Assembly (NCBI GenBank): GCA_032622095.1
Contig: CP136067.1
Span: forward strand, 95,782,707 to 95,846,706
DNA: 64,000 bases
Source of the DNA: Siphonodentalium dalli
Lineage: Eukaryota > Mollusca > Scaphopoda > Gadilida > Siphonodentaliidae
Direction: 5' to 3'
Positions 1-64,000 of this stretch are shown in pieces (within the stretch, counting starts at the first letter, position 1; every line of letters begins with the position of its first letter). Below the pieces are notes generated by a model. That model searched no databases and had not been told where the DNA came from. It saw only the letters and a program-made list of their open reading frames with translations. Position numbers and translations under genes: made by a program.

Positions 1-1116
1 CATTCAACACCAAAATCTTGAGAGGCGAGTATTAACAAACGCTATACCGGTATGTTGAAAACAACTTAGTGGCATTTCTAACCAAAGTTCATTAGTGTGG
101 TCTCCCCGGTGTTGAGTGTTTGCTATCTCATACTATTTACGTACTCTTTGTTTACATAACATGCCGTTTGTTTACATAACCCAGATTACTAACATGACAA
201 TAACATGCAATTTATATGATATTTATGATTGCTATACTAGTAAGAACAACATTGGGCTATAATATAATACTCTTTCTGTTTATGGCGGTTTTAACAGATG
301 TGACTATTTTAACAGCAATACCATACCGCCAACACTTACCGTATCTTTAATCGGATCAAGATTTATTCTTAAATAACAGGTCTGTAATCAAATAAATAGA
401 GGATCTCAAACGAGTTACTATTTTATACAGAATTTATCAACCGAGTTCACCAAATTCGCGAGGTTTACCGAGGCTCAAATAGAATTTAGTGGACGAGGTT
501 GATAAATTACGTATAAAATAGAACGAGTTTGAGATACTTTTTATCAAATGATCATATAATCGCTAAAATTTTATCGAAAACAACAATTAACTGCAGCCAG
601 CTATCATTGTCCCAAAGAGCAGCGTGACGTCATTGCACGCGACGATATTACACGTGTCTATTACGCTCGAATATTACATAGGAAAATAGTGCTAATCATA
701 TGATAAAATTTTATCTGCTCTAATGTCATACTAATTGGTGGGTCATATGTGTGGGACTTTGATCTACTGATTTTTAACACACAAAACAAACTTATAGGAC
801 CTGTGTTTGTTGTGAGAGTGGATGTCTTACAGATATTATGAATTTATGAGGGCCAAAGGCTCGAGTGGTATCCTTAAGCGGCCACTCGAGAATGGTAACT
901 GCAAAACTGAACCAATACCTGTTTGGCTCTATATATATATTACATACACCCAACACAAACAAAAGTTATTATTCAGTGTACTTCAATCAAAATTAGGTTT
1001 TTGGTAATAATTATGGCATAAATAACTTTTTAAATTCACATGACCCGCCAAAGGTTATGTGAGCCAGCCAGATTATTGAACAAGTTCACTGTCGAAGATG
1101 AAATATCTCACATGTA
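1..1116. other. Intergenic sequence 3' of SCYL2
   Basis: AT-rich, no coding signal. A segment at about 240-300 (TTTATGGCGGTTTT) recurs in inverted orientation at 30275-30330, so part is an old dispersed repeat. The foldback at 403-547 is listed separately. Confidence 0.5.
403..547. mobile_element. Short foldback element (GATCTCAAACGAGT ends)
   Basis: The left arm reads GATCTCAAACGAGT...TTTATCAACC and the right arm is its reverse complement, with AATTTAGTGG near the centre. A diverged second copy is at 40229-40378, which marks it as a dispersed palindromic element. Confidence 0.6.
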
Positions 1117-1385
1117 TTAACCCTTTCATGATGAGAGCTGTGCTGGTGCAGCATTAAAGATTGTGTGCCAGTGCATTCTCTTATATATGTAAGTCTCCCA
1201 TAAGGAGCCTTGCATATATAAAAGAATGCACTGGCTTACAAGGTCAAGGTAAATTTTGTCAGGCCAATATATCCTCTTATATATGTGAAGGCTCCCTATG
1301 GGAGACTCGCATAATTATATAAGAGAATACATTGGCACAGGGTTTTTGCAAAATTTAAGGAAGCTCCAGTCATGGAACCAACGGT
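1117..1385. mobile_element. piggyBac-like MITE, CATGA family
   Basis: Begins TTAACCCTTTCATGATG and holds two internal hairpins of the TATATAAGAGAATGCA type. The right end (CCAGTCATGGAA) is degraded and lacks TTAA. Confidence 0.7.
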
Positions 1386-1527
1386 CTGAGTAACAAAATC
1401 AAAATGATTATTATGAAATCAGAACAAGGAATCAACATTTTTGGTCCTGATATTCTCATTACGTCACCTTCAACAACTTATGTCTCCATTGCTCTAATGC
1501 AATCTGTCGAAAATAATCACACACTGG

Positions 1528-1963
1528 AATGCTGCAAATAGTGTTTATCATTGCAGAATGAGGTCCTCAGAGGGTGAATTTAGTGACACTATCCCGCACT
1601 GCAGGCTAGCATCACGAAATTCACCCTCTGGGGACCTCCTTCTGCTTAGGTTTCATCTTCTCGGAAGTATCTGTAGTCTCAAACTAACATTGTTTTCAGT
1701 TACTTTTTCCATTCTGGGAAGTTTTTTGTGTCCCCTAATTTGCAGAAGATAAATGCATAATTGAGGTGACTAATGGGTGAATATCACCAACTTCAACTGG
1801 GAAACTTCATTCAATCTGATCCCAAAGAAGTTGAGGCCTAACCGGAATGAAGTCTCCAGAGGGTGAAGTTGGTGAAGTTAGCCCGCTATGACGGATAACG
1901 TCACTAAATTAACCCTCTGGGGACATCATTCTGCAAATGACAGACAAACTATTTGCAGGCTTG
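1528..1963. mobile_element. hAT-like palindromic MITE (GGGTGAATTT family)
   Basis: Each end carries a hairpin around AGAGGGTGAATTTAGTGA, with an internal spacer between. It is flanked by an 8-bp duplication CACACTGG (1520-1527 and 1964-1971). The left terminus is slightly altered. Confidence 0.75.
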
Positions 1964-2127
1964 CACACTGGAACCAGTGTATTTACTGAGAACACGGTAA
2001 AAGTTGTGTAATAAAATAAACTCTATTTTACTCTAATGTCCTACTCAAGGAGGGTTCAGATGAAACTGTTGCATTGAAATTGAACTAAATTTTTGCATTA
2101 GCGCATACCTTATATGGTAATAAAGTG

Positions 2128-2235
2128 TGTAAATCATGACTCGTGAATTTGGTGATGCTAACACACTGTGTGGGGCATCATCACTAAATTCACCCTTCTG
2201 TCCTACTCAAGGAGGGTTCAGACAAGTCTGTTCCG
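2128..2235. mobile_element. Fragment of GGGTGAATTT-family MITE
   Basis: Only one end hairpin is recognisable (GTGAATTTGGTGATGC and its complement). Confidence 0.55.
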
Positions 2236-2307
2236 TTGAAATTGGGACTACAGACAATAACATTAAGATGTTTAGACGGATGCAATGTGTTCACTGCGAT
2301 GTACCTG

Positions 2308-2575
2308 TTAACCATTCCATGACAGGAGCTTCCTGAAATTTTGCGAAAACCATGTGTCAATGTATTCTCCTATGTATGCGAGTCTCCCATAGAGAGCTTC
2401 GCATATATATATAAGAGAATACATTAGTCTAACAATATGTACCTTGAAAATGTCAGCCAGTGTATTTTCTTATATATGTGAGATTCCCTGTGGGAGACTC
2501 GGATATATAAAAGAATGCACTGGTACAGGATCTTGATTGCTGCACCAGCGCAGCTCCAATCATGAAAGCGTTACT
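2308..2575. mobile_element. piggyBac-like MITE, CATGA family
   Basis: Begins TTAACCATTCCATGAC and ends near ATCATGAAAGCGTTA. Two internal hairpins with TATATAAGAGAATGCA. Confidence 0.65.
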
Positions 2576-2639
2576 ACACATAACCGAGCAATTCTAATTT
2601 CAAAGCAATGAAGCTATAATGCATACCTTATATGTAATA

Positions 2640-2763
2640 AAGCGTGTAAATCATGACTTGTAAATTTGGTGATGCTAATCAACTGTGTGGGGCATCATCA
2701 CTATATTCACCCTCTGGGGATCCCATTCCGCAAATGTCAGACACACTAAATTCAGGCTTGTAG
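2640..2763. mobile_element. Fragment of GGGTGAATTT-family MITE
   Basis: Right-end hairpin and part of the terminal TCAGGCTTG are present. Confidence 0.55.
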
Positions 2764-3224
2764 GTGTGGGACATACTTTAATGTCATACTAACTGGTGGG
2801 TTATAGGTGTGTTACTTTTATCTACTGATTCAAACAACGCACACAAAAACAGGAATGTTAAAAGTAAGATTCAATACAAATTCTAATTCAACACATGTAG
2901 TATATCAGCAAATCTGAAATATGATTGGTCAATTGCAAGAGGCTGAAAATAGTTGGTAGAAAATTATCCTTAACTGGACGCGAATGATTGACCCACACTT
3001 TGCAGTTCAACAAATAATTATTTTTATTTTTGCACAAAGCCTCGTTGTTCTCATAAAATTCACCAAATTTTTTTTATCTAAATTGGAAATGTGAGCTGAA
3101 TGTGAAAGTAAATACTGATAAACCTGTTTTTCCCTGAACAGAATAGAAACCTTTTCAATGGCAACTAAAAAATTCAGTTTCAAACAAATATGGTTATGTC
3201 AATGAGTAATTCATCTACCATGGA

Positions 3225-3455
3225 TAATAATAATGGCATTTTGTTTATATTTTTTATGGATGTGAGTCTCTCAAAGGGAGCATCGCAAATATTAGAGAAT
3301 ACATTGCCATAACAATATTTACCATGACTTGTAAGCCAGTGCATTCTCGTATATATGCAAGGCTCCCAAAAGGAGACTCGCATAAATAAGAGAATCCACT
3401 GGCACATGATCTTTAATGCTGCACTAGTGTAGCTCCCATTATGAAAGGCTTAAGC
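3225..3455. mobile_element. piggyBac-like MITE, truncated
   Basis: Carries two decayed internal hairpins and a right end CCCATTATGAAAGGCTTAA. The left end is lost. Confidence 0.55.
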
Positions 3456-3682
3456 AAAAGAAATTTATTATCTTGGTATTTGTACCCATCCTACAACTTG
3501 TTACCCCATATTCAAGTCAGGCACATCCAGAGTTCAACTAATATAGTTATATTTAAAGTGATGTGAAACACTCTGGTAGGGTGACCAAATAGAAATTGAG
3601 AATAATCTTGCTCAAAGTAGTTATTTTTTTTACAAATATTAATTAAAAATTGACAACGCACACCATCATTCTAATATATTAA

Positions 3683-3926
3683 TTAACCCTTTCATGATGG
3701 GAGCTGTGCTGGTGCCAATGCATTCTCTTATTTATGCGAGTATTCCATAGAGAGCCTCGCATATATAAGAAAATGCACTTGGTTACAAGATCGAGGTAAT
3801 TATTGTTAGTCCAATTCATTCTCTTATATATCAGGCGCCCTATACGGGCAACTCACATATATAAGAGAATGCATTGGCACAGGGTTTTCACAAAATATCA
3901 GGAAGCTCCAGTCATGGAAGGGTTAA
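3683..3926. mobile_element. piggyBac-like MITE, CATGA family, complete
   Basis: TTAA at both ends (3683-3686 and 3923-3926), inverted termini CCCTTTCATGA, two internal hairpins. Confidence 0.8.
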
Positions 3927-4962
3927 ATCCAATGACCCTCGATGGCGAAATCATTTGTGACATGTTTATCACCGATGGTCGTGTCCCGAATTGAGATGTA
4001 AATATTTACAATTCAACATAGTTCAGAATATGTTTTCTATGGAGTGGTATGGTTTATTTCTTTAAAAGATTTTTTGGCGATGTTAGTAGAATGCTACATT
4101 CACCAGTTTGGCATAGCGCTTGAGTACCAACTTATCAATTTCACGCACTTTGTGATCATGCATTCCAGTGCACAGACAAATTTCACTCTTAACAATATTG
4201 CAGTGAATGAACAGTTGCCAGATAATATATGTTTTGCAACCTTTGGCGCCAGCTTTTTTATTCATTAATGCAATAATTATGCCTTTCGAAATTACATTAT
4301 CATGACGACACAATCGCACCTTCATAATAATATTCAGACTAATTGAATGTTAATTGAGACCCTTATCATGTGGTGTCATGATTAATCATTCACATGGATC
4401 GAGACAGTTATGTTATTTTGTCACAAAAACAAACATGATACCGAATCAGTGCAACACCTATTTTGAACCATTGTTTGTGAAATATTATTTTAAATTATCC
4501 ATTTTTTTATCGAATTCACAAAATGGTAATATCCCCATCAAACTATTATAGCTAAATATAACTATATTAAATATAACTATAATAGTTGAATTTGCAAGTT
4601 CGGAGAAAACATTTAGTTTTCTGTAAGTGGTTCGGTCTTGCGAAAGTCAATATGTACACCACACAACAGGGTTCGTGACTCTGCCAATGGGTTTCGGTAA
4701 TTCTGTGACACTGGAGTCATAAATTCATTTTCATCATAATTTCCATGTTGTTTGTATCGTTCATATGGCACATGAGTGTATTTTGCACTCATTCATGGCC
4801 CAAATTCATTCATTTGTTGCATATATTCTGTTAAGTATAAAAGGAGATGGTCCCAAAAATGGTCTGATCTAGTGTACAGTACCCCTTTAAATAAAATATA
4901 ATCAGTACTTTGTCAGCTGACTATCTGGGTTTTGTTTTTGTTCCAATAACTCTATTTGAAAT
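3927..4962. other. Intergenic, no gene recognised
   Basis: AT-rich sequence with short open frames on both strands (for example 4083-4325 minus) that show no domain and no codon pattern I can support. Confidence 0.4.
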
Positions 4963-5438
4963 TTAACCCTTTCAGTGCCAGGGGCCGATCTCATCGGCCC
5001 TAATTTACGGTCTGTAAAATGGGCCTTAAAAACAATTATAAAATAATGTTTTTTTTTTTTTTTAGATTGTTTTTTTGTGGGTTGAATTTTTTTTGGGTAT
5101 GCTTAAGCATGCTATAGCGAATTTAAAAACAAACTGGATAAAACCTTAGGGGCATGTTATAACTCAAAACTATCACCAAGTATTCATAGTAATAATTTTG
5201 ATGCCCATGAAAAACGTAAGGTTCCCTGGCACTAAACCTACAAAATAAGTCTGTTAAAGAATATAAGAAAAAAATATTAAAATTGTAAAAATAATAACAA
5301 ATGATGAAAAATTGTTAGGCCAATGCATTCTCTTATATATGCGAGGCGACCTATGGTCGACTCGCATATATAAGAGAATGCATTGGCACAGGGTATATGG
5401 ATTGATACAAAAATCGGACTTGGCACTGAAAGGGTTAA
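4963..5438. mobile_element. piggyBac-like MITE, CAGTGCCA family
   Basis: TTAACCCTTTCAGTGCCA at the left and its complement at the right, with TTAA at both ends. It contains one hairpin module at 5319-5388 that is also found in the CATGA and ACCCAAC families. Confidence 0.8.
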
Positions 5439-5736
5439 AACAGTGCTACAAAAAATACAGGAATTGGAAAACTTATAAAAATAGAAACCTTCCTGCTGCA
5501 TTTTGAAAATAAAATTGCCTGAGAAACATAACACTTATTTTTTGTGGGCTAATAATGTGCCTTTGAAGATGTCTGTAATTAGGATCAGAAATTCGCGTGG
5601 AATTTATTGGTATGTCGATAGTATGCTATATTGACATTTCTGCATTCAGTTGGAACATTCTGATGTGACCCCACCATTGCCGCGAAATTAGGGTAGAAAA
5701 TTTGCTGTATTTAGGTAAATTTTCGAGATATTGAGC

Positions 5737-5742
5737 TTTATT
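5737..5742 (-). promoter_or_regulatory. Candidate SCYL2 poly(A) signal (AATAAA)
   Basis: This is the first AATAAA on the minus strand after the stop, about 330 nt downstream. Another lies at 5603-5608. Choice between them needs 3'-end reads. Confidence 0.35.
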
Positions 5743-6068
5743 TTCATCTTTGTATTCGCATTTCATATCTCTTTAAGATGGAATATACTTCCAGTAAATA
5801 CACTGTAATGACGTCGGAATTGTTCGAATATCTCTGTCTTTTTAAAAATATAATTTGGTGGCCAGTTTATCGTGTTGAAGTCCCATAAATCCCACATCGA
5901 ATGACACAAATCTCGTGAAGATTAGTTGAAGGAAATTAAAACGATAATACATCTTCTGTATATTTAAAATAAATAAATTAAAAATAAAACCCTCATTTTT
6001 TTCACTGATATTCATAAAAACGACTTAAAACAAAATATTATTTGTTTGGTCTTATAGATTTTTAAACA

Positions 6069-7004
6069 TCAACCAAAAATATCTTTCAGATCATTCTGTG
6101 AACTTGACTTATTAACAGGATTATTCATAAGTAAATTATTGCCGCTCGGTGGATTTCCAAAATTGTTCGAAGGAGGCCTTGGAATCGTGGCACCAAATCC
6201 AGCTGTCTGGTTGCTATGACTACCAAACCCCATATTACCCTGCGTTCCCGGCCAGTTCATCTGATCACCAGCAGCAGCAAATGACGTCATCGCTGCTCCG
6301 GGATTCGGCTGTCGGAAACCTGAAGTCTGAGTGGGTTGCTGTCCGAGCTGACTCAGCGATTTCATTGGTTGAGGCCCACCTCCCAACAAGGAGTCGAAGC
6401 TCGACATGTCAACTTTGTTTGCACTTAGCCCACTTCCTTGGAATGTACTAGCATTTCCCATCACAGAACCACTCCTCATACCACCACCCATTGTTCCGCC
6501 CATAGAACTGCCGCCCATAGTTCCGCCCATAGAATCACTCATTGTACCCATAGAACTGCCGCCCATCGTTCCTCCCATAGAACTTCCACTGATCCCTTGA
6601 TTCATTCCTCCAGTTCCCATTGTTCTATTTCCTTGTGGTGACATTGTAAAACCACCAGTCATGCCACCACTCATGGCTGGAGGTGGAGCTCCGATGGTAA
6701 AGTTCGCTCCACCAGACTGTCCGAATGAACTTGCACCAGTTGTAGACGATGTAAATCCAGAGGGCGTCCCAAATGAATTCACTGACGAGATGCTCGATGA
6801 TTTTCCTTGGCGGTCCATCATATTCGAATTCATCAGACTAGACGTGAGATCCTTAACCTGACCACTACTAGACGACCTTGACATTTGCGCATCCAATGAC
6901 GTCTGCTTTGATGATGAAGGTTGAATTGGTTTCTGGGATTTGAAAATCGTCTGCTGTTCTTGTTCTCGAGCCAGCCTCTGTTTCTCTTCCATGGTCAAGT
7001 TCAC
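6069..7004 (-). CDS. SCYL2: SCYL2 exon 16 (residues 688-998 and stop)
   Basis: The terminal coding exon starts VNLTMEEKQRLAREQEQQ, matching the family's LTLEEKQKLAKEQEQ, and ends NDLKDIFG then TGA. It includes a KDLTSSLM motif, an MGGTMGGSS-type repeat block (27-bp DNA units, 6477-6587), and DMSSFDSLLGGG. In the family this tail carries clathrin/adaptor-binding and other short motifs. The preceding ATG in frame (7008-7010) lies in the intron; the acceptor is TTTGAAG|GTG with a weak pyrimidine tract. Confidence 0.96.
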   Translation of the reverse strand: MNLTMEEKQRLAREQEQQTIFKSQKPIQPSSSKQTSLDAQMSRSSSSGQVKDLTSSLMNSNMMDRQGKSSSISSVNSFGTPSGFTSSTTGASSFGQSGGANFTIGAPPPAMSGGMTGGFTMSPQGNRTMGTGGMNQGISGSSMGGTMGGSSMGTMSDSMGGTMGGSSMGGTMGGGMRSGSVMGNASTFQGSGLSANKVDMSSFDSLLGGGPQPMKSLSQLGQQPTQTSGFRQPNPGAAMTSFAAAGDQMNWPGTQGNMGFGSHSNQTAGFGATIPRPPSNNFGNPPSGNNLLMNNPVNKSSSQNDLKDIFG

Positions 7005-10000
7005 CTTCAAATAATGAACAGATATATAATATTTATAAATAATATTACTTTTTCCTTAAGGGAAGCCCGAAACTGAACTATATGGATTACGTCTCCGGCC
7101 TTGTGTCAATCAGGAGGGTTAAAATTTTATTGCTGTGCCGACCCTACTCACATCCGTGTCCAGATTAGTCTCGCATGAATACACCCGCATTCTATCTATT
7201 GTCTAGTCAGTTTTTTATTTCCGACTTAATCATGAGATTTGCGAGTCGCGGGGTTGGGAATGGCACCACCATGGGAGGGATCTATGATAGTTCAGTTTCG
7301 GGCTTCCCTTAAGGAAAAAGTAATATTATTTATAAATATTATATTTTTCCGCCAAGGAGAAGCCCTCAACTGAACTATATGGATTAGAATGCAAGCCCAG
7401 GAGGAGGCACGAGCAATAAAGTTAATTAATATCCAAATTCGATGGGAATGTACTCTTCCGAAACAGGATTCATGTAAATGTGATTTAGTCATGAATCAGA
7501 TATGATTATGTTACGTGAAAGAGCTCCCAATTCAGATTACGACATTGCTCAAATGTGTACCGCACCCCCCCCCCCCCCTTGTTTTTGGAATAAACATCCC
7601 AGGTAGTGCCATATAATTCATGCTAGCGAGACAATCGAGCAAGTATAACTTTGCTGCATCCTATTCTCTTTGTTATCTTCTCCGCTCTCGCGACAGTTCA
7701 CATTATGAACTGATGTCACATGCAGCCATTGTGTATGCCATAACATATCAGAATGCTTATGATACACCAGGGAGCAAATTAACTGGAATCGCATCGCGAT
7801 TTGCCACTGAAATGTGGATACCGGTAATAGCGAGGAATTTTTTATACATGTATGATGTTATAAAAATGCTATCTAATCATGTCAATGTGAGATTATTTGC
7901 GAATCAGATATCGAAAGTAAATTGCTCCCTGTGATACACAAACCAGATATAATAAAAGGTCGCAGACCACATGTCCCCCGACTCGAGTGGTAAACTTCAT
8001 GATTGGAATTGTTAGAAGGATACTATTTGCAACAATGTTATACAGTATATAGATGTTGCAAACCACCGCAAAATTTCTTGGACAAAACAACCCGATGAAC
8101 AAACGCATGCAAACGCGAAAAAATGATATTTTTGTATTAGCTATATAGATGTTGCATATCACCAACATGTTAGGAACAATATCCCAAAGTTTAAATCTCT
8201 ACATTTAAAACTGTAGGTGGAGTTGATTACACCATGAAGGTACCCAATCTCATCCAAAAGGCAAAAATGTTCCAAATTTTCTAAGTCGAAAACCCCCCAA
8301 AAATATGGAAAAAATGATATTTTTGATTAGCTATATAGATGTTGCAAATCACCAACATGTTAGGAACAATATCCCAGAGTTTCAAATCTCTACATTTAAA
8401 ACTGTAGGAGGAGTTGATTACACCATGAAGGTACCCAATCTCATCCAAAAGGCAAAAATGTTCCAAATTTTCTAAGTCGAAAACCCCCCCCAAAAATATG
8501 GAAAAAATGATATTTTTGATTAGCTATATAGATGTTGCAAATCACCAACATGTTAGGAACAATATCCCAGAGTTTCAAATCTCTACATTTAAAACTGTAG
8601 GAGGAGTTGATTACACCATGAAGGTACCCAATCTCATCCAAAAGGCAAAAATGTTCCAAATTTTCTAAGTCGAAAACCCCCCCAAAAATATGGAAAAATT
8701 TATATTTTTGATTAGCTATATAGATGTTGCAAATCACCAACATGTTAGGAACAATATCCCAGAGTTTCAAATCTCTACGTTTAAAACTGTAGGAGGAGTT
8801 GATTACACCATGAAGGTACCCAATCTCGGACGCACGGACACACGGACGCACGGACGCACGGATGCACGGACGCACGGACGCACGGACGAGGGTCATTACT
8901 ATAGTCCTCCGACGGAAACGTCGGGGGACAAAAATGATATGCTGCAGATATCATAGCGAGGTATGAGGTTTCATTAGATCATGCCACACATCTGTACTCC
9001 AGCCTCGTATAATGTAGAGAGCAGGGAACGCCATCATGATCCAAGGTATCATTGCATACCAGTATATATGGGATTAGAGAACACCACTGAGGACTTGATG
9101 AACAAGCATAGAAGCATCAGTGGTCTATGATGGCGCACATAACGAGTGTTGGGTACATTTCGAAATGATCAAATGTAGCAGAATGATCAAAATTGCAAAA
9201 TGACCGGTGAAGGAGTGGCCTGGAGGTATCCCGAAGGTATTACGATTCCAGGAGATTGGACCCCATCGTGTGGAGATGTGGGCCACTGCACCGTGGGGAA
9301 GAGATAGAAGGCTGGTTGGTGCAGCTCTTGGAGGCACGCAACAAGTCTTCCCCACCCAGATCATTCAGCCTTTCTTTCCTACCGGAGAAGGAGTGGCCTG
9401 GAGGTATCCCTAAGGTATTACGATTCCAGGGGATTGGACCCCATCTTGTGGAGATGTGGGCCACTGCACCATGGGGAAGAGTTAGAAGGTTGGTTGGTGC
9501 AGCACTTGGAGGCACGCAACAACAAGTCTTCCCCACCCAGAACATTCAGCCTACCGGTGGAGGAGTGGCCTAGAGGTATCCCGAAGGTGTACGATTCCAG
9601 GGGAGTGGCTGGACCCCATCTGTGGAGATGTGGGCCACTGCACCGTGGGGAAGAGGCAGAAGGCTGGAGCAGCTCTTGGAGGCACGCAACAACTCTTCAC
9701 TTCCCCACCCAGAACATCCTCCAAAGGCTACAGTGCTGGATCTTTCCTGACTGAGATAAATACTTGGACTTATCGCAAATTGTTGAATTAAATGAAGCAA
9801 TATAAGATATCAACCTGTATCCTCATCCTGTACAAAATCACTTACCAGCGGAACATCAGAATCCTCGTCCGACAGTGTGCCTGGTGACCCACTGTCGACC
9901 CGCGATTCTTGCTCATCGTCGTCAAACCTGCCGACGCCACGCGATGCAGAGAAGCATGTCGAGATCGACGCCAGCCAACAGAATTGGCTGCATCAGGTTG

Positions 10001-13000
10001 GGATACCAGACTGTGGAAGAGGCCTACACTGAAATGGTTCGACGCAAGACAAATGCTCTTGCATTTGGGATAAGTAGCTATGTCCTGTCCAAGGTCACCC
10101 CCTCAAATTCAGGGGCATCATCAAGCTGCGCCCCCAAGGCCAGAGGGAATAAGTTCTGATGAGCCATTTGATCAGAGGAAGCCCCTTCCATGGAATCCCC
10201 CAAATGCAGGTGGTCCTGACCAAACTGGAATAAATGTCGATGACATACCACTATGATCACATGACGGCGGAGGAGCAGGCCCGGATGTATCCCGAAGGTA
10301 TTACGATTCCAGGGGATCGACTGGACCCCATCTTGTAATGATGTGGGCCACTGCACCATGGGGAAGAGTCAGAAGGCCATTTGGCTGGTGCGCTATGTCT
10401 ATGAGAGCAAGAGCGTCACGTGACAACGAGTCTTCCGCACCCAGAACAGCCGCCAAAGGCTACTCCCAGGTGCCTATAAACAGATCTTCGTGGCAGGAAT
10501 CCAGGCCGAAATCAAAATACTGATGGAAATTTCACTCTATGTGGAATAATAGTATATCGATGTGAATTTTTTCGAAATTTAATAATCGTATTGCCACTAC
10601 CATTAGGCACCTGAGAGAAAGGTGCCGGAGCAATCGCCCGTGAAGATTGGTTTCCCGAATCAACCACTTGCAGCACCCGCCTACCATTGGTTCACACTGC
10701 CGTAGCAGGACCTGGGGGGCCAGAACTGGTCCTGCCCGAGGTAAAGACTGGTACGGTTGCTCAAAGTAGGTAATCATTGACTAATATGCCCTTACCCAAC
10801 TATAACAAGTAATACACCCGTGAATGAGCAACCTGCACGGTGTGTGGCCATCAAATTCGAATCATGTTCGACTGCAAGACATGCTGTTAGTTATAACAAA
10901 GCAAGGTTAATATACATAACACAATACAACCGAGGTTATTGAGTATAAAGTAAGGTTAATATAAAATCACGTTATACCCCTGGCCACGTGATCTTACCTG
11001 CTATGACAGGTAAGATACTGTCTTTTCTCGTATATGAGGACGATGAGTTCCGAATGCACATAGGCAAGAACTAGTCGGTTTCCGTTAGGAAAGTGCGCTT
11101 ACAGCGGACGTGAAGATACGAATGCCTTCATTTTCGTCATGATTGTATCGAATCGTTTTGTCACATAATCAGTGGATATGTCGATGACATACCACTATGA
11201 TCACATGACGGCGGAGGAGCAGGCCCGGATGTATCCCGAAGGTATTACGATTCCAGGGGATCGACTGGACCCCATCTTGTAATGATGTGGGCCACTGCAC
11301 CATGGGGAAGAGTCAGAAGGCCATTTGGCTGGTGCGCTATGTCTATGAGAGCAAGAGCGTCACGTGACAACGAGTCTTCCCCACCCAGAACAGCCGCCAT
11401 AGACGCCATAGACGAAGAGCCATGTCATGGCCGGTTTCGAAAATATATTGGCAGTAGATGTGCGCAATATAAACGCTGCGCATGTAAGCTCGCTTTAGAC
11501 ATGTAACAATACAAATACAGTCCTTTCTGATATTCTGCGCAATATAAATGTGTTGCATGTAACTGCGCATCATACACGAGTGAAAGCTATGTGGCAGAAT
11601 ATCGTTTTGATATATGTGGAAATAGAAGTTAGTGAGCCAAGTGATGGTCTCTACTGGAAAGACTATTGGCAGTGAATCTGGAGCACGTGACAATATGTAT
11701 TCTTTCTATTTCGCTGTTTGCCGTTATCATTCACTGATGAAACTGCAAAGTATGTCAGTATTGGGATGAAAACTGTTCACCATATGTAAGCATACTAGTA
11801 GTCAGTTCTGACAGCATACATGAGGCCCTGATACCATATGATTGTCATGTACAATGTATGGAACTATTACAGCGTGCAATACATTATTGAAAGCTCGCCC
11901 ATGCCGAGGCATATTAGAGCCTACGGTAAGAAGGCTTAGTGTCAGGCTACAAAGTTTTCACTTCATTGCAGTTGGTGAACAATAGGTCGTAGTAACCCAA
12001 ACTGTACATACATGGATGTAAAGAATGCAACACAATATTTAGAACGTCAGACAACACATCAATTTGAAGTGTGGTTATATATGTGATAACGAATACCATC
12101 CCCCTGTTACGGAGTGTTAGTAACTATTGTACTGATGATACAATGAGTTATATGATATTTAATCGTGATAGACAAGGCAGAATTGTCTAAATACCTTGAA
12201 GTCGATGTAATGTGTTATTACATTTGCCATGGGTCTAACAAGACCACGCGCTCATACATACTGGCGGGCGTAGATTCGCAGGTATTGATCGTTAAAACAA
12301 TGTTACAGATCGCTCATTCGAAAGAAATGTGAATTGTCATCTGATGATACTGATAGTGATAACAAGTACTATCTTTCGTATTTATTCATGTAAATTATTA
12401 CAAAGGAGGATATGGCTGTCCTGTGCAACTTTCTGGGAATTAACAGACCAGTGCCATGTATGATTTTGTAGTATACATTAGGATACAAAGCAACGGAACT
12501 TACGAAATAACCGAAGCGAGTCGACGGAAACTTATGTAAAGCGAAACACGTGTAGCACGAAATTAGGAGATATCGCATACCGTACTACATTGCGTCCTCA
12601 ATTGTAAGTCATGATAGTCATCACGCCGTATGTGTGGCTCTATAGGCACTATGTGGTTTTGCCACAAGTAAGCTATGTGCTTCTTTAGTCATTGTCAAGA
12701 TGGCCATCTTAATCCCAATTGTTGGAAGATAAAGCCGTCTTGAGGAAAACAGAAAACACGGAAACAAATTACGGATACAGTGAAACGAAAAAAGTTCCCG
12801 TTTCGGATGTGAGAAATATTAATTAACTATCGGGTACAATAAATTGCAAGTTTGTAATATCAACAATAAATATTGAGTCGATAAACTCGCAACACAGAAA
12901 GATACAACCTTGAGAAAATAGAAACGATCCTGTCCTGGCGAGGAGGAATAAAAACTCTGACTAGACAATAGATAGAATGCGGGTGTATTCATGCGAGACT

Positions 13001-16000
13001 AATCTGGACACGGATGTGAGTAGGGTCGGCACAGCAATAAAATTTTAACCCTCCTGATTGACACAAGGCCGGAGACGTAATCCATATAGTTCAGTTGAGG
13101 GCTTCTCCTTGGCGGAAAAACTGGTATATATCAACATATTAAACACATACAGTGAAACCTCTCCAAACCGGACCCTCTACAATCCGAACCCCTCTCCATT
13201 CCGAACGAATTGTTTGGTCCCAAATTTACCCAAGTGCATTGTCACTAATGATTACCTCTGTAATCCGAAACCTTCCTACTCCGAATACCGGACAGCTTTA
13301 TTATTCCATAAGTAAACAAATACACTAATGTTTACCTCCAAAATACGAATGCTCAAAGCGATGGAAGAGACAGAAAGCAATCAGTCAAAAGGTAATGATG
13401 TGAACATTTTCGCTTTTGAGTTGACCTGTGTGTGACCTCGATCACCGTCAGTGACAACAGTTAGTTACAAACGGACGAAGTGTTCTTGGTATATTAATCA
13501 AATTTATTTACAAATTAAAACGAATATAATGCCTGTGAATAAAAAGATACTGCCATATTTATATGTAATCTTATTCTAAATAAATTCCGAAAGCGATACC
13601 AGACGAACACGCATGCACACTCGTAATGTACTTGCGTACTATTGAATAAGCGTACCAATGTAATTAGTGGTCTTTTGTATCGGAAAAGCTTTGAAACGGA
13701 TTAAAACAATAGGTGACTAATTGGATGCGCCTAAACCAGAATTGATTACTGCACTGCACGACTTTCAGATACATGCAGATACAGATAGATACATGTTTGC
13801 TTATATCACAAACTGATTGAACAATGGTGACTTCACAGGTAATTAGAGCAGTGACACGTTGTTTTTACATCAGCTATTATGCTGGAATGGACTCTTTGTT
13901 TTTACAATTGTCCAAACTAAACACTAATTCGCTAAAAGTACGGGACGGTGCTTTATTGTTAACATCACAGTTTTATTAAATCAACTTATCACAATTAATT
14001 AGCTGTCGGGAAAACGATAGCTCAGAGTTGAAATTTACCATCAACAACATTTTCAAAAACCGTGAATCACCGTAAAATGTATTGTTTCTGTGTTTCCTGG
14101 TTTATCTATACATATATTTATTTCTTATTATAGCATGTTTATCTATTGCAATTTATGTTTTATTTTGTAGTTTATTGAATAAAGATTAAGTAATCAGTAA
14201 TAAGGTGTTCGGGTCTCGATAACTCTTACTGACAGCGGCAATATATTCCGATGGTTTTGCGATTTTCTGTAAACCGAACACCAAATCGAACAGAAAGGCC
14301 GGTCCGAATGGTGTTCGGTTTAGAGAGGTTTTACTGTACTAGTATATATCAACATATTAAACACATACGTGTACTAGTTAGTATCAACATATGGAACACA
14401 TACCAGTATTCGGTCAAACTTCGTTTGAGAATCGCAAGGAACCGTTAAATCACTTTGAGTTATCCATTTGTTCGACTTAATCATTTCGACAAGTTGCATT
14501 GTATTGGAAGAAGAAGAAGATAAACGACGAGGTCTGTCCATTGTGCGTTTAGAAAGCTTCAGGCGAGGGGCGTCGGCCCGAGTATGGAACTTTCTAAACG
14601 CTTAATTGACAGACCAAGTTGTTCATCAAACAAACAATCATTCATTTGACAACTATCGAGTGACGAGCGTGCAGCACAGAAATCGATTAAATTTTCGCCA
14701 TTTTCAATAAATTCCAGGTGATAACAACAATCAAATATCATTAATATATAGAAAACTAAGTAATTTGAGTCGAAATGTATTCTGTAAACGTTCAGGTTAA
14801 TAGGTTATCTTAAAATCAAAGTTAATATTTTGATACAAATTTAATTTATGGCTGGAGTCATAAATTAAATTACGAATTTCCGTGTACAAGATGTAATCAA
14901 AATAATTCACAGATAGTGGATTGGGCAAAGTGTGGCACACATGATCGTGTAAAAAATTATGTTGATAAGGGGCGTTAACTCAAGCCACTCACCGACTAGT
15001 GACTATACAATGACTTAATGAGTATATGGGACTAGTATGCATATAATATAAATTTATTTGAGACAGTTGCTTGAAAACTGTCCAAAAATGACTCTACAAT
15101 GACAATTGGTATTTTTGCATTCCAGCTAATCTGCCATCCGTAACATTACTTCGTACTCAACAGACTTTCAAATAATGGAAATCTGGTTACCTTATTCTAC
15201 AACTCAGAGACTAAAGAAACCAACAGCAACATTTGGGTACAGTATCCCTTCAACCTATAGTATGGGTGACCTCACCATTGTCACTGTTTAACTCAATAAT
15301 TAATCACACTATGCATGTTTGAATTTAACGCTAAAATAACACCATTCGAAAATTAGCTGATTTGGTATATCAAATTTTAACAGTCATAACTTTGGCCACT
15401 TTCTTTAAATGTGACAAGTGGTGCATGACACTGGAATTTGGAATATGAATTTGGGGAATTATTTCAAAGCATGTTAATAATTTGCATATGGATTTATTTT
15501 TGGTAAGTCATAGTTCTTACATATCGAAAATATCACCCGTCACAGTCCACAAATATATAAAGTTGTATTTTATGAAAATGCATAATTGAGGTGACTAATG
15601 GGTGAACATCACCAACTTCAACTGGGAAACAATCTGATCCTAGGCCTCCCATAGTGGTTGAGGCCTCAGCAGATTGAGGTTTCCAGAGGGTGAATTTTGT
15701 TATGCTAGCCTGCCATGTGGAATAGTGTCACTAAATTCACCCTCTGGGGACATCATTATGCAAGTGACAGACAAACACACTATTTCAAGGCTTGGCCAGC
15801 CAGTGGTTTAGCAATGTACAGTAATGCCCTAATTAATCGACTCCCTAACCACACCAGAATTATGGGTAACTTTTCAGGATTTAGTCGGAAATATGGCTTG
15901 TTGCCATTCATCGGAAAGCTCTCCCCGAGAGCTTTCCGATGAATGCCAATAAGCCATATTTCTGACTAAATCCTGAAAAGTTACACATAATTCTGCTGTG

Positions 16001-19000
16001 GTTAGGGAGTCGATTAATTAGGGCATTACTGTAGCCAGCTTTATAGACTAAGTATTAACCCTTTCATGACAGGAGCGGTGCTGGTGCAGTACTAACGATC
16101 CTGTGCCAGTGTTCACATAGGTAGTCTTGCATATATAAGAGAATGCACTGGCTTTCATGGTCAAAGGTAAATATTGTTATGCCAATGAATTCTCTTATAT
16201 GTGCGAGGCTCCCTATGGGACACTAACATATATAGGAGAATGCATTGGCACAGGGTTTTCACCAAATTTCAGGAAGCTCCAGTCATGGAACTGTTAATTA
16301 TTTCAGCTCACCTTCGCTGTCTGACCGGGTGGTCGACCATTGGCACTCTGACTTGTTTGCGAGGTGGGTTTGTGTGGAGAATTATTTCCGCTGCTATTTT
16401 GAGAACTAGAAGCTCCCCTTACCGGCATCATCGCTCCAAACCCGCTGAGGAACGAGTCCATCTGTAAGGTAGGTGATAAGAAAAATTGTCTGAGATTTTA
16501 TTATAATGTAACGTATTGGAATCAGCTTAGTCATCTGTATGTCTGTCCGAGGATGCAATTTTGTCCAAACTTGTATTTCTATATTTTTCAGTCAATTTTT
16601 TTAATAATACCAACCATTTAGTACCATGGGAACCTATGCATCTGCGATTATGAAGTCTGTCAGACTTTTTTTTTTGTGGAGTAATTACATTTTCGACTTT
16701 GAAAGTTTTCACAACATGCATAATTTTGTCCAAGCATGTATTCCTGTGTTTTTTTTTTTTTAAACAAGTATGTTGTTAATATGGCTACATATTGACTTAA
16801 AATTACTGTCTGAGCATTTAGGCCACGCAAAGTGAATTTCCTGTTTCTGAGGCCCATGTGCATGGTCTCGAAACCCCACACATGCAGCCTTTTTATTCAC
16901 ATTTTATTTTTTCACAAGAAATTATTATCTATCTGAAATAATTGTGGTATGTTTTTTATACCATCAAGCCTGCAAATAGTGTGTCTGTCATTTGCAGAAT
17001 GAGGTCCCCAGAGGGTGAATTTAGTGATGCTATCCCGCACAGCATACTAGAATCACCAAATTCACCCTCTGGGGACCTCATTCTACTAGGCATCATCTTC
17101 TGGGAAGTATCTAGTCTCAAATTAACATTAACATTTGGACAAGAAGTTCCGCTTCATAACTAAAATAAGCACATCTTTTATCCATATTTTAAATAAAGCC
17201 TATAACATGGCATCTGTCTATGAGATCTGTCGCCAAGGAAATTTTTTTTCCCCTAATTTCGAGGGCTGTTGTTCAGACTTTCGAAGGCATTTAAAATAAT
17301 AAACAAACCCACTTGCCAAAAATTTTGCCAAATGAATTTTTGTTAACTATTGGTAAATTTTCATGATTTAGTCGGAAATATGGCAACAAGCCATATTTCC
17401 AACTAAATCCTGAAAAGTTACCCATAATTCTGCTGTGGTTAAGAAGTCGATTAATTAGAGCATTACTGTAGGGTTATGAATAAACTCCAAACTGAATGCA
17501 GTTGGTTATTTGAGACTATCGCAGGCTGAACAAGAAATTGCCCTCGCCAGCATTATAACTGCACAATGTTAAAGGCAATCTGGTTACCGGTGGCAGATAC
17601 ATATAGCAATTAGCACATTGTTTAGCTAAATTTCATTAAAGTTCAAACTTATAACTGCACAATGTTAAGTGGAATCTTGTTGCCTGTGGCAGATACATAT
17701 AGCAATTAGCACATTATTTAGCTAAACTTCACTAAAATTCAAACTTATCACTGCACAATGTTAGGGGCAATCTGGTTGCCCGTGGCAGATACATATAGCA
17801 ATTAGCACATTGTTTAGCTAAACTTCAAACTTATAACTGCACAATATTAACGGAAATCTGGTTGCCCGTGGCAGATACATATAGCAATTAGCACATTATT
17901 TAGCTAAACTTCACTAAAATTCAAACTTATCACTGCACAATGTTAGGGGCAATCTGGTTGCCCGTGGCAGATACATATAGCAATTAGCACATTGTTTAGC
18001 TAAACTTCACTAAAATTCAAACTTATAACTGCACAATATTAACGGCAATCTGGTTGCCCGTGGCAGATACATATAGCAATTAGCACATTGTTTAGCTAAA
18101 CTTCACTAAAATTCAAACTTATAACTGCACAATGTTAAGGGCAATCTGGTTGCCCGTGGCAGATATATACAACAATTATCATGATGTTTAGCTAATGTTC
18201 ACCAAAATTCCAAGAATATATTTTATCCCACTCACCATTGAATTAGATTGTGGATCTGTCGGGACAAGTTGCTTCTCGTTCTCAGCAGTAATCTTTGTTA
18301 TTTCAAGGCCTCTGAAAAAACAAGGCAGTCAATGATTGTGGTGTAATGACGACACATAGATATGGATACCAACCTTTAATGTATGAAGTAGCAGATAATA
18401 AGCAATCAAGGTATACAAACAGAGTCGCGGAATGAAAGACCTGAATGAGAGGTGATGCTCGGATAGATATCAAAACCTCAAGATGAAATGAGTTGTGGTA
18501 TAGCTGTTCCTTATATACTATTTGGGATGAATATTAGATGAGGTATTTGGTAATACACATCGGCATTGGCTCTGCCGTTATGGTCATTTCCTATGACCAT
18601 ATTTGGGGGATCGACTTCATGCGGGTCTGGGCTGCGATTAAGATGTGTGAGGTTTCTGTAAGGAACAGAGCACTGATATTCGAGTTTGGGTTCTTCTATA
18701 CGTAGCACGGGTATATTATACAATTAGTGCTATAGTAATATAATGGGGCACAGATAGCTATGTTATGGGGCATGGGTAGTTATGTCACATGATTGTTGAA
18801 AACTAAGCAAACTGAACTAGATTGGTCACTATAATATCTACCACAGAGTCTCAAAATATGCAGATTCACTATTAACCCTTTCAGTGCCAAGTCCGATTTT
18901 TGTATCAACCCATATTTCCTTGATCATTTTTCAAATTTATTGATTATAATAATGTGATACATTGATGGAAAGAGCTCTTAGAGCTCTTTCCATCAATGTA

Positions 19001-22000
19001 TCACATTATTATAATCAATAAATTTGAAAAATGATCAAGGAAATATGGGTTGATACAAAAATCGGACTTGGCACTTTTTCCCTTCTGGGAAGTTTCTATA
19101 TCCCCTAATTTGCAGAAGATAAAATGCATAATCGAGGTGAATAATGGGTGAACATCACCAACATCAACTGGAGAACTTCAATCTGATCCTAGGTCTCCCA
19201 TAGTAGTTGAGGCCTAAGTAGAATGAGGTTCCCAGAGGGTGAATTTGGTGATTCTAGCCCGCTATGCAGATAGTGTCACTAAATTCACCCTCTGGGGGCC
19301 CTCATTCTGCAAATTACAGGCACACTATTTGCAGACTTGCTTCTTTGGCTTGAAGCCTCATTTTATTTTCGATAACCTTAAAGGGAAACTGCACTCAAAT
19401 TTCCAGTATTTTCAGGCAAATGTATCAAATAAAATATTACATTACTTGCTGAAACAGGCTCTCTTCAGGAGCCTTTATTCAGCATCAGAGGGGCTTGCAG
19501 CCCCTGCACGAAGGGGCTTGCGGCCCCTGTAGAAAGGAGCTTGCAGCCCATTCATGTGTTAGCAGGCCTGCGGCACCTGTGTGCATTGCACACATGCCAG
19601 ACAGATCCTATTCTTTATACATAGAGATAATATTTATTGCGTTACTTGTTGATGGATTCCACATCTGGTGACTTCTTCTATCTCCATAATTGAAAACGCT
19701 GAAAACACTTGAGTATATACTTTAATCGCGTCGCTCAATTAGAACAAATCCTATCCTTGTGATTGAAAATTACATCGCATTGCTCGCATCGCAACGCCGT
19801 GTGAATACCTCAGTGATATTATGTTTGTCCTAATTGAGCATTGACACAGAAGTTGGATCGCCATCTTAAAAAGCCTAGACGGGTGTCGATAGTTGCAAAT
19901 ATGAGGACAATCTGTCTGATAGTTTCAGAGAACAAATATCCATTTGTAACACTTTTGAGCTACCAGAGAATCATTTATATTTCTATCCTGCTACTTACTT
20001 CTGTTGCTGTTTAAGCTGATCGATTTGTTCCAGTTTAGATTTATATTTATATTCTGCTTCTTACTTCTGTTGCTGTTTAAGATCGATTTGTTCCAGTTTA
20101 GATTTATATTTATATTCTGCTTCTTACTTCTGTTGCTGTTTAAGATCGATTTGTTCCAGTTTAGATTTATATTTATATTCTGCTTCTTACTTGTTGCTGT
20201 TTAAGATCGATTTGTTCCAGTTTAGATTTATATTTATATTCTGCTTCTTACTTCTGTTGTAGTTTAAGCTGATCGATTTGTTCGAGTTTAAATTTATATT
20301 TCTATTGTGCTACTTACTTCTGTTGCTGTTTAAGCTGATCGATTTGTTAGAGTTTAACTTCTTCGCTGCTATGACGTCTGTAACTATTACGGATGTAAAA
20401 GTGCACATCGTATGCTATATGGTCCATAGTACCTACAGACCAACTTCAGCACACTAGTAGCCCATTATTCATAACTGGAACTCAGAGATTACATCAGAAT
20501 AATTGTATCTCGAAGTTTCAAAAAGTGATTGATGTTCCACGATTGTGAAGGATAATAGCCTTTCAAATGAGTCAGTTTTATGGTTCTTGTGATATTGCCG
20601 TTATATTTTCCCACTGTAAACTGGCAATAACGCCAACAGCCCAGCATACGACGTCATAACGTCATTCAGCAGCGAAGAGGTTAAATTTCTATATTTCTAT
20701 TCTGTACTCACTTCTGTTGCTGTTTAAGCTGATCGATTTGTTCAAGTTTAGATTTATGTTCTGATTCGACTTTCTGTATCATTTCTTTTATCATCTGCAT
20801 GAAAGCGTTGAACTGTAAAATGAAGATGTGACACCATGGCAACTAAACAGATTTGACAACGGAACAGGCAGGAGATCAATAACCAGTCTAAACATGGAAT
20901 GATTCAGTCAAAAGAGATGTACAGTAATGTCCTAAATAATCGACTCCTTAACCAGAGCAGAATTATGGGTAACTTTTCAGGATTTAGTCGGAAATATGGC
21001 TTGTTGGCATTCATCAGAAAGCTCTCAGTGAGAGCTTTCCGATGAACGGCAACAAGCCATATTTACGACTAAATCCTGAAAAGTTACCCATAATTCTGCT
21101 GTGGTTAAGGAGTCGATTACTTAGGGCATTACTGTACAAGGCAGTAACATGGCAATAAAAGGACATTGACAACTAGAGTTGGGACTGTCCCAGTAGGACT
21201 AAGGATACCTCCCCCCACAGTGCAATTGGGCTAGATTAATTAAGGGTAGCCATATTAACATATATTTTTTCCAACAAAAAAAAACCACAAAGAATACAAG
21301 TTCAGACAAAATTATGTATGTTCTGATAAATTTCTAAGCGGAAAAAGGGAAATAACTCCACTAAAAAATAATCAAAGTGGTAAATATGTGCACCAAGTTT
21401 CAAATATATTTACAAGAAAATGTAGGAACACAAGATCGGACATAATTATTCATGTTGCGATAAATTTGTAAGTCAAAATAGGGAGCTCCACTAACAAAAG
21501 TCGGACAGACCTCACAATCGCAGGTGCACAGGTTCCCAAGGTACAGTAATGCCCTAATTAATCAACTTCTTAACCACAGAATAATTATGGGTAACTTTTC
21601 AGGATTTAGTCGGAAATATGGCTTGTTGCCATTCATCGGAAAGCTCTTGGCGATTAATTGGGGCATTACTGTACTAAATATAAATGAAAAATGTAGGAAT
21701 ACAAGCTCAGACAACGTTGTATCCAGTACACACAGTAAAACTAGATCCCATGGTTTGGGCACTAAGTTTACCAGACTCACAAAACTAGTACTACATATAT
21801 GTTACACAGGTTCACTGAACTGGGACTCGGAATCGATTCCCTTCTGCTTAGGAAAGTTTCTTTATTATCAAATTTCTACAGAAACTTCTTCAAATAGATT
21901 CTATTTCTTTTTTAGTTTAGTTTCTCTAAATCCTCAAATTGGCGGACAAAACAATGCATAAGCGAGGTTTCCAATGGGTGTACATCACGATATTCACCAT

Positions 22001-25000
22001 TTAGGGAACTTCAATCTGAGTCTATGTCTCCCATAGCAGATGGGGCCATGCAGAATGAGGTTCCCAGAGGGTGAATTTAGTGATGCTAGCCCGCTATGCG
22101 GGATAGCGTCACTAAATTCACCCTCTGAGAACCTCATTCTTCAATGACAGGCACACTAAACTCAGGCTTTCTGGTGTGCAAGGTGTTGTATATAGAATAC
22201 ACCCATAGTAGCCGAGAATACAAAATTTTCACGAGTGGAATTGTGGTTTTAACCACGAGCCTTCTGGCGAGTGGTATTGTGGTGAAAATTTTGTACTCTC
22301 GGGTACTATGCGTGTATTTTATTTATGCCATAATTATTATTTTTGTAATTTTGTTCGCGAATTCAACTACCCCGCTGTTTACTTTGAATGATGTGTATTC
22401 TCACCCAGAGACACACACAGGACGCTATAAGGAATGTGCGTCACGCGTAGTGATGCTTACATTAACGTCATGACGTCATCCTATTTATGAGCGATCAGTC
22501 ACCTGGAATTATCATTCATAAGTTTCCTAGTTAATATAGCACTAGCAAGCTACATTTGATTGAAATTCATGCAATTTTCCTCATATCTAATTGATATCAT
22601 AACAACTTCCAATTTCAAATGAATGTGACATAGGAACTATTTTGCTAACTACGATGTAGTTCTACTATGGGTATACACGTTTAACACATGAAATTACGTA
22701 TGAAATTTACACCCACAGTAGAAATTTATACCCACAGTAGGAAGCTGTATACCCACAGTAGGGTGTAAAGATGGAATTTACAAAATAGGTGTTATACACA
22801 CAATAGAACAGGCAATTATGGTATAAATTCGCTTACCCTGGCAGTCATGATACCTGATCAGACACATACTTACCTCTAATGGTTACACATAAAAACATAC
22901 CTGAGCAAGAGATAGATTATTGTCGATACATAATGGCAGTAAAAATGGTAGAACTTTGGTCGCCATGACGTCTTTGGTGAGTCCCAGTTTCGTGTGGTTC
23001 AAAGCAACTTTATATATACCTAAAATATATGGAGATATACCGATAAACCTAAAAAAAACTTTATATATACCTAAAATAAATGGAGATATACCTATATACC
23101 TAAAACATAGAATTTATATTACTTAAAATATATGGAGATATACCTATATACCTAAAACACACACTTTATATATACCTAAAACACATGGAACTAGAGGTGT
23201 GACTGTCCCAATGGGACTAAGGATATATACCCCCCATGTTTTTAAAATACTAAGATGTTTCACATGTCAGTAAACATTTAGTTAAAATAATAAAATAACA
23301 GTTCCCATTGCAGGTGCACAAACCTAACCGTAATCTTAAACCTATTGACCGAAAAATGTAGGAATAAAAGCTCGGACAAAATTATGCATTTTGCAAAAAT
23401 GTTCTAAGTCGAAAAAGGGGAATAACTCCACAAAAAAAGTCGGACAGACATCGTAATCGCAGGTGCACAGGTTCTCATGGTACTAAATATCAGTGCCAAG
23501 ATTAAAAAACATTGACCTAAAAATGTAGAAATAAAAGCACGGACAAAATTAGGCATGTTGCAAAAAAATGTTTAAGTAAAAAAAGGGAAATAACTCCACC
23601 AAAAAATGCCGGACAGACGTCATAATCGCAGGTGCACAGGTTCCCATGGTACTAAATGTCTGTGCCAAGTTAAACAAATATTGACCTAGAAATGTAGGAA
23701 TAAAAGCTCGGACAAAATTATACATGTTGCAAAAAAATTTCTAAGTCGAAAAAGGGGAAATAACTCCAACAAAAAAAGTCCGACAGACGTCATAATCGCA
23801 GGTGCACAGGTTTCCATGGTGGTTGATGCCTGTGCCAAGTTTCACTGAAATTGATCAAAAAACAGCTGAGAAAAACTCCGGACAAATTTGTGTCCACGGA
23901 TGGATGACAGACGGATGGATGGACGGACGGACGAGTTGACTCCAGTATACCCCCCCTAACTTCATTGCGGGGGGTATAATTTCGTTGCGGGGGGGGTATA
24001 ATTATCAATGAGATGGTACACCATTAGAAGCCAAATTATTAATTTTCGCCAGTTTCAACCACGTGCAGACTTTTTTTTAATGTTAGTTAGAGTAATGCCC
24101 TAAATAATCGACTCCTTAACCATAGTAGAATTATGGGTAATTTTTCAGGATTCAGTTGGAAATATGTTGCCATTCATCGGAAAACTCTCAGTGAGGGTGA
24201 GTGATTATTCCTATTATACCATGTCAATGTTTTAGAAAGACAGCAAAATTATTTTTTCGGTTTTCAATAACAAAATGATATTCTTCATAACAAAATGATA
24301 TTCTTCAGTATTTATGAGTCTAGTTTATGTTTCATATTTGGTTTCAATATTTTTTTCAACAGAACAAATAGCAAAGAGATATTAAATTAGATTTTGTATC
24401 TTGTTGTAGTAACTGGAAGTCTGTAACCCATGAATACTTCTGTAACTAGAGGTGTGACTGTCCCAATGGGACTAAGGATACCCCCTGTGTTTTAAAACAC
24501 TAAGATGTTTCACATGTCAGTAAACATTTAGTTATAATAATAAAATGATAGATTCCCAATGCAGGTGCACAACCCTAACCTAACCCTAATCCTAAACCTA
24601 TTGACCAAAAAATGTAGGAATAAAAAAAGCTCGGACAAAATTATGCATGTTGCGAAAAAGGGAACAATTCCACAATAAAAAGTTGGACAGACGTCATAAT
24701 CACAGGTGCACAGATTCCCATGGCACTAAATATATGTGCCAAGTTTTAAAAACATTGACCTAAAAATGTAGGAATAAAAGCTCGGACAAAATTATGCATG
24801 TTGCAAAAAATGTTCTAAGTCGAAAAGGGGAATAACTCCACCAAAAAAGTTGTACAGACGTCATAATTGCAGGTGCACAGGTTCCCATGGTACTAAATAT
24901 CTGTACCAAGTTTTTTAAAAATTGACCTAAAAAAATGTAGCAATAAAAGCTCGGACGAAATTATACATGTTGCAAAAAAATTCTAAGTGAAAAAAGGGGA

Positions 25001-28000
25001 TAACTCCACCAAAACAATCCTACAGATGTCATAATCGCAGGTGCACAGGTTCCCATGGTGGTTGATGTCTGTGCCAAGTTTCACGGAAAATGATCAAAAA
25101 ACAACTGAGAAAAACTCTGGACAAATTTGTGTCCATGGACGGACAACGGACGGACGATGGACAAGCTGATTCCAGTATACACCCCCCCACCCCGCAACAA
25201 AGTATAGATACGAGTAAGGTATATAGATATTTTATTATTTTCTCACCTAGTACACTCATGAGCACAGCGGGCTCCCTGGTTGGTATCTGTGGCAACAGCG
25301 GCAAAACTTCATCGAGGACATACCATTTATCCATGTACTCCATTAGCTTACCGAGACAGAGTAAACAATTCACTCGGATCTGAAATGCCAATGACATTGT
25401 TAGTTGTCATGACAACCATGTACTCCATTAGCTTACCGAGACACAGTAAACAATTCACTTGAATCTGAAAATCAAATTACATCGATAGTCATGACAACCT
25501 CGTACTCCATTGGGTTACCAAGACACAGTAAACAATTCACTTGGATCTGAAAATTGAATGACATCATTAGTCATTATGACAACATCCTACTCAATTAGCT
25601 TACCGAGACACAGTAAACAATTCACTTGGATCTGTAAATCGAAAGACATTGTTAGTTGTCATGACAACCTTGTACACAATTAGCTTACCAAGACACAGTA
25701 AACAATTCACATGGATCTGTAAATCGAAAGACATTGTTAGTTGTCATGACAACCTTGTACTCAATTAGCTTACCGAGACACAGTAAACAATTCACTTGGA
25801 TCTGAAAATTGAAAGACATCATTAGTCGTCATGACAACCAGGATTCATGCTGTCATAGGCCAAATTGGCAAAAGTTTGTTTTACCCCAAAATAGGAAATC
25901 TAATTTAAAAAACAAATTGATTTTGTAACAGGAGCGACATGAGAATCAAAGTTATAGTATCATCATCTGCTAATTGATAAGGCGATACAGCTTAATGGAT
26001 AGCAAAAGGCACTCATAGCAGTGCAATGTAATAAAACAGTAATGAGGATTAACACTATTGAATCCTACGTTTTTTTTTTTTTTTAAATTTGGCCAAAAAA
26101 AAATCAGAATTAGCCAAAAAATTGGCCAACAGATTTTTCGGCCCAGCATGAACACTGATGAGAACCTCATATTCAATTACAGTAATGCTCTAAGTAATCG
26201 ACTTCTTAACCACAGCAGAATTATGGGTAACTTTTCAGGATTTAGTCGGAAATATGGCTTGTTGCCATTCATCGGAAAGCTCTCCCCGAGAGCTTTCCGA
26301 TGAATGGCAACAAGCCATATTTCCAACTAAATCCTGAAAAGTTACCCATAATTCTGCTGTGGTTAAGAAGTTAATTATTTAGAGCATTACTGTAGCTTGC
26401 CGAGCGAAGCGTACAGTTTATTCATGTCTGAAAATCAAAATTATGTCATCACAAGCTCTTTCCCTCAGTTTTCAATGTAAATGACCTTTTTTAAACATAT
26501 TTTGACTGATTTTCACTGATTGGATGTCCTACTTTTACTAAGTTTATGTCCTATACATCATATTCAATGAAACTGAATGAAAATAATTTTATAATGGCTA
26601 ATCAGTCATAATAGCCTAGAAAAATATTCTGAAACATTAGTTGTCTAACAGTTAGTCAGACAAACAATGAAAATAAACTGAGGCATAATTTGTTGGACCA
26701 ACCCCATATTCAAACTTAATAGATCTGTGTTTTCTTGTGATTAAATCACATGCCAAATGTTGAGTCGATCTAAATACGAGGACTAAAGTTATCATTTGGA
26801 AACCAAAACAATTGGTGTATTCTAAGTCCAACAAGGCTATAACTCCAGCAAAATTTGCGGACCAACCCCATATTTGAACTTGAGCTGTGCTTTTTTGTGA
26901 TTAACCCACATCCTAGTTTCTAGTTGATCAAAAAACAAATACTGAAGTTATAATCCCAAAATAAGATGGGCAGACAGACAACGGCTAGACAGACGGATGG
27001 ATGGACAGACTGATTTCATAATACAACTGTCAATGGGAGTATAAAAACTATTTTAATATACCCAAGAATCTCTTTAAAAGGTTCAGGGGATAGAGATCAT
27101 ATTTTTAAGTTACGACTTTGAATATTAATAAACTCACACATAAATCTGACGTTCCGAGGCAGAGTTTCTTTATCCTTGGCACGATGGAAACTTTGAGAGT
27201 TTGGTACTCAATTAGTTCCGCAAACGACGGAATGATATTCAAACAGAGTTCCTGGAAGAAAGAAATACTAAGAATCAGGCCCTTATTAGTGGCCCTTCAA
27301 GTCATTTTAAATAACTATTAGTTATTTGGGGTAAACAGCACTTATCGCATGTTCTACGGATAAAGTTAAATCTAAATTTTACGTTGATAATAAATGCTCT
27401 TTATTGCCAATTATTAGTGCTCCGGGTCAAATTACTCATATGTAAAAAATTTCAGCTCCGAGGATCCAACCGCTTGGTCACCTCTAGCCAAAATATATAT
27501 AAAATAACAACAGATGGACTGTCATCCGGTGCATACCCCCTTGTGACATACCACCTAGTGTGAGCGGACAGACGGACCCAAAAATACGAATTTTCATATA
27601 TGACAAAGATGAATAACTATAGAATGAAAAACCTAAACAAAACGATTGAACACAACATTGAATGTCTTCATAACAGTGGAGAACATCCATACCAAATTTC
27701 ATTGAGATCCAAGAATTACCGTTCAAGTTATGGCCTGAACAGACATCAGACGGACCAAAAAGCCAACATTTCCAGATAAATAAAGATGAATAACTCTAGA
27801 ATGGAATACCCGAACAAATGATTGAACCCTCCATTGAATTTCCTCATGGATGCAAGCACGGACGTACCAACATTTGCCAAGAATATTCATCTACTATCTG
27901 AAAACACTGGTAGTTCATTTTCTTCTTCTCATTTCAATCACACACAACCAAAGCGGACAGCCATCTCCTCATGACCTCTGACCTCACTTCCGTTATTTTT

Positions 28001-31000
28001 AGATCTAGGAGCAATAACTCTATCTATCTCAATCACAAAAATTCTCTCCAGAGTCAAATCATATGTGTAGTTTACACACTAACCAGGGTTCCCGCTGCCC
28101 CCCAAACCCAACCCCCACCCTCATCCACCTGTATTTGATTTCCTGTATCACAATATAAATGACATGATATGATATGCGTATTATTTGAATCGCGATACAT
28201 TGCATTCACTGTGAATGGATACAGCCCTACTTTTTTGGGGACCTTTAATATTATGTTTGTTTGATGGGGTTATTTAATTGATTCTAAATGAACTGTCTCT
28301 TAATCATGACAAATTTGCCTTATTACTCTGATAGTGTAAGAAAGCATAGACATAACAAATATCCCATTATAATAAAATAGAGGCATACATAACCAATAAA
28401 CATGTGAAGCTCTGTGGTCCAGTTGTTAGCACGATAGACTTGTCTTAGCTGTCAACAGATCAAGATGAGTTCACAGCCCGATGATGGTCTAATGTTATAA
28501 CTTATATAAATGGTATGGACCTATAATTCACGTACAATTTGAATACAATAAAATCATGGATATTTGTAATTCTGTAAGTAGATTTCAAGAATTCTTAGAC
28601 AAACATATCTCTGAGTCTGATTAATCACGATTGTTTGCATTCGTAAAATGTTTTCAATATTTCCATGGCTACCTTTGCGTGATCGGGTGAGAAATACACT
28701 GTCTTACTGTAACGTCGTTGGGGGGAATTGTACAAAAGCAGCAAGACAACGAGTTAGGCTATAATTTCAGGCATTAATCTAATAGACCTATAGTTTAAAA
28801 TTTAGAACAAAGCATCTTCAACCTCATATTCTTTTTCACCCATCATATTGACAAGAAGGGTGATTCGAAAATATTTAAATTCTATGATTGAATCGAATCG
28901 AATCTTTGCAGGGTCCTGGTACTAACCTGTATCTGAGAGCTGTTTGACTCGAGCGCACCAAAAATCATCGGCATCACATGGGCTTTGATGTCACTCGAAG
29001 GAGTCTTACTCAATAATAGATTCATATTCTGCATAAAGATCAGTAGAATCTGTGAAATAAAAATCATTGACATTACATGAAGATCATTGTCATTACAAGA
29101 AGATCATTGTCATTACACGAAGATTATTGTCATTACACAAAGATCATTGTTATTACATGAAGATCATTGTTATTACATGAAGACCATTGTCATTACATGA
29201 AGATCATTGACATTACATGAAGATCATTAACATTACATGAAGATCATTGTCATTACATGAAGATCATTGTCATTACACAAAGATCATTGTTATTACATGA
29301 AGATCATTGTTATTACATGAAGATCATTGTCATTACATGAAGATCATTGTCATTACACTTTTGAACACAGGTATAAGCTCTGGTAGGATATGTTTAACAC
29401 TCACCTGTACGGGAGTCTGTATTTTGAACACAGGTATAAGCTCTGGTAGGATATGTTTAACATATTCTTTATCGTTACTCTGCTGAGCGATCTCGAGGAT
29501 GTCGGGTAAAACAAACGGAATCATGTCGTGGTTGATGCACTCGTTAAACAGAGATGGAAGAATCCTCTGTAGATTCACTCTCTGAAAGGATAGAAATAGA
29601 TTATGTAGAAAACATGGATGAGAACAAGCAAATGAATGAAAGATGTCATAATTAGTAGCAAATTCTATAACTAAAAGGGGAATAACTTCATCAGAAATGA
29701 TGATCAGAACGTTATCTTCACACAACCCTTAAATATGTTAAATATGTTTGTGTGTGAACTTGGATCAATAGTTAAAATAGCTGAATCAGCCAAAATTAAA
29801 ACTTTGATTATAAATCTTTAGTTTGACACATTGCTTATTATATTTAGTTTATTACAACCTACGTTTGTAAATAAAATGACATTCAGGATCTCCTAAATGT
29901 GCAAGAAGACACCCAGCATCTTAAAGTCTCATTAAAAAATTAATTGATTTTAAATTACTAGTAGTCGCATGTTAAATATTATTATACTAATTATTTGTTT
30001 GTTATTTTCGATTGAAATTTCAACGAAATTTGAATGTGTATTATACCCGCGTTGAGTTTGACTCAACGATAATTTTAGATTATGAGTGACTTATTGCAAA
30101 TTTGGGAGATCATGTGTCATTACACATTTGATAGATCTTGGGTGACTTTTTGCATGATACAATGTGACAATGACTAATTATTCAGCATTAGTCAAAGCCA
30201 TAGTCTCCCCCTTGTTAGTTTAAGCCAAACATACTTAATGTGTTCTGTTTCTCAGACCCTTTTTTTCAAAAACCGCCATAAACAGAATGAATAGTAAAAT
30301 ATAGACAGACCTTGTTCTTATACCAATCAGAAATATAACAGTATGTTATTGTCAAATGTTTTTCCTTTGTTATGTAAACAAAAGCAAAAAATGTTACGGA
30401 ACATGGCTTTTGTTTAGATCTGGATATGGTAAACATAATGAGCGTTATTTGTTACTGTTTTCCTTATATGGAAATAATAAAGAGCATTTATATCATTTGT
30501 GTGATTAACCAATAGAATTGCACTGTGTTATGTAAACAGAAGCAAAACTTCTGTAACACGAGCAGGTTCTTGTTTACGTACAGGATCGTACGTCTTGACG
30601 ACAATATATAAAACTAAAACTATATATAGTTTAATATTCCTTCTGTTGATGGCGATTTGAACAAATATGAATATTTCTGCAATGCCTTTAAAGTGATATG
30701 AAACATTCCACATAGGTGTTCCCAGAAGAAATAACAAATATTCATGCCAAAATAAGTTATTTTCAGAAATTTGTTGTAAACGAAATTCATGCAGTGACTA
30801 TTAACGCAATCATTGCCGTAATGTTTATGGCCAATAACATGTCCCGAATAAATTTTAACAAAACAGTCTGTTGTACAACTCAACTACATACAGTTTAAAC
30901 AAATCCAGAAGAAAACTTAATCATCAGAGATAACAAATTGAATTATCAGATACAAGTTTAAATGTGTCTAGCTAGATTTATGATCAGTAGTCTTCCTTTG

Positions 31001-34000
31001 TCAAGCGGCAGGAATATTGATAATTCTTAATTTCAGTGAGCGATAAAAAGCACCCAACATAGCCTATTTTTATGAGGGGCAGGTGTCTGAGAAAGACAAC
31101 ATTAATTCTGTTTGGCAAAATAACTGATTTTAGGAAGTCTTTTGAAGAATTGAGATTTCTGTATATTTTCAAATCAATGAATATAGGATCCCATGAAGAA
31201 TTGAGATTTCTGTATATATAATAACCTTTTGTCGTTTAACTATGATTTTTTGTCCTTTGAAGAATTTAGATTTCCGTATATTTTCTTAACAATGAATTTA
31301 GGATCACATAGAGATTTGATATTTCTGTATATATTCTAACCTTTTGTTGTTTAACTATGATTTGTTGTCCTTTGAAGAATTAAGATTTCTGTATAATTTC
31401 TTAACAATGAATTTAGAATCAAATGAAGAATTGAGATTTCTGTATATTTGTTTAGCTATGAATTCAGGATCCCATGAAGAATTGAGATTTCTGTATATAT
31501 TCTCACCTTTGGTAGTTTAACTATGATTTTAGGAAGTCCTTTGAAGAACTGAGATTTTTGTAGATTGTCTTGTTGGAAGAGTGAATCTAAATACTGAAGG
31601 GTCATACAACCAACATCTTCTTCGAAGTATGGAATCTACAACAAATGAAAAAAGTAAACTTTTGAGAAAACCATAAGCAGTAACAAATATATTGAGAGCT
31701 CCAGAAACAAGAGATACAATAAAATTTAATTTAAATCCTAAGTTCTAATGCTACATTATCATCAGCTTCGTACAACAGAAAAATGTGTTAGAAACAACTG
31801 AAAAGTGTGTTAGAAATAACTGAATAATGTGTTAAAAACAACTGAAAAATGTGTCGGAAACAACTGAAAAATGTGTTAGAAAACTGAAAAATGTCTTAGA
31901 AACAACTGAAAAATGTCTTAGAAACAACTGAAAAATGTGTTAGAAATTACTAAATATTGTGCGAGAAACTACTGAAAAATGTGTTAAAATGTGTTAACAA
32001 GTTAGAAACTGTTAACAAATGTGTTAAGAACATCTGAAATGTGTTAGAAACAATTGAAAAATGTGTTATAAACTTCTAAAAGATGTGTTAGAAACAACTG
32101 AAATAGTGTTATAAACTACTTAAAATGTGTTATATATCACATATAACCCATACACTAGGCCTATAAAAACTGAACAAAGTAATATTGGATTAAATGAAAA
32201 CAATCAATTATTACTTTCATTCAATCCAGAAGCAAGCCTGAGTTTAGTGTCTGTCATTTGCAGAATGAGGTTGCAAGAGGGTGAATTTAGTATCACTAAA
32301 TTCACCCTCTGGGGACCTCATTCTGCATGGCCTCATCTGCTATGAGAGACATAGACTCAGATTAAAGTTCCCAAATGGTGAATATTGTGATGTACACCCA
32401 TTGGGAACCTCGATTATGCAAATTTTCATCTGCCAATTTGGGGATATAGAGAAACTAAACTAAAAAATAAATAGAATCAATGTGAAAAAGTTTCTATAGA
32501 AATTTGATAATAAAGAAACTTTCCAGAGAAAATGAGGCTTAAGCAGAATGAGGTTCCCAGAGGGTGAATTTATTGATGCTAGCCCACTATGGATAGTGTC
32601 AATAAATTCACCCTCTGGGGTAGAGTTCACACTGTCCCAAAATTTTCTTGAGCCACAACCTTGGTCACTTGTGAATTTATTTTTAGCCACTTTTCATTTA
32701 TTTCAGCCACATTTTTTCAACCTATATTTTTTGGAGCACGAAAATTAACAAATTCAAATGAAGGTTGTTCCGCACTATCTCCGAAATCTAACTTTCATTT
32801 ACGATGTTAAGGATTTGAATGTTCGAGCTATGGTCACATATGCTTATGTAAATTGCGCTATCAAAACGCAGTGTGCTAACGAGTATTGCAAGTAGATGTT
32901 ACTGTTGATAAGAAATACAAGGCCTTTGTTTGACTAATGTTTGGCAATGTGAAAGCAAGACATTGAATGGATATTTTAATTGAGTACAAACAGGAAACCC
33001 ATTCACTGAATGTGATAAAATTACAACCAGTCGCTGTGGCATAAGCCGAGAATCAATTAGCATTTTCTTTCAATCAGACTGTCTCGTAGCCGGATAGTGT
33101 TACCGGATTGTTAAACTTAATATATCCGATAGAAATTAAGAGCCACACATACCAATTCTTTGAGCACATTAATTTGTACCAACCTTACATAACTGGTCAG
33201 GATCTGGCCGCACTGAAGGCTCGGCATTTAACAGCATCTTCACATAATCACGGAGCTGAGCCGGAATGCAGTTCAAAATCCCTCCTCTCAACTTTCTCAG
33301 CTGTGGGGAAAGTGTGATATCATAAGCATTATAGACAGGGTCAATGGCCAAATTTTTTCGTCAATGCCCAAATAAAATTGCATATGGCCAAAAAGTTTCA
33401 AGTCAATAATCACCTCTCTGAATATCGCCAGATCACATTGAAAGCAAGCCTGCAAATAGCGTGTCTGTCATATGCAGAATGAGATCCCCAGAGGGTGAAT
33501 TTAGTGATACTATCCCGCATAGCGGGCTAGCATCACTAAATTCACCCTCTGGGGACCTCATTCTGCTTAGGCCTTCAACTGATATGGCAGACCTAGGATC
33601 AGATTGAAGTTCCCCAGTTGAAGTTGGTGATGTTCACCCATTGGGCACCTCAATTATGAATTTTATCTTCTGCAAATTAGGGGATATAGAAACTTCCTAG
33701 AATGGAAAAGTAACTAAAAACAATCTTAATTTGATGCTATAGATACTTCCCAGAAGATGAAGCCTAAGCAGAATGAGGTCTCCAGAGGGTGAATTTGGTG
33801 ATGCTAGCCCATTTTGCGGGATAGCATCACTAAATTCACCCTCTGGGGACCTCATTCTGCAAATGACAGACACACTATTTGATTGAAAGACTACAAGCCT
33901 GGATATAGTGTGTCTGACATTTGCAGAATGAGGTCCAGAAAGAATGAATTTAGTCACACTATCCCACATGTCGCTCTAGCATCACCAAATTCACCCTCTG

Positions 34001-37000
34001 GGATCCTCATTCTGCTTAGGCATCAACTGCTATGCGAGACCTAGGATCAGATTGAAGTTTCACAGTTGAAGTTGGTTATGTTCACCCATTAATCACCTTG
34101 ATTTAACTTCTGCAAATTAGGGGATATAGAAACTGAACAGAAGGGAAAAAGTTACGAAAAATAATGTTAATTTGAGACTATAGACGTAGATGAGGTCTAA
34201 GCATAATGAGGTCCCCAGAGGGTGAATTTGGTGATGCTAGCCTGCTGTGTGGATAGCATCACTAAATTCACCCTCTGCGGACCTGATTCTGCTGATGTCA
34301 GACACACTATATCCAGGTAACTGTCGACAGCAGTCAATCAGTAGCTGGCCACCCATGCTTGTCTGGATAACAATTTATCAGAAGTTACACATGCTTTCAT
34401 ATCAAAACAATGATGATTAGCTGCTAGAACGGTGCACTCTCCCAATCAATAGACAATACCTTATGGCTTAATGGTTTCAACAATAGGCAAATGTTTGCTC
34501 ATTTATATTTGTATACAATGTAAGCTACATGGGCTACCATCACTAAATTCACCCTCTGGGGACCACATTCTGCATGGCCTCATCTGCTATGGGAGACATA
34601 GACTAAGATAGAAGTTCCCAAATGGTGAATATTGTGACTTACACCCATTGGGAACCTCGATTATGCAATGTGTCGTCTGCCAATTTTGGGTTATAAAAGA
34701 AACTAAAAAAAAAAAAATTGAAATTTTATAATAAAGAAACTTTCTAGAGAAGATAAGACCTAAGCAGAATGAGGCTCCCAGAGGGTGAATTTGGTGATGC
34801 TAGCTGCTATGCGAGATAGCGTCACTAAATTCACCACTGGTGACCTCCTTCTGCAAATGACAGGTACAGTAGTGCCCTAAGTAATCGACTGCTTAACCAC
34901 AGCAGAATTATGGGTAACTTTTCAGGATTTAGTCGGAAATATGGCAACAAGCCATATTTACGACTAAATCCTGAAAAGTTACCCATAATTCTGCTGTAGT
35001 TAAAGAGTCGATTACTTAGGGCATTACTGTACACTAAACTCAGGCCTGATATTGCAGCTCTCATCTGAGCACACTTGGAGTATAAATTTTGTCATCTCAA
35101 AATTTATTTTATTTTGAGATGAAAAATCGAAACGGTATTTCCAATATGTAACTCCACTTAAATAGTTGGCCGGACCTCATAATGACAGGTGCCGGCGCCC
35201 AGAGTGGCGGCCATCTCATCCAGGCCTGAGAATAAGGTCTAGCATCCTGCATAGTGGGCTAGCATAACTAAATTCACCCTCAGGGGACCTCATTCTGCTA
35301 AGGCCTCATCTTCTCTGGAAAGTTTCTTTATTATCAAATATCTATAGAAACTTCTTCACATAGATTCTATTTCTTTTTCAGTTTAGTTTCTCTATATCCC
35401 CAAATTGGCAGACGACATATTGCATAATCGAGGTTCCCAATGGGTCACCATTTGGGAACTTCAATCTGAGTCAATGTGTCCCAAAGAAGATGAGGCTATG
35501 CAGAACAAGGTCCCCAGAGGGTGAATTTGGTGATTCTAGACCGCTATTCGGGATAGGGTCACTAACCCTCTGGGAACCTCATTCTGAAAATGACAGGCAC
35601 ACTAAACTCGGGCTTGGTCTCATTCTGATCCTCTATAACTTAGCCATTTATGCATGAATTTTGATAATTTATGATATGACAGTTTACTACAATGTGCAGC
35701 AGATGCACACAGACAATGAGGGCCTGCACCAACTTTCTTTCTTACCAGAATCATGGCCCTTATTTTTTATTTATAGATATTTTATGGCCAGAAGCTTAAT
35801 ATGTTGAACAAACATCAGGCGATTCAATTCATATTTGATACATGTATCTTTCACAACAATATCTCAGGTCATCGAAGAATTTCCAACACATTAATACTAG
35901 TTTCATGTAAAGAAGCAAGTATGCAAATAGTGTGTCTGTCATTTGAGTATGAGGTCCCCAGAGGGTGAATTTATTGATGCTATATATCCCGCAAAGCGGG
36001 CCAGCATCACCAAATTCTCCTTCTGGGAACCTCATTCTGCTTAGGCCTCATCTTCTTGGAAGTATATAGTCTCAAATTAACATTGTATATAGTTAACTTT
36101 TCCCTTCTGTTCAGTTGTGTTGGGCTTGATAGACTGTTCCAAAACCATGCACATACAACTTTTTATTCATGTTTATAAAATGTTGGAATATTTCAAATGG
36201 TACAAAATAATTCCCTAATTTGCAGAAGATAAAATGCATAATCGGGGTGACTAATGGGTGAAGATTACAAACTTCAACTGGGGAAATTCAATCTGATCCT
36301 AGTTCTCCCATAGCAGTTGAGACCTAAGCAGATGAGGTTCCCAGAGGGTGAATTTTGTAGTGCTAGCCTGCCATGTGGGTTAGCGTCACTAAATTCACCC
36401 TCTGGGAACATCATCTGCTTAGGTCGCAAATGGCAGACACACTATGCAGGCTTGTTAAGAAGTTGAGATGAAGACACAATAATACCTCTTCTGAGTTCTT
36501 TTTGAAAGCTGACAGCTCATTCCGACATTCAAATAACGTTTTCCCTCTGTTGAATACTGAGTAGACTAGTACCCCATAGGAGAACATGTCACTGGCTAGA
36601 CCGCATATCAAAGTTAGAGCGTATTCTGGAGCCAAATAGTCGAGGTTAGGCTGTATCACATACGGCAGACTAGGACTCCATTCTTTGAATGGATATAGTG
36701 GCTGAAATAAAAGAAAGTGAAGTCATGCTTGCTTATACTGTATAGAGTAATGCCCTAAATAATCGAATCCTTAATCACAGCAGAATTATGGGTATTTTTT
36801 CAGGATTTAGTCGGAAATATGGCTTGTTGCCATTCATCGGAAAGCTCTCGGGGTGAGAGCTTTCCGATGAATGGCAACAAGCCATATTTCCGACTAAATC
36901 CTGAAAAGTTACCCATAATTCTGCTGTAGTTAAGGAGTCGATTAATTAGAGCATTACTGTATATACAGCTCAATCACGTAAGCAATAGTCCACACTCGGG

Positions 37001-40000
37001 GCAATGATCACAGGTATAGGTGAGTATGTTACTAATGCTCCTTGCAGTGACACCTATCATGATGGCTTCATAGTGGCGGTGTTTGGTGTTTGTAAAAACT
37101 CATGACAGCATATATCACCGACAGTGAGGAGGCTTTACGAAGTGGCGTTTGATGTTTATAACATAACATAAATATGACAGTGAGCTTGTGCCGAGACCAC
37201 TACCCTTCGTGTGGTGCTACTAAAAATAAGAGCGAGAATTTTAATAACAGCGGGTTGCAACATTATTACGCCGCCAGCTAAATCGAGCCAGACATGATCC
37301 GAGGTGACCAACATGTTGACAAACAAATGTAAGGTGAGTAAATATCCGGTGGGGAATTATACGGGCGAGGAAATGTCCTAATTGTTAAAATACTGGAAAT
37401 ACTGTTTATTTATGCCATGCAAGGACCAATTCTTGATAATCTTCAACAGTGCCACCGGAAAATAAAACAGTGCCAAAAAGCACAATATACTGTTATACAA
37501 TAATACTGATTAGTCGGTTACCAAATTTATCCACTTTATCAACAGATAATCAATTATCTGATTAATCGTGGCAGCCCTATAAATTAAGTCATGCAAAATA
37601 AATTTCCCATTTCTTATGTTGAACTTATCAAAACATTATTATTCCTTATTTTTATGATAATCACTTTCTGATCAGCAGAGTTGAAATTACTGCACTAGCT
37701 AAGCAGAAGTCAAAAACTGCTATTTCCCAGTTCCTATTCCTAATTTTATAATATTCACTGCCTGATCAGCAGATTTGGTATTTGCCTAGCAGTAGTCAAA
37801 AGCTGATATTTTCCAGTTACCATTCCTCATTTTATAATACTCACTGCCTGAGTTGGCATCAGCCTAGATCATACCATGAAATCTCTACTATTGCTAACGC
37901 CTAAAGAGATCATTTTCCACCAGTACAAAACCTTGGAACTTTTTGCATGCCGGGTATATATTTCGTAGTTATTATCTGTTCCTTAATAATGTACTTCATA
38001 TTCACTGCCTGATCAGCAGATTTGGTATTTGCCTAGCAGTAGTCAAAAGCTTATATTTTCCAGTTACCATTCCTCATTTTATAATACTCACTGCCTGAGT
38101 TGGCATCAGCCTAGATCATACCATGAAATCTCTACTATTGCTAACGCCTAAAGAGATCATTTTCCACCAGTACAAAACCTTGGAACTTTTTGCATGCCGG
38201 GTATATATTTCGTAGTTATTATCTGTTCCTTAATAATGTACTTCATTGAAGGTGACGGTCCCAACTCGAAATTGCATGCTTATCTGTGACTTTTCTGAGC
38301 CGATATCGCAATAAACATTGAATTAATTACCCAGGAGAAATTCCATAATTGAATGCGACACAAAGCAAAATCGTTCACAAAGTCACTTAAATCGTGAAAT
38401 TTCGAGTTAGGACCCTCACCCACAGAGAAGTACAAATATTAAGGAACATACAATAACTAAGAAATATATTGCCTGCATTATTTTTTCAACTTCATGAGGT
38501 AAAAAAATATATACCTGTGTTTCTGGTGACATGCAAGAAAAAAATAGGGGACGGCGGGTGGCTTTTCATTATGCGCAAAATAAATATGAATACCACCCCG
38601 CTCCCACTCTTCTTCTCCTTGTTTGTAATGTACTATAAAATAATAAAACTAAGTACATAATATTAGAATATACATGTAATTTAATTTATTGTTTTATTGA
38701 ATAAAACATGAAAAAATTTATTTGATTCATCTGTGACCTAACTTAAGTGTGGTATAATTTCCAGTTTAATAGTACATGCGATGTGTCCATTTTTTCAGAA
38801 ATGAATCAGTTTACAAGGAAAATAAAATCGGATGCGTAATAATTTAGCAAAATCAATCAAATGAAAATGGTCGGGGGCACCGGAATAGGGGCGGGCGGGT
38901 CACCAGAAATGCAGATCTTTTTTAATTTGGCCTAAGGTTCCCTGTCAAAACTTTAAACAGTTCCAAGTTTTTGTACTGGTGGAATATGATCTCTACGGGA
39001 GTTAGCCAGAGTAGAGATTCATGGCATGATCTAGCATTAGCCTAGCAGAAATCAAAAGCTGATATTTTCCAGTTCCCATTCCTAATTTTATAATACTCAC
39101 TGCCTGATCAGCAGAGTTGGCATTAGCTAAGCAGAAATCAAAAGCTGCTAATTTCCAGCTCCCATTCTTGTTTATCATGACACTCTCTGGACAGATGTTG
39201 TGATGCATCATCTTCACGTCATTGTGTAGAAAGGCTAATGCTTCCGTCAGCTGAAAAATTTACATAATTTTACTCATTCCAGCAATAACACGGTGGGGAA
39301 TCACCTGGTTTTGAGTTGATGAGTATAATGCATTCAAAATGGCCGAGGCGATCGCAAACGTGACCAGAAATGAGGAAAAAGGTAATAAACTAGTATAATG
39401 TATTTTGGCTGCTACGGGAATATGCTATACTATTTTTCAAACAAGCCAATACATGTACCTCATTTGTGTCACAGTTGTTTGCTCTAACATTCTGACCAAT
39501 GTTGTCAGTTGAAGGATTCTCCTAGATGTATGAACTTGTGTATAATCCACGAACCTCTGACTGGCAAGAATGTTATAGAAAACTACTGAGTATTTCCGAA
39601 CAAATAAGGTATCAACTAGTTTTAAAAATAAACTGGCATATGCTCTTAACAGTCAAAATGCTATGTTTTGTGTAAGTTCCTCATATATTTAGTTTTTGTG
39701 GGTTTGCACATTTTGAATGTGTGGTACTCACCAACCTCAAAACCACGTGATTATGAGTCTACATAGAGGATCTACAACGAGTCCCCAGTTTATAGCGAAG
39801 TTAAAAAAAGAGTCCAGTAAATAGTAGATTCTATTTATTACTTGATCCAAAACCTCCATAAATCATAATTAAAGCAACAAATGGGACGTAAAACTAACAA
39901 CAGCTTCTATAAAGCCTGCGATGACGTTTCACATAACGATTTGTTGTTTGCCTCCAAAAATAAATAGTCCCAGATAAATAAGACTCTTTGGCATATTTAA

Positions 40001-43000
40001 TGGCGTGAATTTAATGAAATAACTTTTAAAACTATATCAATATCAGTCAGACACCGATTCTTCTTCATTCCTTGCCCCCCCCCCCCCCCCAATTCCAAAT
40101 AATGTTTGCACAACAATAATGCATTTTGGTACACCTGGTACTATTTCCTGTGATACATTTCTGCATATCATTATTATAGAATGGGTTTACTAAATGGAAT
40201 AAGGGTCAGTTCATGTCATAACTGGAGAATCTCTATGAGTCGCAATTCTATACGAAATTCATTAACCAAGTGCACTAAATTCGATTTTCGAGGCTCGAAT
40301 CGAATTTAGCGGACAATGTTAATAAATTATGAATAGTATTGCGACGAATTTGAGATCCGTTTTATCACATAATCTCGAAATGGCTGGAGTTAAAAAAAAA
40401 TTAATATCAATTTCCTGATCACATCCAAAGAGGAAGTAAAGACACCTTCAAGAAAATATATAGTTCCATTTTAAATGTGTCTTTTCATGTTGACAAAACT
40501 GGTCAATCACCCTTATCACCGAAATTTATCTCAGTCAACACTAAATAACTCAACACAAATCGAATCGAAGGATTCCACCTTTGCATCGGCTAGCTCCAGG
40601 TCTAATTTAAGTTGCCGTTATTTCCCATCCAGATGTCTGTCAAAAATTAGTTGATAGAATCCATTTAATTTATTTTATCAAAAATCACCTGACAAAATTG
40701 TTACCAAGATTGCAGTGGCAATCCATTGCGTGCTTAACAAGTTAACAAATGTTTGAACATAGATACTAATTGCAGTAAGATTCGGAAATCTGAACTGGGA
40801 AACGGATCTGTTCAATCTCAATTCTGCATGTGTTTGTACAAAAAACATATCCCATATATTTCGTACCAATCGATTGGCATAACTTAATGTATGGTGTTAT
40901 AATCCTAGGAAAAATGAGCGATTAATCGACTCGCAATTTTGTAGTCGATTTTGGTCAAAATTCTAGTTGACATTGACTACTCTATTAAAGGTACTCAATC
41001 CGATAAAACTCCTCTCAATTCTAGTTGACATTGACTACTCTATTAAAGGTACTCAATCCGATAAAACTCCTCTCAATTCTAGTTGACATTGACTACTCTA
41101 TTAATCGTTTCAGCATTAGTACCTGTAACAATCCGTATTTTATTTCCACTTCATGTAGCTCATGGTTCTGTAAATCTGGCGGAACAGACGAGATATTCTC
41201 GTGGAAGCCAAGAACATTTGACAAACTGGCAAACACCGGCTCGGTGGCAAAAGCAAGAGCATCCCTGAAATAAATTAGCCCATCATTATTAAATGGATTC
41301 TGCCATTCAGTGATAAAAGAATACATTGTGATGCTCTATTATTCATTTGGAGGGGTGTTTTGATCAAATAATAGCAAAAGAAATAGGATCATATTCAGTC
41401 ATTTGAGGAGAACATTTAGATAATAAATTATGCCATTTGTTGAACTTTGGGAGTCGGACATACTCTAACACCCTATTTCGTAATTACTCAGTCGGATTTT
41501 ACCAGATCCGACTCCCTTCATGAATTATGTCATGCAGGGTCCGCGAGATTTACTTTTGTCAAATATTTTGCCAAATGAAAATAATTTTTGCCATATGCTG
41601 TTAGAGAGTTGCCAAATGCTGTCAGTTTCTACAACATTGTGTCTTTTATTTTGATTATTAAGACAATCGCTGCTTGAGGGACCTTTGATATCAATAGGAA
41701 ATTTCTTACTCACAATATTGATTGTGTTATAAATGGGAGCTTGTGTTGCATAATACTTATTGGATCATAGAACAGTGATAATGGAGTGTGTATTGAACTC
41801 CAGCCATAGATACCCTGCTGGACAAAACAAGTGTCCATTGCCACTGCGGTGTATTTTCCATTCGACTGCGGTGTCAGAGTTTGTAACTGCAGTTGAGCAC
41901 CGTGGCCGAATGGCAAGTATACCGTGGCTGAACGGCAAGTACACTGCGGCTGAACGGCAAGTACACCATGGCCGAACGGCAACTACACCGTGGCCGAACG
42001 GCATGTACACCGTGGTTAGATTTCTGGTTTGTATCGTCTTTTTTCAGTTTAATGAACGTACTCCGTGGCAACTACACCATGGCTGAACGACAAGTAAACT
42101 GCGGCCCAACTGCAGTTAGCCGGTGGAGCTGCGGTGTAGTTGCATTTCGGCCGTGGTGGCAACGCTAGCCGCACCACGGTTAAGTGGACACTTGTTTTGT
42201 CCAGCAGGGTACCTATTCCTGATAACAGTCAACTTATCCCAAATATCCAAATGGGGAGAAGTTACCTCTCCCATTTTGTTCTCTAGGCTGGTCCCTGAAA
42301 AGAATATTGGGAAATATTTCTTCCCACCACAAGTTATGCTTCATAGGTACAGCGGGCTAGCATCACCAAATTCACCCTCTGGCTGGGAACCTCTGGGAAA
42401 TAGAAACTGAACTGAAGGGAAAGTAACTAAAACAATGTTAATTTGAGGCTATAGATACTTCACAGAACATGAGGCCTAAGCAGAATGACTTCTAAGCAGA
42501 GTTAGGTCCCCACTGCTAGCCCACTAAATTCACCCTTCTGAGACCTCATTCTGGAAATGTCAGCCACACTATTTCCAGGCTTGGCAGAAATGTGATAGAA
42601 CGTGTCTCTATGGTTACTTACCTGCTTTCCTCTAATGGATGAAGAACTGAGAGTATTTTGGGATGTCGTAGCCGTGTAAGTTGTGAGATACCTTTTCTCA
42701 GTGTTTCTATGATTAACTCCTTGTCATTTTTTGAATATCTGTCGATGGATTTCTTCTCAAAAATAAACACGGATGCTTCCTGTAATGAAATTTTATGAAT
42801 GTGGAGACCATTATGGATGTGGAGACCATTATGAATGTGGATACCATCATGACTGTGGAGACCATCATGAATGTGGAGGGCTAGCATCACCAATTTCACC
42901 CTCTGGGAACCTTATTCTGCTGAGACCTCAAATGCTATGGGAGACCTACATGTAGGAACAGATTGAAGTTCCCCAGTTGAAGCTGGTGATGTTCACCCAT

Positions 43001-46000
43001 TAGTCACCTCAATTATGCATTTTATCTTCTGCAAATTAGGGGAAATAGAAATTGAACAAAAGGGAAAAAACAAATGTTAATTTGAGACTATAGACACTTC
43101 CCAGAAGATGAGGCCTGAGCAGAATGAGGTCCCCAGAGGGTGAATTTAGTGATGCTAGCCCACTGTGCGGGGTAGCATCATTAAATTCACCCAATGGTGA
43201 CCTGGTTCTGCAAATGACAGACACACTATTTCAAGGCTAGAAGCTGCCACTGCTCACAGTCGAAACAGTATTCAGGCATATCGCGATACATGATATTTCA
43301 TAGCCCAATATGATACAGCATTCTGATCACGATTCACCATCGCTATTTTATAGAGTACTAGCAGATTAGCCTGCCACTGTCGGGATTGGTCCCATGGCTT
43401 TGGTCGATCCATTAATTTTTTTTTTTTTTCAAGGTAACCCTGTACGTCGCTGCCACCGCTGATGCCCGAAATATCGCCCAAGGTAATTTGCGGGTACCCG
43501 TGTCAAGGTCATGTTGGGTGGACAAAATAACCCGACAAAAATATTTCCCGTCCCAAGTTGACCATGCATAACAAATTTCACATCGATGTCACCGCTGACT
43601 ACCGAGATATCGCCCAAGGTCATTTGTGGGTACCTGTTTCAAGGTCAAGGTCACCTCAGGCGGACAAACTGACCCGACGAAAATCTCCCCCGTCCCTGGG
43701 AACCCCTAAGTACGAAATTTCGCCTCGATATCCCCTGTTTCCGAGACTTGCCGTATTTCACTAAAGTACATAAACGCTCTTTAATAGCGACGCCTCATAT
43801 ACAAATGCTCATTAATTATCACGCGATTAACCCATAAATCCCCATTACGGTGGCAGTTGAAGGGTGAAGGAGTGGTCGCACGGGCTCGCGAATGGTCTGA
43901 GTGCACTGCCTGTGGCTTTTTACCCTTACACAGCAAGTTTGGGTTCAATCGGCCCAGCAGTTCTCGAGTCTATAGCGGACATATACATATACAGAAGTCT
44001 CAAAATATATAGTAGACTAGCAGGTTAGCCCGCCACTGGCGGCATTCGTCCCATGGCTTTGGTCGATCCATTAATTTTAGTTTTAGTTTTACTCAAAAAC
44101 CAAATTTCAAGTCGATAGCTCCACCCGTTTCCGAGATCTGGTCTGCGCATGCGCGAATCTGGCGTCGCACGGGCTCGGCGACCCGATAAAATTCGTATCC
44201 GGGGCAAGATACATTCACATACCAAATTTCAAGTCGATAGCTCCACCCGTTTCCGATATCTCGTCTGCGCATGCGCTGCACGGGCGTCGCACAGGCTCGC
44301 CAATACGACAGCGACGACCACCTGGTCAAACTACACTCACGTACCAAGTTTCGTCCCGATCGGTCGAGGTGTTGGTATCTGATGCAAAAGACGAAATTGT
44401 GAGTGTTGGTCAATAGTCCCCGCCGTGAACCTCATCGTCGCAAAGAGCGGACAGTCAATTAACCCTGTTGTGAACCTCAATCACCAACGCGACGTAAACA
44501 TGTGTTGCGTTCTAAAAATAGGAAAGCACTTTCTCTCTGCATAATTCTGCAGATGCTAATAACGTTGCTCCCCGTAGGTAGCAATATCGTTGTTGTTGAT
44601 ATTTACGGCTTGGGGGCTATTTTCTTATTTAGCAAGTTTGAGCTCAATCGGTTAGAGTCTATAAAGGACACACTCATATATATGACACTTCCCGTAGGTA
44701 GCAAGTTTGAGCTCAATCGGCATTCCCTGGAATTTCCCGTAGATTGGCAGATTCCAGTAGCTTTATAACGGTATATCTGGGGAGAAATCTGATGCTATAT
44801 TCGTGATTATCTGGGATGATTTCGGTATTCGGTATATACTGTAAAAACAAAGCGCGCCATCCGTGCTCGCAGGGAATAAATTTCGAGCGATAACGTTTGC
44901 GTTCCCGTATAACGTTGAATGGGAAACAGACGCTCTTTATAGAGATGCGTCAAAAACAAACGCTCATTAAATAATCACTTGATTAACCCCCGCCGTGCCT
45001 TTGCGGTGATTTGAGATTGGAGAACGGGTGCTCTGAGCTTCTCTAAACCGCGACCACGGTCGTGTCGGTGGGATTTGACACTTACATAGGAAGTTTGAGC
45101 TCAATCTTTACACGCGTTTTGGATTCTATGAAGTACACACACACATATATACGAAGTCTCAAAATATATAGTATAGATCAGGGCTCGGAATCCTGGGCAA
45201 GCGGATATTTCTTTCACCTCTTGTTCATGCATATTGAAATGTAGGAGACATATTTTCTGTTCTATGTAGCGCTGAAAGGCGAACGGAAACTAGATAGAGT
45301 TCAGACAACAAGTTCTAGGGAATGGGCACAAATGCAGGAAATGTCCTCTAAGGTGCTGCAGCAATATGGGATCCTATAACCTTGACCTGAGGTGCTCTCT
45401 TATGATTGGATCACCATAGGAACTCAAAGAGACCTGTTGACAGGTCACCATAAGTTTCCTGTTATTACTTAGGGCAGTACATACTCCACTATGTGTCGCG
45501 TACTGTTATGTACATGTACAGTAATTGCTGGCATATATGTACACATGTAGGTTTGAAACTGTTTGGCCAAAAAGTTTTCTATGCAGGGACATACCCAGGC
45601 CGGTTTTCATACTGTTTACCAGTTTGGGCGCCCAATCTACAGGTGCCCAAAAAAAAAATTCAAACAAACTTTTTTTTTTTTAATTCAGGTCCCAATTCAT
45701 ATCATAACAAGATAAAAACTTTTATATATTGACATAAGATATTTAATTTTACAAAAAGATTTTAGTTTAAAGTTGGAATCTTACTGTAAAGTACCAGTAT
45801 GTTTGGCTTTATCAAGCTTTCATCTGTAAAAACTTCAAATAGTTTGAGTTCAGGTTTGTTATCATTCAGCCTTCAGACTTTAGTATTTCAATCAAATTCA
45901 AGTGAAATTACACAATACAGTACAGGAACAGTGACAATTTAATCAAATCAACCTGGTTATCATGTGGGATCTCATAATAACAAATGAATAATTAACATAG

Positions 46001-46683
46001 AGATTAGTACTAATAGTAATTACTAACTTAATAAACATTGCTTCTGCACTACTAGTATATGATATATGTGTCTCTCACTTGAATTTTAGAAAATAGCCTA
46101 TTATATGAATTAGAGTGATAACAGTAAGTCATTTCAAGCAGGATAAGCATAATCCATTGAACCAAATGATATCTGACAATAACTTATCAGCATTTCCAAT
46201 CCCATACATATATACACATTTCCAAAGTTACACTTGAGAAACTTCATCAAATTGACCTCTCAGTAAAATTCTAAATACTGACTAAGAGAATCCTAGCTTA
46301 GCTCCCAATGCAATGGATTTTCAACCCCCAGACCCCCCCCCCCCCCCCATCATAAGCAGGGAGAACCCCCTCCCGAATCTCCCCCACTCAGGCTTTCGAC
46401 ATATCATTGCGCGGAAACAGGTGTCTCCAAAAAATCCCTGGATCCTTCACTGTTTCTATGGCCATTTAAAAAAAAAATCTGGCCATTGGCCACCGAAGCG
46501 AGAACTCTGTATGTAACTAGCTCGAACCTGTTTAGTTGTCTTCTTAACACCATCATGGATTTTCCATAGCAGACCAGGACCTCCGCTGCCAACTTGATTG
46601 TATATATCAAAGTCCTTCGATAGAGGGTTCCCGGGAAGAACACTGCTGACGGCACTCACCGCACTTTTTATCCTGTTAAACAT
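6069..46683 (-). CDS. SCYL2: SCYL2, SCY1-like pseudokinase 2 (16 coding exons, 998 aa)
   Basis: The spliced product matches the SCYL2/CVAK104 family from end to end, by my recall of the vertebrate protein (about 930 aa). Known role of the family: a clathrin-coated-vesicle protein acting in trans-Golgi/endosome traffic. Order of parts: N-terminal pseudokinase (residues about 25-335), HEAT-like helical repeats (about 345-600), short coiled coil (about 585-612), and a Ser/Gly/Met-rich disordered tail ending NDLKDIFG. Kinase motifs are degenerate: the VAIK lysine position is Phe57, HRD reads HHN (168-170), the PEN asparagine is Ser175, and DFG reads AFD (188-190). APE (226-228) and the SD.FSYG motif are kept. 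All introns have GT-AG ends and the phases close without a frameshift or stop. The start is the ATG that aligns with the family N-terminus (MFNRIKSAVSAV). Promoter and any non-coding first exon are not identified. Confidence 0.96.
6477..6587 (-). repeat. 27-bp coding minisatellite in SCYL2 exon 16
   Basis: In-frame repeats give MGGTMGGSS-type 9-residue units (about residues 827-863). The frame is open throughout. Confidence 0.8.
7048..7320. mobile_element. 273-bp inverted-repeat element with 8-bp duplication
   Basis: Ends are CTTTTTCCTTAAGGGAAGCC and its complement. Flanked by TAATATTA at 7040-7047 and 7321-7328. The first 170 bp match the right end of the large element at 7344-13120. Confidence 0.75.
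8127..8835. repeat. Tandem array, about 192-bp unit, 3.7 copies
   Basis: The unit contains ATATAGATGTTGCAAATCAC and a C-run (AACCCCCC). It leads into an ACGG/ACGC microsatellite (8827-8890). Open frames on both strands here are by-products of the repeat. Confidence 0.85.
9190..9740. repeat. Tandem array, about 175-bp unit, 3 copies
   Basis: Units share GGAGGTATCCCGAAGGTATT and GTGGGCCACTGCACC. The same core recurs in the 222-bp duplication at 10234 and 11178. Confidence 0.85.
9864..10255 (+). pseudogene. Coding-like remnants, unrecognised (within the large element)
   Basis: One frame (about 9847-10029) reads a Ser-rich stretch followed by LPTPRDAEKHVEIDASQQNW. A second, shifted frame (10078-10254) is Pro-rich and includes FDQRKPLPWNPPNAGG before a stop. 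Base composition is more GC-rich than the surroundings. They may be decayed exons of a gene carried by the element. I recognise no family. Confidence 0.25.
10234..10455. repeat. 222-bp direct duplication, copy 1
   Basis: Nearly identical to 11178-11399 (about one mismatch). It holds a 34-codon frame starting MSMTYHYDHMTAEEQARMYP and ending in a stop. Confidence 0.85.
10597..10740 (+). pseudogene. Possible decayed exon (within the large element)
   Basis: After a TTAG acceptor-like site, one frame reads APERKVPEQSPVKIGFPNQP and continues LAAPAYHWFTLP to a TAG. An alternative frame is also open. It looks coding-like but matches nothing I know. Confidence 0.2.
11178..11399. repeat. 222-bp direct duplication, copy 2
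   Basis: Second copy of 10234-10455, 944 bp downstream. Confidence 0.85.
11400..12950. other. Interior of the large element, nothing recognised
   Basis: No domain, RNA or repeat family that I can name. Short open frames only. Confidence 0.4.
13150..14336. mobile_element. Tigger/pogo-type element, non-autonomous (1187 bp)
   Basis: TA target sites flank the ends CAGTGAAACCTCTCC and GAGAGGTTTTACTG, which are typical of Tigger-like mariner relatives. The interior has no transposase frame. It sits between copies of a 27-bp flank repeat (13123-13149, 14342-14368). Confidence 0.8.
14500..15560. other. Intron 15 sequence, no gene recognised
   Basis: Contains a short hairpin (TTAGAAAGCTTC... region, 14548-14603) and otherwise unassigned AT-rich DNA. 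Confidence 0.4.
15566..15800. mobile_element. GGGTGAATTT-family MITE, right half
   Basis: Internal spacer (GGGTGAACATCACCAACTTC) and the right-end hairpin are present. The left end is missing. Confidence 0.65.
15819..16031. mobile_element. 213-bp mariner-type palindrome MITE
   Basis: TA flanks and ends CAGTAATGCCCTAA. The two arms are almost exact complements and meet at GAAAGCTCTCCCCGAGAGCTTTC. Confidence 0.85.
16055..16297. mobile_element. piggyBac-like MITE, CATGA family
   Basis: TTAACCCTTTCATGACAGG start and ...CATGGAACTGTTAA end. Two internal hairpins. It ends 12 nt from the exon 15 donor. Confidence 0.8.
16312..16461 (-). CDS. SCYL2: SCYL2 exon 15 (residues 638-687; Ser/Asn/Pro-rich linker)
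   Basis: Encodes MDSFLSGFGAMMPVRGASSS and a Ser/Gln/Asn-rich stretch ending RPPGQTAK. The acceptor is CTTACAG and the donor is AAG|GTGAGC. A piggyBac-like MITE ends (TTAA at 16294-16297) about 12 nt beyond the donor GT. Confidence 0.88.
16965..17158. mobile_element. GGGTGAATTT-family MITE, left half
   Basis: Starts CAAGCCTGCAAATAGTGTG and includes the left hairpin and part of the spacer. Confidence 0.7.
17350..17468. mobile_element. 213-bp palindrome MITE, partial
   Basis: The right arm is complete to the TA at 17469. The left arm is shortened. Confidence 0.75.
17535..18180. repeat. Tandem array, about 92-102-bp unit, 7 copies
   Basis: The unit contains GCACAATGTTAAGGGCAATC and GGCAGATACATATAGCAATT. 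It lies just downstream of exon 14 but does not obviously derive from it. Confidence 0.85.
18236..18311 (-). CDS. SCYL2: SCYL2 exon 14 (residues 612-637)
   Basis: Completes Lys612, then encodes GLEITKITAENEKQLVPTDP QSNSM. The acceptor is TTTTTCAG and the donor is ATG|GTGAGT. It is less conserved in sequence than its neighbours and was placed mainly by phase, splice sites and position. Confidence 0.86.
18872..19074. mobile_element. piggyBac-like CAGTGCCA-family palindrome
   Basis: A nearly perfect 200-bp hairpin starting TTAACCCTTTCAGTGCCAAG. The right end stops at CTTGGCAC, without the terminal AAAGGGTTAA. Confidence 0.75.
19075..19345. mobile_element. GGGTGAATTT-family MITE, right part
   Basis: Spacer plus right hairpin and terminus (GCAGACTTG). 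Confidence 0.65.
19346..19984. other. Intron 13 sequence, no gene recognised
   Basis: Contains a short GGGGCTTGCAGCCCCTG repeat (19490-19575). Otherwise unassigned. Confidence 0.4.
19985..20357 (-). repeat. Array of SCYL2 exon-13 3' edges (about 65-bp unit)
   Basis: About six copies of the exon's last 45 bases (..CTTAAACAGCAACAGAA) each followed by a donor-like GTAAG. The nearest copy is split by the TTAA element at 20358-20680. Confidence 0.88.
20358..20680. mobile_element. piggyBac-like MITE, TTCTTCGCTGCT family
   Basis: TTAA at 20354-20357 and 20681-20684. Inverted ends CTTCTTCGCTGCT and AGCAGCGAAGAGG. It interrupts the exon-13-derived array. Confidence 0.8.
20712..20812 (-). CDS. SCYL2: SCYL2 exon 13 (residues 579-611, plus 2 nt; coiled coil)
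   Basis: Encodes FNAFMQMIKEMIQKVESEHK and SKLEQIDQLKQQQ plus the bases AA. It is a short charged coiled coil that ends the helical region. The acceptor is TTTACAG and the donor is AA|GTGAGT. Its 3' half and donor are reiterated about six times downstream (19985-20357). Confidence 0.95.
20922..21134. mobile_element. 213-bp mariner-type palindrome MITE
   Basis: TA-flanked, both arms nearly complete. Confidence 0.85.
21165..21520. repeat. Dispersed degenerate repeat (GACTGTCCC.. / GGTGCACAGG type)
   Basis: Contains CGGACA.AATTAT and TCGCAGGTGCACAGGTTCCC modules, also found at 23195-24005 and 24445-25195. Confidence 0.6.
21544..21671. mobile_element. 213-bp palindrome MITE, internally deleted
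   Basis: Both TA-flanked ends are present but most of the right arm is lost. Confidence 0.8.
21940..22172. mobile_element. GGGTGAATTT-family MITE, right part
   Basis: Spacer, right hairpin and terminus (CTCAGGCTT). Confidence 0.65.
22190..22325. mobile_element. Foldback element around CACTCGTGAAAATT
   Basis: Arms GAATACAAAATTTTCAC and GTGAAAATTTTGTACTC with flanking TACACCCATAGTA / TACTATGCGTGTA. Short palindromic element of unknown class. Confidence 0.55.
22330..22895. other. Intron 12 sequence, no gene recognised
   Basis: A short TATACCCACAGTAG repeat at 22705-22760. Otherwise unassigned. Confidence 0.4.
22901..23019 (-). CDS. SCYL2: SCYL2 exon 12 (residues 539-578)
   Basis: Completes Gly539, then encodes IYKVALNHTKLGLTKDVMAT KVLPFLLPLCIDNNLSLAQ, which matches the conserved KLGLTK...KVLP segment of the family. 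The acceptor is TTTTAG and the donor is CAG|GTATG. The exon's 5' edge and acceptor recur in a repeat just upstream. Confidence 0.95.
23008..23185 (-). repeat. Array of SCYL2 exon-12 5' edges and acceptors
   Basis: Four copies of AACTTTATATATACCTAAAA or close variants (plus-strand reading). On the minus strand each is TTTTAG followed by the exon's first 14 bases. Only the lowest copy is the real exon border. Confidence 0.8.
23195..24005. repeat. Dispersed degenerate repeat with GACG microsatellite
   Basis: Three internal sub-repeats (GTCGGACAGACGTCATAATC ... AAAAGCTCGGACAAAATTA) and a terminal GGACGGACGGACG stretch followed by TATACCCCCC. Confidence 0.75.
24091..24197. mobile_element. 213-bp palindrome MITE, left half only
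   Basis: One arm, ending at AAACTCTCAGTGAGG. Confidence 0.7.
24445..25195. repeat. Dispersed degenerate repeat with GACG microsatellite, second copy
   Basis: Same order of modules as 23195-24005. It ends next to SCYL2 exon 11. A short CCCTAACC-like stretch lies at 24570. Confidence 0.75.
25247..25379 (-). CDS. SCYL2: SCYL2 exon 11 (residues 495-538, plus 1 nt)
   Basis: Encodes IRVNCLLCLGKLMEYMDKW, then YVLDEVLPLLPQIPTREPAV LMSVL and the first base of Gly539. The acceptor is TTTCAG and the donor is CTAG|GTGAGA. The first 45 bp and the acceptor are repeated about five times upstream (25400-25830). Confidence 0.96.
25400..25840 (-). repeat. Array of SCYL2 exon-11 5' edges and acceptors (about 85-bp unit)
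   Basis: Five intronic copies of the exon's first 45 bases. On the minus strand each unit reads CAG (or an altered acceptor), then ATCCAAGTGAATTGTTTACT, then a GGTAAGC donor-like site. Confidence 0.9.
26180..26392. mobile_element. 213-bp mariner-type palindrome MITE
   Basis: TA-flanked, two complete arms joined at GCTCTCCCCGAGAGC. Confidence 0.85.
26640..27040. repeat. Dispersed degenerate repeat with GACGGATGG tail
   Basis: Two sub-repeats around GGACCAACCCCATATT, then a CAGACAGAC/GGATGG microsatellite. A related copy is at 56730-56972. Confidence 0.6.
27138..27251 (-). CDS. SCYL2: SCYL2 exon 10 (residues 457-494; HEAT repeats)
   Basis: Encodes ELCLNIIPSFAELIEYQTLK and VSIVPRIKKLCLGTSDLC. 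The acceptor is TTCCAG and the donor is TGT|GTGAGT. Phase 0 on both sides. This exon is easily missed because the opposite strand has a longer open frame. Confidence 0.94.
27490..27860. repeat. Dispersed degenerate repeat, two sub-repeats
   Basis: Modules around GACGGACC and GATGAATAACT recur twice. No coding signal. Confidence 0.5.
28405..28525 (+). mobile_element. Probable tRNA-derived SINE fragment
   Basis: AGCTCTGTGGTCCAGTTGTTAG resembles a tRNA 5' half with an A box. The downstream box B is degenerate. Confidence 0.4.
28927..29049 (-). CDS. SCYL2: SCYL2 exon 9 (residues 416-456; HEAT repeats)
   Basis: Encodes ILLIFMQNMNLLLSKTPSSD and IKAHVMPMIFGALESNSSQIQ. The acceptor is TTTCACAG and the donor is CAG|GTTAGT. 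A 20-bp minisatellite begins within 10 bp upstream of the acceptor. Confidence 0.96.
29056..29356. repeat. 20-bp minisatellite, about 15 copies
   Basis: Unit ACATGAAGATCATTGTCATT. It fills the intron between exon 9 and the exon-8-derived copy. Confidence 0.92.
29359..29399 (-). repeat. Copy of SCYL2 exon-8 3' edge in intron 8
   Basis: About 41 bp identical to exon 8 (29422-29462), starting 6 nt beyond the exon 8/intron border. Confidence 0.93.
29405..29581 (-). CDS. SCYL2: SCYL2 exon 8 (residues 357-415; HEAT repeats)
   Basis: Encodes RVNLQRILPSLFNECINHDM, then IPFVLPDILEIAQQSNDKEY and ILPELIPVFKIQTPVQ, which are HEAT-like helices. The acceptor is TTTCAG and the donor is CAG|GTGAGT. About 40 bp of this exon recurs right after the donor (29359-29399). 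Confidence 0.96.
29730..31120. other. Intron 7 sequence, no gene recognised
   Basis: AT-rich. Part (30275-30560) is related in inverted orientation to 150-330 (TTATGTAAACA and ACCGCCATAAACAGA motifs), so an old dispersed repeat is present. Confidence 0.4.
31125..31506 (-). repeat. Decayed copies of SCYL2 exon-7 3' edge and donor
   Basis: At least two full copies (31225-31285 and 31332-31395) of the last 50 bases of exon 7, plus partial ones. On the minus strand they end CAAAAGGTTA, at the donor position. Confidence 0.82.
31507..31635 (-). CDS. SCYL2: SCYL2 exon 7 (residues 314-356)
   Basis: Encodes IPYFEEDVGCMTLQYLDSLF and then QQDNLQKSQFFKGLPKIIVK LPK, the kinase-to-HEAT junction typical of SCYL proteins. 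The acceptor is TTGTAG and the donor is AAG|GTGAGA. Decayed copies of its 3' end and donor fill the next 380 bp of intron. Confidence 0.96.
31780..32130. repeat. 22-bp minisatellite, about 15 copies
   Basis: Unit GTGTTAGAAACAACTGAAAAAT with variants. Confidence 0.9.
32232..32632. mobile_element. GGGTGAATTT-family MITE, right end truncated
   Basis: Starts CAAGCCTGAGTTTAGTGTC. Both end hairpins are present, but the element stops after CCCTCTGGGG. Confidence 0.75.
33184..33300 (-). CDS. SCYL2: SCYL2 exon 6 (residues 275-313)
   Basis: Encodes LRKLRGGILNCIPAQLRDYV and then MLLNAEPSVRPDPDQLCK, the C-terminal kinase-lobe segment with the conserved RPD.DQ motif. The acceptor is CCCCACAG and the donor is AAG|GTTGG. 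Phase 0 on both sides. Confidence 0.96.
33445..33881. mobile_element. GGGTGAATTT-family MITE with 8-bp duplication
   Basis: Starts CAAGCCTGCAAATAG. Flanked by ATTGAAAG at 33437-33444 and 33882-33889. Lacks the last few bases of the right terminus. Confidence 0.82.
33894..34318. mobile_element. GGGTGAATTT-family MITE
   Basis: Starts CAAGCCTGGATATAG, next to the preceding copy. Right end CTATATCCAGG. Confidence 0.75.
34527..35052. mobile_element. GGGTGAATTT-family MITE, hosting a mariner MITE
   Basis: Spacer and right hairpin are present, and the right terminus is split by the insertion at 34867-35029. Confidence 0.75.
34867..35029. mobile_element. 213-bp palindrome MITE, nested, internally shortened
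   Basis: TA-flanked CAGTAGTGCCCTAA end. Inserted in the right terminus of the GGGTGAATTT element (GACAGG/TA/CACTAAACTCAGG). Confidence 0.85.
35222..35612. mobile_element. GGGTGAATTT-family MITE
   Basis: Left hairpin is partial; the spacer, right hairpin and ACTCGGGCTTG end are present. Confidence 0.7.
35916..36454. mobile_element. GGGTGAATTT-family MITE, full length (539 bp)
   Basis: Both termini and both hairpins. 8-bp duplication with one mismatch (TAAAGAAG at 35908-35915, TTAAGAAG at 36455-36462). It ends 31 nt from exon 5. Confidence 0.82.
36486..36701 (-). CDS. SCYL2: SCYL2 exon 5 (residues 203-274; APE region)
   Basis: Starts PLYPFKEWSPSLP and continues with NLDYLAPEYALT and ASDMFSYGVLVYSVFNRGK, which are kinase subdomains VIII-IX. 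Ends NSEE at donor GAG|GTATT. The end of a hAT-like palindromic MITE lies about 31 nt beyond the donor. Confidence 0.96.
36745..36959. mobile_element. 213-bp mariner-type palindrome MITE
   Basis: TA-flanked, complete arms. Confidence 0.85.
36990..37650. other. Intron 4 sequence, no gene recognised
   Basis: No repeat or coding feature that I can name. Confidence 0.35.
37660..37752 (-). repeat. Decayed copy of SCYL2 exon-4 3' edge and donor
   Basis: Contains CTGATCAGCAGAGTTG and TTCCCAGTTCCTATTC as in exon 4, and is followed by the next copy's ATTCACTGCC donor position. Confidence 0.75.
37753..38246. repeat. Recent tandem duplication, 247-bp unit x2, carrying exon-4 edge copies
   Basis: 37753-37999 and 38000-38246 differ at about one base. 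Each contains a decayed exon-4 3' edge with TCACTGCCTGA (minus strand GGCAGTGA). Confidence 0.9.
38185..38485. mobile_element. Foldback element centred near 38335
   Basis: Arms of about 130 bp, for example GTCCCAACTCGAAATT and its complement AAATTTCGAGTTAGGAC. Its left part lies inside the 247-bp duplication. Confidence 0.6.
38960..39100 (-). repeat. Exon-4 edge copy next to the donor, plus an inverted segment
   Basis: 39028-39097 repeats about 60 bases of exon 4 right after its donor. 38960-39028 matches 37861-37935 in inverted orientation. Confidence 0.75.
39101..39250 (-). CDS. SCYL2: SCYL2 exon 4 (residues 153-202; catalytic-loop remnant)
   Basis: Starts LTEALAFLHNDVKMM and ends SADQA at donor GCA|GTGAGT. 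It carries the altered catalytic loop (HHNICPES) and the AFD triplet in place of DFG. The second half of this exon and its donor are copied several times in the following intron (37660-39100). Confidence 0.95.
39260..40225. other. Intron 3 sequence, no gene recognised
   Basis: AT-rich, a poly-C tract at about 40077-40090, nothing else identified. Confidence 0.4.
40229..40378. mobile_element. Short foldback element, second copy
   Basis: Palindromic, centred on GATTTTCGAGGCTCGAATC. Related to 403-547. Confidence 0.55.
40968..41100. repeat. 58-bp direct repeat, about 2.4 copies
   Basis: Unit ATTCTAGTTGACATTGACTA... ; lies just past the exon 3 donor. Confidence 0.88.
41123..41264 (-). CDS. SCYL2: SCYL2 exon 3 (residues 105-152)
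   Basis: Completes the split Arg codon, then reads DALAFATEPVFASLSNVLG and ends KYGLLQ in phase 0. The acceptor is TTTCAG and the donor is CAG|GTACTAA. This is the kinase hinge and helix D/E region. A 58-bp direct repeat (about two copies, 40968-41100) lies in the following intron. Confidence 0.95.
41535..41706. mobile_element. hAT-like fragment (CAGGGTCCGCG end)
   Basis: Matches the left half of the complete element at 55142-55718 (GCCAAATGAAAATAATTTTT). Confidence 0.6.
41813..42209. mobile_element. 397-bp TIR element with internal 22-bp repeats
   Basis: TA flanks. Inverted ends CCCTGCTGGACAAAACAAGT. The interior is about 9-10 units of GTGGCCGAACGGCAAGTACA-type sequence, interrupted once at 42015-42065. 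Open frames here are repeat by-products. Confidence 0.8.
42347..42580. mobile_element. GGGTGAATTT-family MITE, degraded
   Basis: Left hairpin half, spacer, and right terminus (TTTCCAGGCTTG). Confidence 0.6.
42622..42779 (-). CDS. SCYL2: SCYL2 exon 2 (residues 53-104, plus 2 nt)
   Basis: Begins EASVFIFEKK and ends LHPLEESR, with the Arg codon split (AG|G). The acceptor is TTACAG and the donor is GTAAGTA. The residue that should be the ATP-anchoring lysine (VAIK) is Phe, as in other SCYL2 proteins. An 18-bp minisatellite starts a few bases upstream of the acceptor. Confidence 0.95.
42795..42875. repeat. 18-bp minisatellite upstream of exon 2
   Basis: Unit ATGAATGTGGAGACCATT, about 5 copies. 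Confidence 0.88.
42880..43240. mobile_element. GGGTGAATTT-family MITE
   Basis: Left hairpin half, spacer, right hairpin, terminus TTTCAAGGCT. Confidence 0.7.
43270..45180. repeat. GC-richer degenerate repeat block in intron 1
   Basis: Repeated modules such as CCAAATTTCAAGTCGATAGC, TCCACCCGTTTCCGA and AGCAAGTTTGAGCTCAATCG. Contains two TGCGCATGCGC palindromes (44144-44154, 44266-44276). No gene seen. Confidence 0.65.
45190..46520. other. Intron 1 sequence, no gene recognised
   Basis: AT-rich. A poly-C tract at about 46327-46346 and a diverged hAT-like end (CCCCCAGACCCC region) precede exon 1. Confidence 0.35.
46528..46683 (-). CDS. SCYL2: SCYL2 exon 1 (residues 1-52)
   Basis: Encodes the N-terminus and the glycine-rich loop region (VGSGGPGLLW). 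Ends TKQ in phase 0 at the donor CAG|GTTCG. A pyrimidine-rich stretch with an AG at 46703-46704 just upstream suggests that the 5' UTR may be spliced. If so, a 5-codon upstream ATG frame would precede the start codon. A poly-C tract and a repeat lie directly downstream. Confidence 0.92.
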
Positions 46684-46889
46684 CTCAAGGCCCCTCCCTC
46701 ATCTACAAAAGATCATAAAACTAGCACCATTATTACAACAAACAAAAGATAATACCAAAGAAAAATAAACATGCATGCATGAATTAAATTGCAGTGATCC
46801 TCCTTATATCTGGGACATTCTGGGTTACTTAAAGTGATCATCATGGACGAATTTTCATTTTTTCAACTTTTGGTGTGACGACCAGTTAA

Positions 46890-48242
46890 TACATGAAGTT
46901 CCCCAGTTGAAGTTGGTGATGTTCACCCATTAGTCACATTGATTTTATCTTCTGCTAATAATGGGATATAGAAACTGAACAGAAGGGAAAATGTAACTAA
47001 AAACAATGTTAATTTGAGACTATAGATACTTCCCAGAAGATGAAGCTAGGGCCCTGCGAATATTCGATATTCGATTCGAAAGTCAAATTCGAGTCGAAAT
47101 TTCCAACTCGAAATTTCGAATATACACTGGTGGAAAAGTAGGCTGTTTACGGACATCGATCTTAGCTGTTTTTGTGCCATTTAATTACAGAAAATGATGT
47201 ATATATGCACCTTATAATTCTTATTACACATTGCGATTATATATATTAAATATAAGTATAGCCAGCAATTAGCCACTATAGGACTACTAAATACGCTTGA
47301 ATTCTAGCTTTGAACATGGTAGCCAAAAGCTCGGAGATCACCGATGGACCGACAACGCGCGTGAATAATAATAGTTATGAGACTGAGCAACCGCTAGCGT
47401 TATCCGCCATCTATCCGTCTCAGATTCTGCATTATGTAGTATAGCTGAGAATATAAACAACACGTGTTCCCGGCATCGAAAAGTGCATTTTGGCGATGTT
47501 TTCTTCTGAAGTTTACTTTCAATTTCTGAGCATTCTTTGACACTTGACAAAATTTCGTTGCTATTCATGTTTATTTTAAACATGATAAAGCTGCAGGTAT
47601 AGTGCAGGGATGTACACGTGAGATGAATGCAACCTGGTGTATAAATCGCAGGCATCTGGGACAATGAACCATCTATGGAATCATCTGTCCAAGAAGCATC
47701 CAGCACTACATAATCAGGCTACCCTGCGACTGTTGTTGCATCTTCAAGTTTATAACAACGGGTGATTCCGAATGTCGATTTGAAATTTTGCATGTACATG
47801 CAAACTGTACAAATTTCGCGTGATTTTAGTTCTGATAATCCGTTTAGTGGTTATATATTAATCGTCGTGACGGCCGCATGGACATTTTTTTTAAATCTGC
47901 CTTTTTTTCTCGACAATTATCATTTCAAGTTAATAGTATTGCAAACGACAGTTCATCGCCACATTAGTTATGATGGAACTTCGTGCATGTAGTTGATAGA
48001 ACGTTTCACAAATCGTCTAATCGTTGACAAAACATGCCCAATTGAGAATGCAACACACAGATATGATTCGATTAGATATTCGATTCGATTTCCAGAATTT
48101 GATTCGATCAAAATCTCCAATTCGCAGGACCCTAGATGAAGCCTAAGCAGAATGAGGTCCCCGCAGTGCGGGATAGCATCACTAAATTCACCTTCTGGGG
48201 ACATCATTCTGCAAATGACAGACATGCTATTTGCAGGCTTGT
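46890..48242. mobile_element. GGGTGAATTT-family MITE, split by a hAT element
   Basis: The spacer half (46890-47046) and the right hairpin with terminus (48135-48242) are separated by the 1088-bp insertion. Confidence 0.82.
47047..48134 (+). mobile_element. hAT element, deletion derivative with BED-finger remnant (copy 1)
   Basis: Ends TAGGGCCCTGCGAAT and ATTCGCAGGACCCTA. 8-bp duplication GATGAAGC at 47039-47046 and 48135-48142. On the plus strand about 47600-47700 encodes a BED-type zinc finger (NHLWNHLSKKHP) in which the first zinc-ligand cysteine is a stop (TGA). No catalytic domain remains. Confidence 0.9.
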
Positions 48243-48804
48243 TCAGATCAATTGAGCAGGAAATTCTGCTTCAAGAGAACAAAGCAGAAAATAAACTGAA
48301 AAAGTAAAATATTTTGGTATGTTTTTACCAACATGTGCCATTTCATTCTCTTATAGGAACCACCAACTCACCGCAGACCGCAGACGTGCATGGTTGTTCA
48401 TACTTTAGGCACAGGTGAATGATGTCATATATTTTTTTCTATATCAATCAGTGATTTTTCAAAGATCGCGGGTATGGATTTTGGAGAAATTGTCACGTGA
48501 CTTCCGGTTAGCAACTGTGTGGAGATTGCCAAAGCGCGGATTTGGAAATGGACCATCGCGATGAAAATGAAATTAGCTATACTTCACAACTTATAAAGAA
48601 TTCTCATGTGATTTTAGGCCTCTTAGTTTCTTTTTGACCAATTCCGTTGGTTAGCTTAATGAAAACAAGCGAAGACGTCATGACATGGTTTCTGACGTCA
48701 TTTACATCATTTTGGATTTGCTTTGCGGGCCAGAATCGAGACAAGATGACCAAGATTGCACAATCTATGACAAGTCCTGTCTTGTCGTCTCTGTCGGGAC
48801 CACA
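48243..48804. other. 5' flank of SCYL2, no gene recognised
   Basis: No feature identified between the two hAT copies. Confidence 0.35.
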
Positions 48805-48812
48805 GCATGATG

Positions 48813-49939
48813 TAGGGTCCTGCGAATTGGAGATTTTGATCGAATCGAATATTGAATCAAATTCAGGAAATCGAATCGAATATCGAATCGAATCATATAT
48901 GTGTGTTGCATTCTCAATTGGGCATGTTTTGTCAACGATTAGACGATTTGTGAAACGTTCTATGAACTACATGCACAAAGTTCCATCATAACTGATGTGG
49001 CGATGAACCGTCCTTTGCAATACTATTAACTTCAATTGATAATTGTCGAGAGAAAAAAAACCAGATTAAAACGTCCATGCGGCCGTCACGACGATTAATA
49101 TATAACCACTAAACGGATTATCGGAACTAAAATCACGCAAAATTTATAGAGTGTGCATGTATATGCAAAATTGCAAATCGACATTCGGAATCACCCGTTG
49201 TTATAAACTTGAAGATGCAACAACATTCGCAGGGTAGCCGGTTTATGTAGTGCTGCATGGATGCTTCTTGGACAGATGATTCCATAGTTGGATCATTGTC
49301 CCAGATGCTTGCGATTTATACACCATGTTGCATTCATCACACATGTAAGTCCCTGCACTGCCTGCAGCTTTATCATGTTTAAAATAAACATGAATAATGG
49401 ACGACATATCGTCAAGTGTCAAGGAACGCTCCGAAACTGAAAGTCATCTTCAAAAGAAAACACCGCCAAAATGCACAAAATACATCGTGTTGTTTAAATT
49501 CTCAGCTATATTACATAATGCAGAATATGAGTCGGATAGACGGCGGATAACTCTAGCAGTTGCTCAGTCTCATAGCTATTATAATTTATGCGCGTCGTCG
49601 GTCCATCGGCGATCTCTGAGCTTTTGGTTACCTTGTTCATTGAAGCAAGAATTCAGACGTATTTAGTCGTCCTAAGTGGCTAATTGCTGGCTATACTTAT
49701 ATTTAATATATATAATCGCGACGTACAATACGAATTATAAGGTGCATATATACATCATTTTCTCTAATTAAATGGCAAAAAACAGCTAAGATCGACGTGT
49801 GTATACTTGTCCGTAAACCGCCTACTTTTCCATCAGTGTATATTCGAAATTTCGAGTTGGCAATTTCGACTCGAATTCGAATCGAATTTGACTTTTGAAT
49901 CGAATCTCGAATCGAATATCGAATATTCGCAGGACCCTA
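48813..49939 (-). mobile_element. hAT element, deletion derivative with intact BED finger (copy 2)
   Basis: Ends TAGGGTCCTGCGAAT and its complement. 8-bp duplication GCATGATG at 48805-48812 and 49940-49947. Inverted with respect to copy 1. On the minus strand (about 49258-49345) it reads CDECNMVYKSQASG, then LWNHLSKKHP: a C-x2-C...H-x4-H BED finger with all four ligands. The element lacks the rest of a transposase. Confidence 0.9.
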
Positions 49940-50045
49940 GCATGATGTTACTTAAATTATTCTTAGCATTATGTTGCCAATAAATGGTAAATTTGAGGCA
50001 TAACATGCGTGGTTGCCCAACTACGTGTCACGTACGATTCATATT

Positions 50046-50210
50046 ATACATTGGTCTAACAATATTTACCTTGACCTTGAAAACCAGTGCATTCTCTTAT
50101 ATATGCGAGGCTCCCTGTGGGAGACTCACATAAGACACATATATAGGATAATGCACTGGCACAGGATCTTTAATACTGCACCAGAGCAGCTCCAGTCATG
50201 AACGGGTTAA
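50046..50210. mobile_element. piggyBac-like MITE, right part
   Basis: One hairpin and the right end CCAGTCATGAACGGGTTAA. Confidence 0.7.
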
Positions 50211-50399
50211 TTAAATAAAGAATCCTGTGTTGACAAGTTTAATTCAACAAATAAATAATATTATTGATGGTAGTACCTGGAATGTTTGAATTTGTTGACA
50301 CTAACTGACTAAGATTCTGGAAACCCTGATTGGTTACAGCTACAGTAACCAAGAAACAGTAACCTGCTTTTAAGTTCCCCCCCAGGGTCTTCTGCATGT

Positions 50400-50545
50400 G
50401 TTCTAGTAGAGTTCCAATGTATCATGGTAGTAACATGGTAAATGTCACTTATCGTACCATGTTAGTGCGACACTACCATGGTAGTACCACGGTAGTACCA
50501 TGATAGTACCACGGTAGTACCATTGTAGTAACAAGTCATGGTATT
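50400..50545. repeat. GTACCATG/GTACCACG short repeats
   Basis: Units of about 12 bp (CATGGTAGTACC), partly palindromic. Confidence 0.75.
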
Positions 50546-50559
50546 ACAATTGTGCTCTT

Positions 50560-52150
50560 TTATATGGGAGTCTTGATCTCGTCAAATAAATTTGTGCATT
50601 TCTGGGCATCGCGCAATGCCTTCACACACCAATTTACTGACTGTTTAGTAAAGTTGTCCACTAAAATTAACGGACGTCTTTTTATGCAGTTATGTGAAAG
50701 GCCCAATGCTGACTCTATTGTTTAAACCAATGCGCCTTGTGTGCGCATAACACTGAAACCCCTTAGCCTAGGTATATACTCTATGTCGACCATTTTATGG
50801 AGGTTTAATATTTTTTTCTAATATTGAAAACCGGTGTGCGTGTTATTAAACATGTTTGCTTAACCTAAGTGCGTGGTGTTCGAAACCGTTCTACGAGTTC
50901 TTGCAGAAATAATACTGGATTTCAAAATGCATGCATAGGTTCAACATATAGTATGCTGAGATGCTAGCCTATTTGGAGACACATAACATACATTCAGAGA
51001 ACAACCGACAGGGTCTCACCTAACGATTGAAATCGTAAACTTGGAAATTATTAAAGAAATAAGGTATATAAATCTCTTTTGTGACACGATTAAGACATTG
51101 TTTCGGCAATGGATTACTTCTTCCGATAGATTGTTCATTCTCACACGTTTTTTAATTAATCTGATATGGATAATATCATTGTTTTGTAATAATAATACTC
51201 ATCGATTTTGTGCAGTAGCTTCGACGTGAAAATTAAAAAAATGACTGTTGTACTTAGTTCGCGTAACCGGTAATCGAGTTCACGGATGTCCAGTGTGGTT
51301 TAGTCTAGGGCTAATATTTATTTATAATGGCCAACAACTGTGGTCTAGCTCACTCTCAGTCACTCACTGTCTCAGTGTCTGTCATTTGCAGAATTTTGGG
51401 GAAATGAAAAATGGTAAACAAAATTGAAATTCTGAATATTTAGATCTAAATAATTCAAAGATGACCAATTGAACGTCTGTATAGATTAAAAGTTCGTCGT
51501 CTTGCAGTATTTAGACGATGAAATCGTAACGATTTCGACCAATATTAGTGTTAAATTACCATACGTCAGCCAAAAGTCGAGTGGGCGCAGCCATTGATTT
51601 TATACCCGCAAGAAACGTACTACCTTGCAATTTACGTACCGGTCGGCATTTTCCGATCCGTTCATGATTGTCGACAACTGAAACTGGATTTATATTAGCA
51701 CTTGTTCTTGTGGATACGATTCGAGTCGGGTTTCTTTCGATGACTTTCGCCTAGTTGTCTTTACACACAAAAGTAGAAACAAACTCTTTATTTTAGAATA
51801 TTACCAAAAAAGGAAACGCTCTTTATTGTTACAGATAGGATTGGTTTATTATGCATATATAATTAAAAAAGAAATATTTAACTATGTTTCACCCACCGGT
51901 ATTTGAACAAAATAACACTCTGAAATTCAAAAAATTACTAGATTTCTGTATAGCAGTGAAAAATAACCTACATAGCAGTGAATAATGAAATTCAATAGCT
52001 ACTATTAAATGAGCTTACAGTCTATAATTGACTGTGGGAACAAAACATCAGTTAATATAGGGCCAAGTATGTGACGAAAGGCAGAGACCTGGTGATTCAC
52101 ACCAACTTAATTTGCATGGTAAAATTTATTCTCAATAGTACAAAGATATC
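50560..52150. other. 5' flank of SCYL2, no gene recognised
   Basis: Unassigned. It could hold a non-coding first exon or the promoter, but I see no decisive signal. Confidence 0.3.
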
Positions 52151-52164
52151 GAAGTTTCAGACCA

Positions 52165-52405
52165 TATACACTGAAAAAAAAAGGTTAGTCAATATGACTA
52201 ACTTAGGTTAGTCAAATGTTTGTTCACAGGATGACTAACTTAGAGACATAATGACTAAGGCAGAAAATTAGTCACAATGACTAGGGTGATGTTAGTCACA
52301 AAGACTTTAGTCAACAAGACTAATTAGGCAATTGGACTACATTTGTGTTGGTCAACATGAAAAGGATTGAGTCACATAACTAACTTGTCTGAGTCACTGA
52401 GAGGG
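52165..52405. repeat. Cluster of TTAGTCA/TGACTAA motifs
   Basis: About ten heptamers (or one-off variants) in both orientations within 240 bp, some forming palindromes (GTTAGTCAATATGACTAAC). Confidence 0.7.
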
Positions 52406-52876
52406 TGAACATGTAATTTGGTGGAAATTGTGTGCAAATAATTTCAATGCTCAACCAGATGATATATTATTAAGAATCAGAGACCGAAAACACAGATTTC
52501 AGTATTGGTATATTGAGAGGTATAACAATAATTTGTGGTATAGGTCTGTTTAACTAGTTAATTTTTCCGAAATGTCTGTGCATGGTGTCATGGAATAAGA
52601 ACTTTTTATCCTGATAGTGTATAGCCTTTGATGTGTTAGAGAAGTTCTGATATATATGCCATCATGCTCTTTACCATAGATGATCCAGCCAACCAAAACG
52701 CAATACCTTGTAAAAATAATTTCTCGATATATTACCACAAAAAACTCTGGCGAAGCAACTAATAGCTAGGCATACGATGTATGTTCAATCTCCTTATCGG
52801 CTGGATAAAATTGTATGTTTGGATCTTCGTTTGGTTCCCGGTCTACTCAGAACAAAATTTTCTCTGTGTATATAAT

Positions 52877-53126
52877 CAAGCCTTGAAATAGTGTCTGTCA
52901 TTTGCAGAATGAGGTCCCCAGAGGGTGAATTTAGTGATGCTACCCCGCATAGTGGGCTAGCATCACCAAATTCACCCTCTGGGGACCTCATTCTGCTTAC
53001 ACCTCAGCAGAATGAGGTTCCCAGAGTGAATTTGGTGATGCTAGCCCACTATGCGGGGTAGCATCACTAAATTCACCCTCTGGGGACCTCATTCTGCAAA
53101 TGACAGACACCCTATTTCAAGGCTTG
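52877..53126. mobile_element. GGGTGAATTT-family MITE, short form (250 bp)
   Basis: Both end hairpins without the spacer. Ends CAAGCCTTGAAATAG and CTATTTCAAGGCTTG. 8-bp duplication with one mismatch (TATATAAT / TGTATAAT). Confidence 0.85.
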
Positions 53127-53176
53127 TGTATAATATATATAGGCCTTCTGTACGATTATATACATTTTATTCCAGA

Positions 53177-53400
53177 TTTTTTTTTTTAATAGATTCTGAT
53201 GACTGAAGCGGCATTTCAAGAAATGTTGTTGTTGGAATTTGATTAGATGGGGACCATCGAATTGGATTGTGTACCTTTAAACCATCAGAAGCCAGCCAAA
53301 GGAATATACCTTATAATGAATTGTACAAATATGAGTTGAATTGTGAAATATTATTTCTCAAGCTGCATGGGTTTTTGAGACAGTGAAATTTTTTTTTTGG
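53177..53400. repeat. 225-bp direct duplication, copy 1
   Basis: Near-identical to 53692-53920 (starts TTTTTTTAATAGATTCTGAT). Confidence 0.88.
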
Positions 53401-53691
53401 AGTTATTATTAAAGATGCATAATCCGATTTAATGCCCCATTATTACTATTTCCTCGACTTCAGGGGTAAAAGATATTAGATTCGAGTCGAGGAACCCACC
53501 CGTCAAACCCCAGAGTGATCAGATTTCGATATTTGAAATCTATTATTTTCACCACCTTGAATATTTGGCGGCCTGGCAAATATTTCCACGATTGCCGACT
53601 GACATACTCTCGATACAAAATTGAGTTGAACAAAATGTTGATATATAAAACTTTTTGGGCAATTTTATACTATAGTTGACAGTGTTTAGCA

Positions 53692-53920
53692 TTTTTTTTA
53701 ATAGATTCTGATAACTGAAGCGGCATTTCAAGAAATGTTGTTGTTGGAATTTGATTAGATGGGGACCATCGAATTGGATTGTGTACCTTTAAACCATCAG
53801 AAGCCAGCCAAAGGAATATACCTTATAATGAATTGTACAAATATGAGTCAAATTGTGAAATATTATTTCTCAAGCTGCATGGGTTTTTGAGACAGTGAAT
53901 TTTTTTTTTGGATTGGGTGG
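53692..53920. repeat. 225-bp direct duplication, copy 2
   Basis: Second copy, about 515 bp downstream of the first. Confidence 0.88.
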
Positions 53921-54130
53921 GATTCGAACCCATTATTTCTCAGTTATTCTCATTTTCCCATGTTATTATGACTGATACAGTTTGGTGAGAATTCTTACAC
54001 AAAGTGAATTCATGGGTAAATTCTTTTTTCAGCCACCCCCACCCCTAATTTTACCCCCCCCCCCCCCAACACAATCACTTTATTAACCTACTCAAGCTGT
54101 CAAAAACATCCAATTGGGAGCCTCATATAT

Positions 54131-54888
54131 CAGACTTTCATTTTTGAGGCACGCGATCGCTCTTGCGCACCATCGCGCGCCTGAAATTGAAAACCAGCGA
54201 GCGATCGATTGCGCACCTAGGCCAAATACAGAGAGCGAAGTTGGCTGAACCTGATAACGCTATTTTCAGTGTCTACCCAGACTAGATTGGTTAATAATGT
54301 GTCCCATTTTTTTGCCGCGACCTAGTTACCAATTCCACAACTTTCCATTCACAGTGCGGTGTCAATCAACCCGTCCGATGTTTGATCACCGACACCAGTA
54401 AATTATTTGAGGTCACACGGTGTCGAATGCACTATCTGTCTGGATGATTCGTTTAAGCTAAAAATACATTTGAATGATTTATATGTATGGCTTATGACGT
54501 CACATAAATTTCTGGAAAATCAAAGCGAGACCACGTGGCTGGGAGATGTTGATATTATTCTGTCAGCATGGAATCGGAGTATTAAATTGATTCTTTATTA
54601 ATAATTATGAATTACAATTAATATAGGAGCATGTACAATATAAAACATAGTGTGTGACATTCACTTGTGCTTATGGATAGTGGATTAAGCAGTGTTAAAC
54701 CATCAAAGAGATTCACTGGACATCGATTGTGAGTTACATGTAACTACCGGTAATTCAATTTACACGGCATTTATGAATGTGTTTCCGTAATCCGCTGTTT
54801 ATTTTATCGTGATAGAAACTGCGCGCCTGGGCCCAAAACCCAGCGAGCGAGACTATGTGCGCCTACATTTTCTAAAAATGAAAGTCTG
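54131..54888. mobile_element. 758-bp TIR element (CAGACTTTCATTTTT ends), hAT-like
   Basis: Inverted ends followed by GC-rich subterminal segments (GCGCGCCTG, GCGAGCGA). Flanked by CATATAT at 54124-54130 and 54889-54895. No transposase seen. Confidence 0.75.
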
Positions 54889-54980
54889 CATATATACCTA
54901 TGGGAGACTCGCAAATATAAGAGAATGCACTGGCACATGATCTTTAATGCTGCACCAACGCCAATCCCGGCATGAAAGGG
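54889..54980. mobile_element. piggyBac-like MITE, right half
   Basis: Half hairpin, then CCCGGCATGAAAGGGG. Its left half may have been displaced by the element at 54131-54888. Confidence 0.6.
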
Positions 54981-55141
54981 GATCAGTGACAAATCAAGTC
55001 GCTTTCAAATGAATATCTATTTTATTAAATAATGAATGAGTGATGATAAACAGGTATAAATTTGTAATAATTAAGTGTATGCAGTCACTAGCAGTATACA
55101 ATAACACAAGGCTGAAATAAAAAAGATTTGTTTCTCAACAC

Positions 55142-55718
55142 CAGGGTCTGCGCTGGACCGAAATTTACTTTTGCCAAATAATTTGCCAAATGAAAATAAT
55201 TTTTGCCAAATTATTTTAGCAATTGCCAATTGCTATCCCTGATAGTATCATTTTCTGCAACCCTATGTTTCGACATTTGCGGTTTGAGCGACTTTTGATA
55301 TCGATAGAAAAGCAGTTAGTTAATAATTAATTATACTCGCATCTCTATTGTGGTTTATCATACAACAACAAGCTAATCACCGAACAATACAATGGTAGAA
55401 GGGTTTCTCCATCAGATAAGAAGGGCACATCACAGGAGGATTAGTAATCCCTCCAACCATCAGTACTAATGCTATGAGATTAACTGCATCTTAATAGAGG
55501 TGTTAACTTTCCTTAAACCTTATAAAAACACCACTAAAATAATTATGTTGTAAGAGTTTCCTGAAATTAATAGCTTGAGGAATTAAAATTTGACTTGCCA
55601 AAACTTTTGCCAAATTAATAGCTTGAGGAATTGAAAATTGACTTATTGAAAATATTTTTTGCCAAATGTGAATTATTTTTGCCATTGGCAAATTTGGCAA
55701 GTGGCAGCACGAACCCTG
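55142..55718. mobile_element. hAT-type element, 577 bp, intact ends
   Basis: Ends CAGGGTCTGCGCTG and CAGCACGAACCCTG. Perfect 8-bp duplication CTCAACAC at 55134-55141 and 55719-55726. Interior has repeated TTTGCCAAAT motifs, no coding region. Confidence 0.88.
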
Positions 55719-55858
55719 CTCAACACTACCTACCCTAAAAAAAACTCCCTACTCAAAATATATTATTGGCTTCTCAGAGAATTTTTTATTTTCAATCTGG
55801 ATGATTAACACAAAAATAGAATAATTGAAAAGAATTGAAAACTGTTTTTATTCTTCAA

Positions 55859-56090
55859 ACCTTTCATGATTGGAACTTCCGGAAATTTTGTGAAAACCCT
55901 ATGCCAATGCATTCTCTTATATATGTGAGTCTCCCACAGGGAGTCTTGCATACATGTATATAAGAGAATACATTGGCCTAACAATATTTACCTTGACCTT
56001 GTAAACCAGTGGATTCTCTTATATATGCGAGGTTCTCTATGGTAGACTTGCATATATAAGAGAATACACTGCCACATGATCATGACATGA
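55859..56090. mobile_element. piggyBac-like MITE, ends degraded
   Basis: Left CCTTTCATGATTGG and two internal hairpins. Confidence 0.65.
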
Positions 56091-56344
56091 CATTTAGATG
56101 AATATATCAAATTTTTAATTTCAACAGTTATTAAACATATCAAAGCCAGTGATTTATAATTGTATTTGGAAACAAGAGGCCGATCATGATCGGAGGATGT
56201 TTAACCCATCCCTTGGCGATAGTAAATTACTATGATCCGAATCATAAATTAGAGTTTTTATGTTGAATTATAGAATATACTGTTATTTACTATTATAGAC
56301 AAATGTACGTAATAAAACAAATTATTAGAAGTTATGAGTCACAT

Positions 56345-56424
56345 AGGGAGACTCGCATAAGAGAATGCACTGGCAGAGGATCTGTAATGCTGCACCAGCA
56401 CGGCTCCAGTCATGAAAGGGTTAA
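56345..56424. mobile_element. piggyBac-like MITE, right end
   Basis: Half hairpin and CCAGTCATGAAAGGGTTAA. Confidence 0.7.
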
Positions 56425-56729
56425 ACCGTGTCAATCATGTTCCCCAAAGGAAGCAACAAATTTAAGGAAGGGTTGATCAGCATGACACCACTGATAATTC
56501 TTCCTGGATGTTATTAACAAGAATGATATAAAACTCTTTACATTGACGAAAATGTTCAAGAGCCTTCATACAGAGCAGAAGTTATAATGGTGTTAGTTTT
56601 TCAACTTTTTTATTTAAATAAAAATATTTTATAATATTTTTTGTTTAATATATGTTTTTTTGTTGTAATTTTTTTTGTTTTGTTAAATTGAGCAAGGAAT
56701 TCAATCTAATTTTTTTTTTTAAGAGTTAA

Positions 56730-56972
56730 TTTTTTTATAAAGGGCCATAACTCTGTTAAAAAAAATTGCATCAACCCCATATTCGAACTCGATCTGTATT
56801 TTAGGCTGAAAAACTCATATACAAAATTTGGTTCAGATAGAAAATGTTTGAGTGATCGCACCATGCGTAAAGTATCTACAGACAGACATATGGAACAGAC
56901 AGATGGACGAACAGCGAGTGGTCAACCCGGACGTTAACACTATGTGTACCATACTATGGTATGGGGACACAT
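56730..56972. repeat. Dispersed degenerate repeat with GACAGA/GATGGACG tail
   Basis: Shares CAACCCCATATTCGAACT with 26640-27040. Confidence 0.55.
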
Positions 56973-57243
56973 AAAAATAAAATAAATTACCTACCTACCT
57001 CCTCATTATTGAAATTGTGCGATAAGTCAGGGGAAACAAAGATATTTTTAAATGTGGCCAATCTCAGATGATGAAAATCTTGCCTGATATACATGTTATA
57101 TACCATAGCAGTATACAATAACTCAACTGAATGGATGAAAATAATAATAAATCTCGCCTAACAGACACTAGCAGTATACAATAACACAACTCAATTGATG
57201 AAAATCATAATAATTCTTGCCTGATAGCCACAAGCAGTATACA

Positions 57244-57330
57244 GAGTATGGGACACTCGCATATATAAGAGAATGCAGTGGCACAGTAGCATCAATACTG
57301 TAACAATACAGCTCTCGTCATGAGAGGGTC
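57244..57330. mobile_element. piggyBac-like MITE, right half
   Basis: Half hairpin (CTCGCATATATAAGAGAATG) and a degraded right end. Confidence 0.6.
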
Positions 57331-57499
57331 ACAGGGTCATGAGCGGCCACAGACTAATCGACCGATAATTCACAGGAAGAATATTGAGCTAACTTGCAGT
57401 GCTGTCTGGTTATATAAAATGGTAAAATTATCCAAACAGCAGACAGTTTCAGAAAAATAAATCAGCTGAGTTTATAGAAATTAGTAAGGAAAAGCTATA

Positions 57500-58395
57500 T
57501 AAATATACGAAACGAATGTAATTTGAGTGTGTTTTATTGAGGGGTGTATCGCTGTGGTCGTAATGAATGTAGTTTGAGTGTGTATGATTGGTATGTCGCC
57601 ATATAAATATAAGAAATGAATGTAGTTTGAGTCTGTTTTATTGAGGGGTATGTCGTCATCATATAAATATATGAAACGAATGTTATTTGAGTGTGTTTTA
57701 TTGAGGGGTGTTTCGCTGTGGTCGTAATGAATGTAGTTTGAGTGTGTTTCATTGAGGGGTATGTCGCCATATAAATATACGAAACGAATGTAATTTGAGT
57801 GTGTTTTATTGAGGGGTGTTTCGCTGTGGTCGTAATGAATGTAGTTTGAGTGTGTTTCATTGAGGGGTATGTCGCCATATAAATATACGAAACGAATGTA
57901 ATTTGAGTGTGTTTTATTGAGGGGTGTATCGCTGTGGTCGTAATGAATGTAGTGTGAGTGTTTTATTGAGGGGTATGTCGCCATATAAATATACGAAACG
58001 GATGTAATTTGAGTGTGTTTTATTGAGCGGTGTATCGCTGTGGTCGTAATGAATGTAGTTTGAGTGTGTTTTATTGAGGGGTGTATCGCTGCAGCCATAA
58101 TTAATGTAGTTTGAGTGTTTTATTGAGGGGTGTGCCGCTGTGGCCGTAATGAATGTAGTTTGAGTGTTTTATTTAGGGGTGTGTCGCTGTGGTCGTAATT
58201 AATGCTGTTTGAGTATTTTATTGAGAAGTGTGTCGATGTGGTCATAATGAATGTAGCTTGTGTGTGTTTTATTGAGGGACATGTCGATGTAGCCGTAATA
58301 AATATAGTTTGAGTGTGTTTTATTGAGAAGTGTGTCGATGTGGTCATAATGAATGTTGTTTGAGTGTGTTTTATTGAGGGGCGTGTCGCTGTGGC
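57500..58395. repeat. Minisatellite, about 52-bp half-unit in a 108-bp higher-order unit
   Basis: Units around GTAGTTTGAGTGTGTTTTAT and TGAGGGGTGTATCGCTG, alternating with a CCATATAAATATACGAAACG variant. The 205-codon minus-strand frame here is an effect of the repeat. Confidence 0.9.
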
Positions 58396-58399
58396 CATT

Positions 58400-59155
58400 T
58401 AAAAATTTTATATATTCAGCCAATGATTAAATCAGAATTTTATGTGGAAGTATAATACATCACATTTACACATATTCAAATGAATAAACATAAATACCTT
58501 ACTTGTACTAAATTTGTGCCAAACTATTTGATATACTTATCTATGACTAAGAACAGCAATTGACTTTGAATACAAAACATTGCAGCAAAATAATGGTGTA
58601 GGGACTTAATACTAAGGGAAACATAATACGCATGAATTTAAATGAGAAAGGCATGATGAAGAATTGTCTATAACTGAACTCTTATTTCATAAAGAACTCA
58701 CATGTTGTATGATAAAGAAACCCTGGGGGCTGGGATCACCACAGAATACAGGGGTAAAACTGATTCCGGTAACATTGACAAAGGTGAAAAATAAACCTAG
58801 GATTCTGGAGCGCCACATGGATAAATTTGAAGTCAACTAAATTGATAGAAGTAAAAGGGTAGTATGCCTGTGTTTTTTTTTTATAGAAATTTAGAATATA
58901 AAAGCAAACGATATAGGTATAACATGTGTATGCGTACCAGTAATAGATAACCATCTTAATCGAGGGGGATTGTCCACCTTGAAATTTACAACTGCAACCC
59001 CCCCCCCCTCTCCTTAAAAAAAGTTCCATTTGTGAAGTCTCGAAATATATCTGAATTATGATTGGCTTTCAAACTGCCTTGTAAAAAAAATCCTTAAAAT
59101 TCTGACATTTTGGGATACTTTGATTTCATAGGTGGTTGTTGGTATTTATGTGTAA
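58400..59155. other. 5' flank, no gene recognised
   Basis: AT-rich, poly-C at about 58999-59007. Confidence 0.35.
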
Positions 59156-59161
59156 TATTTA

Positions 59162-60408
59162 TGTGGAGCTCCGTGGTACAGTGGTTACAATGCCGGATTT
59201 GTATTTGCTGTAAACACAGTGATTCGAGTTCGCAGCGCTTCGCTGGTCTATTGTGAGCCTTCACACAGCAGTGGCTTGGCCGCTTTGAGCGATGTGCAAT
59301 TGTCGGGATTGTTCGCTGTTTCAAATTCCATGCCAAGTTGTGACCCTTGAGCAAGGTCGCACAAACTGTCTCGGCTTCACGCCACTCATGCATTAAACGA
59401 GTATTGTACAGACCTGTTAACTCTCCCAGATTATGCGGGAGACTCCCGGATTTGAGCTCGATCTCCCACACTCCCAGACAGGCATGACAATCTCCTGGAT
59501 TCAGCTGCTTTAGAAAATCACAAAAATTAATCTCTTTATTTGATCTAATTGACCAGTAGACAGGTTATCAACACATCCCTGATATCCAACTGCGACATCA
59601 TTGTAGCAATGATTAATCCATAATTAATCTGGGGTTATTAAATCAACATTGTTCACACAGCAGGGGCCCCGGAAAATAAAACAACAAACACCTTCTAAGT
59701 TCTATTGAACAGGAACACCAGACTGAACAAAGGTGACCTGTTCTCAATTAACTAAATTAGCAACCCACTATATGAAACTACCATTCAAGTTTATTGTCTG
59801 ATAAAAATCAAAGAAGCACATGTTCTGGCTTTAAACTTTAGGAGTCCGTTCTTGAGTTGTATTTTTTAATGTGACATATGAAATCTCCAGAGATCTAAAT
59901 GAAATCGAAAGTAGTTTACAGTTTAATATTGATGCACGTACTCCGGAAGCCTATGATATTTTCTCTATAAATGAGACATTAAAGTAATAACTACACAGTA
60001 AATGTTTTCTGTAAGAATACTTGTTAATTTGTCATCAAACTTGCATGTTTCTGTGCGTTAGCTGATCATAATTGTTTTAAATTTTTGTTGTCAAAATGCA
60101 AAAGGATTTTTTTTTTTTTTTAAATCTCCCGGATGATGACCCAAATCTCATGGAAAATCGTGACCAATCTCCTGGAAAATATTTTTTGAGGTTAACAGGT
60201 CTGGTACTGTACCAGTCAACTTGTCATACTGTTAAGTATCAGAGCTTTTTCTGATAAATCTAGAGCAGCGACTGCAATGGCTGCAGCCGGTTCATTGGTT
60301 GGCTTGTACAAATGCTGGGGTAATATTGTAGTGTTTAAAAAGCATGTTAGAGCAAGTAATTGGTTAATCGCTATATAAAACTGTCATTAAATATTATTAT
60401 AATACAGG
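59162..60408 (+). mobile_element. tRNA-derived SINE, split by a hAT element
   Basis: The 5' end (AGCTCCGTGGTACAGTGG) has a good A box and a B-box-like GATTCGAGTTCG, then a CCCTTGAGCAAGG core. The 3' part (60212-60408) ends CGCTATATAAAACTGTC and an ATT-rich tail. A 795-bp insertion separates the parts. Confidence 0.8.
59409..60203. mobile_element. hAT-like element inserted in the SINE
   Basis: Ends CAGACCTGTTAAC and GTTAACAGGTCTG. Flanked by GTATTGTA (59401-59408) and GTACTGTA (60204-60211), an 8-bp duplication with one mismatch. No transposase. Confidence 0.82.
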
Positions 60409-60504
60409 GACCAACAAATCGTATGTGGCATCTTTAAGTGTTATCCTTTTTCGGTTCATGTAAGTACATCATGATTAATGGTTTCTCATATAAATACACA
60501 TTTC

Positions 60505-60829
60505 TTAACCCTTTCATGACGGGAGCTTCACTGGCGCAATATTAAAGACCCTGTGCCAATGCATTCTCTTATATATGTGAGTCGACCATAGGTCGCCTCG
60601 CATATATAAGAGAGTGCATTGGCCTAACAATTCTTTAACAATTTTTGTATCATTTTTTTCATTTGTTCTTACATTCTTTAACAATTATAAATAAAATAAA
60701 ATTTGTTAGGCCAATAAATTCTCTTATATATGCGAGGCGACCTATGGTCAACTTGCATACATAAGAGAATGCATTGACACAGGGTTTTTCGCAAACATTC
60801 AGGAAGCTCCCCCGTCATGAAAGGGTTAA
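60505..60829. mobile_element. piggyBac-like MITE, CATGA family, complete (325 bp)
   Basis: TTAA at both ends, CCCTTTCATGACGGGAGC and its complement, two hairpin modules. Confidence 0.85.
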
Positions 60830-60900
60830 GGATGGTCTATCTCTTCTGAACCACAATTACAACATCATTTTTATAGATCCTGATATCAAGACTACAAATA

Positions 60901-61113
60901 CGGTAATGCCCTAAATAATCGACTCCTTAACCACAGCAGAATTATGGGTAATTTTTCAGGATTTAGTCGGAAATATGGCTTGTTGCCATTCATCGGAAAG
61001 CTCTCAATGAGAGCTTTCCGATGAATGGCAACAAGCCATATTTCCGACTAAATCCTGAAAAATTACCCATAATTCTGCTGTAGTTAAGGAGTCGATTATT
61101 TAGGGCATTACTG
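60901..61113. mobile_element. 213-bp mariner-type palindrome MITE
   Basis: TA-flanked, complete arms joined at GCTCTCAATGAGAGC. Confidence 0.85.
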
Positions 61114-61119
61114 TAGCAA

Positions 61120-61900
61120 AATACAGATACAACTGAAGATGTGGATTATTATTTGTCTATATTAACACTGAAGGCATAATAAAGTGGTTTATTTTGATCG
61201 TAATTCGCAGTAAATCACTTGGCTGATCTGCAATTTTTCATGATCGAGGCTGCTAACAAGATAGAGTTCTTCTTCTTGGTATTCTCCGAACGTTTTTTTT
61301 TAGCCCCTAACACTGTCCCATGAATGTCATAAGAAATTCTAAATAAAATTAATATTAATTGATAAAAGCTTTTTCAGGACAGGTGTCCTCGATTCATATC
61401 TATTATTTTATACCCTGGAAATCTATATATAACATGCTGGGAAGAGATAGACCATCAGTAAATGTTCTCTCATACTAATACATGTTGTGTAAATGTTCTC
61501 TCACAAAAACATAGTGTGTAAATGTTCTCTCATACAAACACAGCATGTAAATGTTCTCTCATATAAATACAGTGTAAATGTTCTCTCATATAAATACAGT
61601 ACAAATGCTCTATCATACAGACACACACTCCATATTGTGCACTCAAACAAACTGGTAATTCTCTTTCTGAACATTGAATTGCATTTTGGGATATGCCGAC
61701 GCGCCATCGTTGAGAGTATATTTGGTCATCCAGTCCACTTTGATTGGCCGGAACAATCCACAGCACTCAAATCCCAGATCATCTACAAAATTTCTAAGCA
61801 CTCCTCGGCTAAAAATAAACAAAAATATAAAGTGAACTTCAATCGATAAGGGCAAATATAATAACAAATTCTGTGTTCTCAAGCACATCCCTTGTCACTT
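61120..61900. other. 5' flank with a short repeat
   Basis: Holds an imperfect tandem repeat of AAATGTTCTCTCATA units at 61465-61615; the overlapping open frames are a by-product. Otherwise unassigned. Confidence 0.5.
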
Positions 61901-61903
61901 CTT

Positions 61904-62303
61904 TTAACCCTTTACCCAACAGAAGGGCCCTGTGCCAATGCATTCTCTTATATATGCGAGTCGACCATAGGTCGCCTCGCATATATAAGAGAATGCATTG
62001 GCTTAACAAATTAAAAATTATAAAATTGTTAAAGAATGTAAGAAAAAATGGTCAAAAGTGTTAAAAAAAGATTTTTTTTAGGCCAATGCATTCTCTTATA
62101 TATGCGAGGCGACCTATGGTCGACTCGCATATATAAGAGAATGCATTGGCACAGGGCATAACTGTAACTATCACAATGTGGTCAAGGAGCCGGTTCCAAT
62201 GATATCCATATTTGTATGGTTCTATTGAGACAGTCCGAAGATATTTTAGGCTGTTGAAGCTTTATTTGGCCGGTTTTGGCCGGTTTGTTGGGTAAAGGGT
62301 TAA
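61904..62303. mobile_element. piggyBac-like MITE, ACCCAAC family (400 bp)
   Basis: TTAACCCTTTACCCAAC and GTTGGGTAAAGGGTTAA. Two hairpin modules (61934-62003, 62080-62150) shared with the CATGA and CAGTGCCA families. Confidence 0.85.
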
Positions 62304-62399
62304 AAAGCCTGGTCAAACACATTTTTTCAATATTTTCTGTTAGAAATATTGGATTTTAATAACGAAAATGAATTTTTGTTCCAGATTTTGAGAAAAATA

Positions 62400-62930
62400 A
62401 AATAAATAGCCTCCCTCCCCTCTGGGGACCTCATTCAGCAAATGTCAGACACCATATTTCTTGCAAGTGCAAGCCTCAGTATAATGTGCCTGTCATTTGC
62501 AGAGTGAGGTCCCCCAGAAGGTGAATTTAGTGACGCTATCCCACATAGTGGGCTAGCATCAATAAATTCACTCTCTGGGGATCTCATTCTGCTTAGGCCT
62601 CATCTTCTCTGGAAAGTTTCTTTATTATCAAATTTCTATAGAAACTTCTTCACATAGATTATATTTCTTTTTTAGTAATAGTTTCTCTATATACCCAAAT
62701 TGGCAGACAACACATTGCACAATGGAGGTTCCCAATGGGTGTACATCACAATATTCACCATTTGGGAACTTCTGAGTCTATGTCTCCCATAGCAGATGAG
62801 GTCATGCAGAATGAGGTCCCCAGAGGGTGAATTTGGTGATTATAGCCCGCTATGCAGGACAGCATCACTAAATTGACCCTCTGGGGACCTCATTCTGAAA
62901 ATGGTAGGCACACTAAACTCAGGCTTGCTA
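62400..62930. mobile_element. GGGTGAATTT-family MITE(s)
   Basis: A fragment at 62400-62462, then a full-length copy starting CAAGCCTCAGTATAATG (62471) and ending CTCAGGCTTG. No clear target duplication. Confidence 0.75.
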
Positions 62931-62935
62931 CTGTG

Positions 62936-63425
62936 CACGCTGGATTTCCGTCATGTTTTTCCAATTCATAGTTGTTTTTTTCTATGTGCATTTAGCTTAT
63001 ATTTAACGGATGTATGACCACTGAAACATAATGAGTTAATTGCATGGTATAAACATGGAACTTCCTCAGCTCAAAGAGGACAGAAAATAAGTGGAAAATA
63101 TCGTTTCTTTATCCAAATGTCAGACTCTGTCACATTTTTGTTTTGGGATAGGCCTTATCCTCATATAGGCTCACTTGTAGCTTTTTGGGGAAAAACAAAC
63201 TTGCACCCCATGAGGTTAATTAAGTACTTACTGGAATGGGTTAACTATTTTCTTATGACTCTGTTTGTGACTGTGACTTTGTGCCTGTTTCTGACTGTGT
63301 GGGGAAGAGAGATCTATGCCATGGAAATGTTCGTATCTATGCATGTTAAATCTTTCGTTTGTTGTCACTCCCATCCATGCAACCTATGGAAGATAAACAA
63401 AATGGTGGAAATGTGCATATCTATG
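62936..63425. other. 5' flank, no gene recognised
   Basis: A repeated ATGCATGTTAAATCT segment at 63335 and 63422. The 112-codon frame at 63117-63455 has no support. Confidence 0.4.
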
Positions 63426-63429
63426 CATG

Positions 63430-63891
63430 TTAAATCTCCGTCCGTTTGTAACTAACTGTGACGCTGATCGGGGTCACACACAGGTCAACTCAAAAACAGA
63501 AACGTTCACATCATTACCTTTTAACTGATTGCGTTCGGTCTCTTCCATCACTTTCAGCATTCGGATTTTGGAGGTAAACATTAGTGTATTTGTTCACTTA
63601 TGGACTAATAAAGCCGTCCGGTATTCGGAGTACAGAGGTTTCGGATTACAGAGGTAATCATTAGTGACAATGCACTTGGGTAAATTCGGGACCGAACAAT
63701 TCGTTCGGATCGGAGAGAGATTCGGATTGTAGAGGGTCCGGATCGGAGAGAGATTCAGATTGTAGAGGGTCCGGATTGGAGAGAGATTCAGATTGTAGAG
63801 GGTCCGGATCGGAGAGAGATTCAGATTGTAGAGGGTCCGGATCGGAGAGAGATTCAGATTGTAGAGGGTCCGGATTGGAGAGGTTTCACTG
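63430..63891. mobile_element. Tigger/pogo-type element, truncated, with expanded subterminal repeat
   Basis: Matches 13150-13470 in inverted orientation and ends GGAGAGGTTTCACTG before TA. A 33-bp unit (GGATCGGAGAGAGATTCAGA...) occurs about five times at 63702-63875. Confidence 0.82.
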
Positions 63892-63978
63892 TAATACAAG
63901 CTCTTGACAAAATTACACATGCGTCGCAGAACAAGAAGGCAGCAGATACGCAACCCACGGCGAATGCATGAGTGGGGT

Positions 63979-64000
63979 TTAACTCTTTGAGTGCCAGGGG
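63979..64000. mobile_element. Start of a piggyBac-like CAGTGCCA-type MITE, cut by the window end
   Basis: TTAACTCTTTGAGTGCCAGG resembles the left end at 4963. Confidence 0.5.

Follow-up and report, generated by a model that had tools for sequence, protein, structure and literature searches.

Direct copies of exon edges in introns of SCYL2 and other genes of Siphonodentalium dalli: a probable outcome of frequent local tandem duplication

Why should the introns of a single gene hold copies of the edges of their neighbouring exons? The question is raised by SCYL2 in a 64,000-nt stretch of the Siphonodentalium dalli genome (contig CP136067.1, forward-strand positions 95,782,707 to 95,846,706; hereafter the window, whose numbering is used below), where an earlier note had reported local copies at exons 4, 7, 8, 11, 12 and 13. 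The gene lies on the minus strand and was modelled as 13 exons joining into a single open reading frame of 1835 nt, guided by a human protein sequence. Self-comparison confirmed the copies at all six exons, each of which has diverged direct copies of its coding sequence in the adjacent intron, near one edge. The exons, their copies and an associated element are located as follows:

39101-39250, minus strand: SCYL2 exon 4 (gene model; 150 nt)
39034-39102, minus strand: nearest exon 4 copy (exon positions 62-131), without donor; local direct copy
37641-38098, minus strand: three copies of the 3' edge of exon 4 that span its donor, within and beside a 247-nt tandem pair
31507-31635, minus strand: SCYL2 exon 7 (gene model)
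31125-31503, minus strand: local direct copies of the 3' edge of exon 7, of which two span the donor
29405-29581, minus strand: SCYL2 exon 8 (gene model; 177 nt)
29359-29399, minus strand: single exon 8 copy (exon positions 120-160), without donor, beginning at intron base 6
25247-25379, minus strand: SCYL2 exon 11 (gene model)
25335-25839, minus strand: 85-nt array with five upstream exon 11 acceptor copies (44-49 coding bases), overlapping the exon 11 start
22901-23019, minus strand: SCYL2 exon 12 (gene model)
23006-23189, minus strand: 52-nt array with three exon 12 acceptor copies (11-19 coding bases), overlapping the exon 12 start
20712-20812, minus strand: SCYL2 exon 13 (gene model)
20358-20680, no strand assigned: 323-nt element bounded by TTAA motifs, with terminal inverted repeats; separates exon 13 from its copies
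19973-20356, minus strand: six tandem copies of the exon 13 3' edge with donor (period about 63 nt), all with GT

The exon 4 copies derive from coding positions 62-150 of 150 and lie at two sites, 37641-38098 and 39034-39102; the three border-spanning copies, all within the former, keep GT and lie within and beside a 247-nt tandem pair that is 99.6% identical (37751-38246). Exon 7 is represented by up to 65 coding bases, with two copies crossing the exon-intron border, exon 8 by one copy of 41 nt, and exon 13 by 39-61 coding bases plus the donor, with GT kept in all six copies. AG is kept in five of five copies at exon 11 and in two of three at exon 12, where one has changed from AG to AA. The initial description of the copies as 30-60 coding bases plus donor or acceptor fits exons 7, 11 and 13 roughly and fails for exons 4 (up to 89 bases), 8 and 12, and the splice site said to lie within the copies is missing from the exon 8 copy and from the nearest exon 4 copy, which does not reach the donor. 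At five of the six exons, exon 8 with its single copy being the exception, the tandem units hold the edge of the exon together with its splice site and bases of the intron. The copies run head to tail and are direct; inverted coding copies were found at none of the 13 SCYL2 exons and at none of 120 exons sampled from other genes (first draw, the one in which inverted copies were sought), which supports the proposal of recurrent tandem duplication. There was no whole-exon copy among the SCYL2 copies, and no new intron was seen within coding sequence, each array being confined to a single intron whose flanking exons join in frame. An origin as retrocopies of spliced mRNA was rejected for the border-spanning copies, since these include intron bases, and a dispersed satellite was rejected because no other genomic place was found for the exon 13 array (search with very common words skipped). 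The 323-nt TTAA-flanked element occupies at least 40 genomic places, counting its own (3392 candidates, of which 40 were scored), and the other places are 87-89% identical.

Exons of other genes, from conserved gene families, were sampled in two draws (n = 120 and n = 58). A local direct copy of the exon's own coding sequence was present for 16/120 exons in the first draw and 12/58 in the second, and edge copies for 13/120 and 9/58, respectively. As similar copies recur in both draws, the pattern extends genome-wide, to about one sampled exon in six. Among first-draw exons, 13/120 had a tandem unit of the composition seen at the five SCYL2 exons, and none had copies at both edges, one array (L110) having parts of both ends. 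SCYL2 had a higher share of exons with a local coding copy (5/13 vs 16/120), a point against the neutral reading set out below; the difference for edge-touching copies was not significant (3/13 vs 13/120, p = 0.19), and the SCYL2 flank controls were also raised (10/26 vs 39/240 intronic intervals, p = 0.013). The SCYL2 case is not special in itself.

These observations are probably explained by neutral and frequent local tandem duplication that is tolerated in introns, and not by a mechanism aimed at splice sites. Short tandem duplications, from tens to a few hundred bases long, would arise at a high rate in the introns of this 2.23-Gb genome and would then often be amplified. Where a duplicate straddled an exon edge, one intact splice site would remain attached to the exon body, with the additional copies of the edge ending up on the intron side. 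We propose that such duplications are tolerated because the exon body keeps the nearest splice site, the splicing machinery probably pairing sites across the exon and using the site nearest to the exon body. As with other intron DNA, the copies would later mutate, amplify or be broken up by mobile elements; the 323-nt element that splits exon 13 from its copies is counted in favour of neutral duplication. Direct copies were also found in 59/240 length-matched intronic intervals in the first-draw comparison, and 38% of the SCYL2 introns is covered by local duplicates. From the DNA we infer neutrality, tolerance through exon definition and a duplication chemistry of slippage or end-joining repair.

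Compatible with neutral duplication is the reading that some copies, having arisen neutrally, serve as real alternative splice sites, which we consider a serious possibility, if somewhat doubtful. It is favoured by intact copy splice sites with their own flanks at L032 (four upstream acceptor copies, 91-98% identity), L102 (donor copies, 96-97%), L062 and L119 (one copy 100% identical), and by human paralogues, in which repeats at exon-intron boundaries can alter splicing according to the available part of PMC2812944. Against it, 11/16 nearest copies would shift the frame, and at exons 4, 7 and 13 read-through past the real donor hits a stop before the border-spanning copies.

That selection retained the copies as splice sites with a spare, decoy or regulatory role, as had also been suggested, is improbable. 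In favour of it, GT/AG is kept in 18/19 border-spanning SCYL2 copies, and at -51 exon 12 has a copy that is open and in frame. Over all arrays, retention of splice dinucleotides in the copies is not clearly superior to that of other dinucleotides: original-to-copy retention did not differ significantly (17 arrays, p = 0.14), and copy-to-copy retention was 0.82 for the border dinucleotide vs 0.84 for other dinucleotides (10 arrays, p = 0.62), leaving selection unsupported overall. The splice-dinucleotide result depends on two paralogous arrays, L023 and L094. When these were left out, original-to-copy retention was 0.975 vs a background of 0.819 (15 arrays, p = 0.018), which speaks for selection, although copy-to-copy retention was still not significantly above background (0.908 vs 0.826, 8 arrays, p = 0.22); the higher original-to-copy retention could come from purifying selection on the original alone, and conservation of the copies may also contribute. 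Further points against spare sites are the absence of AG from 16/18 L023 copies, the missing donor of the exon 8 copy, the stops at exons 4, 7 and 13 and the spacing of nearest copies, which lie at a multiple of three in 5/16 cases and show no frame preference.

Duplication targeted to exon-intron borders, for example by splicing- or transcription-linked DNA breaks, is very unlikely. Copies at six of the 13 SCYL2 exons had seemed far more than chance would give, but 8/25 SCYL2 borders were embedded in a local duplicate by 12 nt or more, compared with a mean of 8.28 for shifted positions (p = 0.63) and a share of 33% among deep-intron positions. The samples showed no detectable border excess either: edge-touching copies occurred at 13/120 exons vs 39/240 random intronic intervals (p = 0.20), and tandem coverage was 7.4% within 100 nt of an exon match vs 10.2% at 300-900 nt (interval of the difference -6.3 to +0.7 points, not significant). 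By distance from the exon match, coverage was 6-8% within 100 nt and 8-13% beyond, with a peak of 12-13% at 150-300 nt, and inside exons it was 2-6%, greatest at exon ends. An excess on the donor side in the first draw (34 vs 16 loci, p = 0.006; 21 vs 8 with shorter flanks, p = 0.015) would favour targeting, but TRF gave 17 vs 9, and the excess did not recur in the smaller second draw (11 vs 7, p = 0.42) and was dropped as a real position bias. With borders, coverage and edge copies all not above the intronic background, a border-centred mechanism was rejected; the absence of border bias among intronic tandem duplicates in the sample was the outcome that the earlier note had itself named as speaking against centring.

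An assembly artefact or transposon capture, to which a few near-identical copies might point (one at L119 and the 37751-38246 pair), is extremely unlikely given the divergence of the border-spanning copies (identity to the original 0.81-0.93 in SCYL2 and 0.69-1.00 over all arrays, by array and part), a genome search, with very common words skipped, in which the exon 13 array matched only itself and its own exon, and the lack of inverted coding copies among first-draw exons.

The rate of local duplication in this genome may be unusual. With about one conserved exon in eight bearing extra edge copies in the samples (13/120 and 9/58), S. dalli has close to an even chance of being an outlier among animals. 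Set against the published human figure, the outlier reading gives only a small excess, by one of two ways of comparison. Were it true, splicing would routinely face a choice among almost identical sites, and the genome would contain a large reserve of raw material from which alternative splice sites and new introns could arise. Arrays such as L032 and L102 are natural experiments on spliceosome choice among near-identical sites. The rate, should it apply throughout the genome, would also indicate how frequently duplications containing splice sites are tolerated, a quantity on which models of intron gain and of how alternative splice sites originate depend.

The remark that no such system had been described stands in part: no report of a comparable rate of exon-edge copies was found in the literature searched, but internal tandem repeats at exon-intron boundaries are known in human paralogues (De Grassi and Ciccarelli 2009, PMC2812944). 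In the available parts of that paper these resemble the SCYL2 arrays in their tandem units at exon-intron boundaries and minisatellite-like expansion; they concern recent paralogues only, with transcripts supporting altered introns, whereas the present copies lie in conserved families and are seen in DNA alone. Tandem arrays as a source of introns (Zhuo et al. 2007) and duplication within genes (Gao and Lynch 2009) are likewise reported to involve tandem duplication that includes splice sites, but to yield new or alternatively spliced introns, while here an existing intron is lengthened. As described in the accessible text, the duplicated segment of potato RdRp holds the parental acceptor, a putative branch site and an exon edge (PMC4974935); unlike this case and those in Drosophila (PMC2891723, accessible text), the S. 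dalli copies make no new intron in coding sequence. In the available portion of a study of tandem exon duplication (PMC9013439), the share of exonic nucleotides for which a whole-gene search gave homologs at 80% identity was about 2% in human, 0.08% in fly and 0.06% in worm; there, as here, exon-homologous sequence lies in neighbouring introns, but whole exons are duplicated there and single edges here.

SCYL2 lies on the minus strand as 13 exons running from 46683 down to 20712, with a joined open frame of 1835 nt in which a kinase domain is present; we take the gene to be SCYL2 from its similarity to the human protein. The 13 modelled exons all lie above 20 kb, and a match to the gene's final exon lies near 6.1-6.4 kb. 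When each exon was compared with its own surroundings by blastn, direct copies were found at exons 4, 7, 8, 11, 12 and 13, the six exons named in the earlier note, the numbering of which agrees with this model. Border-spanning copies numbered three at exon 4, two at exon 7, five at exon 11, three at exon 12 and six at exon 13, and GT or AG was retained in 18 of these 19. The statement that splice sites were copied along holds for at least some copies at exons 4, 7, 11, 12 and 13 (five of six) and fails at exon 8, the copy of which is without the donor. The acceptors of exons 2 and 9 and the donor of exon 3 each have a further tandem array no more than about 20 nt away. The repeats of the gene region include:

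8117-8827: tandem array, 193 nt, 97% matches, 3' part of the gene region
9203-9698: tandem array, 178 nt, 3' part of the gene region
20358-20680: 323-nt element with terminal inverted repeats, TTAA on both sides
29063-29357: 20-nt unit, about 15 repeats, stopping about 13 nt ahead of the exon 9 acceptor
32230-36460: intron region crowded with repeats several hundred bases long, related to one another and in both direct and inverted orientation, probably mobile elements
37751-38246: 247-nt tandem pair (99.6% identity) with copies of the exon 4 edge inside it, probably an older duplication that was recently duplicated again

Local direct duplicates (partner within 1.5 kb) covered 38% of the SCYL2 introns, and 33% of deep-intron positions lay 12 nt or more inside a copy; of the 25 borders, 8 did. 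When the set of borders was moved along the gene, a mean of 8.28 fell inside copies (p = 0.63), and the earlier judgement that the duplicated edges were far more than chance was thus not borne out. As the SCYL2 count takes in pairs of mobile elements, a stricter test was run on other genes.

For this, exon matches of four conserved families, chaperonin, kinesin, class I tRNA synthetase and SNF2 (280 rows, 248 typed, 209 after a near-duplicate filter) were taken from the assembly around the window (2.23 Gb, nine contigs), and 120 loci were drawn at random with 950 nt either side. Direct copies (at least 20 coding bases, within 400 nt) were found at 16 of the 120 exons, representing at most 15 independent arrays since loci L023 and L094 look like one exon in two paralogues, and inverted coding copies at none; for flank intervals of equal length the counts were 59/240 direct and 46/240 inverted. 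Under the same criteria SCYL2 showed direct copies at 5/13 exons (exon 12 copies fall below the 20-base threshold) and in 11/26 controls, with inverted coding copies at 0/13 exons. Copies crossed the splice site in 13 of the 120 exons, judged by eye for this first sample only; L111 was assigned by eye from its sequence, with no separate copy scored. A second draw of 58 exons (320 nt flanks), in which paralogous genes are also present, gave a copy in 12, touching the edge in 9.

Among individual loci, a kinesin exon (L078, G000:C2:63734408-63736523) has a 34-nt 3' edge unit with donor and 28 border-spanning copies in the next intron, GT being retained in 27, and a SNF2-family exon (L032, G000:C6:220293185-220295204) has four acceptor copies upstream, with up to 81 coding bases and 91-98% identity. 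L023 and L094, apparently paralogous SNF2-family exons about 0.76 Mb apart on C5, each carry a 47-nt acceptor array, with GG in place of the exon's AG in most L023 copies. Another locus (L001, G000:C1:108127492-108128832) lies inside a 277-Mb contig and resembles COX1 over 447 codons that stay open when read with the invertebrate mitochondrial code; it is either mitochondrial DNA copied into the nucleus or a join made in assembly.

The proposal of border-specific duplication found no support. Across the 120 loci, tandem-type coverage was 7.4% in the 100 nt next to the exon match compared to 10.2% at 300-900 nt, a drop that was not significant (95% interval of the difference -6.3 to +0.7 points); it peaked at 12-13% between 150 and 300 nt and was 2-6% within exons, where both ends exceeded the middle. 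Edge-touching copies were not in excess at exons (13/120 vs 39/240 random intronic intervals, p = 0.20; in SCYL2, 3/13 exons and 10/26 intervals), the sampled exon limits being domain-match ends with a resolution of some tens of bases rather than annotated borders. Such coverage and edge-copy shapes would be expected if duplications landed anywhere and those breaking exons were removed. We conclude that most details of the reported sequence observations are correct and that SCYL2 exemplifies, in a repeat-rich form, the local tandem duplication that forms a background across the genome. In the first sample, tandem sequence at 50-300 nt was found after the exon at 34 loci and before it at 16 (p = 0.006; coverage 15.7% vs 6.7%), with TRF giving 17 vs 9 and 320-nt flanks 21 vs 8 (p = 0.015); the second draw gave 11 vs 7 (p = 0.42), and the surplus after exons is unconfirmed.

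Conservation of the copies as spare splice sites was not shown by the sequence comparisons and has a low probability. Border dinucleotides were retained from original to copy at 0.91 vs 0.82 for random dinucleotides (p = 0.14, 17 arrays); selection acts on the original border, so a copy-to-copy comparison was made as well (0.82 vs 0.84, p = 0.62, 10 arrays). These figures hinge on L023 and L094, the copies of which often lack AG; without this pair the values were 0.975 vs 0.819 (p = 0.018, 15 arrays) and 0.908 vs 0.826 (p = 0.22, 8 arrays), respectively. The nearest copy lay at a multiple-of-three distance in 5 of 16 arrays, L110 being dropped because its copy sits on the far side. On read-through from SCYL2 exons 4, 7 and 13 a stop precedes the border-spanning copies, and the exon 12 copy at -51 is predicted to give an open-frame extension of the exon.

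The 323-nt element, whose TTAA flanks and inverted-repeat ends suggest a likeness to piggyBac-type elements, occurs at 40 or more places genome-wide, its own included, and separates exon 13 from its six copies. A genome search with the exon 13 array (very common words skipped) matched only the array itself and its own exon. Together these observations suggest that exon and array probably adjoined each other at first and were separated later.

Relative to the coding nucleotides, copies at 80% identity in the sampled flanks came to 10.3% (first sample), 10.9% (second draw) and 45% (SCYL2). The share of coding nucleotides having such a copy was 2.9%, 4.8% and 15.4%, respectively. In a published whole-gene search, exonic nucleotides with homologs at 80% identity are about 2% in human, UTRs lying far above the mean, 0.08% in fly and 0.06% in worm (PMC9013439). 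With methods that differ from that search, the excess in coding nucleotides having a copy is small over human and large over fly and worm, which only suggests that the S. dalli genome is unusual.
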